Assembly (NCBI RefSeq): GCF_003011965.1
Contig: NZ_PXWG01000010.1
Coordinates: forward strand, 1 to 64,000
Direction: 5' to 3'
Length of the DNA: 64,000 nucleotides
Origin: Streptosporangium nondiastaticum
GTDB lineage: Bacteria > Actinomycetota > Actinomycetes > Streptomycetales > Streptomycetaceae
Below, piece by piece: positions 1 to 64,000 of this stretch. Both the position numbers and the translations under genes were made by a program. The number at the start of each line of letters is the position of its first letter. Positions within the stretch are counted from its first letter, which is position 1. The notes under the pieces were generated by a model. That model did not search any database, had not been told where the DNA came from, and worked only from the letters and a program-made list of their open reading frames with translations.

Positions 1-57
1 GCAGAACCGCGGCCCGGGACGCCTCGGGCCGCGCCTGCGCGGGAGGCGCCGCGGGCG

Positions 58-63
58 TATCGT
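58..63 (+). promoter_or_regulatory. Candidate -10 box (TATCGT) for the gene at 71
   Basis: TATCGT lies 7 nt before the ATG at 71, the spacing expected when transcription starts at the start codon itself. No ribosome binding site is seen. A leaderless transcript is inferred. Confidence 0.4.
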
Positions 64-70
64 TCCCGCC

Positions 71-781
71 ATGCTCGTCGCCGCCGCCGTATGCCCCTGC
101 CCGCCGCTGCTCGTCCCTGAGGTCGCCGCCGGAGCCGCACCCGAGCTGGACGACCTGCGGGCCGCATGCCTCGACGCGGTGGGCGTCCTCGCCGCCGCCC
201 GCCCCGACCGCCTCGTCGTCCTCGGCCCCGCGCCCCTGGACGGCCGGGGGCCGCACCCGCAGGGCGCGCGCGGCTCGTTCCGCGGCCTCGGCGTGGACCT
301 CGACGTCCGCCTGGGGCAGGGCGCGCCCGCGGACGGCCGGGAGCTCCCGCAGTCCCTGGCGGTCGCTGCCTGGCTGCTGGACCGTACGCGCTGGGCCGTC
401 GCGCCCGTCGAGGGCCTGGGCGTCGGGGAGCCGCTGGACCCCGAGCGCTGCCTCGCGGCCGGGCGCGAGCTGGCCGGAGCCGACGGCCGGACCGCCCTGC
501 TGGTGATGGGCGACGGCAGCGCCTGCCGCACGCTCAAGGCACCGGGCTACCTCGACGAGCGGGCCGCCGGCTTCGACGCGGAGGCGGCACGGGCGCTGGG
601 CGCCGCCGACACCGCGGCCCTGGCCGCGCTCGACACCGCACTCGCCCAGGAGCTGAAGGCCGCGGGCCGTGCCCCGTGGCAGGTGCTCGCCGGAGCGGGC
701 GAGGGCGCGGGGCTCAAGGGACAGCTGCTGTACGACGAGGCGCCCTACGGGGTGGGGTACTTCGTGGCGACGTGGTCGTAG
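71..781 (+). CDS. Class III extradiol dioxygenase-like protein, probably non-catalytic
   Basis: A 236-residue protein resembling the LigB-type class III extradiol dioxygenase fold family that sits upstream of miaA in many actinobacteria (mycobacterial Rv2729c-like, from memory). The N-terminus MLVAAAVCPCPPLLVPE matches the family's first strand, where active enzymes usually carry metal-binding histidines; here cysteines and prolines occupy that place, and histidines are almost absent from the whole chain. A metal-dependent dioxygenase reaction is therefore unlikely and the substrate is unknown. The protein has no signal peptide or membrane segment and should be cytoplasmic. It converges on the small antitoxin-like gene at 1033, with a hairpin between them. 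Confidence 0.7.
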   Translation: MLVAAAVCPCPPLLVPEVAAGAAPELDDLRAACLDAVGVLAAARPDRLVVLGPAPLDGRGPHPQGARGSFRGLGVDLDVRLGQGAPADGRELPQSLAVAAWLLDRTRWAVAPVEGLGVGEPLDPERCLAAGRELAGADGRTALLVMGDGSACRTLKAPGYLDERAAGFDAEAARALGAADTAALAALDTALAQELKAAGRAPWQVLAGAGEGAGLKGQLLYDEAPYGVGYFVATWS

Positions 782-958
782 GCCCGGCGCGCCGCCTCTG
801 AGCGGCCTCAGGCCGCCGTGACGGGCCCGTGAGGAGCCCGGGGGCCCTGCGGGTCCCCTCGCGCCGAACGGCGGCGAGGGGGCCGTACAGGCCCTCAGCG
901 GCTTCTCGCGCGGGGCGGCCGGGCTCGCGACCGGGCATCCCCGGTGCCTCCGGACACA

Positions 959-996
959 GCGACGGGGCGCGGAGCCGATGCTCCGCGCCCCGTCGC
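959..996. terminator. Hairpin terminator, 17-bp stem
   Basis: A perfect 17-bp inverted repeat (arm starting GCGACGGGGC) around a CGAT loop lies between the convergent genes ending at 781 and 1033. It can act in both directions; there is no T tract, as is usual in Streptomyces. Confidence 0.7.
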
Positions 997-1032
997 CGAC
1001 GAGGTCAGTGGGCCGGGACAGCCCGGCGATCC

Positions 1033-1284
1033 TCAGGAGGCCTGACCGCCCGGGGAGCCGCCTTCCTTGCCGCCCTCCTTCTCGGCGAGCCGCTCGATGG
1101 CGTCCTTGGCCTTGCCGGTGCCCGTCTGGATCCGGCTGCTGTACTTGCCCTTGGTCTTCTCGTCGACGACCTTGGCGGCCTTCTCCAGCCCCTGCTCGAT
1201 CTTGTCCCCGTGCTGCTGCGCGAGATCCCCGATCTTGTCCTTCGCTGGGGCGAGCTTGGCCTTGAGAGTGTCCAACAGGCCCAT
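1033..1284 (-). CDS. MT0933-type antitoxin-like protein
   Basis: An 83-residue Lys/Ala/Gly-rich protein starting MGLLDTLKAKLAPAKDKIGD, the pattern of the MT0933 (Rv0909-like) antitoxin family. The chain is largely charged amphipathic helix with a disordered Gly/Ser tail. In mycobacteria the family member pairs with a toxin gene of the Rv0910 type. No such partner is visible here: the neighbour at 1316 is another small acidic protein and the flank at 782-1032 is non-coding. It may be a free-standing antitoxin homologue or a stress-related helical protein; the family name does not prove an antitoxin function. Confidence 0.65.
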   Translation of the reverse strand: MGLLDTLKAKLAPAKDKIGDLAQQHGDKIEQGLEKAAKVVDEKTKGKYSSRIQTGTGKAKDAIERLAEKEGGKEGGSPGGQAS

Positions 1285-1315
1285 GGCGCCTTCCCTCGTC
1301 TTCCTGGTTCAAGAG

Positions 1316-1555
1316 CTACTTACGGGCGCCCTCACCGGCCTCGCTGTCCGCAGCCTTCTCCGCCGACTGCTGCTTGGGGATCTCGACCCCCTCGCCGGCC
1401 TGAGCCTCGGCCTCGGCCTCGCCGGACTCCTCCGCCCCGGCCGCCTCGGCCTCCGTCGCGGCGGCGTCGGCCGATTCCGCCGTCAGAGTGGCCGTTGCCG
1501 CCTCTTCGGTTGACGCCTCGGACGACTTGCGGCGAAACCTTGAAAACACGCCCAT
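1316..1555 (-). CDS. Small acidic low-complexity protein
   Basis: A 79-residue protein with a short basic N-terminus (MGVFSRFRRK) followed by an Ala/Glu-rich, almost certainly disordered chain. I recognise no domain. It sits 31 bp upstream of the antitoxin-like gene on the same strand, so the two may be cotranscribed, and it is divergent from miaA. Homologues in this position are, as far as I recall, annotated only as hypothetical. The function is unknown. Confidence 0.6.
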   Translation of the reverse strand: MGVFSRFRRKSSEASTEEAATATLTAESADAAATEAEAAGAEESGEAEAEAQAGEGVEIPKQQSAEKAADSEAGEGARK

Positions 1556-1748
1556 ATCTACTCCATTACCTTACTGGTGTGAGCGAAACCCCGCGCCGCC
1601 CGGTCCGCGCCGGGGCGCCGATCCGTGGAACAGCTGCCTCCGGCACGTGAAACCGGCCGCCGGGACCTCGCAACAGGCAACGAACCCGGCAGCGCCGCGT
1701 CACGTCGCTCGTTCGTGGGGTGCGGTCAGGGTTTGCGAGACTGATCCG

Positions 1749-2699
1749 GTGAAAAACCCGGTGAAAAACGCAGTTCCCGCCCCGCGGGTCATCGCCGTCG
1801 TGGGTCCCACGGCGGCCGGCAAGTCCGACCTCGGCGTCGCCCTCGCCCAGCACTTGGGCGGGGAGGTCGTCAACGCCGACTCCATGCAGCTGTACCGGGG
1901 CATGGACATCGGCACCGCCAAGCTGACCCTGGAGGAACGGCAGGGCGTGCCGCACCACCTCCTGGACATCTGGGACGTGACCGAGACCGCGAGCGTCGCC
2001 GAGTACCAGCGGCTGGCCCGCGCGGAGATCGACCGGCTCCTCGCCGAGGGCCGCACCCCCGTGCTCGTCGGCGGCTCCGGCCTCTACATCAAGGGCACGA
2101 TCGACGCCCTGGACTTCCCCGGCACCGACCCGGCCGTCCGCGCCCGCCTGGAGGAGGAGCTGGCCGAGCGGGGCCCCGGCGTCCTGCACGCCCGCCTCGC
2201 CGCCGCCGACCCGGCCGCCGCCCGAGCCATCCTGCCCGGCAACGGCCGACGCATCGTGCGCGCCCTGGAGGTCATCGAGATCACCGGCCGGCCCTTCACC
2301 GCGAACCTGCCGGGCGAGGAGCCCGTCTACGACGCCCTGCAGATCGGTGTCGACGTCGAGCGCCCCGAGCTGGACGAGCGGATCACCCTGCGCGTGGACC
2401 GCATGTGGGAGGCGGGCCTCGTCGACGAGGTGCGGGAGCTGGAGCGGCAGGGCCTGCGCGAGGGCCGCACCGCCTCCCGCGCCCTCGGCTACCAGCAGGT
2501 GCTCGCCTTCCTGGCGGGGGAGTGCACCGAGGACGAGGCGCGCGCCGAGACCGTACGGGCCACCAAGCGGTTCGCGCGCCGCCAGGACTCGTGGTTCCGC
2601 AAGGACAGCCGGGTCCACTGGCTGAGCGGAGCGGCCGACCGCAGGGCGGAACTGCCCGGGCTCGCGCTGGCGTTGCTCGAACGGGCGGTCACAGCCTGA
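1749..2699 (+). CDS. miaA: tRNA dimethylallyltransferase MiaA
   Basis: MiaA transfers a dimethylallyl group to A37 of tRNAs that read UNN codons, the first step towards ms2i6A. The 316-residue chain starting at GTG 1749 has the P-loop GPTAAGKSDL at residues 15-24, the DSMQLYRGMDIGTAK motif, and the SVAEYQ and GGSGLYI motifs of the family, and it has the usual bacterial length. A second GTG at 1761 is an alternative start; neither has a strong ribosome binding site. It is followed by a small membrane protein gene and dapF on the same strand, an arrangement conserved in actinobacteria. Confidence 0.96.
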   Translation: MKNPVKNAVPAPRVIAVVGPTAAGKSDLGVALAQHLGGEVVNADSMQLYRGMDIGTAKLTLEERQGVPHHLLDIWDVTETASVAEYQRLARAEIDRLLAEGRTPVLVGGSGLYIKGTIDALDFPGTDPAVRARLEEELAERGPGVLHARLAAADPAAARAILPGNGRRIVRALEVIEITGRPFTANLPGEEPVYDALQIGVDVERPELDERITLRVDRMWEAGLVDEVRELERQGLREGRTASRALGYQQVLAFLAGECTEDEARAETVRATKRFARRQDSWFRKDSRVHWLSGAADRRAELPGLALALLERAVTA

Positions 2700-2799
2700 T
2701 CACGTGATGGCATCGGGACGCTACGCACGCCATTCCGGCCTGCGCGGGCGTGCCATCATCAAGCTTCGATCGAGCCGTGAAGTCCGGGTAGGAGGGCGC

Positions 2800-3285
2800 G
2801 TGGCGATGGAGGCCGGCCCTCGCGACAGACCACAACAGCCGCCGCGGAGGGGGCACCTCCCGGCAGTGGCCGGGGGAGAGCCGGAGGCTCTGACCCCGGA
2901 CGGTCCCGAGGACACCGAAGGGGCCGTCGAGACCGGCAGCGCCGCGCCCGCGTCGTTCCGGGAGCTGCGCCCGCAGCGCAGGCTGCGCATCTGGCAGCTG
3001 GCCCCGATCGTCGGGCTCGCCGCCGTCGGCTCCCTGATGTTCGCCTTCCCGCTCGCCTTCGAGTTCGGCGACGGCGGACCTGTCGTCGCCATGCTCGGCC
3101 TGCTCATCAGCTGCTGCGCCGCGGGCTGGGGGGTGATGGCCGCCCGCCGGGTCGGCTACACCTGGCCCGGCATGCCGGCCCCCGGCTCCGGCGGCCGCCC
3201 GGACTGGCGGTACGCCGCCACGTACGCCCTCGTCGTCGCCCTCGTCGTCGTCCTCGCCGTGTGGCGCGTGGCGCGGCTGCGCTGA
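2800..3285 (+). CDS. Small membrane protein of unknown function between miaA and dapF
   Basis: About 161 residues from GTG 2800 (ATG 2806 is equally possible; AGGAGG at 2790-2795 precedes both). The first 60 residues are hydrophilic. Three hydrophobic segments follow, beginning near IWQLAPIVGLAAVG, GPVVAMLGLLISCCA and YAATYALVVALVVV, so the protein should be anchored in the membrane with its long N-terminus probably in the cytoplasm. I recognise no family. It lies about 75 bp before dapF on the same strand. The function is unknown. Confidence 0.7.
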   Translation: MAMEAGPRDRPQQPPRRGHLPAVAGGEPEALTPDGPEDTEGAVETGSAAPASFRELRPQRRLRIWQLAPIVGLAAVGSLMFAFPLAFEFGDGGPVVAMLGLLISCCAAGWGVMAARRVGYTWPGMPAPGSGGRPDWRYAATYALVVALVVVLAVWRVARLR

Positions 3286-3347
3286 GCGAGGCCGCAGCAG
3301 TGGGGCGGGCCGGGGCCCTCGCCGGGGGGACGGCGGGCCCGTCCCCG

Positions 3348-3353
3348 TACCAT
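3348..3353 (+). promoter_or_regulatory. Candidate -10 box (TACCAT) for dapF
   Basis: TACCAT ends 6 nt before the dapF GTG at 3360, with no ribosome binding site in between. This suggests a leaderless dapF transcript. Confidence 0.4.
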
Positions 3354-3359
3354 CGAACC

Positions 3360-4250
3360 GTGAGCACCACACAGATCGCCTTCCTCAAGGGCCACGGCAC
3401 CGAGAACGACTTCGTGATCATCCCGGACTACGACGGCCGCATCGAGCTGTCGCCGGCCGCCGTCGCCCGTCTGTGCGACCGCCGCGCGGGCATCGGCGCC
3501 GACGGCGTGCTCCGGGTCGTCCGGTCCGCGGCCCACCCCGAGGCGCGCGCCATGGCCGGCGAGGCCGAGTGGTTCATGGACTACCGCAACAGCGACGGCA
3601 GCATCGCCGAGATGTGCGGCAACGGCGTCCGGGTCTTCGCCCGCTACCTCCGTCACGCGGGCCTCGTCGAGGCGGGCGACCTGTCCGTCGCGACCCGCGC
3701 GGGCGTCCGGCAGGCCCACATCGCCAAGGACGGCCCCGACGGCACGCCCGGCGGGATCACCGTCGGCATGGGGCGGGCCGTGCTCCCCGAGGGCGAGGTG
3801 ACCGTCACCGTCGGCGGCCGCAGCCGCCCCGCCCGCAACGTGAACATGGGCAACCCGCACGCCGTCACCTTCGTCGGCCACCTCGACGAGGCCGGCGACC
3901 TGTACACCGCCCCCGGCGTCGCCCCGGCCGCCGCCTACCCGCACGGCGCCAACGTCGAGTTCGTGGCCGACCGCGGCCCGCGGCACGTCGCCATGCGCGT
4001 CCACGAGCGCGGCTCCGGCGAGACCCGCTCCTGCGGCACGGGCGCCTGCGCGGTGATGGTCGCGACCGCCCGCCGGGACGGCCTCGACCCCGCCGTCACC
4101 GGCCTCCCCGTCACGTACACCGTCGACGTCCCGGGCGGGCGCCTGGTGATCAGCGAGGCGCCGGACGGCACGGTCGAGATGACCGGCCCCGCCGTGATCG
4201 TCGCGGAGGGCGCCTTCGACCCGTCCTGGCTGGCCGCGGCGCTCGCCTGA
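3360..4250 (+). CDS. dapF: Diaminopimelate epimerase DapF
   Basis: DapF converts LL- to meso-diaminopimelate for lysine and peptidoglycan synthesis; Streptomyces walls themselves keep the LL form, so here it mainly serves lysine synthesis. The 296-residue protein shows both catalytic cysteines in their signature motifs, Cys86 in EMCGNGVR and Cys225 in SCGTGAC. The GTG at 3360 gives the typical N-terminus (MSTTQIAFLKGHGTENDF) and follows a -10-like hexamer by 6 nt. The gene is followed by the second RelA/SpoT homologue after about 200 bp. Confidence 0.96.
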   Translation: MSTTQIAFLKGHGTENDFVIIPDYDGRIELSPAAVARLCDRRAGIGADGVLRVVRSAAHPEARAMAGEAEWFMDYRNSDGSIAEMCGNGVRVFARYLRHAGLVEAGDLSVATRAGVRQAHIAKDGPDGTPGGITVGMGRAVLPEGEVTVTVGGRSRPARNVNMGNPHAVTFVGHLDEAGDLYTAPGVAPAAAYPHGANVEFVADRGPRHVAMRVHERGSGETRSCGTGACAVMVATARRDGLDPAVTGLPVTYTVDVPGGRLVISEAPDGTVEMTGPAVIVAEGAFDPSWLAAALA

Positions 4251-4447
4251 GGACACCTCGCCCGAGGACGCCACTACCTCCTTTCCGCTCCGTCCGCCGG
4301 GCTCCGTGCGGCGTGGCTCGCTCGAATGGGTGATCCGTTTCACTCTGGGCGAGAGCGGGTGAGCAGCGCGTGATGGGCTCGGTAGCATCAAGCACCGGTA
4401 CGGAGGCGCGCAGCCGACCGCCGGTCGACGCTGCCGGAGGTGCCCCC

Positions 4448-6574
4448 ATGAGCACGGACGCCACGCCCGAAGGTGTTCCAGGCCGCTGGCGCGGCCGCGC
4501 CCGCCTCGACCTGAGACGGCTGGGGCGGGCGGCCCTCGGCGGGTCGGGCTCGCGCGGCAGGCTGCCGGACGCCATCGACCACGTCGCCAAGGTGCACCGC
4601 GCCCACCACCCGGGCGCGGACCTCGACATCCTGCGGCGCGCCTATCTGCTCGCGGAGTCCTCCCACCGCGGCCAGACCCGCAAGAGCGGCGAGCCGTACA
4701 TCACCCACCCGCTCGCCGTCACCCTCATCCTCGCCGAGCTGGGCGCCGAGACGACGACCCTGACCGCCTCCCTCCTCCACGACACCGTCGAGGACACCGA
4801 AGTGACGCTGGACCAGGTCCGCGCGCAGTTCGGCGAGGAGGTCCGCTTCCTGGTCGACGGCGTCACCAAACTGGAGAAGGTCGACTACGGCGCGGCCGCC
4901 GAGCCGGAGACCTTCCGCAAGATGCTCGTGGCCACCGGCAACGACGTCCGCGTCATGTCCATCAAGCTCGCCGACCGGCTGCACAACATGCGCACGCTCG
5001 GCGTGATGCGCCCCGAGAAGCAGGTCCGCATCGCCAAGGTCACCCGGGACGTCCTGATCCCGCTCGCCGAGCGGCTGGGCGTCCAGGCGCTCAAGACGGA
5101 GCTGGAGGACCTCGTCTTCGCGATCCTCCACCCCGAGGAGTACGCCCGCACCCGCGAATTCGTCCTCGGGCGCGCCGACGGCCTCGCGACCCTGGAGGCG
5201 ACGGCGGAGCGGGTCCGGGCGGTCCTGCGCGAGGCGGACATCGCGGCCGACGTCCTCGTCAAGCAGCGCCACTTCGTCTCCGTGCACCGGGTGCGCCTCA
5301 AGCGGGCGGAGGTGACGGGCTCGGACCTCGGCAGGCTGCTCGTGCTGGTCGCGGAGGACGCCGACTGCTACGGCGTCCTCGGCGAGCTGCACACGTGCTT
5401 CACTCCGTTCATCTCGGAGTTCAAGGACTTCATCGCCACCCCGAAGTTCAACCTCTACCAGTCGCTGCACACGGCGGTGGCGTGCCCCGGCGGGGAGGCC
5501 GCGCAAGTCCTCATCCGCACCCACCAGATGCACAGGGTCGCCGAGGCCGGCGTCGTCGCCCTGGGCAATCCGTACGCGGCCCCGGAGACCCCTGACGCCA
5601 CGGACGGCGAGCGCGTCGACCCCACCCGGCCCGGCTGGCTCTCCCGGCTCCTGCAGTGGCAGCAGGCCACGCCCGACCCCGACACCTTCTGGACCTCGCT
5701 CCGCGACGAGCTCGCCCTGGACCGCGAGATCACCGTCTTCCGCGCCGACGGCGGCACCATCGGCCTGCCCGTCGGGTCGAGCTGCGTCGACGCCGCCTAC
5801 GCCCAGCACGGGGACGGCGGGCACAGCTGCATCGGCGCCCGCGTCAACGGCCGCCTCGTCACCCTCAGCACCGTGCTGCGCGACGGCGACACCCTGCAGC
5901 TGCTGATGTCCCGCGACAGCGCCTCCGGGCCCTCGCCGGACTGGACGGAGCACGCCCGTACGCCCGCCGCGCGGATCGCCATCGAGCGCTGGCTGGCGAC
6001 CCATCCCGCGGCCGAGGCGACCCCGCCCGTGCCGCTCGCGCCGGGCCGCCCCTGCCCGCCTCCCCGGGCCACCGCGCCGGCCGCGCGGTGGCCCGTCGCC
6101 GTCACGGCCGACGGGGCGGACCTGGCGGCCGCGAGCGTCCGGCTGGCGGGCTGCTGTACGCCCGTGCCGCCCGACGAGGTCACCGGCTTCGCGGTGCGCG
6201 GCGGCGCCGTCACGGTGCACCGGACGCAGTGCCCGGCGGTGCACCGCATGGTCACCTCCGGCCGGCAGCCCGTCGGCGTCCGCTGGAGCAGCCCCGAGGA
6301 AGGCGGCGCCTGCGGCTACCGCGTCACCCTGCGCGCCGAATCGTTCAGCAGGCCGCACCTCCTGGCCGACCTCACGGAGGCCATCGCCGCCGAAGGGGCG
6401 GCGGTCATCTCGGCGGCCGTCGAGCCGCCCCACGAGCAGCGCGTGCGCCACACCTACACCCTCCAGCTGCCGGACGCCGACCGGCTGCCGGAGCTGATGC
6501 GCGCCATGCGGCGGGTGCCGGGGGTCTACGACGTGGCGCGGGCCGGCCGGCCGGTGGCCACGGCGCGCCTCTAG
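4448..6574 (+). CDS. rshA: RelA/SpoT-family protein RshA, synthetase domain apparently degenerate
   Basis: A 708-residue Rel-type protein, started at ATG 4448 because GGAGG lies 7 nt upstream. The HD hydrolase domain is intact: YITHP, then LLHDTVEDT with His111-Asp112, then KLADRLHNMRT. The synthetase domain keeps YQSLHT and an FKD motif, but where active enzymes have GRPKH this protein has VKQRH, where they have RFKD it has EFKD, and where they have EVQIRT it has QVLIRT, so the catalytic Glu is lost. TGS, cysteine-containing (AGCCTPVP) and ACT regions follow. S. coelicolor has a second such gene, rshA, at this locus. The likely role is (p)ppGpp hydrolysis, with weak or no synthesis. Confidence 0.9.
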   Translation: MSTDATPEGVPGRWRGRARLDLRRLGRAALGGSGSRGRLPDAIDHVAKVHRAHHPGADLDILRRAYLLAESSHRGQTRKSGEPYITHPLAVTLILAELGAETTTLTASLLHDTVEDTEVTLDQVRAQFGEEVRFLVDGVTKLEKVDYGAAAEPETFRKMLVATGNDVRVMSIKLADRLHNMRTLGVMRPEKQVRIAKVTRDVLIPLAERLGVQALKTELEDLVFAILHPEEYARTREFVLGRADGLATLEATAERVRAVLREADIAADVLVKQRHFVSVHRVRLKRAEVTGSDLGRLLVLVAEDADCYGVLGELHTCFTPFISEFKDFIATPKFNLYQSLHTAVACPGGEAAQVLIRTHQMHRVAEAGVVALGNPYAAPETPDATDGERVDPTRPGWLSRLLQWQQATPDPDTFWTSLRDELALDREITVFRADGGTIGLPVGSSCVDAAYAQHGDGGHSCIGARVNGRLVTLSTVLRDGDTLQLLMSRDSASGPSPDWTEHARTPAARIAIERWLATHPAAEATPPVPLAPGRPCPPPRATAPAARWPVAVTADGADLAAASVRLAGCCTPVPPDEVTGFAVRGGAVTVHRTQCPAVHRMVTSGRQPVGVRWSSPEEGGACGYRVTLRAESFSRPHLLADLTEAIAAEGAAVISAAVEPPHEQRVRHTYTLQLPDADRLPELMRAMRRVPGVYDVARAGRPVATARL

Positions 6575-6738
6575 CCGGGGGCGGGGCGGCCGGCGGCGGG
6601 AGGCGGCCGGGAGTGGAGTGACGGTTTTCGTCCCCCTGGGCAGGGAGCCGCTCGTACAGCCTTCCGGGCACGCTCGTACGGGTGGGGCGGCGCCGTGCCG
6701 CCACTGCGCAGGGGTCCCGCGCTGATAGCGATGGACGC

Positions 6739-8211
6739 ATGCCGCAGTCACCCGGGAAACCCGCCCTGATCCCCTGGCGGACCGTGCGCCGCCGCGCCGC
6801 CCTCGCCGTCGTCACGGCCCTCCTCGTCGGCGCAGCGGCCCCACCCTCCGCGAGCCCCCAGGGCGTCGGCGACCGGCTCTTCCCGGATCTCGGCAACCCC
6901 GGCTACGACGTCGCCGCCTACGACATCAAGTTTGACTACCACGCCAACAGCCGGCCGCTCGACGCCGTCACGACCATCGCGGCACGGGCCACCACCGGCC
7001 TGGACCACTTCAACCTCGACTTCTCGGGCGGCACGGTCCGCTCGGTGACGGTCAACGGCCTGCCCGCCCAGTTCGCCTCCGCCAAGGAGGACCTCGTCGT
7101 CACCCCGTCCGTCGCCCTGCCCGCCGAGGGCCTCTTCACCGTCGTGGTCCGGCACACCAGCGACCCGCGCGACCCCAAGGACGGCGGCTGGATCCGCACC
7201 AAGGACGGGCTGGTCATGGCCAATCAGGCCGACGCGGGGCACCGGGTCTTCCCCTGCAACGACCACCCCTCCGACAAGGCCCGCTTCACCTTCCACGTCA
7301 CCGCCCCCAGCGGCCTGACGGTCGTCGCCAACGGCCGGCCGGAGGGCCGCGCGGCCCGGGGCGCGAACACCGCCTGGACGTACCGCACCGAGCACCCCAT
7401 GGCCACCGAGCTCGCCCAGGTCGCCATCGGCCGCTCCGCCGTCGTCCACCGCACGGGGCCCCACGGCCTGCCCGTACGGGACGTCGTCCCGGCGGCCGAC
7501 CGGCAACGCGTGGAGAAGTGGGCGTCCAAGACGCCCGAACAGATCGCCTGGATGGAGGGGAAGACCGGCCGCTACCCGTTCGAGAACTACGGCGTGCTGA
7601 TCGCCGACGCGTCGACCGGCTTCGAGCTGGAGACGCAGACCCTGTCCCTCTTCGAGCGCGGCCTGTTCGTCCGGGACGACCTCCCCGCCTGGTACCTCGA
7701 GTCCATCATGGTCCACGAGCTGGCCCACCAGTGGTTCGGCGACAGCGTCAGCCCGGCGACCTGGTCCGACCTCTGGCTCAACGAGGCCCACGCCACCTGG
7801 TACGAGGCGCTGTACGCCGAGCACAAGGGCGGCCGCACGCTCGACGCCCGGATGCGGGCCGCCTACGAGCACTCCGACGCCTGGCGCGGCGACGGCGGGC
7901 CGCCCGCCCTGCCGAAGCCGCCCGACCCCGGCAGGCGGATCAGCATCTTCCGGCCCGTCGTCTACGACGGGGGCGCGCTCGTGCTCTACGCGCTGCGGCA
8001 GAAGATCGGGGCGGCGTCCTTCGACCGCCTGGAGCGCGAGTGGGTCAACGCCCACCGGGACGAGACCGCCACCACGGCCGACTTCACCGCCCTCGCCTCC
8101 CAGGTCTCCGGCCAGGACCTGAAGGAATTCCTGCAGGACTGGCTCTACGGCCCGAAGACCCCGCCCATGCCCGGCCACGCCGACTGGAAGGCCGGGGCGA
8201 AACCCGCGTGA
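6739..8211 (+). CDS. Secreted M1-family zinc metallopeptidase
   Basis: About 490 residues with a Sec-type signal peptide (basic PWRTVRRRAA followed by a hydrophobic stretch to about residue 38). The catalytic core has the zinc site HELAH at 326-330 and Glu349 in WLNEAHATW, the exact HEXXH-X18-E spacing of gluzincins. The exopeptidase motif GxMEN is replaced by GFELETQ, as in shorter bacterial M1 proteins. It lacks the large C-terminal domain of aminopeptidase N. It probably trims extracellular peptides. GTG 6682 would add 19 residues; ATG 6739 gives the better signal peptide. It is followed by hflX after 133 bp. Confidence 0.88.
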   Translation: MPQSPGKPALIPWRTVRRRAALAVVTALLVGAAAPPSASPQGVGDRLFPDLGNPGYDVAAYDIKFDYHANSRPLDAVTTIAARATTGLDHFNLDFSGGTVRSVTVNGLPAQFASAKEDLVVTPSVALPAEGLFTVVVRHTSDPRDPKDGGWIRTKDGLVMANQADAGHRVFPCNDHPSDKARFTFHVTAPSGLTVVANGRPEGRAARGANTAWTYRTEHPMATELAQVAIGRSAVVHRTGPHGLPVRDVVPAADRQRVEKWASKTPEQIAWMEGKTGRYPFENYGVLIADASTGFELETQTLSLFERGLFVRDDLPAWYLESIMVHELAHQWFGDSVSPATWSDLWLNEAHATWYEALYAEHKGGRTLDARMRAAYEHSDAWRGDGGPPALPKPPDPGRRISIFRPVVYDGGALVLYALRQKIGAASFDRLEREWVNAHRDETATTADFTALASQVSGQDLKEFLQDWLYGPKTPPMPGHADWKAGAKPA

Positions 8212-8344
8212 CGCTCCGGCGGCGGCGTGGGACCATCGACGCGTCGGCGGGGCCGCCGGCCGCGGGAATCCCCGGGGCCGCTCGCGCGTTGTCGACGGTG
8301 CGGCCGCTCCACGGCCGCCACCTCCCAACGATGCAAAGGATCAA

Positions 8345-9838
8345 ATGACCTCCTCTTCTTCCCTTCCCCAGGACCGGCAGAGCCTCCCGGAGAGCCTTCG
8401 GGCCGACGCCCTGATGGAAGAGGACGTCGCCTGGAGCCACGAGATCGACGGGGAGCGCGACGGCGAGCAGTACGACCGCTCCGAGCGCGCCGCCCTGCGG
8501 CGCGTCGCAGGCCTCTCCACCGAGCTGGAGGACGTCACCGAGGTCGAGTACCGGCAGCTGCGCCTGGAGCGCGTGGTGCTGGTCGGCGTCTGGACGTCCG
8601 GCACCGTGCAGGACGCGGAGAACTCCCTCGCGGAGCTCGCCGCCCTCGCCGAGACCGCGGGTGCCCTGGTGCTCGACGGCGTCGTCCAGCGCCGCGACAA
8701 GCCGGACCCGGCCACGTACATCGGCTCCGGCAAGGCCCAGGAGCTGCGGGACATCGTCCTGGAGTCCGGCGCCGACACCGTCGTCTGCGACGGTGAGCTC
8801 AGCCCCGGCCAGCTCATCCAGCTGGAGGACGTCGTCAAGGTCAAGGTGGTCGACCGCACCGCCCTGATCCTCGACATCTTCGCCCAGCACGCCAAGTCCC
8901 GAGAGGGCAAGGCGCAGGTCTCGCTCGCCCAGATGCAGTACATGCTGCCGCGGCTGCGCGGCTGGGGCCAGTCGCTGTCCCGGCAGATGGGTGGCGGCGG
9001 CTCCGGCTCGTCCGGTGGCGGCATGGCCACCCGAGGCCCCGGTGAGACCAAGATCGAGACGGACCGCCGGCGGATCCGCGAGAAGATGGCGAAGATGCGC
9101 CGGGAGATCGCGGAGATGAAGACCGGCCGCGACGTCAAGCGCCAGGAGCGCCGGCGGAACAAGGTCCCGTCGGTCGCCATCGCCGGCTACACCAACGCCG
9201 GCAAGTCCTCCTTGCTCAACCGGCTCACCGGCGCGGGCGTCCTGGTGGAGAACGCCCTGTTCGCCACCCTCGACCCGACGGTGCGCCGGGCCGAGACGCC
9301 CACCGGCCGTGTGTACACCCTCGCCGACACCGTCGGCTTCGTCCGGCACCTGCCGCACCATCTCGTCGAGGCGTTCCGCTCCACCATGGAGGAGGTCGGC
9401 GACTCCGATCTCATCCTGCACGTGGTGGACGGCGCGCACCCGGCGCCCGAGGAGCAGCTGGCCGCCGTGCGCGAGGTGATCCGCGACGTCGGCGCGGTGA
9501 ACGTGCCCGAGATCGTCGTGATCAACAAGGCGGATGCCGCGGACCCGCTGGTCCTGCAGCGGCTGCTGCGCGTCGAGAAGCACTCGATCGCGGTGTCGGC
9601 GCGCAGCGGCGAGGGCATCGACGAGCTCCTCGCCCTGATCGACCGCGAGCTGCCGCGCCCCGCCGTGGAGATCGAGGCGCTCGTGCCGTACACCCAGGGC
9701 TCGCTGGTCGCGCGGGCGCACGCCGACGGCGAGGTGATCTCCGAGGAGCACACCCCGGAGGGCACGCTCCTGAAGGCGCGGGTGCACGAGGAGCTCGCGG
9801 CGGAGCTCCAGCGGTACGTGCCTGCGGCCCGCGGCTGA
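8345..9838 (+). CDS. hflX: Ribosome-associated GTPase HflX
   Basis: HflX splits stalled or heat-damaged 70S ribosomes. The 497-residue protein has the N-terminal HflX domain, a Gly/Ser-rich linker, the family signature GPGETKIETDRRRIREK, and a G domain with G1 GYTNAGKSS, G3 DTVGFVRHLPH and G4 NKAD. The N-terminus is about 70 residues longer than in E. coli HflX, which is usual in actinobacteria. The start at ATG 8345 follows AAAGGA by 4 nt. The gene ends at a long palindromic terminator shared with the convergent protease gene. Confidence 0.95.
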   Translation: MTSSSSLPQDRQSLPESLRADALMEEDVAWSHEIDGERDGEQYDRSERAALRRVAGLSTELEDVTEVEYRQLRLERVVLVGVWTSGTVQDAENSLAELAALAETAGALVLDGVVQRRDKPDPATYIGSGKAQELRDIVLESGADTVVCDGELSPGQLIQLEDVVKVKVVDRTALILDIFAQHAKSREGKAQVSLAQMQYMLPRLRGWGQSLSRQMGGGGSGSSGGGMATRGPGETKIETDRRRIREKMAKMRREIAEMKTGRDVKRQERRRNKVPSVAIAGYTNAGKSSLLNRLTGAGVLVENALFATLDPTVRRAETPTGRVYTLADTVGFVRHLPHHLVEAFRSTMEEVGDSDLILHVVDGAHPAPEEQLAAVREVIRDVGAVNVPEIVVINKADAADPLVLQRLLRVEKHSIAVSARSGEGIDELLALIDRELPRPAVEIEALVPYTQGSLVARAHADGEVISEEHTPEGTLLKARVHEELAAELQRYVPAARG

Positions 9839-9863
9839 GGACAGCGGCCCTGAGCTGAGGACA

Positions 9864-9929
9864 GGCTCTGAAGCGAGAAGGCCCCGCTCCCCGGAATTCC
9901 GGGGAGCGGGGCCTTCTCGCTTCAGAGCC
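9864..9929. terminator. Bidirectional terminator, 66-bp perfect palindrome
   Basis: Two 31-base arms (left arm begins GGCTCTGAAGCGAGAAG) flank AATT; the AATT is itself palindromic, so all 66 bases form a perfect palindrome. It lies between the convergent hflX and protease genes and should stop transcription from both sides. Confidence 0.85.
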
Positions 9930-9958
9930 GCTGCTACTGCGACGTCACCGCTCGGACG

Positions 9959-11149
9959 TCACCGTTTGGCGAACTTCTGGCTGATGGCGTTGTAGACGCC
10001 CTGCGCCTCCGGGCCCAGGCGCGGGCCGGCCAGCCAGGTGCTGTTGGCCGGGCCGATCGAGGTGTTGGAGACCAGCACCACCTTGCCGTCCGGGCCCTTG
10101 GCGAACCAGCCGCCGCCGGACGAACCACCGGTCATCGTGCAGCCGATGCGGTACATCGTCGGCTGGGACGTCTCGATCGTCAGCCGGCTCGGCCGGTCGA
10201 CGCAGTCGTACATCTTCTGGCCGTCGAAGGGCGCGGCCGCCGGGTAGCCCCAGGCGCCCATGGACTGGATGGACTTCACCTGCGGGGCGTTGAACTCGAC
10301 CGTGAGGGCGTTGCCGACCGTCTCCTCCAGGGACTTGCCGGAGCCCGCCTCGGGCTTCACGTGCAGCACGGAGAAGTCGTACGGGGCACCCGCGCCACCG
10401 GTCTCGGCGCCCTGCGCGATCCACTGGGAAGAGGTCTGCGCCCAGTCAGCCCACCACACGCCGTACGGGGCGACGTCCTGCACCGGCGCGCTGTTGACCT
10501 GGGCGCCCGGAAGGCCCTTGTCGTTGTACGACGGCACGAAGGCGATGTTGCGGTACCAGCCGCCCTTCTTGCCGGCGTGCACGCAGTGGCCCGCGGTCCA
10601 CACCATGTTGGACTTGCCCGGGTGCGCCGGGTCCTTGACGACCGTCGCCGAACAGACCATGTGGCCCTCGGGGCTGTCGAAGAACACCTTGCCGACCGGG
10701 GCCGCGTTGTTGTGGTACGGAACGGCGACCGACTTCGCCTGCACCGGCTGCGGCTCGGGGTCCGTCACGCCCTGGTCACCGGAGGAGCCCGGCGCCGTGC
10801 CCGGAGCGCCCTGCGTGGAGAGCGTCTTGTCGTTCGGCCGGGCGTCCTTCATGGAGTCCGGCTTCCAGTGGTCCTTGATGATGGGGTTGACGAAGTCGCG
10901 GGCCTCGCGCAGCCACTGCTCCTTGTCCCAGTTCTTCCAGGCGCCGTTCTTCCACTTCTCCAGGTCCTTCAGAGAACTGGGAAGGTTCTTGGGCAGCTCG
11001 AGGCCCTCGTCGCCCTTCTGCGAGGCGGCCGCACTGGGCTTGTCGCTCCCCGCCGCCTCGTCGTCGGACGGGCCGCACGCGGTGGCGGTCAGTGCCAGCG
11101 CGGCCGTCAGAGCGGCCGCGGCCAGCGCCGGCCTGCGGATGGATGGCAT
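9959..11149 (-). CDS. Extracellular trypsin-like serine protease, lipoprotein-like
   Basis: A 396-residue protein from ATG 11149 (purine-rich AGGGGGAA upstream). The N-terminus has a signal sequence ending ALTATACG, a lipobox-like cysteine near residue 25, then a charged linker. The protease domain shows His in WTAGHCVH, Asp in YDFSVLH and Ser in TGGSSGGGW, so the catalytic triad is complete. It resembles the glutamyl-endopeptidase-like S1 branch rather than classical trypsin. The product should act at the cell surface or outside it. The gene ends at the shared palindromic terminator and is divergent from the siderophore operon. Confidence 0.88.
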   Translation of the reverse strand: MPSIRRPALAAAALTAALALTATACGPSDDEAAGSDKPSAAASQKGDEGLELPKNLPSSLKDLEKWKNGAWKNWDKEQWLREARDFVNPIIKDHWKPDSMKDARPNDKTLSTQGAPGTAPGSSGDQGVTDPEPQPVQAKSVAVPYHNNAAPVGKVFFDSPEGHMVCSATVVKDPAHPGKSNMVWTAGHCVHAGKKGGWYRNIAFVPSYNDKGLPGAQVNSAPVQDVAPYGVWWADWAQTSSQWIAQGAETGGAGAPYDFSVLHVKPEAGSGKSLEETVGNALTVEFNAPQVKSIQSMGAWGYPAAAPFDGQKMYDCVDRPSRLTIETSQPTMYRIGCTMTGGSSGGGWFAKGPDGKVVLVSNTSIGPANSTWLAGPRLGPEAQGVYNAISQKFAKR

Positions 11150-11411
11150 GGAGTGGGTTCCCCCTGATCGATCTGTTCGGACGTGTCCGCAATGCGCGAC
11201 CACGGTGTGGACTTGTCATGCACCGCCCCAGCGGGGGAGGCAGGGCCCCACTATGCCGGTGAGGTGGAGGACGGGTTCGGGCGGGTCCTCGGTTCCGCAT
11301 CGCAAGGATCTTGGCGGTGGGCCGTGATCCGTGGCGCGCGGCGTCGTTGATACGTACGGGGGAGTGCTGACCAGCGTTCAGCCCAGAGTTCAGCAGGAGG
11401 AGCCGGAGCCC

Positions 11412-12968
11412 GTGGCCTTGACCCAGCTACCGCCGACGGTGTCGTCGGCCGCGGTGTACGAAGGCATTCTGCGGCGGCAGTCGTCCCGCGAATCGGCCGC
11501 GCGCACGTACGCCCGGTCGCTGCCCATCGTGCCGGTGCGTGCCCGGGGGCTGACGATCGAGGGCGCCGACGGCCGCCGCTACCTCGACTGCCTCTCGGGG
11601 GCCGGCTCGCTGGCGCTGGGCCACAACCACCCGGTCGTGCTGGAGGCCATCCGCTCCGTCCTCGACTCCGGCGCCCCCCTCCACGTGCTCGACCTGGCCA
11701 CTCCGGTCAAGGACGCCTTCACGGACGAGCTGTTCGCCACGCTGCCGCGGGGGCTGGCCGCATCGGGCCGGATCCAGTTCTGCAGCCCGGCCGGCACCGA
11801 CGCCGTGGAGGCCGCCTTCAAGCTCGTCCGCATCGCGACGGGCCGCGACGGCCTGCTGGCCTTCACCGGCGCTTACCACGGCATGACGGAAGGGGCGCTC
11901 GCCGCGTCGGGCGGGGCGCCGGGCGCCCGGGTGACCCGGCTGCCCTTTCCCCAGGACTACCGTTGCCCCTTCGGCGTCGGCGGGGAGAACGGCGCGCGGC
12001 TCGCCGCCCGTTGGACCGAGAGCCTCCTGGACGACCCCAAGAGCGGCGTTCGCCCGCCGGCCGGGATGATCGTCGAACCCGTGCAGGGCGAAGGCGGCGT
12101 GCTCCCCGCGCCGAGCGGCTGGCTGCGCCGGATGCGCGAGCTGACCGCGGAGCGCTCCATCCCGCTCATCGCCGACGAGGTGCAGACCGGAGTGGGCCGC
12201 ACGGGGGCGTTCTGGGCCGTCGGGCACAGCGGCATCGAGCCCGACGTGATGGTCCTGTCCAAGGCGATCGGCGGCAGCCTCCCGCTCGCCGTCATCGTCT
12301 ACCGCGAGGCCCTCGACGCCTGGCAGCCGGGCGACCACGCGGGCACGTTCCGCGGCAACCAGCTCGCGATGGCCGCCGGAGCGGCGACGCTGCGGTACGT
12401 GAGGGAGAACGGCCTGGCCGGCCGCGCCGCCGCGCTCGGCGGGCGCATGCTGGACCGGCTGAGGCGGCTGGCGGCGGAGTACGACTGCATCGGTGAGGTG
12501 CGGGGAGCCGGGCTCATGATCGGCATCGAGTTCGTCGAGCCGGAGGACGGCGCCGGCTCCGCAGCCCGTGCCGAGTGGCTTGCCGCGGCCGGTGACGGGG
12601 CAGGGCCGACGGCCCGCCCGGAAAGCGGCGGCGTACCGGCTCCCGGTGCGCGAGGCGGGCCAGCAGGCGGCGCGCGGCCGGGCACAGGGCGCGGCCCCGG
12701 CGCCGACGGCCCGCTGCCCGCCTCGCCCGCGCGGGCCGCGGCCGTCCAGCAGGAGTGCCTCCGCCGCGGCCTCATCGTCGAACTGGGCGGTCGCCACTCC
12801 TGCGTCGTCCGCCTCCTGCCGCCCCTGACCATCACCGACGAGCAGGCCGAGGCGGTCCTCGACCGGCTCGCCGACGCCGTCGCCGCGGTCTGCCGCCCCG
12901 GTTCGCGCATCCCCGGCATCCCCGCCCCGAGCACGCCGAAGGAGGCAGGCGCCGCATCCCCGGCCTGA
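11412..12968 (+). CDS. Diaminobutyrate-2-oxoglutarate-type aminotransferase of the NIS cluster
   Basis: A class III PLP aminotransferase (518 residues) related to RhbA and other diaminobutyrate aminotransferases, which make 2,4-diaminobutyrate from aspartate semialdehyde. Visible motifs are the PLP region IADEVQTGVGRTG and the lysine in VLSKAIGGS. GTG 11412 is chosen because AGGAGGAG lies 9 nt upstream; GTG 11331 is in frame but has no ribosome binding site. Near residues 380-440 there is a Gly/Ala/Pro/Arg-rich insert not expected in the family, directly after GIEFVEPEDGAG. The next gene starts 4 bp after the stop, so the two are cotranscribed. No iron box is visible upstream. Confidence 0.85.
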   Translation: MALTQLPPTVSSAAVYEGILRRQSSRESAARTYARSLPIVPVRARGLTIEGADGRRYLDCLSGAGSLALGHNHPVVLEAIRSVLDSGAPLHVLDLATPVKDAFTDELFATLPRGLAASGRIQFCSPAGTDAVEAAFKLVRIATGRDGLLAFTGAYHGMTEGALAASGGAPGARVTRLPFPQDYRCPFGVGGENGARLAARWTESLLDDPKSGVRPPAGMIVEPVQGEGGVLPAPSGWLRRMRELTAERSIPLIADEVQTGVGRTGAFWAVGHSGIEPDVMVLSKAIGGSLPLAVIVYREALDAWQPGDHAGTFRGNQLAMAAGAATLRYVRENGLAGRAAALGGRMLDRLRRLAAEYDCIGEVRGAGLMIGIEFVEPEDGAGSAARAEWLAAAGDGAGPTARPESGGVPAPGARGGPAGGARPGTGRGPGADGPLPASPARAAAVQQECLRRGLIVELGGRHSCVVRLLPPLTITDEQAEAVLDRLADAVAAVCRPGSRIPGIPAPSTPKEAGAASPA

Positions 12969-12972
12969 CGCC

Positions 12973-15114
12973 GTGACGTGCACGCCGCACCGTATGAACG
13001 CATCCACCGGGACCGGAGCCTCCACCACCGGCCAGGAACGGGAATCGTCCGCCCAGGAACGCGAACCGTCCGCGCAGGGCTGCTCCGCGCAAGGCTCCGC
13101 GCAGGGCGCGTCCCCGTCCGCCCGTCCGCATGAGGCCGCCCAGCTGCGTGAGGCTGCCCGTCCGCATGAGGCCGCCCGGGACCGCGAGTCCGCTCAAGGG
13201 CGTGAGCCTTCCCCTGACGCACAGCCTGTCGTCTCCGCCGTCCCCCGCCAGGGCGGCGCCCCGCGCGGCGAGATCCCGGACCCCGGCCCCCCGTGCGCCC
13301 CCGACCTGCTGGAGCACCCCGATCCGGCCGTCGCCGCGGACGCCGCCGCCGTGGAGAACCTGCTGCGCTGCTGGATCCGCGAGACCGGCGTTCCGCGGCC
13401 GGACGGCCCCGTGCTGCACCTGCCGCTCACCGCGAGCGGAACGGCCCTGCAGGCGCCGGTGACCTACTGGTCGGCCACCGGCTGGCACCGCCTCGGCCGG
13501 CCGGCCCTGGCGGACGCCCCCGACGACGCCCCTGCCGTCGACGCCGTCACCCTGGCCGCACTCCTCGGCCGGGAGGCGGCGCACCGCGCCGCCCGCGCGG
13601 GCTGCCCCGCCACGGGTGAGACCGCCGACCTCGCCTCCCGCGTGGCGGACTCCGCGCGCCGCACCGCCGTCTTCCTCGCCGACCGGCGCGCCCGCCCCGC
13701 CGACCCGGGCGCGGGCGAGCTCTTCCTCTACGCCGAGCAGTCCCTGCTCCTCGGCCACCCCCTCCACCCCACGCCCAAGAGCCGCGAAGGCCTCTCCGAC
13801 ACCGAGGCCCGCGCCTACTCCCCGGAGCTGCGCGGATCCTTCCCGCTGCACTGGCTGGCCGTCCACCGCTCCCTCCTCGCCACTGACTCGTCGTGGACCG
13901 AGCGGGGCCGGCCCGTCGACGCCGCCACCCTCGCCGCCCGGCTCGCCGGCCCGGAGCTGTGCCTGCCCCAGGACACCGTGCCGCTGCCGCTCCACCCCTG
14001 GCAGGCCCAGGACGTCCGCAGCCGCCCCGACGTCCGGGCGCTCCTGGACGCGGGCCTGCTCCACGACCTCCGCTCCCTCGGCGCCCCCTGGTACGCCACC
14101 TCCTCCGTACGGACCGTGCACCGGCCCGGCGCGCCCGCGATGCTCAAGCTCTCCCTCGGCCTGCGCATCACCAACTCCCGCCGGGAGAACCTCCGCAAGG
14201 AGCTGCACCGCGGCGTCGAGGTGCACCGCCTGCTGCGCAGCGGCCTCGCCGAGCAGTGGCGCGCGGCCTGCCCCGGCGGCCTCGGCTTCGACGTCGTCCG
14301 TGACCCCGCCTGGCTCGCGGCCGACGCCCCGGACGGCACGCCGCTGAGCGGCCTTGACACCGTCATCCGGCACAACCCCTTCGGCCCCGGCGACGATGCC
14401 GTCTGCCTCGCGGGGCTCGTGTCGCCCCGCCCCTGGCCCGCCACCGCGCACGGCCAACCCGGAGAGCCCGCCGAAGCCCTCCCCATGCGCTCCCGCCTCG
14501 CCCGCATCGTGGCCCGCCTCGCGCACCTGACGGGTCGCCCCGCCGGCGCCGTCTCCGCGGAGTGGTTCCTGCGCTATCTGGAAGCGGTCGTGCGCCCGGT
14601 GCTCTGGCTGGACGGGGAGGCGGGCGTCGCCCTGGAGGCCCACCAGCAGAACACCCTCGTCCTCCTCGACCGGGACGGCTGGCCCGCGGGCGGCCGCTAC
14701 CGCGACAACCAGGGCTACTACTTCCGTGCCTCCCACCGGGACGCACTCGACCGGCGGCTGCCCGGGATCGGCACCCGGAGCGACACCTTCGTGTCCGACG
14801 AGGTCACCGACGAGAGGTTCACCTACTACCTCGGCATCAACAACATCCTCGGCCTGATCGGGGCGTTCGGCGCGCAGCGCCTGGCCGACGAACAGCTCCT
14901 GCTGGCGGCGCTGCGCCGCTTCCTCAGGGAAGCCGCCGCCGGCCCGGCCGCCACCCGCTCGTCCCTGCCCGCCCGCCTCCTCGAAGCGCCCACCCTGCGC
15001 TGCAAGGCCAACATGCTGACCAGGCTGAGAGGGCTCGACGAGCTCGTCGGCCCGGTCGACACCCAGTCCGTTTACGTCACCATCGCCAACCCCCTGGTCA
15101 CGTCGGCCCGATGA
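12973..15114 (+). CDS. IucA/IucC-family siderophore synthetase (first copy)
   Basis: An NRPS-independent siderophore synthetase of about 713 residues. It should condense a carboxylate such as citrate with an amine or hydroxylamine in an ATP-dependent step. The family core starts near residue 105 and contains LPLHPWQAQ, TSSVRTVHRPG, LKLSLGLRITNSRREN and EAHQQNTLVLLD, the typical ATP- and substrate-binding stretches, followed by a FhuF-like C-terminal region (LTRLRGLDELVGPV). The first 100 residues are low-complexity with repeated PHEAA and AQG units, and the start is uncertain: GTG 12973 or ATG 12994, neither with a good ribosome binding site. It follows the aminotransferase by 4 bp. Confidence 0.9.
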   Translation: MTCTPHRMNASTGTGASTTGQERESSAQEREPSAQGCSAQGSAQGASPSARPHEAAQLREAARPHEAARDRESAQGREPSPDAQPVVSAVPRQGGAPRGEIPDPGPPCAPDLLEHPDPAVAADAAAVENLLRCWIRETGVPRPDGPVLHLPLTASGTALQAPVTYWSATGWHRLGRPALADAPDDAPAVDAVTLAALLGREAAHRAARAGCPATGETADLASRVADSARRTAVFLADRRARPADPGAGELFLYAEQSLLLGHPLHPTPKSREGLSDTEARAYSPELRGSFPLHWLAVHRSLLATDSSWTERGRPVDAATLAARLAGPELCLPQDTVPLPLHPWQAQDVRSRPDVRALLDAGLLHDLRSLGAPWYATSSVRTVHRPGAPAMLKLSLGLRITNSRRENLRKELHRGVEVHRLLRSGLAEQWRAACPGGLGFDVVRDPAWLAADAPDGTPLSGLDTVIRHNPFGPGDDAVCLAGLVSPRPWPATAHGQPGEPAEALPMRSRLARIVARLAHLTGRPAGAVSAEWFLRYLEAVVRPVLWLDGEAGVALEAHQQNTLVLLDRDGWPAGGRYRDNQGYYFRASHRDALDRRLPGIGTRSDTFVSDEVTDERFTYYLGINNILGLIGAFGAQRLADEQLLLAALRRFLREAAAGPAATRSSLPARLLEAPTLRCKANMLTRLRGLDELVGPVDTQSVYVTIANPLVTSAR

Positions 15115-15222
15115 CCGGCGCGAGCCCCGGCCCCGGGCGAACGGGGCCCTTGAGGACACGGGCCCGGCAGGGCCCACGGGATCCCTGACACCGAGGGGAT
15201 CCTCCGAGAGGAGTGCGTCTCC

Positions 15223-16080
15223 GTGCCGCCCACCGACCCCAGTACCACCCCGGGCGCCGGCCCGGGCCTCGGCGCCGTCCCGGGCCCCGGCCCGAGCTCC
15301 GACGGCCTCGCCGTCACGGGCACCGGCGGCAGGCTCGACGACAGAGCCTGCGCGAGCGCCGGCGACGGCGCCGGCCCCCCGACCGACAACGAGACCACCC
15401 TCGAACTGAAGCTGTCCGAAGAGCTCACCGAGCTCCTCGACCACGACCCGCCGGAGCCCGCCGCGATCACCGCAGGCCGCGGGCCCGCCGCGGCCATCGG
15501 CCCGGGGTCCGACCTCCTCGACTCACTGCCCGACTGGGGCCCCGCCGACACCGGCGCCGGCACCTTCCAGCTCGTACCCGTCCGCGTGGAGCGCGACCTG
15601 CGGCTCATCACCCGCTGGATGAACGACCCGGCCGTCGCGGCCTTCTGGAAACTGGGCGGTCCCGAGAGCGTCACCGAGGCCCATCTACGCGTCCAGACCG
15701 GTGGCGACGGGCGCAGCATCCCCTGTCTCGGGGTGCTCGACGGCGTGCCGATGAGCTACTGGGAGGTCTACCGCGCCGACCTCGACCCCATCGCGCGCCA
15801 CTATCCCGCCCGCCCGCACGACACCGGCATCCACCTCCTGATCGGCAAGGTCGCCGACCGGGGCCGCGGCCTCGGCACCCGCCTGCTGCGGACGGTCGCC
15901 GACCTCGTCCTGGAGCACCGGCCCTCCTGCGGCCGCGTCGTCGCCGAACCCGACCTGCGCAACACCCCGTGCGTCTCCGCCTTCCTGAGCGCGGGCTTCC
16001 GGCTGATGGCGGAGGTCGACCTCCCCGACAAGCGGGCGGCACTCGTGGTCCGCGACCGTTCCCTGCGCACGCTCCTCTAG
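15223..16080 (+). CDS. Siderophore acyltransferase, IucB/RhbD-like GNAT
   Basis: A 285-residue protein whose C-terminal part (from about residue 108) matches the acetyltransferase family that acylates hydroxylamines in aerobactin, rhizobactin and alcaligin synthesis. Key features are RWMNDPAVAAFW, SYWEVYRADLDPIARHY and the acetyl-CoA loop KVADRGRGLGTRLLR. The first 100 residues are Pro/Gly/Asp-rich and probably disordered. GTG 15223 follows GAGGAG. It lies 108 bp after the first synthetase and is separated from the second by 144 bp that contain a 20-bp tandem repeat. The presence of this enzyme implies a hydroxamate product, although no N-hydroxylase is encoded nearby. Confidence 0.85.
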   Translation: MPPTDPSTTPGAGPGLGAVPGPGPSSDGLAVTGTGGRLDDRACASAGDGAGPPTDNETTLELKLSEELTELLDHDPPEPAAITAGRGPAAAIGPGSDLLDSLPDWGPADTGAGTFQLVPVRVERDLRLITRWMNDPAVAAFWKLGGPESVTEAHLRVQTGGDGRSIPCLGVLDGVPMSYWEVYRADLDPIARHYPARPHDTGIHLLIGKVADRGRGLGTRLLRTVADLVLEHRPSCGRVVAEPDLRNTPCVSAFLSAGFRLMAEVDLPDKRAALVVRDRSLRTLL

Positions 16081-16139
16081 TACGTACGCACTCTCTCCGG
16101 TACGTACGCGCTTCCACTCGTACGTACGTGCCTCAGCCC
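16080..16139. repeat. Three tandem 20-bp repeats containing GTACGTACG
   Basis: GTACGTACG begins at 16080, 16100 and 16120, an exact 20-bp period, while the last 8 bases of each unit differ. The array begins at the last base of the acyltransferase stop codon and lies before the second synthetase. Confidence 0.85.
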
Positions 16140-16224
16140 TCGTCCGTCATCCTTCGCGCCTCACCCTTCACCCCTCGTCCCGGTTCATCCCACCCCATCC
16201 CACCGGCCTTTTCGAGGAGCCCCT

Positions 16225-18237
16225 TTGTCTCCTTCACCCCGGTCCGAATCGCCCCGGCCCGAACACCTCGGCACCCGCTCCGGCCCGGACGGCACCGCCC
16301 GCGCCGCAAACGCCGACAGCGCGGACACCCCGGCCCACTCCCACCCCGCGGACACCACTGACCGCCCCACGCGCCCCGCCCGCCCCGACGGCTCGGACTG
16401 GTCGCTCGCGGGGGCCCGCCTGCTCGCCAAGATGCTCGGCGAGCTCAGCTACGAGGGCGTGCTCAGCCCCGAGCCGGACGACACCCCCGAGCCGGACGAC
16501 ACCCCCGAGCCGGACGACACGCCGGAGCCGGACGACGCCCTGCCCGAGCCGCCGGACACGCTGCCCGGGCGTCCGGACGGCACCCCGGCGGTCCAGGGGC
16601 CCGCCGCTGCGTACCGGCTGCCGTTAACGGACGACGTCACCTGCTGCTTCCGCGCCCGCCGGGGCGCCTACGGCCACTGGCGCGTCGACCCCGACTCCGT
16701 CACCCCCTTCCAGGACCCCCTCCGCTTCCTCGCCCTCGCCCACGACACCGTGCTCGGCCTGTCCGGCGACACCACCGGCCACCTGCTCAGGGAACTGCTC
16801 GCCACCCTCGCCGCCGACACCCGCCTCCAAGCGGGCGCCCTCAGCGCGGCGGACCTCGCCGACCTCGACTACGCCGCGCTGGAAGGCCACCAGACCGGCC
16901 ACCCCTGGCTCATCGCCAACAAGGGCCGGCTCGGCTTCTCCGCCTCCGACGCCGCCCTGTGGGCCCCGGAGGCCCGCATCCCGCGCCGCCTGCCCTGGAT
17001 CGCCGTCCATCGCGACCTCGCGCACTACCGGGCCGTCCCCGCACTCGCCACCCCCGAACGCCTCTACGCCGAAGAGCTCGCCCCCGGCACCCGGGCCGCC
17101 TTCGCCCGCACCGTCGCCGACCACGGGCGCGACCCCGCCGGCTACCTCTGGCTCCCCGTCCACCCCTGGCAGTGGGACGAGACCGTGGCCCCCCTCTTCG
17201 CGCCCAGCCTCGCCGACGGATCCATCATCCTCCTGCCCACTGACAACGACCTCCGGCTCCCGCAGCAGTCCGTGCGTACCTTCCTCAACACCAGCCGCCC
17301 GGACGCCCGGACCGTGAAGCTCCCGCTGTCGGTCCTCAACACCCTCGTCTGGCGCGGCCTGCCCACCGAGCGCACCCTCGCCGCCCCCGCCGTCACCGCT
17401 TGGGTCCAGGCCCTCCGGGACGAGGACGACTTCCTCCGCGACGAGACCCGGGTGATCCTCCTCGGCGAGACCGCCTCCGTGACCGTCGAGCACCCCCTCT
17501 ACGACCGGCTGCCCGGCGTCCCCTACCAGTACAAGGAACTGCTCGGCTGCATCTGGCGCGAGCCTCTCGGCCCCGCCCTCGCCCCCGGCGAGCGCGCCCG
17601 CACCCTCGCGGCCCTGCTGCACACCGACCCCGCCGGCCGCTCCTTCACCGCCGAGCTCGTCCGCCGCTCCGGCCTGGCCCCGGCCGACTGGCTGTGCCGG
17701 CTCTTCGCCGCGCTGCTCCCGCCGCTGCTGCGCTTCCTCTACCGCTACGGCACCGTCTTCTCCCCGCACGGCGAGAACGCCATCGTCGTCTTCGACGACA
17801 ACGACGTCCCCACCCGCCTCGCCGTCAAGGACTTCGTCGACGACATCAACATCAGCGCCGTGCCGCTGCCCGAGCACGGCTCCATGCCCGCCGACGTACG
17901 GGAGGTGCTGCTCACCGAACCGCCCGGCTTCCTCACCCAGTTCATCCACTCCGGCCTCTTCGTCGGCGTCTTCCGCTATCTCGCGCCGCTGTGCGAGGAA
18001 CAACTCGGCGTGCCCGAAGCGGCCTTCTGGTCGCTCGTCCGGGCGGAGATCGTGCGGCACCACGAGCGCTTCCCGCGGATGAAGGACCGCTACGAGACCT
18101 TCGACCTGCTCACCCCGCGGATCGAGCGCCTCTGCCTCAACCGCAACCGTCTGCACCTCGACGGCTACCGCGACCGCCCGGAGCGCCCGCACGCGGCCGT
18201 CCACGGCACCGTGCCCAATCCGCTGCACATTCCGTGA
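16225..18237 (+). CDS. IucA/IucC-family siderophore synthetase (second copy)
   Basis: The second NIS synthetase, about 670 residues, from TTG 16225 with GAGGAG 5 nt upstream. The family core begins near residue 130 and shows LPVHPWQWDE, RTFLNTSRPDARTVKLPLS, HGENAIVVFDDNDVPTRL and KDFVDDINIS. Two different synthetases suggest two successive amide bonds on a citrate core. The N-terminal 120 residues are low-complexity and carry a PEPDDT unit repeated about four times from an 18-bp DNA repeat. It ends the operon; a helicase gene follows 43 bp downstream. Confidence 0.9.
   Translation: MSPSPRSESPRPEHLGTRSGPDGTARAANADSADTPAHSHPADTTDRPTRPARPDGSDWSLAGARLLAKMLGELSYEGVLSPEPDDTPEPDDTPEPDDTPEPDDALPEPPDTLPGRPDGTPAVQGPAAAYRLPLTDDVTCCFRARRGAYGHWRVDPDSVTPFQDPLRFLALAHDTVLGLSGDTTGHLLRELLATLAADTRLQAGALSAADLADLDYAALEGHQTGHPWLIANKGRLGFSASDAALWAPEARIPRRLPWIAVHRDLAHYRAVPALATPERLYAEELAPGTRAAFARTVADHGRDPAGYLWLPVHPWQWDETVAPLFAPSLADGSIILLPTDNDLRLPQQSVRTFLNTSRPDARTVKLPLSVLNTLVWRGLPTERTLAAPAVTAWVQALRDEDDFLRDETRVILLGETASVTVEHPLYDRLPGVPYQYKELLGCIWREPLGPALAPGERARTLAALLHTDPAGRSFTAELVRRSGLAPADWLCRLFAALLPPLLRFLYRYGTVFSPHGENAIVVFDDNDVPTRLAVKDFVDDINISAVPLPEHGSMPADVREVLLTEPPGFLTQFIHSGLFVGVFRYLAPLCEEQLGVPEAAFWSLVRAEIVRHHERFPRMKDRYETFDLLTPRIERLCLNRNRLHLDGYRDRPERPHAAVHGTVPNPLHIP
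16471..16542 (+). repeat. 18-bp in-frame minisatellite (PEPDDT repeats)
   Basis: The unit GAGCCGGACGACACCCCC occurs at 16471, 16489 and, with small changes, at 16507 and 16525. It encodes a run of Glu-Pro-Asp-Asp-Thr-Pro units in the second synthetase. It is in frame, so copy number could vary without breaking the gene. Confidence 0.85.
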
Positions 18238-18280
18238 CGGCGCCGTCGATGTCAGTGCCGCCCCTTAGGGTGGAAGAGCT

Positions 18281-20260
18281 ATGACTGCCTCCTCCTCGCC
18301 CTCCCTCGCCGACCTGCTGCACGCCGCCGTCACCGCCGTCGGCGGCACCGAGCGGCCCGGCCAGGTCACCATGGCCGAAGCCGTCGCCGAAGCCGTCGAC
18401 GGCAATTCCCATCTGCTCGTCCAGGCCGGCACCGGCACCGGCAAGTCCCTCGGCTATCTGGTGCCGGCCCTGGCCCACGGCGAGCGCGTGGTGGTGGCCA
18501 CGGCGACGCTGGCGCTCCAGCGCCAGCTCGTGGAGCGCGATCTTCCGCGGACGGTGGACGCCCTGCAGCCGCAGCTGCGCCGCCGCCCCCAGTTCGCCAT
18601 GCTCAAGGGCCGGTCCAATTACCTGTGCCTGCACCGGCTGCACGAGGGGGTGCCCCAGGACGAGGAGGAGGGGCTCTTCGACCCCTTCGAGGCGGCGGCG
18701 CCCTCCAGCAAGCTCGGCAAGGACCTGCTGCGCCTGCGCGACTGGTCCGACGAGACGGAGACCGGTGATCGCGACGACCTCACGCCCGGTGTCTCCGACC
18801 GCGCCTGGTCCCAGGTGTCGGTCACGTCCCGCGAGTGCCTCGGCGCCTCGAAGTGCGCGTACGGCGCGGAGTGCTTCGCCGAGGCGGCCCGGGAGCGGGC
18901 CAAGCTCGCCGACGTGGTGGTCACCAACCACGCCCTGCTGGCCATCGACGCCATCGAGGGCGCCCCGGTGCTGCCGAGCCATGAGGTCCTGATCGTCGAC
19001 GAGGCCCATGAGCTGGTTTCCCGGGTCACCGGCGTCGCCACCGGCGAGCTCACCCCCGGCCAGGTCAACCGCGCCGTGCGGCGCGCGGCCAAGCTGGTCG
19101 ACGAGAAGGCCGCGGATGCCCTGCAGACCGCCGCGGAGAGCTTCGAGCGCCTGATGGAGCTCGCCCTCCCGGGCCGTCTGGAAGAGCTCCCCGATGATCT
19201 CGAGTACGCCCTGATGGCGCTGCGCGACGCCGCCCGCACGGTCATCTCGTCCATCGGCAACACCCGCGACAAGTCCGTCCAGGACGAGGACGCTGTCCGC
19301 AAGCAGGCCCTGGCCTCCGTGGAGAACATCCACGCGGTCGCCGAGCGCATCGTGGAGGGCTCCGAGTACGACGTCGTGTGGTACGAGCGGCACGACCGTT
19401 TCGGGGCCTCGCTCCGGGTGGCCCCGCTCTCGGTCTCCGGGCTGCTGCGCGAGAAGCTCTTCAGCGAGCGGTCCGTGGTGCTCACCTCGGCCACGCTCAA
19501 GCTGGGTGGTGACTTCAACGGCGTCGCCGCGTCCCTGGGCCTGGCCCCCGAAGGCGCCGGCGGCGCGGACAGCCCGGAGTGGAAGGGCGTCGACGTCGGC
19601 TCGCCGTTCGACTATCCCAAGCAGGGCATCCTCTACGTCGCCCGGCATCTGTCCCAGCCCGGCCGGGAGGGCAGCCGTACGGACATGCTCGACGAGCTGG
19701 CCGAGCTGGTGGAGGCCGCCGGCGGCCGGACCCTGGGCCTGTTCTCCTCGATGCGCGCCGCTCAGGCCGCGGCCGAGGCGCTGCGCGGCAGGCTCGACGT
19801 GCCGATCCTCCTCCAGGGCGAGGAAACGCTCGGCGAGCTGATCCGGAACTTCGCCGCCGACCCCCGTACGTGCCTGTTCGGCACGCTGTCGCTGTGGCAG
19901 GGCGTCGATGTGCCGGGGCCGAGCTGCCAGCTGGTGGTCATGGATCGCGTGCCCTTCCCGCGCCCGGACGATCCGCTGATGAGCGCCCGGCAGAAGGCCG
20001 TGGAGGAGGCGGGCGGCAACGGCTTCATGGCGGTGGCGGCCACGCACGCCGCGCTGCTGATGGCGCAGGGCGCCGGCCGGCTCGTCCGGGCCTCGGGGGA
20101 CCGCGGTGTGGTCGCCGTACTCGACCCCCGGCTGGCCACGGCCCGCTACGGCGGCTTCCTGCGCTCGTCACTGCCGGACTTCTGGTACACCACGGACCGT
20201 AACCAGGTGCGGCGCTCGCTGGCGGCGATCGACGGGGCGGCGAAGGCGGAGGGCCGATAG
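18281..20260 (+). CDS. DinG/XPD-type ATP-dependent DNA helicase
   Basis: A 659-residue superfamily 2 helicase. Walker A is AGTGTGKSLGY, Walker B is VDEAHEL, and four cysteines (NYLCLHR, then ECLGASKC and AEC) sit where XPD/DinG proteins hold a 4Fe-4S cluster. The C-terminal motifs WQGVDVPG and QGAGRLVR complete the motor. Such helicases unwind 5' to 3' and act on R-loops and damaged DNA. The start at ATG 18281 is preceded by GGAAGAG, with TAGGGT as a possible -10 further up. It is convergent with lexA. I see no SOS box in its short upstream region. Confidence 0.92.
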   Translation: MTASSSPSLADLLHAAVTAVGGTERPGQVTMAEAVAEAVDGNSHLLVQAGTGTGKSLGYLVPALAHGERVVVATATLALQRQLVERDLPRTVDALQPQLRRRPQFAMLKGRSNYLCLHRLHEGVPQDEEEGLFDPFEAAAPSSKLGKDLLRLRDWSDETETGDRDDLTPGVSDRAWSQVSVTSRECLGASKCAYGAECFAEAARERAKLADVVVTNHALLAIDAIEGAPVLPSHEVLIVDEAHELVSRVTGVATGELTPGQVNRAVRRAAKLVDEKAADALQTAAESFERLMELALPGRLEELPDDLEYALMALRDAARTVISSIGNTRDKSVQDEDAVRKQALASVENIHAVAERIVEGSEYDVVWYERHDRFGASLRVAPLSVSGLLREKLFSERSVVLTSATLKLGGDFNGVAASLGLAPEGAGGADSPEWKGVDVGSPFDYPKQGILYVARHLSQPGREGSRTDMLDELAELVEAAGGRTLGLFSSMRAAQAAAEALRGRLDVPILLQGEETLGELIRNFAADPRTCLFGTLSLWQGVDVPGPSCQLVVMDRVPFPRPDDPLMSARQKAVEEAGGNGFMAVAATHAALLMAQGAGRLVRASGDRGVVAVLDPRLATARYGGFLRSSLPDFWYTTDRNQVRRSLAAIDGAAKAEGR

Positions 20261-20331
20261 ACGAGGGCCGATAGACACTGCGGGCCCGCTTCCGCCGGGC
20301 CCCAGGACGTAAGACCCCACGGCATAAAAGA

Positions 20332-20362
20332 GCCCCGGAACCGGCGCAGGTGGTTCCGGGGC
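20332..20362. terminator. Hairpin terminator between the helicase gene and lexA
   Basis: An 11-bp perfect stem (GCCCCGGAACC with its complement) around a 9-base loop lies between the two convergent genes. Confidence 0.7.
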
Positions 20363-20383
20363 CCGGCCTTGCGGCCTGCGCCT

Positions 20384-21169
20384 TCAGACGCGGCGCAGCA
20401 CCGCCACGACCTTGCCGAGGATGGTGGCCTCGTCGCCAGGGATCGGCTGGTAGGCGGCGTTGTGCGGCAGCAGCCACACATGGCCGTCCTCGCGCTTGAA
20501 GCGCTTGACCGTGGCCTCCCCGTCGAGCATGGCGGCCACGATGTCGCCGTTCTCCGCGACGGGCTGACGGCGGACCGTCACCCAGTCGCCGTCGCAGATG
20601 GCGGCCTCGATCATGGAGTCGCCGACGACCTTCAGGACGAACAGCTCGCCGTCGCCCACCAGTTGGCGGGGGAGCGGGAAGACGTCCTCGACGGACTCCT
20701 CGGCGAGGATCGGACCGCCCGCGGCGATCCGGCCGACCAGCGGCACGTAGGACGCGGCGGGCTTGCCGGTGGTGTCCGTGGGCTGCGAGCTGGGCTGGTC
20801 GGAGCCGCGGACCTCGTAGGCCCGGGGGCGGTGCGGATCCCGGCGCAGGAAGCCCTTGCGCTCCAGCGCCATGAGCTGGTGCGCCACCGAGGAAGTGCTC
20901 GACAGCCCGACCGCCTGGCCGATCTCCCGCATGGAGGGTGGGTAGCCCCGGCGCTGGACGGAATCCCGGATCACTTCGATGACCCGCCGCTGGCGGTCGG
21001 TGAGGCCCGAGCTGTCAGCCCGGATGCCTGGAGGTCGTCCCGGGAGGGCCCGAGCGGGCTTCTGCCCCTCGGAGCTCATGGCTGCGTCATTCATCGGGTG
21101 TGCCTGGTCGAGTCGGTTCTGGGAGCGGTCCTGGGCGGTGATTGTGGCGCTGTCTGCGGTGGTGGTCAC
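20384..21169 (-). CDS. lexA: SOS repressor LexA
   Basis: LexA represses DNA damage genes and cleaves itself when RecA is activated. The 261-residue protein from GTG 21169 has an N-terminal winged helix ([17 protein letters not shown], then [13 protein letters not shown]), the cleavage site Ala150-Gly151 in GRIAAGGP, and the Ser185/Lys222 dyad in VGDSM and TVKRF, spaced 37 residues as in E. coli. An upstream in-frame ATG would add 58 residues over the promoter and is rejected. An SOS box lies about 63 nt upstream, so the gene should repress itself. Confidence 0.96.
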
Positions 21170-21205
21170 GTCGGCCCCTCTCGAGATGTTCTCCCTAGCT
21201 GGACA

Positions 21206-21211
21206 ACGGTA
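21206..21211 (-). promoter_or_regulatory. Candidate lexA -10 box (TACCGT)
   Basis: On the minus strand TACCGT lies about 37 nt before the lexA GTG, and the SOS box covers the corresponding -35 position. This fits promoter occlusion by LexA. Confidence 0.4.
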
Positions 21212-21231
21212 GTTGCTTTCGAAAGGTTGCG

Positions 21232-21247
21232 CCAAACACACGTTCGA
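21232..21247 (-). promoter_or_regulatory. LexA-binding SOS box of lexA
   Basis: The minus strand reads TCGAACGTGTGTTTGG, matching the actinobacterial SOS consensus TCGAAC-N4-GTTCGA at 10 of 12 defined positions. It lies about 63 nt upstream of the lexA start. Confidence 0.75.
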
Positions 21248-21522
21248 GTGAAATATCGAAGTTTGCCTGACGTGATCAAGGTCGAGGGTGTACGGCTGAA
21301 GATCAATTCGGACAATTACGGTACCCTTCGGTGCGAAGCGCACCGGGTGGGCTCCGGGGCCCTGCGGGCCCCGCGCAGGGCCGGCCGCGGCGGACCGGAG
21401 ACCTCCGCGAACGGCTCCAGTCTGTCATCAAAGCCCCCGTGCTCCTGCGGCAGGGGCGGCTCGCGTAGGCTCGTGAGCGGTCTTCGCGGCCGCGACACGC
21501 GTCCGGCACGGTTCACCGCACG

Positions 21523-21538
21523 GCACCAGATCTAGTGG
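21523..21538 (+). promoter_or_regulatory. NrdR box 1 (candidate)
   Basis: GCACCAGATCTAGTGG resembles the NrdR consensus ACACWATATATWGTGT and is a near-palindrome. It lies 168 bp before nrdR. Confidence 0.55.
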
Positions 21539-21554
21539 TTTGATTGGCGGAAGC

Positions 21555-21570
21555 CGCCCACAGGTTGTGG
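21555..21570 (+). promoter_or_regulatory. NrdR box 2 (candidate)
   Basis: CGCCCACAGGTTGTGG shares 9 of 16 positions with box 1 and begins 32 bp later, about three helical turns, which is the paired arrangement known for NrdR sites. Confidence 0.45.
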
Positions 21571-21705
21571 TCGAGGGGCGTCGCCGGTCATTTGCGGGCG
21601 CCGTCATCGCCTATGCTGGGGGCTGCTTCGCAAGGCCCCCGTTCGGGGGTCCGCCGAGGCTGAAGATCGTGCACAGTCCTACGAGGGTGAGGAGGGTGGA
21701 GAGCC

Positions 21706-22218
21706 ATGCACTGCCCCTTCTGCAGGCACCCCGACAGTCGCGTCGTCGACAGCCGGACCACCGATGACGGCTGCTCGATCCGGCGCCGGCGCCAGTGCCC
21801 CGACTGCTCCCGTCGTTTCACGACCGTGGAGACCGCGTCGCTGATGGTGATCAAGCGGAGCGGGGTCACCGAGCCCTTCAGCCGCACCAAGGTCATCTCC
21901 GGAGTGCGCAAGGCGTGCCAGGGCCGCCCGGTCACCGAGGACGCCCTGGCCCAGCTCGGCCAGCGGGTCGAGGAGGCGGTGCGCGCCACGGGCAGCGCCG
22001 AGCTCTCCACCCATGACGTGGGTCTCGCCATACTCGGCCCCCTCCGGGATCTCGACCTCGTCGCGTATCTCCGGTTCGCGTCCGTGTACCAGGCGTTCGA
22101 CTCGCTCGAGGACTTCGAGGCCGCCGTCGCGGAGCTCCGCGAGCAGCGGTCCGCCGCGACCGCCGGCGACGGCGCCGAGGACTCCCGGGTCCCCGCGCCC
22201 AGCACGGCCGCCGAGTAG
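21706..22218 (+). CDS. nrdR: Ribonucleotide reductase repressor NrdR
   Basis: NrdR senses ATP/dATP through an ATP-cone and represses ribonucleotide reductase genes. The 170-residue protein has the N-terminal zinc ribbon (CPFC at 3-6, CPDC at 31-34) and the cone motifs [21 protein letters not shown] and [11 protein letters not shown]. The tail after residue 145 is Ala/Glu-rich. The ATG at 21706 follows a GGAGG-rich stretch. Two NrdR-like boxes upstream suggest autoregulation together with nrdJ, which starts 112 bp downstream on the same strand. Confidence 0.96.
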
Positions 22219-22330
22219 CCGCGGCCATCACAGACCTGCCCGGTGCGCCGCGCGCCCGGGCGAAGACAGACATAGCGCGCCACGGAAGAAATAGGCGCAT
22301 TAGGGCGTTTTGCCCGTAGAGGGAGGCGGC

Positions 22331-25192
22331 ATGACCGAGACGACGAGCGGCCCGGCACGAGGTTCCCGCTCCAAGGGGAACAAGGGCGGCAAGGGTCTGC
22401 GCATCGAACGCATCCACACCACCCCCGGTGTCCACCCGTACGACGAGGTCGTGTGGGAGCGTCGTGACGTCGTCATGACCAACTGGCGCGACGGCTCGAT
22501 CAACTTCGAGCAGCGCGGCGTGGAGTTCCCCGACTTCTGGTCGGTGAACGCGGTCAACATCGTCACGAGCAAGTACTTCCGCGGCGCGACGGGTTCGCCC
22601 GAGCGGGAGTCCAGCCTCCGCCAGCTCATCGACCGCGTCGTGCTGACCTACCGCAAGGCGGGCGAGGAGCACGGCTACTTCGCCTCCCCGGCGGACGCCG
22701 AGATCTTCGAGCACGAGCTGACCCACGCCCTGCTGCACCAGGTGTTCAGCTTCAACTCCCCGGTCTGGTTCAACGTCGGCACCAAGCAGCCGCAGCAGGT
22801 CTCCGCCTGCTTCATCCTCTCCGTCGACGACTCCATGGAGTCGATCCTCGACTGGTACAAGGAAGAGGGGATGATCTTCAAGGGCGGCTCCGGCGCCGGC
22901 CTGAACCTCTCCCGCATCCGCTCCTCCAAGGAGCTGCTCTCCTCCGGCGGCAACGCCTCCGGTCCGGTCTCCTTCATGCGCGGCGCCGACGCCTCCGCAG
23001 GAACGATCAAGTCCGGCGGTGCCACGCGCCGTGCGGCCAAGATGGTCGTCCTCGACGTCGACCACCCCGACGTCGAGGCCTTCATCGAGACCAAGGTGAA
23101 GGAGGAGGAGAAGGTCCGCGCCCTGCGCGACGCCGGCTTCGACATGGACCTGGGCGGCGATGACATCACCTCCGTCCAGTACCAGAACGCCAACAACTCC
23201 GTCCGCGTCAATGACGAGTTCATGAAGGCCGTCGAGACCGGCTCGAAGTTCGGGCTGCGCGCCCGGATGACCGGTGAGGTCATCGAGGAGATCGACGCCA
23301 AGGGCCTCTTCCGCAAGATGGCCGAGGCCGCGTGGGCCTGCGCCGACCCGGGCATCCAGTACGACGACACGATCAACCGCTGGCACACCTCGCCGGAGTC
23401 GGGCCGGATCACCGCGTCCAACCCGTGCAGCGAGTACATGCACCTGGACAACTCCTCGTGCAACCTCGCCTCCCTCAACCTCATGAAGTTCCTCCGCGAC
23501 GACGACCAGGGCAACCAGTCGTTCGACGCCGAGCGCTTCGCCAAGGTCGTCGAGCTGGTCATCACGGCGATGGACATCTCCATCTGCTTCGCCGACTTCC
23601 CGACCGAGAAGATCGGCGAGACCACCCGCGCCTTCCGCCAGCTGGGCATCGGCTACGCCAACCTCGGCGCCCTGCTGATGGCCACCGGCCACGCGTACGA
23701 CAGCGATGGCGGCCGCGCCCTCGCCGGTGCCATCACCTCCCTGATGACCGGCACCTCCTACAAGCGCTCCGCCGAGCTGGCCGCGGTCGTCGGCCCGTAC
23801 GACGGCTACGCCCGCAACGCCGACGCCCACAAGCGCGTCATGAAGCAGCACGCCGACGCCAACGGTGCCGCCCGGCGCATGGACGACCTCGACACCCCGG
23901 TGTGGGCCGCGGCGACCGAGGCCTGGCAGGACGTCATCCGCCTCGGCGAGAAGAACGGCTTCCGCAACGCCCAGGCGTCCGTCCTGGCGCCCACCGGCAC
24001 CATCGGCCTGATGATGGACTGCGACACCACGGGCGTCGAGCCGGACCTGGCCCTGGTCAAGTTCAAGAAGCTCGTCGGCGGCGGCTCGATGCAGATCGTG
24101 AACAACACGGTGCCGAAGGCGCTCAAGCGCCTGGGCTACCAGCCGGAGCAGGTCGAGGCGATCGTCGCCCACATCGCCGAGCACGGCAACGTGATCGACG
24201 CCCCGGGCCTCAAGGCCGAGCACTACGAGGTCTTCGACTGCGCCATGGGCGAGCGCGCGATCTCCGCCATGGGCCACGTGCGCATGATGGCCGCCGCGCA
24301 GCCGTTCCTCTCCGGCGCGATCTCCAAGACGGTGAACCTGCCGGAGTCGGCCACCGTCGAGGAGGTCGAGGAGGTCTACTACGAGGGCTGGAAGCTCGGC
24401 CTGAAGGCCCTCGCGATCTACCGCGACAACTGCAAGGTCGGCCAGCCGCTCTCCGCCAAGAAGAAGGAGGAGGCGAAGGCCCCCGAGGCCGCCCCCGCCG
24501 CGGAGAAGATCGTCGAGTACCGCCCCGTCCGCAAGCGCCTCCCCAAGGGCCGCCCGGGCATCACCACCTCCTTCACGGTGGGCGGCGCCGAGGGCTACAT
24601 GACCGCCAACTCCTACCCGGACGACGGTCTCGGCGAAGTCTTCCTGAAGATGTCCAAGCAGGGCTCGACCCTCGCGGGCATGATGGACGCCTTCTCCATC
24701 GCCGTCTCGGTCGGCCTGCAGTACGGCGTGCCGCTGGAGACGTACGTCTCGAAGTTCACCAACATGCGCTTCGAGCCGGCCGGCATGACGGACGACCCGG
24801 ACGTGCGGATGGCGCAGTCGATCGTCGACTACATCTTCCGCCGCCTGGCGCTGGACTTCCTGCCCTTCGAGACCCGCTCGGCACTCGGCATCCACTCCGC
24901 CGAAGAGCGTCAGCGTCACCTGGACACCGGCTCGTACGAGCCGACCGACGAGGACGTCGACGTGGAGGGCCTCGCCCAGTCCGCGCCGCGCCAGACCGAG
25001 GCCCCGAAGCCGGCCCAGCCGGCCGCCGCGGTCCCGGCCCCGAAGCAGGCCCACAACTCCACCGAGCTGGTGGAGATGCAGCTGGGCCTGAACGCGGACG
25101 CCCCGCTGTGCTTCTCCTGCGGCACGAAGATGCGCCGCGCGGGCAGCTGCTACCTCTGCGAGGGCTGCGGCTCGACCAGCGGCTGCAGCTGA
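22331..25192 (+). CDS. nrdJ: Class II (adenosylcobalamin) ribonucleotide reductase NrdJ
   Basis: NrdJ makes deoxyribonucleotides using coenzyme B12 and does not need oxygen. The 953-residue chain from ATG 22331 (GGGAGG upstream) shows FNSPVWFNVG, the cysteine in SACFILSVDDSMES, NPCSEYMHLDNSSCNLASLN and the C-terminal Cys cluster CFSCGTKMRRAGSCYLC, which probably serves as redox or metal site. Length and motifs fit the long actinobacterial NrdJ. It follows nrdR by 112 bp, too short for a B12 riboswitch, so regulation is probably by NrdR. Strong codon bias and a 40-bp terminator suggest high expression. Confidence 0.96.
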   Translation: MTETTSGPARGSRSKGNKGGKGLRIERIHTTPGVHPYDEVVWERRDVVMTNWRDGSINFEQRGVEFPDFWSVNAVNIVTSKYFRGATGSPERESSLRQLIDRVVLTYRKAGEEHGYFASPADAEIFEHELTHALLHQVFSFNSPVWFNVGTKQPQQVSACFILSVDDSMESILDWYKEEGMIFKGGSGAGLNLSRIRSSKELLSSGGNASGPVSFMRGADASAGTIKSGGATRRAAKMVVLDVDHPDVEAFIETKVKEEEKVRALRDAGFDMDLGGDDITSVQYQNANNSVRVNDEFMKAVETGSKFGLRARMTGEVIEEIDAKGLFRKMAEAAWACADPGIQYDDTINRWHTSPESGRITASNPCSEYMHLDNSSCNLASLNLMKFLRDDDQGNQSFDAERFAKVVELVITAMDISICFADFPTEKIGETTRAFRQLGIGYANLGALLMATGHAYDSDGGRALAGAITSLMTGTSYKRSAELAAVVGPYDGYARNADAHKRVMKQHADANGAARRMDDLDTPVWAAATEAWQDVIRLGEKNGFRNAQASVLAPTGTIGLMMDCDTTGVEPDLALVKFKKLVGGGSMQIVNNTVPKALKRLGYQPEQVEAIVAHIAEHGNVIDAPGLKAEHYEVFDCAMGERAISAMGHVRMMAAAQPFLSGAISKTVNLPESATVEEVEEVYYEGWKLGLKALAIYRDNCKVGQPLSAKKKEEAKAPEAAPAAEKIVEYRPVRKRLPKGRPGITTSFTVGGAEGYMTANSYPDDGLGEVFLKMSKQGSTLAGMMDAFSIAVSVGLQYGVPLETYVSKFTNMRFEPAGMTDDPDVRMAQSIVDYIFRRLALDFLPFETRSALGIHSAEERQRHLDTGSYEPTDEDVDVEGLAQSAPRQTEAPKPAQPAAAVPAPKQAHNSTELVEMQLGLNADAPLCFSCGTKMRRAGSCYLCEGCGSTSGCS

Positions 25193-25223
25193 TGCGGGTG
25201 CCGCCCGGCACTGAATAGCATCT

Positions 25224-25263
25224 GAAGGCGGTGGTCGGAGGAATTCCTCCGACCACCGCCTTC
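25224..25263. terminator. Bidirectional terminator, 40-bp perfect palindrome
   Basis: Two 18-base arms (left GAAGGCGGTGGTCGGAGG) flank AATT, giving a perfect 40-bp palindrome between nrdJ and the convergent NTF2-like gene. Confidence 0.85.
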
Positions 25264-25299
25264 GTCATGCCGCCTTCGTCATGCCCGCTTCGTCATGCC
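25258..25299. repeat. Three tandem 14-bp repeats (CTTCGTCATGC core)
   Basis: CTTCGTCATGC-type units begin at 25258, 25272 and 25286. The last unit includes the stop codon of the minus-strand NTF2-like gene, and the first overlaps the terminator arm. Confidence 0.7.
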
Positions 25300-25715
25300 G
25301 GCGCGAGGAATTCCCTCTGGTCCTCGGTGATCGGCACGTCGTTGATGCCGGCCTCGCGCCGCCGCATCAGGCCGTCCGGGGCGAATTCCCACTGCTCGTT
25401 CCCGTAGCTGCGCCACCACTGGCCGGCGTCGTCGTGCCACTCGTACCGGAAGCACACCGAGATCCGGTTGCCGGACCACGACCAGAGCTCCTTGCGCAGC
25501 CGGTAGCCCTGCTCCTTCTCCCATTTGCGCCGCAGAAAGGCCCTTATCTCGTCGCGGCCGGTGAGGAATTCGTGCCGGTTCCGCCAGACGCAGTCCTCGG
25601 TGTAGGCGAGGGCGACCCGTTCGGGATCGCGGCTGTTCCAGGCGTCCTCGGCGGCCTGCACCTTGGCGCGGGCGGAGGATTCGTCGAAGGGTGGCAGGGG
25701 TGGGCGCTGAGTCAT
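25293..25715 (-). CDS. NTF2-like protein (DUF1348 type)
   Basis: A 140-residue protein of the NTF2/SnoaL-like fold, recognised from [26 protein letters not shown] and the strongly aromatic region [21 protein letters not shown] typical of DUF1348. Family members are small alpha-beta cones that bind hydrophobic ligands; the function here is unknown. ATG 25715 follows GGAAGGG. It is divergent from a TetR gene, and two identical palindromes lie between them, so this gene is a likely target of that regulator. Confidence 0.85.
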
Positions 25716-25745
25716 GGCATGCCCTTCCGCACATGAGAAATGGGC

Positions 25746-25761
25746 GAGAACGATCGTTCTC
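25746..25761. promoter_or_regulatory. TetR operator copy 1 (GAGAACGATCGTTCTC)
   Basis: A perfect 16-bp palindrome in the NTF2-like/TetR intergenic region, identical to the copy at 25781. Confidence 0.75.
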
Positions 25762-25780
25762 TCGTTTCGTGTGTAGCCTA

Positions 25781-25796
25781 GAGAACGATCGTTCTC
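25781..25796. promoter_or_regulatory. TetR operator copy 2 (GAGAACGATCGTTCTC)
   Basis: A second identical 16-bp palindrome, 35 bp from the first (start to start) and 21 bp before the TetR ATG. It is well placed for autorepression. Confidence 0.75.
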
Positions 25797-25817
25797 CGCG
25801 CCAGACCGGGAGGGGCA

Positions 25818-26432
25818 ATGGACATCACCGAAGCCGACGGACGCCTGCTCGACGCCGCGGAGGCCCTGTTCTACGAGCACGGCATCCAGGCGGTCGGGAT
25901 GGACCGGATCCGGGCCGCGTCCGGGGTCTCGCTCAAGCGCCTCTACCAGCGCTTCCCCTCGAAGGACGTGCTGGTGGAGGCCTACCTGCGGCGCCGCGAC
26001 GGGCGCTGGCGCGGCGCGCTCGCCGAGTACGTCGCCACGCGCCCGTCGGCGGTGGAGCGCCCCCTCGCGGTGTTCGACTGGCTGGAGGAATGGTTCGGCG
26101 AACCGGATTTCCGGGGCTGTGCGTTCATCAACGCCTACGGCGAACTCGGTACGGCATCCCCGGCCGTTTCCGAAGCCGTGCGGGACCACAAGGCCGAAGT
26201 GCTGCGCTATCTGCATGGACTGGTGCGCGACGCGGGGGCCGCGGAGCCCGGGCCCGTGGCGGAACAACTGGCGGTCCTGGCCGACGGCGCGATCACCGCG
26301 GCGGCGATCGGCGGAACTCCGGCCCCCGCGCGCAGCGCACGGAAAGCCGCTTCGACGGTGCTGGAGGCGGCCGGTGTCGCGCAGCGGCAGCCGGCGGGGT
26401 GCCCCGCGCCGGGAGGTCATACTGTCGGGTGA
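25818..26432 (+). CDS. TetR-family regulator
   Basis: A 204-residue repressor. The N-terminal HTH is clear ([29 protein letters not shown] followed by [17 protein letters not shown]), and the rest is the helical ligand-binding domain with a Cys in [15 protein letters not shown] that is common in this subgroup. ATG 25818 follows GGGAGGGG. Two perfect palindromes just upstream should be its operators, controlling itself and the divergent NTF2-like gene. The NAT gene 26 bp downstream may belong to the same transcript. The ligand is unknown. Confidence 0.9.
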
Positions 26433-26458
26433 CCGGCCGAGGGGAGAGGGAAACAGCA

Positions 26459-27292
26459 ATGACGGGCGATTTCACATGGGGCGGCGAGGGCCTGGACCTG
26501 GGCGCCTATCTGGCGCGCATCGGCATGGAAGGACCGGTGCGGCCCGATCTCGCCACGCTCAGGGCGGTGCACCGCGCTCATGTGGCCGCTTTCCCCTTCG
26601 AGAACCTTGAGATCCTGTTGGGCCGGCCGATTCTCCTGGACGTCAAGGCACTTCAGGACAAGATGGTGGCGCAGCGCCGCGGAGGCTACTGCTACGAGCA
26701 GAACTTGCTCTTCGCGGCGGTCCTGGAGCGCATCGGATTCTCCTTCACGGGTATCGGTGCGCGGATCAGGATGGGCGGCGAGAAGCTGCGCCCGGTGACG
26801 CACATGGCGCTGAAGGTCGAAGCCGCCGGCGAACAGTGGCTGTGCGACGTCGGGTTCGGCGGTGAGGGGCTGCTGGAGCCCCTGCCGTTCCGTGACGGTG
26901 CGCAGGTGCGGCAGGGCGGCTGGACGTTCGGCATCGAGCGGGAGCCGGCGGACGTGCAGGTGCTCCGTTCGCTCCATCCGGAGGGCTGGTTCGACCTGTA
27001 CGCCTTCGGCCCGGAGGAACGCGTCCCGGTCGACTACGCCGTCATGAACCACTACATCTCCACGCACCCGCACTCACCCTTCGTCTCGCGCGTGGTGGTA
27101 CAGCAGACGGAGCCCGGCATACGGCGGAGTCTGGTGGGTTCCATGCTCGTCACTGCCCGCCCGGACGGTCAGGAGGAGCAACGCGAGGTGCGTGCGGCGG
27201 AGTTGGTGCGGTTGCTGGCGCAAGAGTTCCGGATCGAGCTCGGCGAGACGGACGCGGCGGTCCTCGGACGGGTGCAGTCCTCCGGTACGTGA
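26459..27292 (+). CDS. Arylamine N-acetyltransferase
   Basis: NAT enzymes move an acetyl group from acetyl-CoA to arylamines or hydrazines; relatives also close ansamycin amides. The 277-residue protein has the Cys-His-Asp triad: Cys78 in [10 protein letters not shown], His115 in THMALKV and Asp130 in WLCDVGFGG. The start ATG 26459 follows GAGGGGAGAGGG. It lies 26 bp after the TetR gene, so it may share that regulator and handle a xenobiotic aromatic amine. No polyketide genes are nearby, so an ansamycin amide synthase role is unlikely. Confidence 0.93.
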
Positions 27293-27314
27293 CTGCGGTC
27301 CGCTGTGCGGGCCG

Positions 27315-27320
27315 TACGAT
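27315..27320 (+). promoter_or_regulatory. Candidate -10 box (TACGAT) for the gene at 27327
   Basis: TACGAT ends 6 nt before the GTG at 27327 and there is no ribosome binding site, which fits a leaderless transcript. Confidence 0.4.
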
Positions 27321-27326
27321 GGCGCG

Positions 27327-27932
27327 GTGCTGGTCAAGTGGACTCGCTGCACCGTGGTCGATCGCCGCGGCTTCGAACGCGGGCAACGCAAATGGGCGGG
27401 CCTGCTCGGCGAGCCCGGTTTCCGGGGGCAGGGCGGGGGCTGGAGCAGAGCGCGTCCCCACGTGGTGCACCTGTTCGGCTTCTGGGAGAGCCGGGCGTTC
27501 TACGACTCCTTCATGGCGCGGTCCCACGACAGGCTGGCGGCCGCGCAGGCCGGGACCTTCAAGAACGTCCAAGTGCGGCTGTTCGAGCACCGCTTCGACG
27601 TGAAGGTGGGCTTCAGTCCGCAGTTCACGGATGCGGACGTGGTGCGGATCGCCCACTGCAGGGTCCGGGAGGACCGCGTGGAGCACTTCACCCTGATGCA
27701 GGAGAAGGTGTGGAGCCCGGCCATGGCCGGGTCTCCCGGCATGCTGCGCGGCGTCTTCGGGGAGGCCCCCGGCCGGGAGTTCCTCGTCCTCTCCGTGTGG
27801 AACTCCGAGGCCGAGCACGGGAAGTACCGCGCGGAGCGGGTCGAGCGGCTCGCCCTGCGGACGCAGCTGGAAGCCGACGTGGCGGAGATCGGCGGCGATA
27901 TCGTCGCCCTGGAGCCCTCCTGGACCGTGTGA
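27327..27932 (+). CDS. DUF4937/YdbC-like protein
   Basis: A 201-residue cytoplasmic protein. The start MLVKWTRCTVVDRRGFERGQRKW and the segment GFWESRAFYDSFMARSHDRL resemble the DUF4937 (YdbC) family, which has a duplicated ferredoxin-like fold related to dimeric alpha-beta barrels. The second half (EHFTLMQEKVWSPAMAGSPGMLRGVFGE) looks like a repeat of the fold. The function is unknown. The start is GTG 27327, with a -10-like box 6 nt upstream. It is convergent with the second TetR gene. Confidence 0.7.
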   Translation: MLVKWTRCTVVDRRGFERGQRKWAGLLGEPGFRGQGGGWSRARPHVVHLFGFWESRAFYDSFMARSHDRLAAAQAGTFKNVQVRLFEHRFDVKVGFSPQFTDADVVRIAHCRVREDRVEHFTLMQEKVWSPAMAGSPGMLRGVFGEAPGREFLVLSVWNSEAEHGKYRAERVERLALRTQLEADVAEIGGDIVALEPSWTV

Positions 27933-27998
27933 CGCGCCGGGGTGCCCGCGGCCGTGCGGCCCCGGCCCGTATGCCCGCGGGGCCCGTACGGCCGCGGG

Positions 27999-28640
27999 TC
28001 AGGCCAGTGACGTGAAGGCCCCCGCGCGGGCTGCCGCCAGGGCGGCGTCCGCGGCCTGCCCGGCGACCGCCCCGTCGACCGGTTCGCGGGTGATGAACAG
28101 CCGGAAGAAGAGCGGCGCCGAGACGGCGCGGGCGAGTGCGCCGGGGTCCGTGCCGGCGGGCAGTTCGCCGCGGGCGACGGCCCGTTCGACCAGCGGCGCG
28201 CAGCGCCCGAAGCGTTCGGCGTAGAAGCCCCGCAGGGCCTGCGCCGCCTGCTCCGACTGGAACGCGGCGGCGATGAAGGCGGCGGGCGCCGCCCCGGCGG
28301 CCGGATCGCCGAAGGTGTCGACGACCTCCTGCGCCAGAGCGTGCAGATCACCGCCGAGGGTCCCGGTGTCGGGCGGTGTCCAGCTGTCCTCGCCGGCCAG
28401 GTCCAGTGCGTCGGCGACGAGCCCCTCGACGCTGCCCCAGCGCCGGTAGAGCGTCGTCTTGTGGACGCCGGAGTGCTCGGCGACGTACTCCACGGTGAGG
28501 CCCGGATAGCCGTGCTCGACCAGCCCGGAGAGGACGGCGTCGCGTACGGCGGCGCGCGTGCGGGCGGTCCGGCCGCCGGGACGCACCGTGCCGGGCGCCG
28601 AGGGGCCGGGGGAGGGGGTCCGGGAAGGGTTCGAGGGCAA
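27999..28640 (-). CDS. TetR-family regulator, divergent from an ABC-F gene
   Basis: About 213 residues from TTG 28640, chosen because AGGAG lies 6 nt upstream and no ATG or GTG fits. The HTH reads TRAAVRDAVLSGLVEHGYPGLTVEYVAEHSGVHKTTLYRRWGS, close to the canonical TetR pattern, and the C-terminal half matches the TetR_C domain (AFIAAAFQSEQAAQALRGFYAERF). It is divergent from the ABC-F gene, and inverted repeats with GCAAC/GTTGC and TTGCGTTA/TAACGCAA lie between them. It probably represses the ABC-F gene until a drug is present. Confidence 0.85.
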   Translation of the reverse strand: MPSNPSRTPSPGPSAPGTVRPGGRTARTRAAVRDAVLSGLVEHGYPGLTVEYVAEHSGVHKTTLYRRWGSVEGLVADALDLAGEDSWTPPDTGTLGGDLHALAQEVVDTFGDPAAGAAPAAFIAAAFQSEQAAQALRGFYAERFGRCAPLVERAVARGELPAGTDPGALARAVSAPLFFRLFITREPVDGAVAGQAADAALAAARAGAFTSLA

Positions 28641-28642
28641 CT

Positions 28643-28694
28643 GCAACTCCTGTTGCGTTAGCTGGGTAAGTCTGCCATGCTGAGCGTAACGCAA
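28643..28694. promoter_or_regulatory. Candidate TetR operators between the TetR and ABC-F genes
   Basis: GCAAC-N4-GTTGC at 28643-28656 overlaps a wider inverted repeat, TTGCGTTA at 28653-28660 and TAACGCAA at 28687-28694. The arrangement fits repression of both divergent genes. Confidence 0.55.
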
Positions 28695-28778
28695 CTGGGG
28701 TCGCATTTGGTGAAGGCGGTCCAGTGCCTGACCGTGGGGGCCTCGTGGTGCCCGCTGCCGATGCCGACGGAGGTTCCC

Positions 28779-30395
28779 TTGCCCACTCAGCTTTCTCTGC
28801 GCGGTGTGTCGATGTCCCGGGGCGACCGGCCGCTCCTCGACGACGTCACGTTCTCGGTACGGCCTGGCGAGCGCATCGGCATCGTCGGCGAGAACGGCGC
28901 CGGGAAGTCCACGCTGCTCAGGCTCCTCTCCGGCGCCGAGACTCCCGACGACGGAGTCGTCGTGTCCGACGCCGAGGGCGGCGTCGGCCGGCTCGGGCAG
29001 ACGCCCGAACTGCCGCCGGACCGCACGGTGGGCGACGCGGTGGACCACGCCCTCGCCGACCTGCGCTCCATGGAGCGCAGGCTGCGGGAGCTGGAGGGAT
29101 CCCTGGGGGAGGCCCGGCCCGAGGCCCTCGCGGAGTACGGAGAGCTGCTCACCGCCTTCGAGGCGCGCGGCGGCTACGAGGCCGACGCCAGGGTGGACAA
29201 GGCCCTGCACGCCCTGGGACTCGCCGGCATCGGACGCGAGCGGCTGCTGGGCAGCCTCTCCGGCGGCGAGCAGGCACGGCTCGGGCTCGCCTGCCTCATC
29301 GCGGCGGCCCCCGAGGTCATGCTCCTCGACGAGCCCACCAACCACCTCGACGGCTCCGCCCTGACCTGGCTCGAGGACACCTTGCGGGCGCACTCCGGCA
29401 CCGTCCTCGCTGTCTCCCACGACCGCGTCTTCCTGGAGCGCGTCGCCACCACCGTGGTGGAGCTCGACGCCGACCGCCGGACCGTCGTCCGCTACGGCGG
29501 GGGATACGCCGGATTCGTGGAGGAGCAGGCCGCTGCCCGCCGCCGCTGGGAGCAGGCCTACGAGGAGTGGACGGCCGAGACGGCGGCGCTGGAGGGGGCC
29601 GCCGCCGGCGCCGCCCGGCGGGTGGCCCCGGGCCGGGCCGCCAAGGACGGCAACAAGATGGCCTACGACCGCGACAAGGGCCGCGTCCAGGCCTCGGTCT
29701 CCAGCCGCGTGCGCAACGCCCAGGAGCGGCTGCGCCGGCTCCGGGAGAACCCGGTGCCCCGCCCGCCGGAGCCGCTGCGCTTCGCCGCCCGCCCGGCCGC
29801 GGGCACCACCGAAGGCGTTCTCGTCGCCCTGGACGGCGTACGGGCCGGTGAGCGGCTGGCGGTCGACCGCATGGAGATCCGCGCGGGCGAACGGCTGCTG
29901 GTCCACGGAGCCAACGGAGCGGGCAAGAGCACCCTGCTGCGCCTCCTCGCGGGCGTTGCCGAACCGGACGCCGGCACGGTGACCAGGCGCGGGCGCACCG
30001 GCTACCTCGCCCAGGAGGTCCCCGTGACCCGCCCTGCCGAGCGGCTCTTCACCGCCTTCTCCCGCGGCCTCCCGGGCACGGAGGAGGAACGGCGGGCCCT
30101 GCTGCTCTCCTACGGGCTCTTCCGGGAGCGCGACCTCCACGTCCCCGTCGGAGCGCTCTCGGCCGGGCAGCGCCGCCGCCTCGGGCTCGCCCGGCTGCTC
30201 GCCCGGCCCGCCGACCTCCTCCTGCTGGACGAGCCGACGAACCACCTCGCGCTCGGCCTGGTCGAGCAACTGGAAGAGGCGCTCGCCGAGTGGTCCGGCG
30301 CGCTCGTCGTGGTCACCCACGACCGGCTGCTGCAGGACCGCTTCGAGGGCCGCAGGTGCGAGATACGGGCGGGCCGGGCGCTGATCGGGGGCTGA
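28779..30395 (+). CDS. ABC-F ATPase, putative ribosome protection protein
   Basis: About 538 residues with two nucleotide-binding domains and no membrane segments. NBD1 has GENGAGKST, LSGGEQARLGLA and LLDEPTNHLD; NBD2 has GANGAGKST, LSAGQRRRLGLA and LLDEPTNHLA. An Ala/Arg-rich linker of about 80 residues separates them, as in ribosome-binding ABC-F proteins. TTG 28779 is preferred because GGAGG lies 5 nt upstream; ATG 28761 is possible. Actinobacterial relatives give resistance to macrolides, lincosamides or pleuromutilins, or are housekeeping factors. The divergent TetR gene favours drug-induced expression. Confidence 0.88.
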   Translation: MPTQLSLRGVSMSRGDRPLLDDVTFSVRPGERIGIVGENGAGKSTLLRLLSGAETPDDGVVVSDAEGGVGRLGQTPELPPDRTVGDAVDHALADLRSMERRLRELEGSLGEARPEALAEYGELLTAFEARGGYEADARVDKALHALGLAGIGRERLLGSLSGGEQARLGLACLIAAAPEVMLLDEPTNHLDGSALTWLEDTLRAHSGTVLAVSHDRVFLERVATTVVELDADRRTVVRYGGGYAGFVEEQAAARRRWEQAYEEWTAETAALEGAAAGAARRVAPGRAAKDGNKMAYDRDKGRVQASVSSRVRNAQERLRRLRENPVPRPPEPLRFAARPAAGTTEGVLVALDGVRAGERLAVDRMEIRAGERLLVHGANGAGKSTLLRLLAGVAEPDAGTVTRRGRTGYLAQEVPVTRPAERLFTAFSRGLPGTEEERRALLLSYGLFRERDLHVPVGALSAGQRRRLGLARLLARPADLLLLDEPTNHLALGLVEQLEEALAEWSGALVVVTHDRLLQDRFEGRRCEIRAGRALIGG

Positions 30396-30420
30396 CGAGG
30401 CGGGCGGCCGGCACCCGATC

Positions 30421-30426
30421 TAGGGT
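30421..30426 (+). promoter_or_regulatory. Candidate -10 box (TAGGGT) for the phosphatase gene
   Basis: TAGGGT ends 7 nt before the ATG at 30434, which suggests a leaderless transcript. Confidence 0.4.
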
Positions 30427-30433
30427 GGGCGGC

Positions 30434-31093
30434 ATGGCACGGCCCCGACGCATCGTTCTCATCCGGCACGGAGAGTCGGTGGGCAACGTCGACGACACGG
30501 TCTACGAACGGGAGCCCGACCACGCCCTGAGCCTGACGGAGCGGGGCCGCAAACAGGCCAAGGACGCCGGGGGACCGCTCCGCGAGCTCTTCGGCGACGA
30601 GCGGGTCTCGGCCTATGTCTCGCCCTACCGGCGCACTCACCAGACGTTCCACGCCCTGGGTCTCGACCCGGGCCGCGTGCGCGTCCGCGAGGAGCCGCGG
30701 CTGCGCGAGCAGGACTGGGGCAACTGGCAGGACCCGGTCGAGGTGCGCAAGCAGAAGGCCTACCGGGACGCCTACGGCCACTTCTTCTACCGCTTCGCCC
30801 AGGGCGAGTCCGGGGCCGACGTCTACGACCGCGTCGGCGCCTTCCTGGAGAGCCTGTGGCGCAGCTTCGAGGACCCCGGCCACCCGCCGAACGTCCTGCT
30901 GGTCACCCACGGCCTGACCATGCGGCTCTTCTGCATGCGCTGGTTCCACTGGACGGTCGCCGAGTTCGAGTGCCTGTCGAACCCGGGCAACGCCGAGACC
31001 CGCGCGCTGCTCCTCGGGCCCGACGGCCGCTACCACCTCGACCGGCCGTTCGAGCGCTGGTGCACCCCCGAGCCGTACGGCTTCACCGGTTAG
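30434..31093 (+). CDS. Histidine phosphatase superfamily protein
   Basis: A 219-residue phosphoglycerate mutase-like phosphatase. The phosphohistidine motif is LIRHGESVGN near residue 10, the second catalytic His is in LLVTHGLTMRLF, and the sequence REQDWGNWQDP is typical of the branch. The substrate cannot be read from the sequence. The start ATG 30434 lies 7 nt after a -10-like TAGGGT. The ADP-ribosylglycohydrolase gene follows 61 bp downstream and has its own promoter-like box, so the two may be transcribed separately. Confidence 0.9.
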   Translation: MARPRRIVLIRHGESVGNVDDTVYEREPDHALSLTERGRKQAKDAGGPLRELFGDERVSAYVSPYRRTHQTFHALGLDPGRVRVREEPRLREQDWGNWQDPVEVRKQKAYRDAYGHFFYRFAQGESGADVYDRVGAFLESLWRSFEDPGHPPNVLLVTHGLTMRLFCMRWFHWTVAEFECLSNPGNAETRALLLGPDGRYHLDRPFERWCTPEPYGFTG

Positions 31094-31140
31094 ACACCAC
31101 CTCCGCCGGCCGGACACCACCGCCGCCGCCGGAAAGGAAT

Positions 31141-31146
31141 TAGAGT
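31141..31146 (+). promoter_or_regulatory. Candidate -10 box (TAGAGT) for the ADP-ribosylglycohydrolase gene
   Basis: TAGAGT ends 8 nt before the ATG at 31155, the spacing seen at several leaderless-looking genes in this window. Confidence 0.35.
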
Positions 31147-31154
31147 TCGCTGCG

Positions 31155-32054
31155 ATGACCGCTGACCGATTCCACCGCGCACTGGCGAGCCTGCGCGGGC
31201 TGGCCCTCGGCGACGCCCTCGGCTCCCAGTTCTTCGTCCCCGCCAACTACCCGTCCCTCAAGCGCCGCGAGCTGCCCCCCTCCCCCTGGCAGTGGACCGA
31301 CGACACCGAGATGGCCTGCTCCGTGCTGGCCGTCCTCGCCGGACACGGGCGCATCGACCAGGACGCGCTCGCCCGCTCCTTCGCGGAGCACCACGACTTC
31401 GACCGGGGATACGGGCCGGCCGTGGGCCGCATGCTGCGCCTGGTCAGGGAGGGCGGCGACTGGCGCGAGCTGGCCTCGGCCCTCTTCAACGGGCAGGGGT
31501 CCTGGGGCAACGGCGCGGCCATGCGCATCGCCCCGCTCGGCGCCTGGTACGCGGACGACCCGGAACAGGCCACGCACCAGGCGGAGATCTCCGCCTACAC
31601 CACCCACCAGCACCGGGAGGCGGTGGCCGGGACCATGGCCGTGGCCGCCGCGGCGGCCATCGCCGCGGGGCAGGCGGGACCCGTCGCGCCGGGCGCCCTC
31701 CTGGACGGCGTCATCGCCCTCGTGCCGCGCAGCGCCGTCCAGGCGGGGCTGCGCCGCGCGCGGGACATGCTCGACTACGGCGACGCGACCACCGTCGCCG
31801 CCGTCCTCGGCTGCGGCCGCCGCACCAGCGCGCACGACACCGTGCCCTTCGCCCTGTGGTCCGCGGCGCGCAACCTCACGTCCTACGAGTCCGCGTTCTG
31901 GACCACCGCGCAGGTCGGCGGTGACGTGGACACCAACTGCGCCATCGTCGGCGGAGTGGTCGCGGCCGGCGAGCGGGGTACGCCGCCCGCCGACTGGCTG
32001 CGGCGCACCGAGCAGCTGCCGGACTGGCTTCCCTCGGGCGCGGGTCGCCGGTAG
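31155..32054 (+). CDS. ADP-ribosylglycohydrolase family protein
   Basis: A 299-residue protein of the DraG/ARH fold. The binuclear metal site is visible as [18 protein letters not shown] near residue 50 and [13 protein letters not shown] near residue 255. Family members remove ADP-ribose from proteins, nucleic acids or small molecules. No ADP-ribosyltransferase or nitrogenase gene is nearby, so the target is open. It sits on the same strand as the histidine phosphatase and rnhB genes. Confidence 0.92.
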
Positions 32055-32205
32055 GCGCACCGGCCGGGGCGAAGGAGGGGCCCGGCCGCCCGGCCGCCCC
32101 GGGCGGCCGGGGTACCCGCCGGAAACCGGAATGGAACCGGCCGGAAGAAAGGGGAGGGGGCGGGGCTACTCCGCCCACCCGCAGGGGCGTACGCTTGCTG
32201 GCGCC

Positions 32206-32907
32206 ATGCCGTACGAACCGCCTACCCACACCGTCGAGCGCTCTTTGCGCGCAACGACCGGAGCCAAGGTCGTCGCCGGGCTCGACGAGGTCGGCCGGGG
32301 CGCCTGGGCCGGCCCGGTCACCGTGTGCGCGGCCGTCACAGGGCTGCGCCGCCCTCCCGAGGGCCTCACCGACTCCAAGCTGCTGACGCCCAAGCGGCGG
32401 GACGCCCTCGCCGGGCAGCTGGAGAGCTGGGTCACCGCCCACGCGCTCGGTCACTCCTCCCCACAGGAGATCGACGAGCTGGGCATGACGGCGGCGCTGC
32501 GGCTGGCCGCGAACCGTGCCCTGGAGGCACTGCCCGTCCGGCCCGAGGTGGTGATCCTCGACGGCAAGCACGATTACCTCGGCGATCCCTGGCGGGTCCG
32601 TACGGTCATCAAGGGCGACCAGTCCTGCGTGGTCGTCGCGGCGGCGTCCGTGCTCGCCAAGGTCCGGCGCGACGCGATGATGGCGGAACTGGGCGCCGGC
32701 TACGAAGACTTCGGCTTCTGTGACAACGCCGGATATCCCTCGCCGGTGCACCGCGCCGCCCTCGAGGCGCTGGGCCCCACCCCGCACCACCGGCTGTCCT
32801 GGTCCTATCTGGACGCGCTGCCCAGGTGGCAGCACCTCAAGCGGGTTCGCAGCGTCCCCGACACAGCTTCACTGGAGGCCGGTGGCCAGCTCGGTTTCGA
32901 CTTCTGA
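32206..32907 (+). CDS. rnhB: Ribonuclease HII
   Basis: RNase HII nicks DNA at misincorporated ribonucleotides and removes RNA from hybrids. The 233-residue protein has the catalytic Asp-Glu in [14 protein letters not shown], the third acid in [11 protein letters not shown] and further conserved residues in [12 protein letters not shown], with the glycine- and tyrosine-containing tail [18 protein letters not shown] -10-like box lies 10 nt before ATG 32206. The next gene starts 59 bp downstream. Confidence 0.95.
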
Positions 32908-32966
32908 GCGGCCCTGACCGCCACCCGCCGACGCGACTCGCACCGGCGTTTGATAAACATCAACTC

Positions 32967-33548
32967 ATGCCTCTCATCCCCGAGGAGCCTCAGATTCACG
33001 AGAGTGTCCCGGGTCCCCGCGCCGTGCCGGCCCCCGGCCGTACGACGCCGACCCCCCGCCCTGTTCCTGGCCCCCGTCCGGCCCCGCGTCCCGGCCCCGC
33101 CGCCCAGCGCGGTCCGGTGCCGGCGCCGTCCCGGCCCGCCGCGGCGCAGCCGGCCGCTGCCGGTCCGCAGATCCAGCTGATCCCCGCCTCCGCGCAGGGT
33201 GCCCTGGACGCCGCGGACGAGGCCGTCGACCTGCTGCTCGACACCGGCCGCGCACCCGGCGAGATCCTGGTGCTCACCACCGGCGACCCGCACCCCTGGG
33301 CGGCGCACGAGCTGTCCTTCGGTGAGACGTCCTACTGGGCGCAGCACGATGCCCGTGACGACGTCTTCTACGCGGCCGCCGACGCGGACCGCGCCGGCTC
33401 CCGGCCCGTCGTGGTCGTCGCCGTCAACGGCGGCGAGGACGACGCGGTCACCCGCGCGCTGCCCGCGGCGATGGCCCGCGCCGGTGCGCTGCTGATCGTC
33501 TGCGGCGACCCGCAGCGCGTCAACGCCCTGATCTCCGCGGGCGTCTGA
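32967..33548 (+). CDS. Conserved hypothetical protein, Pro-rich N-terminus with helicase-tail-like domain
   Basis: A 193-residue protein. Residues 1-65 are Pro/Arg/Ala-rich and probably disordered. Residues 66-193 form a compact alpha-beta domain with EILVLTTGDPHPWAAHEL, RPVVVVAVNGGEDDA and RAGALLIVCGDPQRVNAL. The last two stretches look like the C-terminal motifs of UvrD-type helicases, but no Walker A or B is present, so the protein is not a helicase by itself. The function is unknown. It starts at ATG 32967 and ends at a hairpin shared with the convergent gene. Confidence 0.7.
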   Translation: MPLIPEEPQIHESVPGPRAVPAPGRTTPTPRPVPGPRPAPRPGPAAQRGPVPAPSRPAAAQPAAAGPQIQLIPASAQGALDAADEAVDLLLDTGRAPGEILVLTTGDPHPWAAHELSFGETSYWAQHDARDDVFYAAADADRAGSRPVVVVAVNGGEDDAVTRALPAAMARAGALLIVCGDPQRVNALISAGV

Positions 33549-33560
33549 GGACCGGCCGCC

Positions 33561-33583
33561 GGCCACCCCTCGGCGGGGTGGCC
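33561..33583. terminator. Hairpin terminator, 9-bp stem
   Basis: GGCCACCCC, a TCGGC loop and GGGGTGGCC form a perfect stem between two convergent genes. Confidence 0.65.
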
Positions 33584-33650
33584 GCCACGGTCCGGTCCTG
33601 CATGCGGACGTATGGTGCCCCGGGCGCGTGACGCCCGGGCCCCGCGGCCG

Positions 33651-34229
33651 TCAGCGGGCTGCCGTGTGGCGGTCCGCTTTGGGCGCTCCGCCGCCCGACT
33701 TCACGGGCGCCGGAGGGTGCTCCGGTGAGCGCGGCCGGCGTCCGCTGCGGCCTTCGCCGAGAATCTGCCAGCCGCCCGCGGTCAGCGTGATGTACGCCCC
33801 GCAGCGCAGCCCGTGCAGGGTGCAGGCGTCACGCAAGCCCCACATCCACGCCCCGTCCTCCTCGGTCCAATGGGCCTCGCCCGAACGGCAGTAGAGCAGT
33901 ACGGCCGTCCGCACCGGGGTGCGCCGCCGCAGGTCGTGCGGGATCACCCGGCGCAGCTGCGTGAGGAGCGCGTTGCGCAGCTCCCAGCCGTCGGGCGGGG
34001 TCGGCCGGCGGACGAACGAGGCACTCGCCGCGAGCCGTTCGTCGTGGTCGAGGACGGCGACGACGGCGGTCGACGGCGCCGGCAGATGGCGGGCGTGCAG
34101 ACCGGTGATCACCTCGCGCGGATTGCGCAGCAAGGGAATTCCGGCCGCGGCCCACTCGGAGGGCTCGAGCATCCGGCTCAGCCGGTGACCGGGCTCGGCG
34201 GGCGGAGGCGGTGCGAAGTCGAAGGCCAT
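33651..34229 (-). CDS. Conserved hypothetical protein
   Basis: A 192-residue soluble protein from ATG 34229 (GAAGGGAGGG upstream). Features are the start MAFDFAPPPPAEPGHRLSRML, a central region VVAVLDHDERLAASASFVRRP and an aromatic and cysteine-containing region AVLLYCRSGEAHWTEED. The core loosely resembles the JAB/RadC-like or stress-type alpha-beta proteins, but I cannot assign a family. The last 30 residues are basic and disordered. The function is unknown. It converges on the gene at 32967. Confidence 0.65.
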   Translation of the reverse strand: MAFDFAPPPPAEPGHRLSRMLEPSEWAAAGIPLLRNPREVITGLHARHLPAPSTAVVAVLDHDERLAASASFVRRPTPPDGWELRNALLTQLRRVIPHDLRRRTPVRTAVLLYCRSGEAHWTEEDGAWMWGLRDACTLHGLRCGAYITLTAGGWQILGEGRSGRRPRSPEHPPAPVKSGGGAPKADRHTAAR

Positions 34230-34501
34230 GACCCTCCCTTCGGCTGCGTGGCCACGGCCGGGCGGCGGGCAGGAGTGCGCGCCACGACGGCCGTCCCGGC
34301 GGGCCGCGGACGGACGAGAGCGGGATCGCGTCCAATTCTCGCCGCGCCGGGGGCATGCGGCAACGATCAATTGGCGCCATTGGTCGGCGGCGCGCGACCC
34401 TTGGCGCCCCGGCCGCCCCCGCCGGCCCGCCGGCCGGGCGGTGCTACCCGATGTCCCCCAAGGCCGGAGACGGGTCCCCACCTCGCAGTCTCGGAGGAGA
34501 A

Positions 34502-34933
34502 TCAGGCGAGACAGAACTCGTTGCCCTCGATGTCCTGCATCGTGATGCACGACTCGTTGACGCCATCGGCGCGCTGCGTCAGCACGTGTTTCGCGCCGAG
34601 CGCCATCAGCCGTGCGCATTCGGCCTCGAGTGTGGCCAGGCGCTCCTCACCCACGAGCCCGGCGCCGGCCCGCACATCGAGATGCACCCGGTTCTTGACG
34701 ACCTTGCCTTCGGGAACTCGCTGGAAGAGCAAGCGCGGGGCCACACCCGATGGATCAGTGCACGCGAAGTAGATCTCATCCTCGGGCGGCAGCGTGCGGT
34801 GGTACTCCTCCCACGTGGCAAAGCCCTCCGGGACCGTCGGTACGACGTACCCCAGCACCTCGCACCAGAAGGCGGCGAGGCGCGCAGGCTCCGCGCAGTC
34901 GAAGGTCACTTGGAACTGTTTGGTCGTTGACAT
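34502..34933 (-). CDS. VOC-superfamily (glyoxalase-like) protein
   Basis: A 143-residue vicinal oxygen chelate protein with FQVTFDCAEPARLAAFWCEVLGY at the start and HLDVRAGAG plus DIEGNEFCLA at the end, the pattern of the paired beta-alpha-beta motifs. Such proteins act as lyases, dioxygenases or drug-binding proteins; the substrate is not evident. ATG 34933 lies 6 nt after TATCGT on the minus strand, which suggests a leaderless transcript. Confidence 0.88.
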   Translation of the reverse strand: MSTTKQFQVTFDCAEPARLAAFWCEVLGYVVPTVPEGFATWEEYHRTLPPEDEIYFACTDPSGVAPRLLFQRVPEGKVVKNRVHLDVRAGAGLVGEERLATLEAECARLMALGAKHVLTQRADGVNESCITMQDIEGNEFCLA

Positions 34934-34939
34934 CGGCGC

Positions 34940-34945
34940 ACGATA
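34940..34945 (-). promoter_or_regulatory. Candidate -10 box (TATCGT) for the VOC gene
   Basis: On the minus strand TATCGT ends 6 nt before the ATG at 34933; no ribosome binding site is present. Confidence 0.4.
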
Positions 34946-35131
34946 ACAGGGGCCCTGATCATCTCCCCAGGTCGGGAGGTCCGCACGTTGTCGGGAGGAG
35001 GCGCCTGCTACCCGCTGCTGTGTCGTGCGGTCGCAGGGGTGAACCGAGGTCAGTGCCTCCCCAAAGGGAACCTGGTATGCGATCCCGGCCGGCCACTCTC
35101 GTGCTGCCAAAGATCAGTGACGGGACAACCC

Positions 35132-37297
35132 TTAGCCCTGCACCGCCAGCACCATCGGGAAAACCTCCGGCGCCCCGGCCCGCCGCAGCAGCCGGGCGGC
35201 CACGGCCAGCGTCCAGCCGGTGTCGGTGAAGTCGTCGACGAGCAGGACGGGCCCGCCGGCGGAGGCCAGCGCCGCCGCGAGCTCCGGCGGCACGGTCAGC
35301 GCACCGTCCAGCGCCCGCAACCGCTGGGCGCTGTTGGTGCGCGGCACCCGGGTGTCGGTGTCCGCGCCGCCGTACTCGACCGTGCCGAGCAGGGGCATCC
35401 GGCCGACCGAGGCGATGCGCTCGCCGAGCGACCGGATCAGGCGCGGCCGCGTCCGCGAGGCGAGCGTGACGACACCCACGGGGCGCGCGGGGGCGTCCGC
35501 GGCGCCGGAGGCCCAACCGCCGGGACCGCGGGCCCAGTCGGCCAGCACGGTCACCACCGCGTCCGCCACATCATCCGGAACGGGCCCGTCCGGTGTCTGC
35601 GGGGCGAGGAGGGGACGCAGCCGGTTGCCCCAGCCGATGTCGGACAGCCGCCCGAGGGCACGGCCGGTCGCGGCCTGCTCGCCCGCCGGGATGCGGCCCT
35701 TGAGGTCGACACCGACCGCGGGCATCCCGGTCGGCCACATCCGGCGCGGTTCGACCTCCACGCCCGGGCGGCCCAGCTCGCCCCGCGAGGCGTCGAGCGC
35801 CGCGGCGGAGACGTCCGCGGTGAAGCGCGGGCCCGCGCAGTTGTCGCAGCGCCCGCACGGCGCCGCCTGCTCGTCGTCCAGCTGGCGGCGCAGGAACTCC
35901 ATCCGGCACTGCGTCGTGGTGGCGTACTCGCGCATCGCCTGCTGCTCCGCGCCGCGCTGCCGCTCGACCCATGCGTACCGCTCGGCGTCGTACGCCCACG
36001 GGCGCCCCGTGGCCGTCCAGCCGCCCTTCACCCGGTGCACGGCGCCGTCGACGTCGAGGACCTTGAGCATGGTCTCCAGGCGGGAGCGCCGCAGCTCCAC
36101 CCGGGGTTCGAGGGCCGGCAGGGAGACGGGGCGGTCCGAGGCGGCGAGCACCTCCAGCGTGCGGCGGACCTGGTCCTCCGGAGGGAAGGCGAGGGACGCG
36201 AAGTACTTCCAGATCGCCTCGTCCTCCCGGCCAGGGAGCAGCAGGACCTCGGCGTGCTCGACGCCGCGGCCGGCGCGGCCGACCTGCTGGTAGTAGGCGA
36301 TGGGGGAGGAGGGGGAGCCGAGGTGGACCACGAAGCCCAGGTCGGGCTTGTCGAAGCCCATGCCCAGTGCGGACGTGGCGACGAGCGCCTTGACGCGGTT
36401 GGCGAGCAGGTCCTCCTCGGCCTGCTGCCGGTCCGCGTTCTCCGTCTTGCCCGTGTACGCGGTGACCGTGTGGCCGCACCGGCGCAGGAACGCGGTGACC
36501 TCCTCGGCGGCCGCTACGGTGAGGGTGTAGATGATGCCCGAGCCGGGGAGCTCGGCGAGGTGGTCGGCGAGCCAGGCCAGCCGGTGCGCGGCGTCGGGCA
36601 GCTGCAGCACCCCGAGGCTCAGGCTCTCCCGGTCCAGCGGGCCGCGCAGCACCAGCGCCCGGGTCGACTCCTCGCCCGTGCCCAGCTGCTCGGCGACGTC
36701 GGCGGTGACGCGGGCGTTGGCGGTGGCGGTCGTGGCGAGGACGGGGACGCCGGGCGGCAGGTCGGCCAGCATGGTGCGCAGCCGGCGGTAGTCGGGCCGG
36801 AAGTCGTGGCCCCAGTCGGAGATGCAGTGGGCCTCGTCGACGACGAGAAGGCCGGTCGCGGCGGCGAGCTTGGGCAGGACCTGGTCGCGGAAGTCGGGGT
36901 TGTTCAGGCGCTCCGGCGACACGAGCAGCACGTCGACCTCGCCCGCCGCGACCTCGGCCTGGACGGTGTCCCACTCCTCGACGTTGGCGGAGTTGATCGT
37001 GCGCGCGTGGATGCCCGCCCGCGCCGCGGCGTCCACCTGATTGCGCATCAGCGCCAGCAGCGGCGAGACGATCACCGTGGGGCCGCTGCCGCGCGCCCGC
37101 AGCAGGGCGGTCGCGACGAAGTACACCGCCGACTTGCCCCAGCCCGTCCGCTGCACGACCAGGGCGCGCCGGTGGTGGGCGACCAGCGCCTCGATCGCCA
37201 GCCACTGGTCCTCGCGCAGTCTCGCCGTGCCCGTGGTGTCACCGACGAGGCGGGCCAGGACGGCGTCGGCCGAGGCGCGGAGGTCTTCGTTCGTCAT
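35132..37297 (-). CDS. RecQ-family helicase fused to a phosphoribosyltransferase-like domain
   Basis: A 721-residue protein from ATG 37297. The N-terminal half is a RecQ helicase: Walker A variant [35 protein letters not shown], and the QVGRAGRG motif VI, followed by a cysteine cluster (PCGRCDNC) of the RecQ zinc domain. The C-terminal 200 residues lack an HRDC domain and instead end with [18 protein letters not shown] at about 684-701, the PRPP-binding signature of phosphoribosyltransferases. The Gln/Lys-loop differs from E. coli RecQ. It is a DNA repair helicase by homology; the role of the tail is unknown. A DUF4192 gene is divergent from it. Confidence 0.9.
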
Positions 37298-37444
37298 GCC
37301 CCCATGCAACACGAGTGCACTGACAATGCGCGAACGCGCCCGGCCCGCTGTGGAAAACCACTGTCCACAACATTAGTAGGACCATAATTCCGGAGTTATC
37401 CACAGGCCTGGCGGGCTCCGGCGGGCCCGCGGGACTCTCGGGCC

Positions 37445-38866
37445 ATGACGCAGCACAACGAATCCTCCCGTCCCTCCGTCCCCTCCTCCCCGTCCGCCGG
37501 CGTGCCCGGCACGCCGGGCGCGGGCCCCGGGCAGCAGGTCACCCTCCGCTCCCCGGCCGAGCTGGCCGACGCCCTTCCGTACCTCCTGGGCTTCCACCCG
37601 ACGGACAGCGTGGTCCTCGTCGCGCTGCACGGCGACCGGGGCCGCTTCGGGGGCCGGCTCCGGCTCGGCATCCCGCGCAGCGGCGAGGAGTGGCCGGAGG
37701 TCTGCGACCAGCTCGCCGAGACCCTCCTGTCCGGCAGCAGCAAGCGCGGCAACCGCCCCGAGGGCGTGATCATCTTCTTCTGTCAGGACCCCGACACCGC
37801 CGGCGGCCAGACGCCGCAGCAGGTCATGGAGCGCCTGCGCCCGTTCGCCCAGAGCCTGCGCCGCGCCTGCGGCCGGCTGGACATGCCCGTGCACGAGGCC
37901 CTGTGCATCTCCGACGGCCGGTTCTGGTCGTACTGCTGCCCCGACCCCCGCTGCTGCCCGCCCGAGGGCACCCCGCTCTCCCTGCCCGGCACGTCGGTCA
38001 TGGCGGCCGCCGCCACCTACGCGGGCATCGAGGTGCGCGGCACGCTGCGGGAGATGGAAGACCGGTACGCACCCCTCACCGGGGAGAGGACGGAGGGGCA
38101 GCGCAAGGCGCTCGACGCCGCGGCCTTCGCGATGGTGCCCCGCATCCTCGGCAGCGCCGGCTGCGAACCCGTGCGGCAGGAGACGCTCGCCGTCGCGCGG
38201 ACCCTGGTGGACCGCTTCGACGGGACGCCGCCACCCCCCGGCCGGCCCGCGGCCGACGCGTACGACGACTCCCTCCTGACCGACGAGGAGGCCGCCACGG
38301 TCATCGTGGGCCTGCAGGACCGCCTCACGCGCGACCGGGCCGCGGAGTGGATGGAGGGGCCGCGCGCCGCCGCCGTGCTGCGGGTGTGGCGCGCCCTGGC
38401 CCGCCGCTGCGTGCATCCGTACGCGGAGTACGCCGCGGCTCCCGTCACACTCGCCGGCTGGGTGGCCTGGGCCTGCGACGACCAGCCGGAGGCCCGGGTC
38501 GCGCTGAGCCGGGCGCTCGCCGCCGACCCCGAGTACGTCTTCGCCCAGCTGCTCTACCGTGCCTGCAACGAAGGGCTGGACCCGGAGCCGCTCCGCCAGT
38601 GCCTGCGGCAGGAGGGGGCCGACCGGGCCCTCCAGGACGCGGTCCGGGCCGAGGTGGAGCGCATGGAAGCGGCGGCACGGGCCTCCTCGGCGGCCCCGGA
38701 GGCGCAAGGCGCAGGCGGCACGCGGAGCACGCGCCGGCGGTCGCGGCCCGGAGGCCCCGCGGGCAGCACCGGCCCCGCGGGCCCGGCCGGGCCCGCAGGC
38801 AAGCCCCGCACGCGGCGGAGGAGCCTCCGGAAGGGGGACCGCAGCCGGGAGGAGCGGCCGCAGTGA
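37445..38866 (+). CDS. DUF4192 domain protein
   Basis: A 473-residue cytoplasmic protein. After a Ser/Pro-rich start, the sequence LRSPAELADALPYLLGFHPTDSVVLVALHG is the hallmark of DUF4192. The domain runs to about residue 370, with a cysteine-rich patch SYCCPDPRCCPPEGTPL and a helical region ending with AYRACNEG-type repeats (FAQLLYRACNEGLDPEPLR). The last 70 residues are Ala/Gly/Arg-rich. The function of the family is unknown, although it is widespread in actinobacteria. It is divergent from the RecQ gene, with about 150 bp between. Confidence 0.88.
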   Translation: MTQHNESSRPSVPSSPSAGVPGTPGAGPGQQVTLRSPAELADALPYLLGFHPTDSVVLVALHGDRGRFGGRLRLGIPRSGEEWPEVCDQLAETLLSGSSKRGNRPEGVIIFFCQDPDTAGGQTPQQVMERLRPFAQSLRRACGRLDMPVHEALCISDGRFWSYCCPDPRCCPPEGTPLSLPGTSVMAAAATYAGIEVRGTLREMEDRYAPLTGERTEGQRKALDAAAFAMVPRILGSAGCEPVRQETLAVARTLVDRFDGTPPPPGRPAADAYDDSLLTDEEAATVIVGLQDRLTRDRAAEWMEGPRAAAVLRVWRALARRCVHPYAEYAAAPVTLAGWVAWACDDQPEARVALSRALAADPEYVFAQLLYRACNEGLDPEPLRQCLRQEGADRALQDAVRAEVERMEAAARASSAAPEAQGAGGTRSTRRRSRPGGPAGSTGPAGPAGPAGKPRTRRRSLRKGDRSREERPQ

Positions 38867-38991
38867 ACCCATGGCCCACACAGGCGGCCCTCCACACCGT
38901 GACCTCGGCGGGCCCGCCGCCGTTCATCCGTGTGGCCCGCAAACGTTGTCCGTCGTCCCGGTCCGTGAAACCCACAGGGGAGCGCAGTCAA

Positions 38992-41034
38992 GTGCAAGGC
39001 ACCGTCCCCCATGGCCAGCCGCCCCGGCCCCGTCATGCGCCGCCCCAGCGCGCCGCCCAGGGCCGTCCGCCCGCTCCGCAGCCCGTGCACACGGCCATGA
39101 TCTGCGTCGCCCTGCCGGCCCTGGCGATCTCGGGGGAGCACGGGCAGATGACCGGGCAGGGGCTCGACGGCTTCTACCGAGGCGGGCGCCGGCTCCTGGC
39201 CCGCTGCAGGCTGAGGGTCGGCGGGGCCGAGCCGCTGCCCGTACAGGGGCGGATGCTCGGCGCGGACCGTGCCCGCTTCGTCGGCGCCGTGAGAACGGCC
39301 GCGGATTCGGGGCCCGACCCCGCCGTCACGGTCGAGAGGCTGCGCTCGGCCGAGGGCGTCGAGCGGATCGCCCTGCGCAGCACCGCGGCCCGTGCCCTGC
39401 GGCTGCCCGTCGAGGTGTCGCTCGGCACCGACCTGGCGGAGCTGGGCGCGGTCGCGGCGGGGGCGGCCGGGCCCGAGGTCCCCGCCGGAGTGCATGCCTC
39501 CGGCCTGCGGTGGTCCACGACGGAGGCGCAGGCGGCGGTCACCGCCGATCCCCCGCCGGGGGACGCCCTGGCGTCTGCCGGGCTGCTGTGCTGGGAGATC
39601 GAGCTGCCGCCGGGAGGCACGCGCAGCATCGAGCTCCGCGTCCTCCCCGAGCAGCCCGGCAAGGTCCGGCAGCCCGAGGCGGCCGTCTCCCCGGGCCGCC
39701 CCGCCACCGTGCCCTGGGGCGACCCGCAGGCGGAGGGCGACGACCCGCGGGCGGGGGCCCTGCTCGCCGCCGCCCTCGACGATCTCCGTGCGCTGCTCGT
39801 GCGCGACCCCGGCAGCCCCGGCGACGTCCATCTGGCGGCGGGCGTCCCCTGGCGCTGCGGGCTCGCCCCCGCCGAGGCCCTGTGGGCGGCGCGGATGACG
39901 CTGCCCCTCGGCGTCCGGCTGGCCGCCGGGACGCTGCGCACCCTGGCCCGTACGCAGCTGGCGGGCCCGGGCCCCGACGGCGGGCGGATCCCCGGCGCCC
40001 TGCGCCACGCCGGGGCGCACCTGCCCCCCGGCTGCACCGGCATCGAGGCCACACTGCTGTTCCCCGTCGTCCTGGCGGAGGCCCGCCGGTGGGGGCTTCC
40101 GGACCGGGAGACGGAGGCGCTGCTGCCCGCCGTCGAGCGCTGCCTCTCCTGGCTGCAGACCGCCACGGGCGAGGACGGCTACCTCCCGGACCCGGTGCCC
40201 GGCGGGCCGTACCGGTGCGAGACGCAGGCGCACGCCCACCGCGCGGCCCTCCTCGGGGCCGATCTCCTGGAGGCTTACGGCCGCCCCGGGGCCGAGCACT
40301 GGCGGAGCTGGGCGGCCGACCTGCGCGGGCGGTTCCGCGAGGAGTTCTGGGTGGAGGACCCGGGCGGCGGGCGCCCCGCGGCCGCTCGCACGCCCGAAGG
40401 GCGCCGGATACCGCACCTGGGCGGTGCCGCCGCCCACCTCCTCGACACCGGCCTGCTGGGAGGGGGGATGCAGGCGCCGGGCCTGCTCGACAAGGTGCAG
40501 ACCGAACAGCTCGCCAGGCTGCTCGGCGGGCCCGCGCTCGACTCGGGCTGGGGCCTGCGCAGCCTCGGGGCGAGGGAGCCGGGGCACAACCCCTTCGGCC
40601 ACCGCAGCGGTGCGGTCAGGGTCCACGAGACGGCGGTGGCCGTGGCGGGCCTGGCCTCCGCCGGATACGAGAAGGAGGCGGGCGCGCTGCTGCGCGGCAC
40701 CCTGGACGCGGCGGCCGCCTTCGGGCACCGCCTGCCGGAGATGTACGCGGGAGAGCAGCGCACGGCCGGGAGCGCGCCGCTGCCGCACCCGGCCGCCTGC
40801 CGTCCCGCGGCCGTCGCCGCCGCGGGCGTGGTGCACCTGCTGACCGCGCTCGCCGGTCTGCGGCCCGACGCCCCGGCGGGCTGCGTCGCGGTGCGGCCGC
40901 TGCACACCGCGCCGCTCGGGGCACTCCGGTTCACAGGGCTGCGCATCGCCGAGCAGCCCTTCGCGATGCGGATCAGCAGGCTCGGCCTCGGCATGGTCGA
41001 GGAAGCCGCCGACGGCCTGCAGCTGGGGGTGTGA
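38992..41034 (+). CDS. Glycogen debranching N-terminal-domain protein (glycosidase-like)
   Basis: About 680 residues from GTG 38992. The N-terminal domain (GQGLDGFYRGGRRLLARCRL and RMLGADRARFVGAV) matches the GDE_N_bis type found before (alpha/alpha)6 glycosidases. The C-terminal half shows ALWAARMTLPLGVRLAAGTLRTLA, GEDGYLPDP and SGWGLRSLGAREPGHNPFGHRSGAVR, as in amylo-alpha-1,6-glucosidase-like proteins. It has no signal peptide. The role may be processing of intracellular glycans or trehalose/glycogen-related sugars, but no glycogen genes are nearby. A Nudix-type gene follows on the same strand. Confidence 0.8.
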   Translation: MQGTVPHGQPPRPRHAPPQRAAQGRPPAPQPVHTAMICVALPALAISGEHGQMTGQGLDGFYRGGRRLLARCRLRVGGAEPLPVQGRMLGADRARFVGAVRTAADSGPDPAVTVERLRSAEGVERIALRSTAARALRLPVEVSLGTDLAELGAVAAGAAGPEVPAGVHASGLRWSTTEAQAAVTADPPPGDALASAGLLCWEIELPPGGTRSIELRVLPEQPGKVRQPEAAVSPGRPATVPWGDPQAEGDDPRAGALLAAALDDLRALLVRDPGSPGDVHLAAGVPWRCGLAPAEALWAARMTLPLGVRLAAGTLRTLARTQLAGPGPDGGRIPGALRHAGAHLPPGCTGIEATLLFPVVLAEARRWGLPDRETEALLPAVERCLSWLQTATGEDGYLPDPVPGGPYRCETQAHAHRAALLGADLLEAYGRPGAEHWRSWAADLRGRFREEFWVEDPGGGRPAAARTPEGRRIPHLGGAAAHLLDTGLLGGGMQAPGLLDKVQTEQLARLLGGPALDSGWGLRSLGAREPGHNPFGHRSGAVRVHETAVAVAGLASAGYEKEAGALLRGTLDAAAAFGHRLPEMYAGEQRTAGSAPLPHPAACRPAAVAAAGVVHLLTALAGLRPDAPAGCVAVRPLHTAPLGALRFTGLRIAEQPFAMRISRLGLGMVEEAADGLQLGV

Positions 41035-41095
41035 GCGGGTTGCTTCCGAGGCTCGCGGAGGGGGCGCTCCCCGGCCCTCCGCAAGACCCTGTTTA

Positions 41096-41110
41096 TCGTC
41101 AGGAAGACGA
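41096..41110. promoter_or_regulatory. Inverted repeat TCGTC-N5-GACGA before the Nudix gene
   Basis: The repeat lies directly upstream of the -10 box at 41112, where a regulator such as an NrtR-like protein could block transcription. Confidence 0.4.
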
Positions 41111-41111
41111 C

Positions 41112-41117
41112 TATGAT
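41112..41117 (+). promoter_or_regulatory. Candidate -10 box (TATGAT) for the Nudix gene
   Basis: TATGAT ends 6 nt before the ATG at 41124, which fits a leaderless transcript. Confidence 0.45.
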
Positions 41118-41123
41118 CGCGTC

Positions 41124-41885
41124 ATGCCCTACGACCCGTCGGCCTTTCCGCCCTTCGCTGTCACCGTCGACCTGGTCGTGCTCACCGTGCGCAGGCATGC
41201 GCTGTGCGCGCTGGCCGTGCGCCGCGGCGAGCCGCCGTACCAGGGCCGCTGGGCGTTGCCGGGCGGGTTCGTGCGGGGCGATGAAGACCTGACGACCGCC
41301 GCCGCGCGGGAGCTGGCCGAGGAGACCGGGCTGAACGCCCACGACCCCGCGGGCCCCGTCCTGCCCAACGCCGCCCACCTGGAGCAGCTCGCCACGTACG
41401 GCGATCCGAAGCGCGACCCGCGCATGCGGGTGGTGAGCGTCGCGCACCTGGCGCTCGCGCCCGACCTGCCCGCTCCGCGCCCCGGGGGAGACGCGCGCAG
41501 CGTCCGCTGGGCGCCGGTGGAGGAGCTGCTGGACCAGGAGGCCGGCTACGGCCGCGACGGCGAGCAGGTCACGCCCCTGGCCTTCGACCACGCGCAGATC
41601 CTCGCCGACGGCGTCGAGCGCGCCCGGTCCAAGATCGAGTATTCCTCCCTGGCCACGGCCTTCTGCCCTCAGGAGTTCACCGTCGGCGAGCTGCGCCGGG
41701 TCTACGAGGCGGTGTGGGGCGTCGCCCTCGACCCCCGCAACTTCCACCGGAAGGTGACGGGCACCCCCGGCTTCCTGGTGCCCACCGGCGGGACGACGAC
41801 GCGCCAGGGCGGCCGTCCGGCCCAGCTCTTCCGGGCCGGCGGGGCCACGCTCCTCAACCCGCCCATGCTGCGCCCCGAGGCATAG
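41124..41885 (+). CDS. Nudix hydrolase with C-terminal winged helix (NrtR-like)
   Basis: A 253-residue protein with a complete Nudix box, G-X5-E-X7-REUXEEXGU, in GGFVRGDEDLTTAAARELAE followed by ETGL, so it should hydrolyse nucleoside diphosphate derivatives such as ADP-ribose. The C-terminal 90 residues (EYSSLATAFCPQEFTVGELRRVYEAVWG, then DPRNFHRKV) match the winged helix of NrtR-type regulators of NAD metabolism. In many NrtR proteins the Nudix box is degenerate; here it is intact, so enzyme and regulator roles are both possible. The inverted repeat before the gene may be its own operator. No NAD genes are adjacent. Confidence 0.85.
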   Translation: MPYDPSAFPPFAVTVDLVVLTVRRHALCALAVRRGEPPYQGRWALPGGFVRGDEDLTTAAARELAEETGLNAHDPAGPVLPNAAHLEQLATYGDPKRDPRMRVVSVAHLALAPDLPAPRPGGDARSVRWAPVEELLDQEAGYGRDGEQVTPLAFDHAQILADGVERARSKIEYSSLATAFCPQEFTVGELRRVYEAVWGVALDPRNFHRKVTGTPGFLVPTGGTTTRQGGRPAQLFRAGGATLLNPPMLRPEA

Positions 41886-42142
41886 TCCTCGGCGGCCCTC
41901 GCCGCCTCACCACCCCTGCCGGGAGGGCCGCGCGTCGCGGCGGCGCCCGGCGGCCGGGTATGCGCGCGAGCGCATGCCCATGAGGGGACACGCTTACAAC
42001 TGCCTACATTGCGTGGCAATTCGGACATACCGGGTTACGGTGCTGCCGTACCTCCCAGCGATCCCCTGCGCCCTCGGCCGTCTCGGTCACCGAGCGGGCC
42101 GAGGGGTGCCGCCGAGCCGTCTCACGCCCCGCGAGAGAAGCC

Positions 42143-43951
42143 ATGATCCAGGCCATCGGACTCACCAGCGCCCCCCAGCGCAACAGGTTCCCCGCCGTCG
42201 ACGACCTCACCTTTGAGGCCCGCCCCGGCCGGGTCACCGTCCTGCTCGGTGCCCCTGGCGCGGGCAAGACCAGCGCCCTGCGCCTCCTGCTGCGCCTCGA
42301 CCCCGGGCGCGGCGTCGCCCTCTTCCGCGGCCGCCCCCTGGACCGTGTCCCGCACCCCACCCGCGAGATCGGCGTCGTCCTCGGGGACGTCCCCGGCCAC
42401 CCGGCCCGTACCGCCCGGGGACACCTGCGCATGCTCAGCGCCGCCGCGGGCGTCCCCGCCGAGCGCGCCGACGACGTCCTGGAGGTCGTCGGCCTGACCG
42501 GCCTGGCGGGCCAGCGCCTCGGCGACTTCTCGCTGGGCATGGACCGCCGCCTCGGCCTCGCCGCAGCCCTCCTCGGCGACCCCCACACCCTCGTCCTGGA
42601 CGAGCCCGCCCACGAGCTCTCGCCTCGCGAGACGGCCTGGCTGCACGGCATGCTGCGGGCGTACGCGGACCACGGCGGCGCCGTCCTCGTCACCTCGCCC
42701 GACCCCAGGGAAGCGGCCCGCATCGCCGACCGGGTCGTCACCATCGACGAGGGCCGCCTCGTCGCCGACCAGGAGGCCGCCGAGTTCTCCCGCACCCGCC
42801 TGCGTCCGCGCGTCGCCGTCCAGTCGCCGCTGGCCGGCCGCCTCGCCCACGCCCTCACCGCCGAGGCTGACGAAGCGGCGGCCGCCGAGCCGGGGCAGGC
42901 CGTGGAGGTCGTGCAGGAGGGCGGCAGCAAGCTGTCGGTCTACGGCAGCACCTGCGCCGTCGTCGGCGAGACCGCCTACCGGCACGGCATCCTCCTCCAC
43001 CGGCTGACCGAGGAGATCGGCGACACCGGCCCCGTACCCCCGCTGCTGCGGGCCGACGGCCGCAGGCCCGCCCCGTCCGCGCCGCCCCCGGCGGGGACGC
43101 CCGAGGGTGTGCGCGCGGAGGAGCAGGACGCCGCGGCCGCCGGCCCCGTCCAGCTCCCGCGCCTGCAGCCCCGTCTCCCGGCCCCCGACCCGGCCTGGCC
43201 GCTGCGGTACGAACTGCGCCGCGCCACCGGCGTGCGGACCGGCTGGATCGTGGCGGCCGCCTCCCTCGCCGCCTCCCTGCTCGTCGCCGTCCTCCTCGCC
43301 AGGTCGGGCGGCGCTCCCGAGCCGCGCGTGCTCACGGGCTGGCCGGCCCTGCTGCCGCTGCCCCCCGCCGTCTTCGGGGCCGGCCTCGTCGGCGCCCTCG
43401 CCTTCGGCCAGGAGTTCCGCTATCCCGCGCTCGCCCCGGACCAGGGCACCGTCCCGCGCCGCCTCGGCCTGCTCTTCGCCAAGCTCACCGTCACCGCCGT
43501 GGCGGCCGTGCTGCTCGCCCTCGCCTCCCTCTTCCTCGACGCCGGCGCCCTCGGGCTGCTCTTCGGCAATGACGTCGTCTCCCTCCCGCGCGACTGGGCC
43601 GTGCTGCTGGCGGGCTGGACGGCCCTGACCTTGGGCTGCGCCTGGGCGGGGCTGCTGGCCGCCGGACTGTTCCGGTCGACGGCTCTGGGTGTGGTCGCGG
43701 TGCTGGCCGTGCCGACGCTCGTGGTGCCCGTCCTCGGCAGCGTTCTCGCCGAGCCCGCGGCCCGCTCGCTCGTCGGGCTGCCGGAGCGGCTGCGTTCCGC
43801 CGCGGTCGTGCAGTGGCCCTCCGGCGTCGACCGGGGCGTCTCGACGGCGCTGCGGCTGGTCTCCCAACCGGTCGGCTGGGCGCTCGCATTGTCACTCGGA
43901 GCGCTTCTCGGGGCCTACGTCCTCGCCGTGTTCCGCGGAAGGCCGCGGTGA
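42143..43951 (+). CDS. ABC transporter with fused ATPase and membrane domains
   Basis: A 602-residue half-transporter-like protein in which the ATPase comes first. NBD: Walker A GAPGAGKTS near residue 37, signature FSLGMDRRLGLA and Walker B TLVLDEPAHEL. A linker rich in Ala/Pro follows, then about six hydrophobic segments from residue 370 (WIVAAASLAASLLVAVLLA to the C-terminus). The signature deviates from LSGGQ. The order NBD-TMD resembles ABC-2 type exporters of unknown substrate. It stands alone, with a GntR gene 212 bp downstream. Confidence 0.8.
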   Translation: MIQAIGLTSAPQRNRFPAVDDLTFEARPGRVTVLLGAPGAGKTSALRLLLRLDPGRGVALFRGRPLDRVPHPTREIGVVLGDVPGHPARTARGHLRMLSAAAGVPAERADDVLEVVGLTGLAGQRLGDFSLGMDRRLGLAAALLGDPHTLVLDEPAHELSPRETAWLHGMLRAYADHGGAVLVTSPDPREAARIADRVVTIDEGRLVADQEAAEFSRTRLRPRVAVQSPLAGRLAHALTAEADEAAAAEPGQAVEVVQEGGSKLSVYGSTCAVVGETAYRHGILLHRLTEEIGDTGPVPPLLRADGRRPAPSAPPPAGTPEGVRAEEQDAAAAGPVQLPRLQPRLPAPDPAWPLRYELRRATGVRTGWIVAAASLAASLLVAVLLARSGGAPEPRVLTGWPALLPLPPAVFGAGLVGALAFGQEFRYPALAPDQGTVPRRLGLLFAKLTVTAVAAVLLALASLFLDAGALGLLFGNDVVSLPRDWAVLLAGWTALTLGCAWAGLLAAGLFRSTALGVVAVLAVPTLVVPVLGSVLAEPAARSLVGLPERLRSAAVVQWPSGVDRGVSTALRLVSQPVGWALALSLGALLGAYVLAVFRGRPR

Positions 43952-44163
43952 GGGCCGCCGCCGCGCCGGGCGGAGGTCCCGGCACCCCTTCCCACGTGCG
44001 GAGTTCCCGGGCCGTCGCCGTCACGCTCCGCATATGAGCCATCTCGGAGAGTGCCCGATTCTGTCCGTTTGGCCGTCAATTGTGAGGTAATGGGCGATCA
44101 CCCTTTCGTGTGCTTTTCACCAAAGACCTCAAGGGACCTCGAGGTGTCGCCGACAAAGGAGGC

Positions 44164-45048
44164 GTGAGTACCCTTGCGCACACCATGATGACCGCGGCTC
44201 GCCCCGCCGACTCCGGCCTCGCAGGCCCGGGCGAGCTTGACCGTTACTCCTATGCGGAGGCCCCGGGGGCCGACCGCGGAGCACCGCCCGCCTGGGACGG
44301 CGAGGCGGAGCTGAGCCGTGCCGGCCGCAGGGCCGCCGGCAGCCGGGGCCGGGGCCTGCACGGCCAGCTCGTGCAGCAGCTCGGCCAGATGATCGTCTCG
44401 GGCGACCTGGGCGCGGACCGCCCGCTCGTCCCCGAGGAGATCGGACAGCGCTTCGAGGTCTCCCGGACCGTCGTTCGCGAATCCCTGCGCGTCCTGGAGG
44501 CCAAGGGCCTCGTCAGCGCGCGCCCCAACGTCGGCACGCGCGTCCGCCCCGTCAGCGACTGGAACCTCCTCGACCCCGACATCATCGAGTGGCGGGCCTT
44601 CGGCCCGCAGCGGGAGGACCAGCGCCGCGAGCTGTGCGAGCTGCGCTGGACCATCGAGCCGCTGGCCGCCCGCCTCGCCGCCGGGCACGGCCGCGAGGAC
44701 GTCCAGCAGCGCTTGGCCGACATGGCCGAGATCATGGGCCACGCCCTGGCCCAGGGCGACTCGCTCACCTTCACCCGCGCCGACGCCGAGTTCCACTCCC
44801 TGCTCCTGCAGGTCGCCGGCAATCGCATGCTGGAGCACCTCGCCGGCATCGTGTCCTCCGCCCTGCACGTCTCGGGCGCGCCCTCCGGCGGCTGTGACCG
44901 TCCCACCGAGGCCGGCGTGGGGCACCACCTCCGCATCGTCGACGCCGTCGGCGCGGGCGACGGGGCCGGGGCCGAGGCCGCCATGCGGCAGCTGCTCATC
45001 GCCCACCCGGACGTCGAGCGCGTGGTGCCCGCACCGCGCGAGCACTGA
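44164..45048 (+). CDS. GntR/FadR-family regulator
   Basis: A 294-residue regulator from GTG 44164, though the AAAGGAGG at 44155-44162 is only 1 nt away and ATG 44185 or 44188 may be the true start. The winged HTH is GLHGQLVQQLGQMIVSGDL followed by EEIGQRFEVSRTVVRESLRVLEAKGLV, typical of GntR, and the C-terminal FCD domain (ELCELRWTIEPLAARLAAGH, FHSLLLQVAGNRMLEHLAG) carries metal-binding His. FCD regulators usually sense sugar acids or other carboxylates. The gene lies just upstream of hrdB, with a hairpin between. Confidence 0.88.
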   Translation: MSTLAHTMMTAARPADSGLAGPGELDRYSYAEAPGADRGAPPAWDGEAELSRAGRRAAGSRGRGLHGQLVQQLGQMIVSGDLGADRPLVPEEIGQRFEVSRTVVRESLRVLEAKGLVSARPNVGTRVRPVSDWNLLDPDIIEWRAFGPQREDQRRELCELRWTIEPLAARLAAGHGREDVQQRLADMAEIMGHALAQGDSLTFTRADAEFHSLLLQVAGNRMLEHLAGIVSSALHVSGAPSGGCDRPTEAGVGHHLRIVDAVGAGDGAGAEAAMRQLLIAHPDVERVVPAPREH

Positions 45049-45091
45049 CCGCGGAGAGGAGCGGGACGGTACGAGTGGGGTCGTACGGAAG

Positions 45092-45133
45092 GGCCGCACG
45101 CGCAGGGCCGGGCCAGGGCCCACGCGTGCGGCC
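45092..45133. terminator. Hairpin after the GntR-family gene
   Basis: GGCCGCACGCG pairs perfectly with CGCGTGCGGCC across a 20-base GC-rich loop. Confidence 0.6.
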
Positions 45134-45280
45134 GGATGCGCGGCCGCACGCGTGAGCCGTCCGGTGGCGCGGGCGCCCCTCCCGGAACTCGGACCGGGAC
45201 GCCAGGAAGTGGAGTGTTCTGTCCAGTTGAGCAGGCATTCATTCCGGTTTGGGGTGTGACTCGGGCCACGAGGATTGGGC

Positions 45281-45307
45281 GTAACGCTCCTTGAGGCAGT
45301 GCGATGA
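45281..45307 (+). promoter_or_regulatory. Candidate hrdB promoter, GTAAC / CGATGA
   Basis: GTAAC at 45281 and CGATGA at 45302, with 16 bp between, look like an ECF sigma promoter. In Streptomyces hrdB is known to depend on the ECF factor ShbA, but I cannot confirm that this is the ShbA motif. Confidence 0.45.
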
Positions 45308-45482
45308 CTAAAGAGGTGGTGGACGCGGAGGGAATACCGGCCTCGTCCGGGGCGCTGTCTCCGTCTGCATCCCATCACCCGCGCGCCGTCGGTTCATCCT
45401 TAGCCGGCGGTCGTCGGAACCGGTTCCCCGATCAGGGCGGGCCGGGGCCGGAAGCCGTTTCCATCGTTCCGAGAGGTTGTTC

Positions 45483-47033
<1,551 letters not shown>

Positions 47034-47056
47034 ACCCGGAGCGGTACGCAGCAGTC

Positions 47057-47101
47057 CCCGCAGGGCCCGGCACCTCGTGAAGAGGCGCCGGGCCCTGCGG
47101 G
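47057..47101 (+). terminator. hrdB terminator, 15-bp stem
   Basis: CCCGCAGGGCCCGGC and its complement form a 15-bp perfect stem around a 15-base loop, 23 bp after the hrdB stop. Confidence 0.75.
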
Positions 47102-47217
47102 CTGTACGGGTGACAGTGCGACGGATCCGGAGGCATGCCGTCCAGGTTCCGGATGCGCCGCAGGCCGTGCGGGTTGACTCTTGGTGTACGAGGAACTCCG
47201 CAGAGTCAGGAGACTGT

Positions 47218-48315
47218 ATGCGTTCGCTGAGCTGCCTGCTGGCCGGGACGATCGCGCTACTGGTCGCGGTCCCCGCTCCGGCGGTGGCGGACCGTGCGGT
47301 CGTCGGGGGGCAGGCCGTCAGGAGCTCCGAGGCGCCCTGGGTGGTCGCCCTGGGCAGCCGGCAGCGGTTCGGGCCCGCCAGGGCCGGGCAGTTCTGCGGC
47401 GGCGTCGTCGTGGCCCGCAGAACGGTCGTCACGGCCGCGCACTGCCTGAGCCACGAGGTGCTCGGCGTCGACGTGAACGAGGCGAACGACCTGCGCGTCA
47501 TCATCGGCCGGGACGACCTGCGAGGCGTCGGCGGCTCGGAGGTGGAGCCGCAGGAGACCTGGGTCAATCCGGGCTTCGACCCCAGCAGCAACGCCGGGGA
47601 CATCGCCGTCCTCACCCTGAAGAACGCGGTGCCGGAGAGCTACGTGATCCCGATGGCGCAGCAGGGCGACCCGGCGTACCAGGTGGGCGGGCAGGCCACC
47701 GTCTACGGCTGGGGGGACGTCGTGGGCAACGGCAGCTACTCGGACATCCTGCGCGGGGCGCGCGTGCGCGTCCTGCAGGACACGGCGTGCGAGCGGGCCT
47801 ATCCGGGCAGCGCGGAGGGGGTCTACCGCCGGGCGTCCATGCTGTGCGCCGGGATGCCGCTGGGCGGGCGGGACGCCTGCCAGGGCGACAGCGGCGGACC
47901 GCTGGTGGCCAAGGGCAAGGTCGTGGGCGTGGTGTCCTGGGGGGCCGGCTGCGGCCAGCCCCTGTATCCGGGCGTGTACACCCGGATCTCGGCCTACACG
48001 GCCCTCGTGGCCTCGCACAGCCCCGACGGGGCACGGCCGGAGGCTCCGGCCCAGCAGCCTGCCACTCAGCCCGCTGTGACGCCCGGGCAGCCGCCCGCGG
48101 CGCAGCCCCACAGGCCGCCCGCCGGCAAGGGGGTCAAGACCGAGCCCAGGCCCCGGGGCGTACGAGAGCGGGCGGCTTCCCCCGCAGTGGGGGCAGCCGC
48201 CCGCGGCTGTCCGGCACAGGGTGGCCGGACCTCGCTCGTCGTCGGATGCGATGTGTCAGCGTTCCGCTACGGACTCAGCGGTCCTCGTCGGGCGCAGACG
48301 CCGGGGAGGCGGTGA
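47218..48315 (+). CDS. Secreted trypsin-like serine protease
   Basis: About 365 residues from ATG 47218 (AGGAG upstream). A signal peptide of about 24 residues ends at PAPAVADRA, and the mature domain starts at VVGGQAVRSSEAPW, the zymogen-cleavage pattern of S1 proteases. The triad is His in TAAHCL, Asp in GDIAVL and Ser in GDSGGP, and the Asp six residues before Ser (RDACQGDSGGP) gives trypsin-like specificity. After about residue 265 there is a Pro/Ala/Gln-rich tail of 100 residues, whose end overlaps the convergent DUF7455 gene by 41 bp. That tail may be spurious or a wall-anchoring linker. Confidence 0.88.
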   Translation: MRSLSCLLAGTIALLVAVPAPAVADRAVVGGQAVRSSEAPWVVALGSRQRFGPARAGQFCGGVVVARRTVVTAAHCLSHEVLGVDVNEANDLRVIIGRDDLRGVGGSEVEPQETWVNPGFDPSSNAGDIAVLTLKNAVPESYVIPMAQQGDPAYQVGGQATVYGWGDVVGNGSYSDILRGARVRVLQDTACERAYPGSAEGVYRRASMLCAGMPLGGRDACQGDSGGPLVAKGKVVGVVSWGAGCGQPLYPGVYTRISAYTALVASHSPDGARPEAPAQQPATQPAVTPGQPPAAQPHRPPAGKGVKTEPRPRGVRERAASPAVGAAARGCPAQGGRTSLVVGCDVSAFRYGLSGPRRAQTPGRR

Positions 48316-48505
48316 GCCGCTCCGTCTCGTCCTGTATTTCCGCGGCGATCTTCTTGAGTTCTGGCTCGAACTTGCGTCCATGGTGGGCGCAGAAGAGCAG
48401 TTCACCGCCGCTCATGAGAACGACGCGCAGGTAGGCCTGAGCGCCGCACCGGTCGCAGCGGTCAGCGGCCGTCAGCGGGCTCGCGGGGGTCAGAACAGTA
48501 GTCAC
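48275..48505 (-). CDS. DUF7455 small zinc-ribbon-like protein
   Basis: A 76-residue protein from GTG 48505. It contains CDRCGAQAYLR and LFCAHHGRKF, a Cys2-Cys/His pattern that could bind zinc, followed by a charged helical tail (PELKKIAAEIQDETERL). It is a conserved actinobacterial protein usually found near hrdB and parE. The function is unknown. It is divergent from parE and overlaps the 3' end of the protease gene. Confidence 0.9.
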   Translation of the reverse strand: MTTVLTPASPLTAADRCDRCGAQAYLRVVLMSGGELLFCAHHGRKFEPELKKIAAEIQDETERLTASPASAPDEDR

Positions 48506-48767
48506 GTCGCCTCTTCTCTAGCTCGACGAGCTGTCGTACCAGGGTCAACATCCAACCAGGCCGAAAACGTTCCCGCTCACGGCTTTTCCTCGAAAGTTCC
48601 TTCCGAGTCGCTTCCGAGTCGGCCAGATCTTGACGGTTGGCGGCGAATGAGCCGTATTGCGTGGGCCTACGGTTTCACATCGCTGGGGGCTTTCGTCCTC
48701 CCGGCCGGCTTGCCGGTGTTCTTGAGGACGTGCCCGGAGCCTAAATGGTTCATGCCTCCAAGGGAAC

Positions 48768-48783
48768 GTGATGTGCACGTCAC
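48768..48783. promoter_or_regulatory. Near-palindrome GTGATGTGCACGTCAC before parE
   Basis: A 16-bp dyad with one mismatched pair, 13 bp upstream of the SOS-like box. The regulator is unknown. Confidence 0.4.
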
Positions 48784-48795
48784 TCCATCGTGTCA

Positions 48796-48811
48796 TCGAA
48801 CGTGTGATCGA
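48796..48811 (+). promoter_or_regulatory. SOS-like (LexA) box upstream of parE
   Basis: TCGAACGTGTGATCGA matches TCGAAC-N4-GTTCGA at 11 of 12 positions, and its first 11 bases are identical to the lexA box in this window. A TAGCAT -10-like hexamer lies 9 bp downstream. Confidence 0.5.
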
Positions 48812-48820
48812 CGGCTCGAC

Positions 48821-48826
48821 TAGCAT
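48821..48826 (+). promoter_or_regulatory. Candidate parE -10 box (TAGCAT)
   Basis: TAGCAT lies about 120 nt before the parE GTG; the SOS-like box would cover the -35 region. Confidence 0.35.
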
Positions 48827-48947
48827 GGTCGTTCCCACGGGTGGCTGCACAAAGGCTCTACCAGGCATCGGTACCCTCTGAACGGCAACCGGGCCGCCGG
48901 TCCGCCCGACCGGGGCCGAAAAGAAATTCAGCGAGGAGCGAACCCGC

Positions 48948-51068
<2,121 letters not shown>

Positions 51069-51120
51069 CCCGTCCCTCCCGGACGGTCCCTCCAGGGCTG
51101 TCCCTCCCGGGTACCTCCCT

Positions 51121-51154
51121 GGTGCTCTCTCCACCCGTGGGTGGAGGGAGCACC
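51121..51154 (+). terminator. parE terminator hairpin
   Basis: GGTGCTCTCTCCACCC pairs with GGGTGGAGGGAGCACC with one T-G mismatch and a 2-base loop, 53 bp after the stop. Confidence 0.7.
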
Positions 51155-51267
51155 GTCGTGCATCTCCACCCGGGACCCACCCGTGCTCCGATCCGCGCCG
51201 GGAGCCGGATCCGTAGTTTCGGAAGCGTTCGTCGTCAGCGCTTTTCCGGGATCCGCGGAGGCTCCTC

Positions 51268-51756
51268 ATGCCGGGTATGGCCAATGGTCTGGTGATCGTC
51301 GCCGTTGTCGTGCTCACGCTGGTCCGGCAGGTCCGGCCGCAGCGGGTGAGCACGGACGCCAGGAGCTGGTGGGTTCTGCCGGCCGTACTGGTCTTCCTGG
51401 CCGTGCGCGAGCCCGGGCTCATCGATCCCGCGCACCGGGCCGTGTCCGCCGGACTGCTGGCGGGCGGGGTCCTGGCCGGGCTCGCCACGGGGGCCGCCTG
51501 GGCGTGGAGCAGCCGCGTCTGGGCGGACGCGTCCGGCGAGACCTGGGCCCAGGGCAGCAGGGCGACGGCCGCGATATGGCTCGGCGGGGCCGCCCTGAGG
51601 CTGGGGCTGCACGGCCTGGGCGCGCTGGCGGGCGTCCACCAGGGAAGCTCCGCGACGATGGTGACCGTCGCCGCCGTGCTGCTGGCCCGTAGCGCCGTGG
51701 TCCTCCACCGCGTCCACGGCATACGCCCGGCGTACCGTGTCACGGCCGGCGGCTGA
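51268..51756 (+). CDS. DUF1453/CcdC-like membrane protein
   Basis: A 162-residue integral membrane protein with four hydrophobic segments (MANGLVIVAVVVLTLV, WVLPAVLVFLAV, HRAVSAGLLAGGVLAGLA, MVTVAAVLLARSAVVL) and the conserved basic and polar pattern of DUF1453. The function is unknown. The start at ATG 51268 follows GGAGGCTCCTC. It lies 28 bp upstream of a histidine kinase gene, so the protein and the two-component system are probably cotranscribed. Confidence 0.8.
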   Translation: MPGMANGLVIVAVVVLTLVRQVRPQRVSTDARSWWVLPAVLVFLAVREPGLIDPAHRAVSAGLLAGGVLAGLATGAAWAWSSRVWADASGETWAQGSRATAAIWLGGAALRLGLHGLGALAGVHQGSSATMVTVAAVLLARSAVVLHRVHGIRPAYRVTAGG

Positions 51757-51784
51757 CACCGGCTGCAGGGTGGAAGGATCGCGC

Positions 51785-52948
51785 GTGCCGATGGAGAACT
51801 GGACGGCCTGGCCCGCCCGCGAGGCCCTCTCCGGGGTCGGGGTGCCGAGGCGCCGGCAGGTGATGACGTGGGGCGTCAGGGGAGTCCTGGCGGCCCTGGT
51901 GCTCTGGGGGGCGCTGCGCAACGGCTCCTTCCACGGCTGGGGGTACGCGGCCCTCGCCGCGGGCTTCCTGGCCTGCGCCGCCGCCATGCGGGGCTACTTC
52001 CTCGCCACGCTGGCGCGGCGGCCGGGGCTCTCCCTGGCGCTCCTCGGGGTGCTGCTGGGGGTGGGAGCGGCCGCCCAGCTGGCCGGGGAGCACACCTCGG
52101 CCGCCGTGCTCTGGGGCAGCACCGTCGTGATCGCTGTGGAGCGGCTGCCGCTCCTCCACGCGCTGAGCGTCTCGGCCGTCGCCATGGGGGCCTACGCCCT
52201 GGCGAGCACCGAGCGGCCGCTGGTGATCGTGGGCACGGTGGTGGCGCTGCCCTTCGTCGGCTACGCGCTCCGGCTGGACGAGGAGGCGCGGGGGGCCGGG
52301 TTCCGGCTGCTGGCCCAGGAGCGGGCGGCGCGGCGCGCGGAGGCGGAGTCGGCGGCGCTGGCCGAGCGGGCCCGGATCGCCCGGGAGATCCATGACGTGC
52401 TCGCGCACAGCCTGTCCGCGCAGATGGTGCACCTTGAGGCGGCCCGGCTGCTGATCGAGCGCGGTGAGGACCCGCAGCGGGTGCTGGAGCGGGTGGTGGC
52501 GGCCCGGAGCATGGCGCGCGAGGGACTGGCCGAGACCCGGCAGGCCCTGTCCGCGCTGCGCGGGGAGCTGAGTCCCGTGGAGGAGTTCCTGCGGGAGTCC
52601 GCGGCGGGGGAGGGGACGCGGCTGGAGGTGACGGGGGAGCCGCGGGCCCTGCCGGCCGAGGCCGGGCTGGCGGTGCGCAGGGTCGCGCAGGAGGCGCTGA
52701 CCAATGTGCGCAAGCACGCCCCGGGTGCACGGGTGGAGATGCGGTTCACCTATCTGGAGGGGTGGGTCGAGCTGTGGGTCCGCGACCGGGGGGCGCGCGG
52801 AGCGTCGGGAGAACTGGGGGCCGCCGGCGCCGGGTACGGTCTGCTGGGGATGAGGGAGCGGGCCGAGCTGCTGGGCGGCACGCTGGACGCCGGGCCGGCA
52901 GGGTCCGGGGAGGAGGGGTTCGTGGTGCGTCTGCGGGTGCCCGCGTGA
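51785..52948 (+). CDS. NarL-type sensor histidine kinase
   Basis: A 387-residue kinase. GTG 51785 is chosen because GGAAGGA lies 5-6 nt upstream; an upstream GTG at 51737 would overlap the previous gene. Four or five membrane segments lie between residues 28 and 160. The HisKA_3 domain has the phospho-acceptor His203 in RIAREIHDVLAHSL, and the HATPase region shows VRRVAQEALTNVRKHAPG and GYGLLGMRERAELLGG. No extracellular sensor domain is visible, so the signal is likely sensed in the membrane. The response regulator gene starts in the stop codon (GTGA overlap). Confidence 0.92.
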   Translation: MPMENWTAWPAREALSGVGVPRRRQVMTWGVRGVLAALVLWGALRNGSFHGWGYAALAAGFLACAAAMRGYFLATLARRPGLSLALLGVLLGVGAAAQLAGEHTSAAVLWGSTVVIAVERLPLLHALSVSAVAMGAYALASTERPLVIVGTVVALPFVGYALRLDEEARGAGFRLLAQERAARRAEAESAALAERARIAREIHDVLAHSLSAQMVHLEAARLLIERGEDPQRVLERVVAARSMAREGLAETRQALSALRGELSPVEEFLRESAAGEGTRLEVTGEPRALPAEAGLAVRRVAQEALTNVRKHAPGARVEMRFTYLEGWVELWVRDRGARGASGELGAAGAGYGLLGMRERAELLGGTLDAGPAGSGEEGFVVRLRVPA

Positions 52949-53721
52949 CGGGTGGCGGTGCTGTGGGCACCGGCGGTGGTGCGGGCGAGATCGCGAGGGT
53001 CGTCGTCGCGGACGACCAGACCGTGGTGCGTGAGGGCATCGTGATGCTGCTGGGGCTGCTCCCCGGCATTGAGGTCGTCGGTGCGGCGGCCGACGGGGAG
53101 GAGGCGGTGCGGCTCGTAGCCGAGCACGCTCCGGACGTGGTGCTGATGGACCTGCGGATGCCCCGCTGCGACGGAGTGGAGGCCACGCGGCGCATCCGGG
53201 CCGAGCACCCGGCCACGCACGTCGTCGTCCTGACCACCTACGCGGACGACGACTCGCTGTTCCCCGCGCTCCGGGCGGGGGCGCGCGGCTATCTCACCAA
53301 GGACGCCGGCGGCGAGGAGATCGTCCGGGCCGTGCGGCACGTGATGTCGGGCGAGGCCGGGCTGTCGCCGAACGTGCAGCGGCGGCTCCTGGAACGGCTC
53401 TCGGATCCCGCCGCGGCCGGCGGTGCCGCGCCTGCCGGCCCGCCCGCCGGTGCGGTGCCGGCCTCGTTCCCGGCGGCCGCGTCCCCGGTCCGCCGGGAGC
53501 TCCCCGACGGGCTCACCGCGCGTGAGGCGGAGGTGCTGTCGCTGGTCGCCGAGGGCCTGTCGAACGCCGAGATCGCCCGGCGGCTGCACGTGAGCACGGC
53601 GACGGTGAAGACGCACATCAACAACCTCTTCGCCAAGACGGGCGTGCGCGACCGCGCCCAGGCCATGCGCTACGCCTTCCAGTACGGCATCGCGCGGCCC
53701 CCGGGCTCATCCATCACCTGA
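52945..53721 (+). CDS. NarL/LuxR-type response regulator
   Basis: A 258-residue regulator overlapping the kinase gene by 4 nt. The receiver domain has Asp24-Asp24-type acidic residues in VVVADDQ, phospho-acceptor Asp69 in DVVLMDLRMP and Lys in GYLTKDAG. An Ala/Pro-rich linker of about 40 residues precedes the LuxR HTH (LTAREAEVLSLVAEGLSNAEIA, ATVKTHINNLFAKTG). With the kinase it forms a complete two-component system. A likely target is the downstream DUF485/symporter pair, but this is inferred from proximity only. Confidence 0.93.
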   Translation: MTGGGAVGTGGGAGEIARVVVADDQTVVREGIVMLLGLLPGIEVVGAAADGEEAVRLVAEHAPDVVLMDLRMPRCDGVEATRRIRAEHPATHVVVLTTYADDDSLFPALRAGARGYLTKDAGGEEIVRAVRHVMSGEAGLSPNVQRRLLERLSDPAAAGGAAPAGPPAGAVPASFPAAASPVRRELPDGLTAREAEVLSLVAEGLSNAEIARRLHVSTATVKTHINNLFAKTGVRDRAQAMRYAFQYGIARPPGSSIT

Positions 53722-53835
53722 TGGGGTGAACGTCGGGCCGACGGCCCGGCCCGGGCACCGGCGTTCCGCCCATCCTTGGGTCCCTGACGGCGGGTGACAC
53801 CGGTCGGCCGGGCCCGGCGACCCAAGGAGAGTTCG

Positions 53836-54312
53836 GTGGAGAAGCACGACAGACGCAGTTCCGGGGGAAGCGCTGCCGGAACGATTCAGCCGACCGCCCT
53901 GGACATCTACAGCGAGGTCCAGCGCGGCGCCGCCTTCCGGGAAGTGCGCCGCCGCTACCGCCGGTTCGCGTTCCCCGCGGCGGCCGCGTTCCTGCTCTGG
54001 TATCTGGCCTACGTGGTGACGGCGATCGCCGCACCCGGCCTGATGGCCCGCCAGGTGGCGGGCGCGCTCAACGTCGCGATGGTCGCCGGCTTCGCCCAGT
54101 TCGCCACGACGTTCCTGCTCACCTGGGCCTACGCCCGCCACGCCCGGCTGCACCGGGACCCGGCGGCGCTGGAGCTGCGCTGGGCGGTCAGCCTGGAGAC
54201 CCGCCAGGACGCCGCGCCCGTCCCCGTCCCCGCACCGGCCCCCGTCCCCGGCGTCCCGCAGGCCCGACGGGCCGGCGCCCCCGCCCTCCGTCCGCGGGGC
54301 GAGCACCGATGA
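53836..54312 (+). CDS. DUF485 membrane protein
   Basis: A 158-residue protein with two hydrophobic segments (FAFPAAAAFLLWYLAYVVTAI and AMVAGFAQFATTFLLTWAYA) preceded by FREVRRRYRRF, the DUF485 signature. DUF485 proteins are the small partners of ActP-type acetate/cation symporters. The C-terminal 40 residues are Pro/Ala-rich. GTG 53836 follows AAGGAGA. The stop overlaps the symporter start (ATGA), so translation is coupled. Confidence 0.9.
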   Translation: MEKHDRRSSGGSAAGTIQPTALDIYSEVQRGAAFREVRRRYRRFAFPAAAAFLLWYLAYVVTAIAAPGLMARQVAGALNVAMVAGFAQFATTFLLTWAYARHARLHRDPAALELRWAVSLETRQDAAPVPVPAPAPVPGVPQARRAGAPALRPRGEHR

Positions 54313-55901
54313 CCGGCGCCCACCACGTCCTGGCCCTCGCCCTGTTCAGCGGCTTCGTCCTCGTCACGCTGGCCATCACCACCTTGGTGGGCCGCGGCCG
54401 CCGCGGCTCCCCGGAGGAGTTCTACGCGGGCGGCCGGCTCTTCTCCCCCATGGAGAACGGTTTCGCCATCGCGGGCGACTACATGTCCGCCGCCTCCTTC
54501 CTCGGCGTCACCGGCCTCATCGCCCTCTACGGCTACGACGGCATCCTCTACACCGTGGGCTTCCTCGTCGCCTGGCTCGTCGTGCTCTTCCTCGTCGCCG
54601 AACTCGTCCGCAACTGCGGCCGGTTCACCCTCGCCGACGTCCTGGTGACCCGGCTGCGCGAGCGGCCGGTCAGGATCGCGACCGGGGTCTCCTCCGTCAC
54701 CGTCTCCGTCGTCTACCTCGTCGCCCAGATGGTCGGCGCGGGCAGCCTCATGACACTGCTGCTGGGCGGCACGGGCGCGTGGGCCCGCGCCTGGACGGTC
54801 GTCGGCGTCGGCGTGCTGATGGTCGTCTACATCACCCTGGGCGGCATGCGGGCCGCCACCTGGATCCAGATCGTCAAGGCCGTCCTGCTGCTCGGCGGCA
54901 CGACCGCCCTCACCGTCCTCGTCCTCCTGCGCTTCCACGGCGACCTCTCCGCCCTGCTCACCACCGCGGCCGATCGCAGCGGCCACGGCCGGGCCTTCCT
55001 CGCCCCCGGCCTGAAGTACGGCGGCGACTGGACCTCCCGGCTGGACTTCGTGAGCCTGGGCCTCGCGCTCGTCCTCGGCACCGCGGGGCTGCCGCACATC
55101 CTCTCGCGCTTCTACACGGTGCCCACGGCCCGCGCCGCCCGCCGCTCGGTGATCTGGTCCATCGGGCTCATCGGCACCTTCTACCTGATGACCGTCGTGC
55201 TCGGCTTCGGCGCCGCCGCGGTGCTCGGCTCCGGCGCCGTGCGGGCCGCGGGAGCCGGCGGGAACAACGCGGTGCCGCTGCTCGCCCTCGACCTGGGCGG
55301 CGGCCCCGGGTCCACCGGCGGCACGGTGCTGTTCTCCGTGGTCGCGGCCGTCGCCTTCGCCACGATCCTCGCCGTCGTCGCCGGGGTCACGCTGGCCTCC
55401 TCCGCCTCGGTGGCCCACGACCTGTACCGGACGCTCGGCCGCCGCGCCCGTACGCCCCGCAGCGAAGTGGCGGTCGCGAGGGCCGCGGCCGCCGGCACCG
55501 GGGCGGTGGCCATCGGGCTCGGCCTGCTCGCCCAGGACCTCAACGTCGCCTCCCTGGTGGGGCTCGCCTTCGCCGTCGCCGCCTCGGCGAACCTGCCCGT
55601 GCTGCTCTACTCGCTCTTCTGGCGGCGGTTCACCACCCGAGGCGCGGTCTGGTCGGTCTACGGCGGGCTGGTCCCGGCCGTGGCGCTCGTCGTCCTGTCA
55701 CCGATCGTCTCCGGCGCCCCCGGGGCGGTCTTCCCCGGCCTGGACTTCGCGTACTTCCCGCTGGAGAACCCCGGCCTCGTCTCCGTCCCCCTGGGCTTCC
55801 TCGCCGGCTGGCTCGGCACGGTGACCTCGCCCGAACCGGCCGACGCCGCCGGGCACGCCGAGACGGAGGTGCGCTCGCTGACCGGCGCCGGCGCGGCGTG
55901 A
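54309..55901 (+). CDS. Sodium/solute symporter, ActP-like acetate permease
   Basis: A 530-residue SSS-family transporter with about 13 membrane segments. The sodium-site region is EEFYAGGRLFSPMENGFAIAGDYMSAASFLGVTGLIAL, and GTAGLPHILSRFYTVPTARAARRS is a further SSS hallmark. ActP-type proteins take up acetate, glycolate or other short monocarboxylates with a cation. The 4-nt overlap with the DUF485 gene gives the usual YjcH-ActP pair. The substrate cannot be read from sequence. Tandem repeats follow the gene. Confidence 0.92.
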   Translation: MTGAHHVLALALFSGFVLVTLAITTLVGRGRRGSPEEFYAGGRLFSPMENGFAIAGDYMSAASFLGVTGLIALYGYDGILYTVGFLVAWLVVLFLVAELVRNCGRFTLADVLVTRLRERPVRIATGVSSVTVSVVYLVAQMVGAGSLMTLLLGGTGAWARAWTVVGVGVLMVVYITLGGMRAATWIQIVKAVLLLGGTTALTVLVLLRFHGDLSALLTTAADRSGHGRAFLAPGLKYGGDWTSRLDFVSLGLALVLGTAGLPHILSRFYTVPTARAARRSVIWSIGLIGTFYLMTVVLGFGAAAVLGSGAVRAAGAGGNNAVPLLALDLGGGPGSTGGTVLFSVVAAVAFATILAVVAGVTLASSASVAHDLYRTLGRRARTPRSEVAVARAAAAGTGAVAIGLGLLAQDLNVASLVGLAFAVAASANLPVLLYSLFWRRFTTRGAVWSVYGGLVPAVALVVLSPIVSGAPGAVFPGLDFAYFPLENPGLVSVPLGFLAGWLGTVTSPEPADAAGHAETEVRSLTGAGAA

Positions 55902-55925
55902 CGCCTCCGGCGGAGGCGGCGAGAG

Positions 55926-55993
55926 CACTGGAGCCGCGTCACGGCACTGCCACGGCACTGCAGCCGCGCCACGGCACCGGAGCCGCGTCACGC
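55926..55993. repeat. Four tandem units of about 19 bp
   Basis: Units such as CACTGGAGCCGCGTCACGG begin at 55926, 55945 (truncated to 11 bp), 55956 and 55975. They fill the short gap between the symporter and the convergent response regulator gene. Confidence 0.8.
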
Positions 55994-56017
55994 ATCGCGG
56001 TCCACGGAGCGGCGGAG

Positions 56018-56695
56018 CTACCGGCCCATCCACGCGTACCGGTGCTCCGGACGGCCCGTCTCCCCGTACTTGAGGGTCAGGCTCAGCCGTCCGGACTCCT
56101 CCAGCCGCTTCAGGTAGCGCTGCGCCGTGGAGCGGCTCAGCCCCGACCGGGCGGCGACCTCGTGCGCGGACAGCGGGGACGCGGCGTCCGAGAGCACCCG
56201 GCGTATCAGCTCGGCCGTGGGCGCCGAGTGGCCCTTCGGCAGCGGCGTGCTGGTGGCGGCCGTGCGCAGCGTGCCGAAGATCCGGTCGACCTGGTCCTGC
56301 CCCGCCTCCTGCGCGTCGTCGAGGGTGCGGCGCAGCTGCGCGTACGCCTCCAGCTTCACCCGCAGCCCGGGGAAGGTGAACGGCTTGACGAGGTACTGCA
56401 GGGCCCCGTAGCGCATGGCTGCCTGGACGGTCGCGACGTCGCGCGACGCCGTCACCATGATCACGTCGGTGAGGTCGCCGAGCTGCCGCAGGCGGCGGAC
56501 GAGCCACAGGCCGGTCTCGTCCGGGAGGAAGTGGTCCAGCAGCACCAGGTCGATGCCGCCCTTCTCCAGCACGGCCATGGCCTGAGCCGCGTTGTGGGCC
56601 TTGGCGCCGACGCGGAAGCCGGGGACCCGCGCCACGTACGCGGCGTTGATCTCGGCGACGCGGAAGTCGTCGTCCACGACCAGGACATCGATCAT
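56018..56695 (-). CDS. CitB/DcuR-type response regulator
   Basis: A 225-residue regulator. The receiver domain has DVLVVDDDFRVAEIN, phospho-acceptor Asp54 in LVLLDHFLPD and the signature Lys in YLVKPF. The C-terminal DNA-binding domain (SPLSAHEVAARSGLSRSTAQRYLKRLEESGRL) is the helix-turn-helix typical of regulators of citrate/malate metabolism. ATG 56695 overlaps the kinase stop by 4 nt. It should control the divergent ABC importer or related carboxylate uptake genes. Confidence 0.92.
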   Translation of the reverse strand: MIDVLVVDDDFRVAEINAAYVARVPGFRVGAKAHNAAQAMAVLEKGGIDLVLLDHFLPDETGLWLVRRLRQLGDLTDVIMVTASRDVATVQAAMRYGALQYLVKPFTFPGLRVKLEAYAQLRRTLDDAQEAGQDQVDRIFGTLRTAATSTPLPKGHSAPTAELIRRVLSDAASPLSAHEVAARSGLSRSTAQRYLKRLEESGRLSLTLKYGETGRPEHRYAWMGR

Positions 56696-58320
56696 CGTTC
56701 ACCCCTTCGAGTGAGCTGCTTGGGCTGCCGCGAGCGCAGTGCTTCGGGCAGCTCCACGGTGAACACCGCGCCGCCGCCCTCCCGTTCACCCACCCGCACG
56801 GAGCCCCCGTAGCGCTCGGCCAGCCGCCGTACGAGGGAGAGGCCGAGCCCGCGGCGGCGGTGCGGGGCGGCCTCCTTGGTGGACCAGCCGTCGGTGAAGA
56901 CCAGTTCACGGACCGCGGCCGGCACGCCGGGCCCGTTGTCCGCCACGCGGACGACGAGCGTCTCCCCGACGGCCCGCAGCTCCACCTCCACGAACGGGGG
57001 ACCGGCCGCCTGGTGGGAACCCGCCGCGTCCAGGGCGTTGTCCATGAGGTTGCCGAGCACGGTGACCAGGTCGCGCGGGTCCACGACCCGGTCGGGCAGC
57101 CGGGTCGCCGGGCTCACCCGCAGGGCCACGCCGCGCTCCGCCGCGACCGCGCTCTTGCCGACCAGCAGGGCGCCCACCAGCGGGTCGCGGACCCGCTCGG
57201 TGACCTCCTCGGCCGTCGCCCGGTGCGCGCCGGTGACCTCGGCGACGAAGTCGGCGGCCTCCTCGTGCAGGCCGAGCTCCAGGAGCCCGGCGATGGTGTG
57301 CAGGCGGTTGGCGTGCTCGTGGTCCTGGGCGCGCAGGGCGTCCGTCAGGCCGCGGGTGCCGTCGAGTTCGCGGCGGAGCTGCTCCAGCTCGGTGCGGTCG
57401 CGCAGCGTCGCCACGGTGCCGCCGCCGGCCGTGTCCCTGCGGTTGACGACCAGCACCCGCCCGTCGCGGACGGTCAGCAGGTCGGTGCCCGTCACCCGGC
57501 CGGCCAGCACGTCCGTGGTGCGGCCGGGCGGCAGCACGCCGTCCAGGGGGTGGCCGATGGCGTCCCGGCCGATGCCCAGCAGCCGCGCGGCCGCGTCGTT
57601 GACGAGACGGACGCGGCCGTCCTTGTCGAGGGCGACCACGCCCTCGCGAATGCCGTGCAGCATGGCCTCGCGCTCGTCCAGGAGGGCGGAGATCTCGGTG
57701 AGTTCGATGCCGTGGGTGCGCTTGCGCAGCCGGCGGGAGGCGGCGATCGCGGCGATCGCGCCCACGCCGAGGGCCGCGCCGGCGTACGTGAGGATGCCCG
57801 GCACGGCCCGCAGCAACAGGGCGTGCACGTCGTCGTAGGCGATGCCGACGGAGACGGCGCCGACGACGGCCCCCTCGCCGTCGCGCAGGGGCACCTTGCC
57901 GCGCGCGGAGCGGCCGAGCGTGCCGCTCCCGATGCCCGTCCACTCCCGGCCGCCGAGGACGCTGCCGGGGTCGGTGCTGACGCGCTCCCCGATCCGCTCG
58001 GGGACGGTGTGGGAGTAGCGGATGCCGCGGGTGTCGACGACCACGACGTAACTCGCGCCGGTGGCCAGCCGGATGCGCTCGGCGTCGGCCTGCACCGGCC
58101 CGCCGGGGGAGGGCGGACCGGCCAGCAGGCTCTGCGCGATGCCGGGCTGGGCCGCGGTGGCCCGGGCGATGGTCAGGGCCCGGTGCTCGGCCTGGTCGTC
58201 GAGCTGGGCGGCCAGGGGCGCGAGGAACAGGCCGGCGGCGAGCCCGGTGACCCCGGTGATGATCAGCAGCTGGACGAGCAGCACCTGGGCGAAGACGCGG
58301 CGCGGCCAGCGGGGGCGCAT
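56692..58320 (-). CDS. CitA/DcuS-type sensor histidine kinase
   Basis: A 542-residue kinase with TM1 at 9-34 and TM2 at about 173-194, enclosing an extracellular PAS-like sensor. The sensor keeps YVVVVDTRGIRYSHTVPERIG, the pattern seen in citrate and C4-dicarboxylate sensors, with Arg101 and His104 as plausible ligand contacts. A cytoplasmic PAS, the SpoOB-like H box with His334 in LRAQDHEHANRLHTI, and an HATPase (GNLMDNALDAAG, GPGVPAAVRELVF, GLGLSLVRRLAERYGG) follow. It is translationally coupled to the regulator. The ligand is probably a carboxylate. Confidence 0.92.
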   Translation of the reverse strand: MRPRWPRRVFAQVLLVQLLIITGVTGLAAGLFLAPLAAQLDDQAEHRALTIARATAAQPGIAQSLLAGPPSPGGPVQADAERIRLATGASYVVVVDTRGIRYSHTVPERIGERVSTDPGSVLGGREWTGIGSGTLGRSARGKVPLRDGEGAVVGAVSVGIAYDDVHALLLRAVPGILTYAGAALGVGAIAAIAASRRLRKRTHGIELTEISALLDEREAMLHGIREGVVALDKDGRVRLVNDAAARLLGIGRDAIGHPLDGVLPPGRTTDVLAGRVTGTDLLTVRDGRVLVVNRRDTAGGGTVATLRDRTELEQLRRELDGTRGLTDALRAQDHEHANRLHTIAGLLELGLHEEAADFVAEVTGAHRATAEEVTERVRDPLVGALLVGKSAVAAERGVALRVSPATRLPDRVVDPRDLVTVLGNLMDNALDAAGSHQAAGPPFVEVELRAVGETLVVRVADNGPGVPAAVRELVFTDGWSTKEAAPHRRRGLGLSLVRRLAERYGGSVRVGEREGGGAVFTVELPEALRSRQPKQLTRRGER

Positions 58321-58550
58321 GCGGGTCCCCCTCCTGCCGGTCGTCGTGGTCCTCGTCGCGCTCCGGCGTCATCTTCCGTGGCGCCTTCGTCGCTCATTGT
58401 TGTTCTACCGCGCGCAAAACGAGCAGAACAGGGTTCGTGCACTCAAGCCGCACAGCGCTCACAAGGCTGTCTGTGCGCCACACGCCACATCTAGCCTCCA
58501 GCACCGGCCACCCCCTTGGCCGGAAACCTGCACAGGAGGAGGCGGCAAGC

Positions 58551-59402
58551 ATGATCAGTGGCACCCCGCCGGGCCACGCTCCGGCGATCGAGCTGCGCGG
58601 CGCGAGCAAGGTGTTCCGTACGCCGTCGGGCGCCTCGCACACCGCCGTACGGGATCTCGACCTGACCGTGGGGCAGGGCGAGTTCGTGGCGGTCGTCGGC
58701 CCGACCGGCTGCGGGAAGTCCACCACGCTCACCCTGGTCAGCGGCCTGGAGGAACCGACCGAGGGCGACGTGCTGGTCGGCGGCGAGCAGGTGACCGGAA
58801 TCCGGCCGGAAGTCGGCTTCGTCTTCCAGCAGGACGCCGTCTTCCCCTGGCGGACGGTGCTGTCCAACGTGACCGCCGGGCCGCGCTTCCGCGGCGTGCC
58901 CAGGGCCGAGGCGCGGGAGCGGGCGCGCGACTGGCTCGGCCGGGTGGGGCTCGCGGCCTTCGCCGACCGCTACCCGCACCAGCTCTCCGGCGGCCAGCGC
59001 AAGCGCGTCGCGCTCGCCCAGACCTTCGTGTGCGACCCGGCGATCCTCCTGATGGACGAGCCCTTCTCGGCGCTCGACGTACAGACGCGGGCCCTGATGT
59101 CGGACGAGCTGCTGGAGCTGTGGGGCGGCTCCCACGGCTCCCGGCCCGGCGGACGGGCCGCTTCCGTCATCTTCGTCACCCACGACCTGGAGGAGGCGAT
59201 CGCCCTCGCCGACAAGGTCGTCGTCATGACCGCCGGGCCGGCGACCGTCAAACAGGTCTTCCCCGTGCGGCTGCCGCGCCCGCGCAAGGTCGAATCCATC
59301 CGCCTGGAGCCCGAGTTCGTGGAGATCTACCGCGAGATCTGGTCCTCCCTGGGCGAAGAGGTCCGCATCACCCGTGAGAGGGGTGCCTCCCGTGTCGCTT
59401 GA
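58551..59402 (+). CDS. ABC importer ATPase (NMT1/SsuB type)
   Basis: A 283-residue ATPase with Walker A GPTGCGKST, the Q-loop FVFQQDAVFPWRTV, signature LSGGQRKRVALAQ and Walker B ILLMDEPFSALD. The VFPWRTVLSNV region is typical of nitrate, sulfonate and thiamine-precursor importers. ATG 58551 follows AGGAGGAGG. The permease gene starts inside its 3' end. The operon is divergent from the CitA/CitB-type system and is its likely target. Confidence 0.93.
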   Translation: MISGTPPGHAPAIELRGASKVFRTPSGASHTAVRDLDLTVGQGEFVAVVGPTGCGKSTTLTLVSGLEEPTEGDVLVGGEQVTGIRPEVGFVFQQDAVFPWRTVLSNVTAGPRFRGVPRAEARERARDWLGRVGLAAFADRYPHQLSGGQRKRVALAQTFVCDPAILLMDEPFSALDVQTRALMSDELLELWGGSHGSRPGGRAASVIFVTHDLEEAIALADKVVVMTAGPATVKQVFPVRLPRPRKVESIRLEPEFVEIYREIWSSLGEEVRITRERGASRVA

Positions 59403-60261
59403 GTCCGTCGAATCCGTCGGCGCCCCCGCCGCCCTGGCCCTCGGCCGGACCTCGGCCCGCGCGAAGGCCGCGCGTCAGCGCAGGCTCACCGTGTACGCGG
59501 CGCGCGTGCTGGTCCTCGCCGTCGTGCTGGCCGCGTGGGAGCTGTCGGCCCGCAACGGCGTCATCGATCCGTTCAACTTCTCGATGCCGTCGAAGATCTG
59601 GGACCAGATCGTCCAGTGGACGCTCCACGGCACCGCGCAGGGCTCGCTCGGCGAGCAGATCTGGTACACGCTCTACGAGGCCCTGCTCGGCTGGGCGTTG
59701 GGTGTGACCGGCGGCGTGGTGCTCGGGACCGCGCTCGGCCGGGTGCGCTTCCTGGCCGACGTCTTCGGCCCGTACATCAAGGTCCTCAACGCGCTGCCGA
59801 GGATCGTCCTCGCGCCGATCTTCCTGATCTGGTTCGGGCTGGGTCCCGCCTCCAAGGTCGCTTCGGCGGTCGTCCTGGTCTTCTTCCCCGTGTTCTTCAA
59901 CGCCTTCCAGGGCGCCCGCGAGGTGGACCGCAACCTGGTGGCCAACGCCCGCATCCTGGGCGCGAGCAACCGCCGGGTGACGCTGCAGGTCGTCATCCCC
60001 TCGGCGACGTCCTGGATCTTCACCAGCCTGCACGTGAGCTTCGGCTTCGCGCTCATCGGCGCGATCGTCGGCGAGTACATCGGCGCGACGAAGGGGATCG
60101 GCCTGCTGGTCTCCGCCTCGCAGGGCACGTTCAACACGGCCGGCGTGTACGCGGCCATGGTCATCCTCGCCGTCGTCGCGCTGCTCGCGGAGGGGCTGCT
60201 GACCTTCGCCGAGAAGCGGCTCTTCCGCTGGAAGCCGGGCGGTTCCGGGCCGGGGGAGTGA
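59392..60261 (+). CDS. ABC importer permease (NMT1/SsuC type)
   Basis: A 289-residue inner-membrane permease with six segments and the cytoplasmic loop NARILGASNRRVTLQVVIPSA that contacts the ATPase. GTG 59392 is preferred because GAGAGGGG lies 8 nt upstream; it overlaps the ATPase stop by 11 nt. The topology and the motif FGFALIGAIVGEYIGATKGIGLLV are characteristic of nitrate/sulfonate/bicarbonate-type permeases. It pairs with the ATPase and the binding protein. Confidence 0.92.
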   Translation: MSLESVESVGAPAALALGRTSARAKAARQRRLTVYAARVLVLAVVLAAWELSARNGVIDPFNFSMPSKIWDQIVQWTLHGTAQGSLGEQIWYTLYEALLGWALGVTGGVVLGTALGRVRFLADVFGPYIKVLNALPRIVLAPIFLIWFGLGPASKVASAVVLVFFPVFFNAFQGAREVDRNLVANARILGASNRRVTLQVVIPSATSWIFTSLHVSFGFALIGAIVGEYIGATKGIGLLVSASQGTFNTAGVYAAMVILAVVALLAEGLLTFAEKRLFRWKPGGSGPGE

Positions 60262-60380
60262 CGGCACGCCGCCGCTCCGTCCCGCCCCGCTCGCACCCCC
60301 ACCGCATCCTCACACCACCCCCCAGCACGTCCTGCACGTCCTGTTCGTCCCCCGCGAACCACCGACCGTAAGGAAGAGCG

Positions 60381-61439
60381 ATGCGTACGTTCAGCAAGAC
60401 CGCCGGAGCCCGCGCGGGCGCCGTCGCGGCCGTGATGTGCCTGACCCTGGCCGGGTGTGCCGACGAGTCGTCGACGAACAAGCCGAACCCGGCGCTGGAA
60501 GCGGCGAAGGGCGACATCGTCAAGATCATGGTCGGCGGCCTGGACAAGGTCATCTACCTGCCGGCGGTGCTCACCCAGCGGCTCGGCTACTTCCAGGAGG
60601 AGGGCGTCACCGTCGACCTGCTCACCGAGCCCGCGGGCGTCCAGGCCACCACCGCCCTCGTCTCCGGCGAGGTCCAGGGCGTCGTCGGCTTCTACGACCA
60701 CACGCTCGACCTGCAGGTGAAGGGCAAGCAGGTGGAGTCCGTGGTCCAGCTCGCACAGACGCCGGGGGAGGTCGAGGTCGTCTCGAAGAAGGCCGCGGGC
60801 GAGCTGGCCTCGCCCAAGGACTTCAAGGGGAAGAAGCTCGGCGTCACCGGGCTCGGCTCCTCCACCGACTTCCTGACGAAGTACCTGGCGGTGAAGAACG
60901 GGGTGAAGGTCAGCGACTTCACGCCGGTGGCCGTCGGTGCGGGGCAGACCTTCATCTCCGCGCTCCAGCAGGGTTCCATCGACGGGGGGATGACCACCGA
61001 CCCGACGGTCGCGCAGGTCCTCGCCAAGGACGCCGGCAAGGTGCTCGTCGACATGCGCACCCCCGAGGGGTCGCGGGCGGCGCTCGGCGGCCTCTACCCG
61101 GCGTCCAGCCTGTACATGAACACCGGTTGGGTCAACGACCACAAGGAGGTGGTGCAGAAGCTCGCCAACGCGTTCGTGAAGACCCTCGCGTGGATGTCCG
61201 AGCACACCCCGGAGGAGATCGCGGCCAAGATGCCCGACGACTACGCCAAGGGCGGCAAGGACCTCTACGTCCAGGCGATCAAGAACACCCTGCCGATGTT
61301 CACCAAGGACGGCGTGATGCCCGAGGACGGGCCCCGGACGGTCCACGAAGTGCTCAAGTCCTTCAACCCCGACCTCAAGGGCGCCACGGTGGACCTGCAG
61401 AAGACCTACACCACGGAGTTCGTCAAGAAGGCGGGCTGA
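60381..61439 (+). CDS. ABC importer substrate-binding lipoprotein (NMT1/SsuA type)
   Basis: A 352-residue lipoprotein with signal and lipobox CLTLAGC (Cys near 26). The mature domain is NMT1/THI5-like (KVIYLPAVLTQRLGYFQEEGVTVDL, TTALVSGEVQGVVGFYDH, LGVTGLGSSTDFLTKYLA, FISALQQGSIDGGMTTDP). Family ligands include nitrate, alkanesulfonates, riboflavin precursors and pyrimidines; the ligand here is unknown. TAAGGAAGAG precedes ATG 60381. The 3' end overlaps the convergent Apd1-like gene by 17 bp. It is the last gene of the importer operon. Confidence 0.92.
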   Translation: MRTFSKTAGARAGAVAAVMCLTLAGCADESSTNKPNPALEAAKGDIVKIMVGGLDKVIYLPAVLTQRLGYFQEEGVTVDLLTEPAGVQATTALVSGEVQGVVGFYDHTLDLQVKGKQVESVVQLAQTPGEVEVVSKKAAGELASPKDFKGKKLGVTGLGSSTDFLTKYLAVKNGVKVSDFTPVAVGAGQTFISALQQGSIDGGMTTDPTVAQVLAKDAGKVLVDMRTPEGSRAALGGLYPASSLYMNTGWVNDHKEVVQKLANAFVKTLAWMSEHTPEEIAAKMPDDYAKGGKDLYVQAIKNTLPMFTKDGVMPEDGPRTVHEVLKSFNPDLKGATVDLQKTYTTEFVKKAG

Positions 61440-62394
61440 AGGCATCCGGACGGGAGGGGCGCGGACCGATCAGTGCCTCCGCGGGGACGTCCGTACGGAG
61501 GGGAGTGACGGATATGACGTCCATCCGTGCGGGCGTGGCCGGAGCGCGTCCGCAGCTCTCCGGCCGGGCGGGCTCCGCGGCGCCCTGTTCGACGGCCACC
61601 TGCCAGGTCCGGCCGTCGGTGTGGGCGACGGCGACCGTCCAGTGCGGCGCCGCGCCCTCGGTGCGCGTCACGTCGAGGGCGTCCGCGTCCTCCTCGCCGG
61701 TCAGTTCGCGCACCGCCAGCTCGGCCGCCTGGGCCGGGCGCTCCCAGGCCGAGCGGCCGCGGCAGTCGCCGGTGACGATCCGGCGGTCGCGCACCGCCTC
61801 CAGGACGTCCTTGACGCCGTGGGCGGTGACCCGGCCGTACGCGTAGCCGTACGGGAGGACGAAGAGGGTCGGGGAGAAGCGGTGGCCGCCGATGTGGGTG
61901 ACCTCCCACGCCTCCGCCCCGGACGCGGCCAGCTCGGCGGCGAGGGGGCGGCCCAGCAGGGCGCAGCAGCGGTCGCGCTTGCCGTTGGTGCACACGAACA
62001 CCAGCGGGTCGCCGTCGTAGGCCTCCCACAGGCCGCCGTGCTCGCCCGCGCCGAGCGCGGCGAAGTCCAGCCCGGTCAGCTCCGCGGGATCGGCGATCGC
62101 AGCGGTGCGGATCCAGGAGCGGCCCGGGGCCGTGTGAGCGGCGAACACCCGGTGGGTGCCGGGCTGGTGGCAGTCGGCGTGCCGGCCGGGGCGGCGGATC
62201 AGCGCGATGCGGACGCCCGTGCCCTCCGCGGCCGCGTCCAGCGCCCGGCCGACATCGGGGTCGAGGTGGCTCGCGGTCAGTGCGTCCGCGCCCCAGGGCC
62301 CGGGCTGCTCGACGAGCAGCCACGTCCGCGCGGTGGCGGCGGTGCCGGCCAAGGGCTCGGCCAGCTGGCGGGAGGCGGTCGCGCACGTACTCAC
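61423..62394 (-). CDS. Sucrase/ferredoxin-like (Apd1-type) Fe-S protein
   Basis: A 323-residue protein of the Suc_Fer/Apd1 family. The thioredoxin-like core has Cys135, Cys143 and Cys144 in VCTNGKRDRCC and His167 and His171 in THIGGHRF, the Cys/HxxxH pattern that binds a 2Fe-2S cluster in yeast Apd1. GTG 62394 directly follows a -10-like box inside an iron box, so the mRNA is probably leaderless and iron-repressed. A role in iron or redox metabolism, perhaps ferric-siderophore reduction, is inferred and untested. It ends inside the binding-protein gene. Confidence 0.85.
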   Translation of the reverse strand: MSTCATASRQLAEPLAGTAATARTWLLVEQPGPWGADALTASHLDPDVGRALDAAAEGTGVRIALIRRPGRHADCHQPGTHRVFAAHTAPGRSWIRTAAIADPAELTGLDFAALGAGEHGGLWEAYDGDPLVFVCTNGKRDRCCALLGRPLAAELAASGAEAWEVTHIGGHRFSPTLFVLPYGYAYGRVTAHGVKDVLEAVRDRRIVTGDCRGRSAWERPAQAAELAVRELTGEEDADALDVTRTEGAAPHWTVAVAHTDGRTWQVAVEQGAAEPARPESCGRAPATPARMDVISVTPLRTDVPAEALIGPRPSRPDAFSPPS

Positions 62395-62413
62395 AAAGGT
62401 AAGCCTAACCTGA
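62395..62413 (-). promoter_or_regulatory. Iron box (DmdR1/IdeR site)
   Basis: The minus strand reads TCAGGTTAGGCTTACCTTT, 15 of 19 matches to the iron box TTAGGTTAGGCTCACCTAA. It contains TAGGCT, a -10-like hexamer (62402-62407) 7 nt before the GTG, so a bound regulator would cover the promoter. Confidence 0.75.
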
Positions 62414-62492
62414 GCTGCCGGTGTTCGTGCGGCGGGACGGCCGGCACGGCCGAAGTCCGCGGGGTGGCCTGAAAGTGTCCCTCGGGAAGGCG

Positions 62493-63755
62493 TCAGGGCA
62501 GGGGCTGGGGCGGCGTGGGGCCGGAGTACTCGCCCGAGGGCCGCATCCGCATGGGGCGCTCCCCGTACTCCTCCAGGGCGTGCGCGATCCAGCCGGCCGT
62601 ACGGGCCACCGCGAAGACGGTCTCCCCGGCCTCGGGCGGCATCTGCGCGGAGACGGACAGCACGGCCAGGGCCAGGTCCACGTTGGCGTGCAGGGGCACG
62701 TGCCGGGCCGCCGTCGCCTCGACCTCCCGGGCCGCGGCGAGGGCTCCGGCTGCGGCCGGCACGGCCTCCAGCCGGGCGAAGAGGGCCGTGGCGCGGGGGT
62801 CGGGCCCCTTGTAGAGGCGGTGGCCGAGGCCGGGCACGCGGCGCCCGCCGCGCAGGTGGTCGGCCACGACCGCGCCCGCGCTGCCCCGCTCCAGCACCTC
62901 GGTGAGCATCCGGTGCGCCAGCCCGCTCGCGGCGCCGTGCAGCGGGCTCTCCACGACGCCGAGGCCGGCCGTGACGACCGCGTAGGGGTGGGAGCGGGCC
63001 GAGGCGGCGACCCGCACCGCGAGCGTGGACGCGGCCAGGTCGTGGTCGATGAGCAGCACGAGGGCCGCCTCCAGGGCGCGCAGTGACGCCTCGTCGGGCG
63101 CCTGTGCGGTCAGCCGCGACCACAGCCGGCGGGGGAGCGGCCCGCCGCCGTCCTCCCGGGGCAGCGGCCCGGCGGCCGGGAGGGCGTCGACCAGCGTGGG
63201 GATCAGGCCGCGCGCGGTGCCGAGCACGGCCTGCGGCGAGAGGTCGAAGCGCAGCGGGTCGGCGGCGGCCGCCGCGATCGCGGCCACCCGCAGCCGGTCG
63301 GCGGGCCCGCCGTGCGAGGGCAGGGAGCCCACGGCGCGGAGCGCTGCGATCAGCGCGTCGTGCGGGGCGGTGAACCGCGTGCCGCGCCGCAGCCGGCCCG
63401 TCCACAGCCAGTCCGCGACCTCCTCGTAGGTGTACCGCTCCGCCAGGGCGGTGGCGTCCACTCCCCGGTAGTAGTACCGGTCCTTGTCGATGAGGGTGAT
63501 GCCCGTACGGATCGCCGTCTCGCCGCCGAACGCCGTCTCGCGCCTGCCGCGCCGCAGGAGGGCGTCGACCTCGCGCGCGTCGAAGGTGCTGCCGCGCCCG
63601 CCGGGGCCGCGGCGGCTGCTGAGCTGGCCGCGGCTGACGTACGCGTAGACCGTCTCCGGCTTCACGCCCAGCCGCTCGGCGACCTCGCGCGTGGTCATCC
63701 GCCGGTCTTCCGCCCCGGCGCGCGCCTCGCCGCCGTCCGTTCTGTGGTCCGCCAT
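62493..63755 (-). CDS. Citrate synthase with N-terminal excisionase-like HTH domain
   Basis: A 420-residue protein from ATG 63755. Residues 20-70 (MTTREVAERLGVKPETVYAYVSRGQL, then FDAREVDALLRRG) form a MerR/excisionase-type DNA-binding HTH. The rest is citrate synthase, with active-site His in SPLHGAASGLAHR and VPGLGHRLYKGPDPRA and the conserved Asp in NVDLALAVLS, so the enzyme looks active. A second citrate synthase gene is divergent. The cluster of TTGA-containing inverted repeats between them may be bound by this HTH. Condensation of acetyl-CoA with oxaloacetate or propionyl-CoA is possible; the exact substrate is unknown. Confidence 0.88.
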   Translation of the reverse strand: MADHRTDGGEARAGAEDRRMTTREVAERLGVKPETVYAYVSRGQLSSRRGPGGRGSTFDAREVDALLRRGRRETAFGGETAIRTGITLIDKDRYYYRGVDATALAERYTYEEVADWLWTGRLRRGTRFTAPHDALIAALRAVGSLPSHGGPADRLRVAAIAAAAADPLRFDLSPQAVLGTARGLIPTLVDALPAAGPLPREDGGGPLPRRLWSRLTAQAPDEASLRALEAALVLLIDHDLAASTLAVRVAASARSHPYAVVTAGLGVVESPLHGAASGLAHRMLTEVLERGSAGAVVADHLRGGRRVPGLGHRLYKGPDPRATALFARLEAVPAAAGALAAAREVEATAARHVPLHANVDLALAVLSVSAQMPPEAGETVFAVARTAGWIAHALEEYGERPMRMRPSGEYSGPTPPQPLP

Positions 63756-63762
63756 GGGGCAC

Positions 63763-63768
63763 ACGCTA
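63763..63768 (-). promoter_or_regulatory. Candidate -10 box (TAGCGT) for the HTH-citrate synthase gene
   Basis: On the minus strand TAGCGT ends 7 nt before the ATG at 63755; the -35 position lies inside the palindrome at 63780-63799. Confidence 0.4.
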
Positions 63769-63779
63769 TCCACCCTTCT

Positions 63780-63799
63780 ATATTGATTCGAATCAATAT
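63780..63799. promoter_or_regulatory. AT-rich 20-bp perfect palindrome, candidate operator
   Basis: ATATTGATTCGAATCAATAT is a perfect 20-bp palindrome between the divergent citrate synthase genes, strikingly AT-rich for this genome. Confidence 0.7.
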
Positions 63800-63817
63800 T
63801 GACAAGTATTGAGTCAA
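63799..63817. promoter_or_regulatory. Inverted repeat TTGAC-N9-GTCAA
   Basis: A second dyad that shares half-sites with the palindrome directly upstream. Confidence 0.5.
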
Positions 63818-63831
63818 GCATGGACAGTCGC

Positions 63832-63844
63832 ATCAAGATTTGAT
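63832..63844. promoter_or_regulatory. Inverted repeat ATCAA-N3-TTGAT
   Basis: A third dyad with the same TTGAT half-site, 25 bp before the second citrate synthase start. Confidence 0.5.
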
Positions 63845-63868
63845 CGATCACCTGCTGAGGAGGCAGCC

Positions 63869-64000
63869 ATGCCGATCACCGATGTGCCCCGTGGACTGGC
63901 CGGCGTCGTCGTCACCGACACCGCGCTCGGCGACGTCCGCGGCCGGGAGGGCTTCTACCACTACCGCCAGTACTCGGCCGTCGAACTCGCGCAGACGCGC
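63869..64000 (+). CDS. Second citrate synthase (5' end only)
   Basis: The window ends inside this gene. The 44 visible residues, MPITDVPRGLAGVVVTDTAL then GREGFYHYRQYSAVEL, match the N-terminus of citrate/methylcitrate synthases, where the first strand region and the RG-x-FYHYR stretch are conserved. GAGGAGG lies 5 nt before ATG 63869. It has no HTH domain and is divergent from the HTH-citrate synthase gene; the array of inverted repeats between them suggests joint control. Confidence 0.85.
   Translation, partial: MPITDVPRGLAGVVVTDTALGDVRGREGFYHYRQYSAVELAQTR

Follow-up and report, generated by a model that had tools for sequence, protein, structure and literature searches.

A citrate synthase fused to a winged helix-turn-helix is very probably a metabolic gene switch with an operator conserved across three phyla

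The comparative data indicate that a protein of Streptosporangium nondiastaticum, which joins an N-terminal winged helix-turn-helix (HTH) to a citrate synthase domain (HTH-CS), would act as a one-component transcription factor with a citrate synthase sensor domain. Specifically, HTH-CS is predicted to bind an operator and to control the divergent gene of a plain citrate synthase (CS2), most likely as its repressor, a reading to which we assign a probability of roughly 0.87. As judged from sequence comparison, HTH-CS very probably represents a hitherto unstudied type of metabolic gene switch, because the operator accompanies, or heads the operon of, most of the relatives examined in three phyla. 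The underlying observations are a conserved operator, its co-inheritance and co-absence with HTH-CS, its recurrence at an unlinked gene, a single HTH-CS clade, a near-invariant recognition helix and an intact active site. The DNA under study, here called the window, is a stretch of 64,000 nucleotides (contig NZ_PXWG01000010.1), and its relevant features are collected in Table 1.

In the proposed model, a BldC/MerR-type winged HTH, a flexible linker and a complete citrate synthase domain make up HTH-CS, which would bind a three-half-site operator, TTGAT-N3/4-ATCAA-YR-TTGAC. This operator overlaps the -35 element of the divergent CS2 promoter, and HTH-CS would repress CS2 by covering that element. 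Binding or conversion of a 2-oxo acid and/or an acyl-CoA at the citrate synthase site would alter the hold of HTH-CS on DNA. In many Streptomyces, HTH-CS control would extend to a distant gene for a family III CoA-transferase, and in other bacteria members of the family would act through these half-sites on further carboxylate or CoA genes.

Table 1. Positions of genes, domains, promoter elements and operator elements in the window
Feature	Position	Strand	Remarks
HTH-CS gene, citrate synthase with N-terminal winged HTH, 420 aa	62493..63755	-	
MerR/BldC/Xis-type winged HTH, residues 19-70, recognition helix TVYAYVSRG	63546..63701	-	Pfam, AF2, Foldseek
Citrate synthase domain, residues 78-406	62538..63524	-	
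HTH-CS -10-like box TAGCGT (relatives mostly TACGGT)	63763..63768	-	Box in 70/80 regions
20-bp perfect palindrome of the sequence-only reading, ATATTGATTCGAATCAATAT	63780..63799	.	
Conserved unit of three half-sites, TTGAT-N4-ATCAATATTGAC	63783..63803	.	
Operator half-site TTGAT	63783..63787	.	
Operator half-site ATCAA	63792..63796	.	
Operator half-site TTGAC	63799..63803	.	
Operator core TCAATATTGA (TCAAYRTTGA)	63793..63802	.	Kept in 80/80 regions and across phyla
Dyad TTGAC-N9-GTCAA	63799..63817		
CS2 -35-like TTGACA, overlapping the third half-site	63799..63804	+	TTGACA in 69/80, TTGACG in 6/80 regions
CS2 putative -10 TGGACA (TAGACA in many relatives), 16 nt after TTGACA	63821..63826	+	
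Counterpart, by eye (12/16 bases), of the S. coelicolor MtrA site	63821..63836	.	PMC12323332
Dyad ATCAA-N3-TTGAT	63832..63844		
CS2 ribosome binding site AGGAGG	63858..63863	+	
CS2 gene, plain citrate synthase, 382 aa, continuing beyond the window end (L085:8870-10015)	63869..64000	+	

The two divergent genes are separated by 113 bp with 47% GC, in a window of 73.3% GC. An earlier reading made from the sequence alone (the sequence-only reading) had described an operator array in this gap, consisting of a 20-bp perfect palindrome and two further dyads, and the array is real: the palindrome is exact, both dyads are present, and the gap length and the GC-rich genome are as described. A chance origin of the palindrome was ruled out by shuffling and by a genome-wide pattern count, as 4 of 20,000 sequences obtained by mononucleotide shuffling of the gap contained a perfect palindrome with arms of at least 10 bp, and ATTGATT-N0-3-AATCAAT occurs at a single place in the organism's own 8.03-Mb genome, namely this array, against 0.00014 occurrences expected from composition. 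The pattern TCAAYRTTGA-N2-8-TCAA is likewise confined to a single place, and the dyad was rejected as a widespread genomic element on these grounds. A hairpin or attenuator was also discarded, given an unremarkable DNA strand stability (z -1.5) and a position upstream of both genes.

The sequence-only reading had proposed a comparison with other Streptomyces, and this comparison redefines the operator. Among the best 80 of 217 HTH-CS relatives, which are Streptomyces plus one Actinacidiphila, 79 carry CS2 divergently within 900 bp; in one locus (L060), an insertion has widened the gap to 2.4 kb and the array stays with CS2. In the 80 regions read (79 relatives and the window), the dyad core TCAAYRTTGA is kept throughout, the next half-site is found by the pattern used in 75, and the third half-site continues into TTGACA or TTGACG in 75. 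The conserved unit is the set of three half-sites, made up of the core and one more TTGAT half-site; the 20-bp palindrome is not itself the conserved unit, most relatives carrying a 15-bp version with one base fewer in the middle, and ATCAA-N3-TTGAT is not conserved as a dyad (by eye).

Across 150 Streptomyces genomes, HTH-CS occurs in 97, CS2 in 94 and a 62-bp footprint of the region (model R1) in 93. This footprint is present in 93 of the 97 genomes with HTH-CS vs none of the 53 without it, counts that are not independent because the genomes are related. The four genomes with HTH-CS and no footprint, none of which has a CS2 match, are G102, where HTH-CS is split over two contigs, and G013, G107 and G110, where HTH-CS is intact and has no array at its own gene. 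Conversely, G027 is the sole genome with CS2 and without HTH-CS, and it keeps the GGACAGTC block (as CATGGACAGTC) and has neither the dyad nor TTGACA. The exact dyad, searched anywhere in the genome, is found in 50 of 97 genomes with HTH-CS vs 0 of 53 without, and the operator pattern in 88 of 97 (9 lacking the exact pattern) vs 6 of 53. All six of the latter matches are one other element, TCAACGTTGAGATTATCAA, which looks like a different conserved element; in G114 (L313) it lies, by eye, at the start of an MFS-like transporter open reading frame. Rearrangements were also seen in this set. One locus (L183, G032:C80:7500-13500) has two footprints 1.4 kb apart. One copy accompanies an inverted CS2, and beside HTH-CS the remnant of a CS2 promoter and start has decayed, with TTAACA in place of TTGACA. 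G012 and G095 show an inversion-like arrangement, in which the CS2 match begins within the gene (at residues 83 and 30, respectively) and is distant from HTH-CS, which keeps the footprint at its side.

A second, unlinked site ties the operator to HTH-CS independently of CS2. Among the 50 genomes that carry the exact dyad, 30 loci were read, of which 25 match HTH-CS and five do not. Each of these five dyads directly precedes a gene for a family III CoA-transferase whose N-terminal extension is long (open reading frames by eye, Pfam for one). The CoA-transferase has a match in 95 genomes, and 67 of its promoters were read (30 search loci and 37 fetched, with 28 left out). A dyad of at least 12 of 14 positions is present in 21 of 42 genomes with HTH-CS vs 0 of 25 without (Fisher 5e-6), where the best score is 10/14; for G140 and G141 this count used a misplaced window, and their scores in the tree set are 12 and 11. 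The other 21 of the 42 have no good dyad at this gene, and they include the window's own organism, whose CoA-transferase homolog is 66% identical. In a tree of 30 CoA-transferases, the absence of HTH-CS requires 6 changes, 3 of them forced by well-supported branches, and is not clustered (101 of 500 shuffles are as low); all eight tips without HTH-CS lack the dyad, with scores of at most 9. The dyad is present at the CoA-transferase of G013, G107 and G110, which have HTH-CS and no CS2 match, and this rules out that the operator is tied to CS2 alone.

The operator also follows HTH-CS beyond Streptomyces. In other Actinomycetota families, HTH-CS is 36-51% identical, and many of these distant loci also have a divergent plain citrate synthase. 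Of 19 such loci, 18 were counted (L273, at a contig edge, was omitted): TCAAYRTTGA lies upstream of HTH-CS in 14 and the third half-site in 13, against a mean of 0.006 for the core in shuffled upstream regions. The third half-site is missing in L266, which does have the core; a single base separates L267, L270 and L275 from a match to the core, and L272 has no operator upstream of HTH-CS. Furthermore, 26 plasmid loci, chosen from the listed matches for varied genera and annotation rather than for the operator, span three phyla: Actinomycetota, alpha-, beta- and gammaproteobacteria, and Deinococcus (two of the loci, from B. cepacia, are nearly the same). TCAA-NN-TTGA-N2-9-TCAA stands at HTH-CS in 22 of the 26, 20 exactly and 2 with one mismatch, compared with 0.006 exact matches by shuffling and 1 in 767 control windows; this sole control match is probably the operon-head copy at L288:93, which sits in a control window. 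In the four exceptions, HTH-CS ends a Burkholderia-type SDR-MFS-VOC-HTH-CS operon, for which an operator at the operon head was predicted. All three heads examined of these four (L288, L311 and L312) have at least two copies between the D-glycerate dehydrogenase and SDR genes, one exact and the others with a single mismatch. The spacing of the third half-site differs by lineage, with TTGA-N5-TCAA in 70 regions of the Streptomyces set and N9 in 14 plasmid loci.

The gene that faces HTH-CS changes along the way. The divergent partner is a citrate synthase in Agrobacterium fabrum C58, A. vitis, Ensifer, Pararhizobium and Chelatococcus and, by similarity, in Embleya and Niveispirillum; it is a CoA-transferase, 38-43% identical to the Streptomyces target, in two Azospirillum, Ewingella and Comamonas antarctica. 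Other partners are 2-hydroxyacid dehydrogenase or transporter genes, pyruvate carboxyltransferase (two Deinococcus) and DUF2332 (Roseomonas and Pseudoroseomonas). The CoA-transferase gene thus adjoins HTH-CS in three genera and, in Streptomyces, bears the operator at an unlinked position, which provides independent support for the proposed link. By eye, partner types are scattered over the HTH-CS tree and the operator is constant. In Pseudomonadota and Deinococcus the operator abuts or overlaps the HTH-CS start, and in L293, L298 and L306 it overlaps the annotated 5' end of the gene, so that the annotated starts may be too early.

Taken together, co-occurrence, co-loss, unlinked recurrence and persistence across three phyla with changing neighbours strongly support HTH-CS as the candidate binder of the array, as the sequence-only reading had supposed. 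That reading had further suggested that HTH-CS might couple metabolic state to the output of both genes and regulate itself. Where the operator abuts its start, as in many Pseudomonadota and Deinococcus, such autocontrol is likely; in Streptomyces it is doubtful, since no array lies at the intact HTH-CS genes of G013, G107 and G110 and the array stays with CS2 in L060.

The -10-like box of HTH-CS lies 7 nt before its ATG, suggesting a leaderless mRNA, and among the 70 of 80 regions with this box its distance from the operator core varies between 8 and 66 nt. Coverage of the left gene's -35 position by the palindrome, as originally claimed, is therefore not a conserved feature. On the other side, the third half-site runs into the -35-like TTGACA of CS2, and GACAGTC follows the core at 20 nt in 68 of 78 regions. 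The fixed spacing to CS2 promoter elements and the variable spacing to the HTH-CS box suggest that the Streptomyces operator is built into the CS2 promoter. This overlap and constant spacing would also be compatible with a conserved block that is simply the CS2 promoter (-35, AT-rich element and -10) with no dedicated binding protein. We regard this as highly improbable, as the half-sites occur at CoA-transferase promoters without adjacent TTGACA and at other positions relative to genes in other phyla, and as the CS2 region of G027, which has no HTH-CS, keeps GGACAGTC without any dyad.

Studies in S. coelicolor bear on the same gene pair. There, citA3 and citA4 form a divergent citrate synthase pair (PMC12323332), and SCO5830 (sucrase/ferredoxin-like) and SCO5829 (kinase) lie beside SCO5831 (PMC9739823). 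In the window, a Suc_Fer-like gene adjoins HTH-CS and a sensor kinase gene lies further left, with ABC-transporter genes in between. Because of the same neighbour genes and the divergent pair, HTH-CS is probably the counterpart of SCO5831 (citA3) and CS2 that of SCO5832 (citA4), and the predicted HTH-CS target stretch in the citA3-citA4 region would be TTGAT-N3/4-ATCAAYRTTGAC. SCO5831 is reported to be more abundant under phosphate sufficiency (PMC9739823, PMC8981147) and stands at -1.238 in a table of an SCO3201 over-expression study (PMC7324645). As a separate observation, the sensor kinase of the window (sCache_3_2, PAS and HATPase domains) adjoins an ABC transporter with an NMT1-like substrate-binding protein (56692-61439).

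In the citA3-citA4 region, MtrA bound a probe for the site TTGACTTAACTGTCCA in an EMSA, and both genes showed a late rise in an mtrA mutant (PMC12323332). GACAGTC and the bases after it match this site by eye, and the more downstream 'operators' of the sequence-only reading partly overlap the published site (PMC12323332). MtrA binding to part of the region and the rise of both genes in the mutant indicate that HTH-CS is not the only regulator. A different, unlinked regulator might then bind the dyad, with HTH-CS merely one of its targets, and MtrA on the neighbouring block offers one precedent and the control of citrate synthase genes by GlnR in Saccharopolyspora (PMC10704036) another. The lack of a fixed distance between operator and HTH-CS in Streptomyces is compatible with this scenario, and a regulator strictly co-inherited with HTH-CS would fit it as well. 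We nevertheless consider it unlikely: the MtrA consensus, GTAACC-N5-GTAACC (PMC12323332), is unlike TCAAYRTTGA, the operator goes with HTH-CS across three phyla while the neighbours change, and it is absent where HTH-CS is absent, the CoA-transferase promoter included.

At the protein level, the left gene encodes a citrate synthase with an N-terminal HTH, as the sequence-only reading had it. HTH-CS scores above the Pfam cut-offs for MerR, MerR_1 and HTH_17 at residues 19-70 and for Citrate_synt at 78-406, and below the cut-offs of all citrate synthase models among the NCBIfam matches listed; CS2 is above the PRK12350 cut-off. According to the AlphaFold model, residues 71-83 form a low-confidence linker between a winged HTH and a citrate synthase fold. 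With the HTH alone, the nearest Foldseek matches are the BldC-DNA complex 6ama, Xis, RacA and SoxR, with probabilities near 1 and E values of 0.0025 and weaker (none at E <= 0.001), and a PDB sequence search with the HTH fragment returned no match at E 0.01. The citrate synthase domain holds His273, His312, Asp360, Arg321 and Arg385, with Arg405 near its end, residues that we take to correspond to the catalytic residues of pig citrate synthase and whose roles we assign on that assumption. In a comparison of 124 HTH-CS proteins (L270 and L273 left out), no variation is seen in the two catalytic His, the Asp or two of the substrate Arg, and 123 proteins keep the third Arg (Arg405), in agreement with the earlier statement that the catalytic residues are intact. 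By domain, fold and catalytic residues HTH-CS is a citrate synthase, and it may have citrate synthase activity.

An HTH-CS that is mainly a metabolic enzyme, its HTH a decayed relic, would account for this invariant active site. This is extremely improbable, given that the operator is conserved across phyla and that the recognition helix, T-x-YAYVSRG, is near-invariant and among the most conserved stretches of the HTH (Y37, S41, R42 and G43 in 124 of 124, T35 in 123). HTH-CS as a DNA-binding regulator also fits a tree in which 40 HTH-CS domains fall on one side of a single branch vs 20 plain citrate synthases (support 100/100). The nearest named relative among the matches listed is from S. roseoverticillatus (98% identical), and a scan of viral contigs confirmed no relatives. 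CS2 itself has Glu at the catalytic Asp position: a search pattern (NVE) matched 72 such copies, vs Asp in all 124 HTH-CS proteins. The same Glu is seen in five Hyphomicrobiales partner citrate synthases (NVE) and, in an alignment, in B. subtilis CS1 (2c6x). Single in-frame TGA codons in CS2 of G031 and G009 possibly reflect a pseudogene or a sequence error.

Transcription factors with an enzyme fold are a known kind, including MocR/PdxR (aminotransferase fold), ROK (sugar-kinase fold), BirA and PutA. HTH-CS resembles these in the fusion of a DNA-binding domain to a metabolic-enzyme fold, usually beside the controlled genes, and differs in its citrate synthase fold, in its BldC/MerR/Xis-type HTH and in one operator type across phyla with differing target genes. 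As in MocR-like regulators, an HTH and an enzyme fold are combined with what conservation suggests is a cognate operator at the target genes; compared with a trigger enzyme such as PutA, the residues are intact and the operator is conserved, and HTH-CS may likewise combine catalysis with DNA binding. BldC is a small protein that stands alone and binds head-to-tail direct repeats, and MerR proteins have a long C-terminal dimerisation helix followed by an effector domain. HTH-CS shares the winged HTH fold with both, according to Pfam, AF2 and Foldseek (E 0.0025 at best), but unlike BldC it is a 420-aa fusion with inverted half-sites, and unlike in MerR a citrate synthase domain replaces the coiled coil, the model placing the low-confidence linker and then the citrate synthase fold where the long helix would be. 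MerR operators lie between the -35 and -10 of promoters with 19-20-bp spacing; in the window, where the promoters are putative, the operator lies at and upstream of the -35.

A related case is Caulobacter CitA, a trigger enzyme that is, like HTH-CS, a citrate synthase with a regulatory role. It differs in being described as moonlighting independently of catalysis, and the word 'helix' does not occur in the main text of the paper (PMC7083601). Its paralog CitC, numbered next to the functional CitB, fails to complement E. coli gltA (PMC7083601) and may be a candidate HTH-CS. For the S. coelicolor citA3-citA4 (SCO5831-SCO5832) pair and region, PMC12323332 reports a predicted and bound MtrA site and terms both genes putative citrate synthases; its section 10 names just the MtrA site in the region. 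A literature search, covering titles and abstract openings among the matches listed and few subscription papers, found no citrate synthase with an HTH described as a regulator. As such, the citrate synthase version of an enzyme-fold transcription factor, with its cross-phylum operator, appears to be new. More tentatively, HTH-CS might form a single-origin, cross-phylum class whose DNA affinity is set by catalysis on a 2-oxo acid plus an acyl-CoA at a working citrate synthase site, rather than by their mere binding, with one operator recruited to genes for citrate synthase, CoA-transferase, 2-hydroxyacid enzymes and pyruvate carboxyltransferase.

The findings suggest that transcription factors are probably encoded by genes of Streptomyces, Agrobacterium, Azospirillum, Burkholderia, Deinococcus and others that carry the label 'citrate synthase' or 'citrate synthase family protein', and such a reannotation would alter metabolic models that count these genes as enzymes. 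The conserved operator, furthermore, predicts regulons straight from sequence. With an intact citrate synthase site as its sensor, a single protein would link entry into the TCA cycle to transcription, and it would lend itself directly to use as a biosensor of 2-oxo acids or CoA esters.
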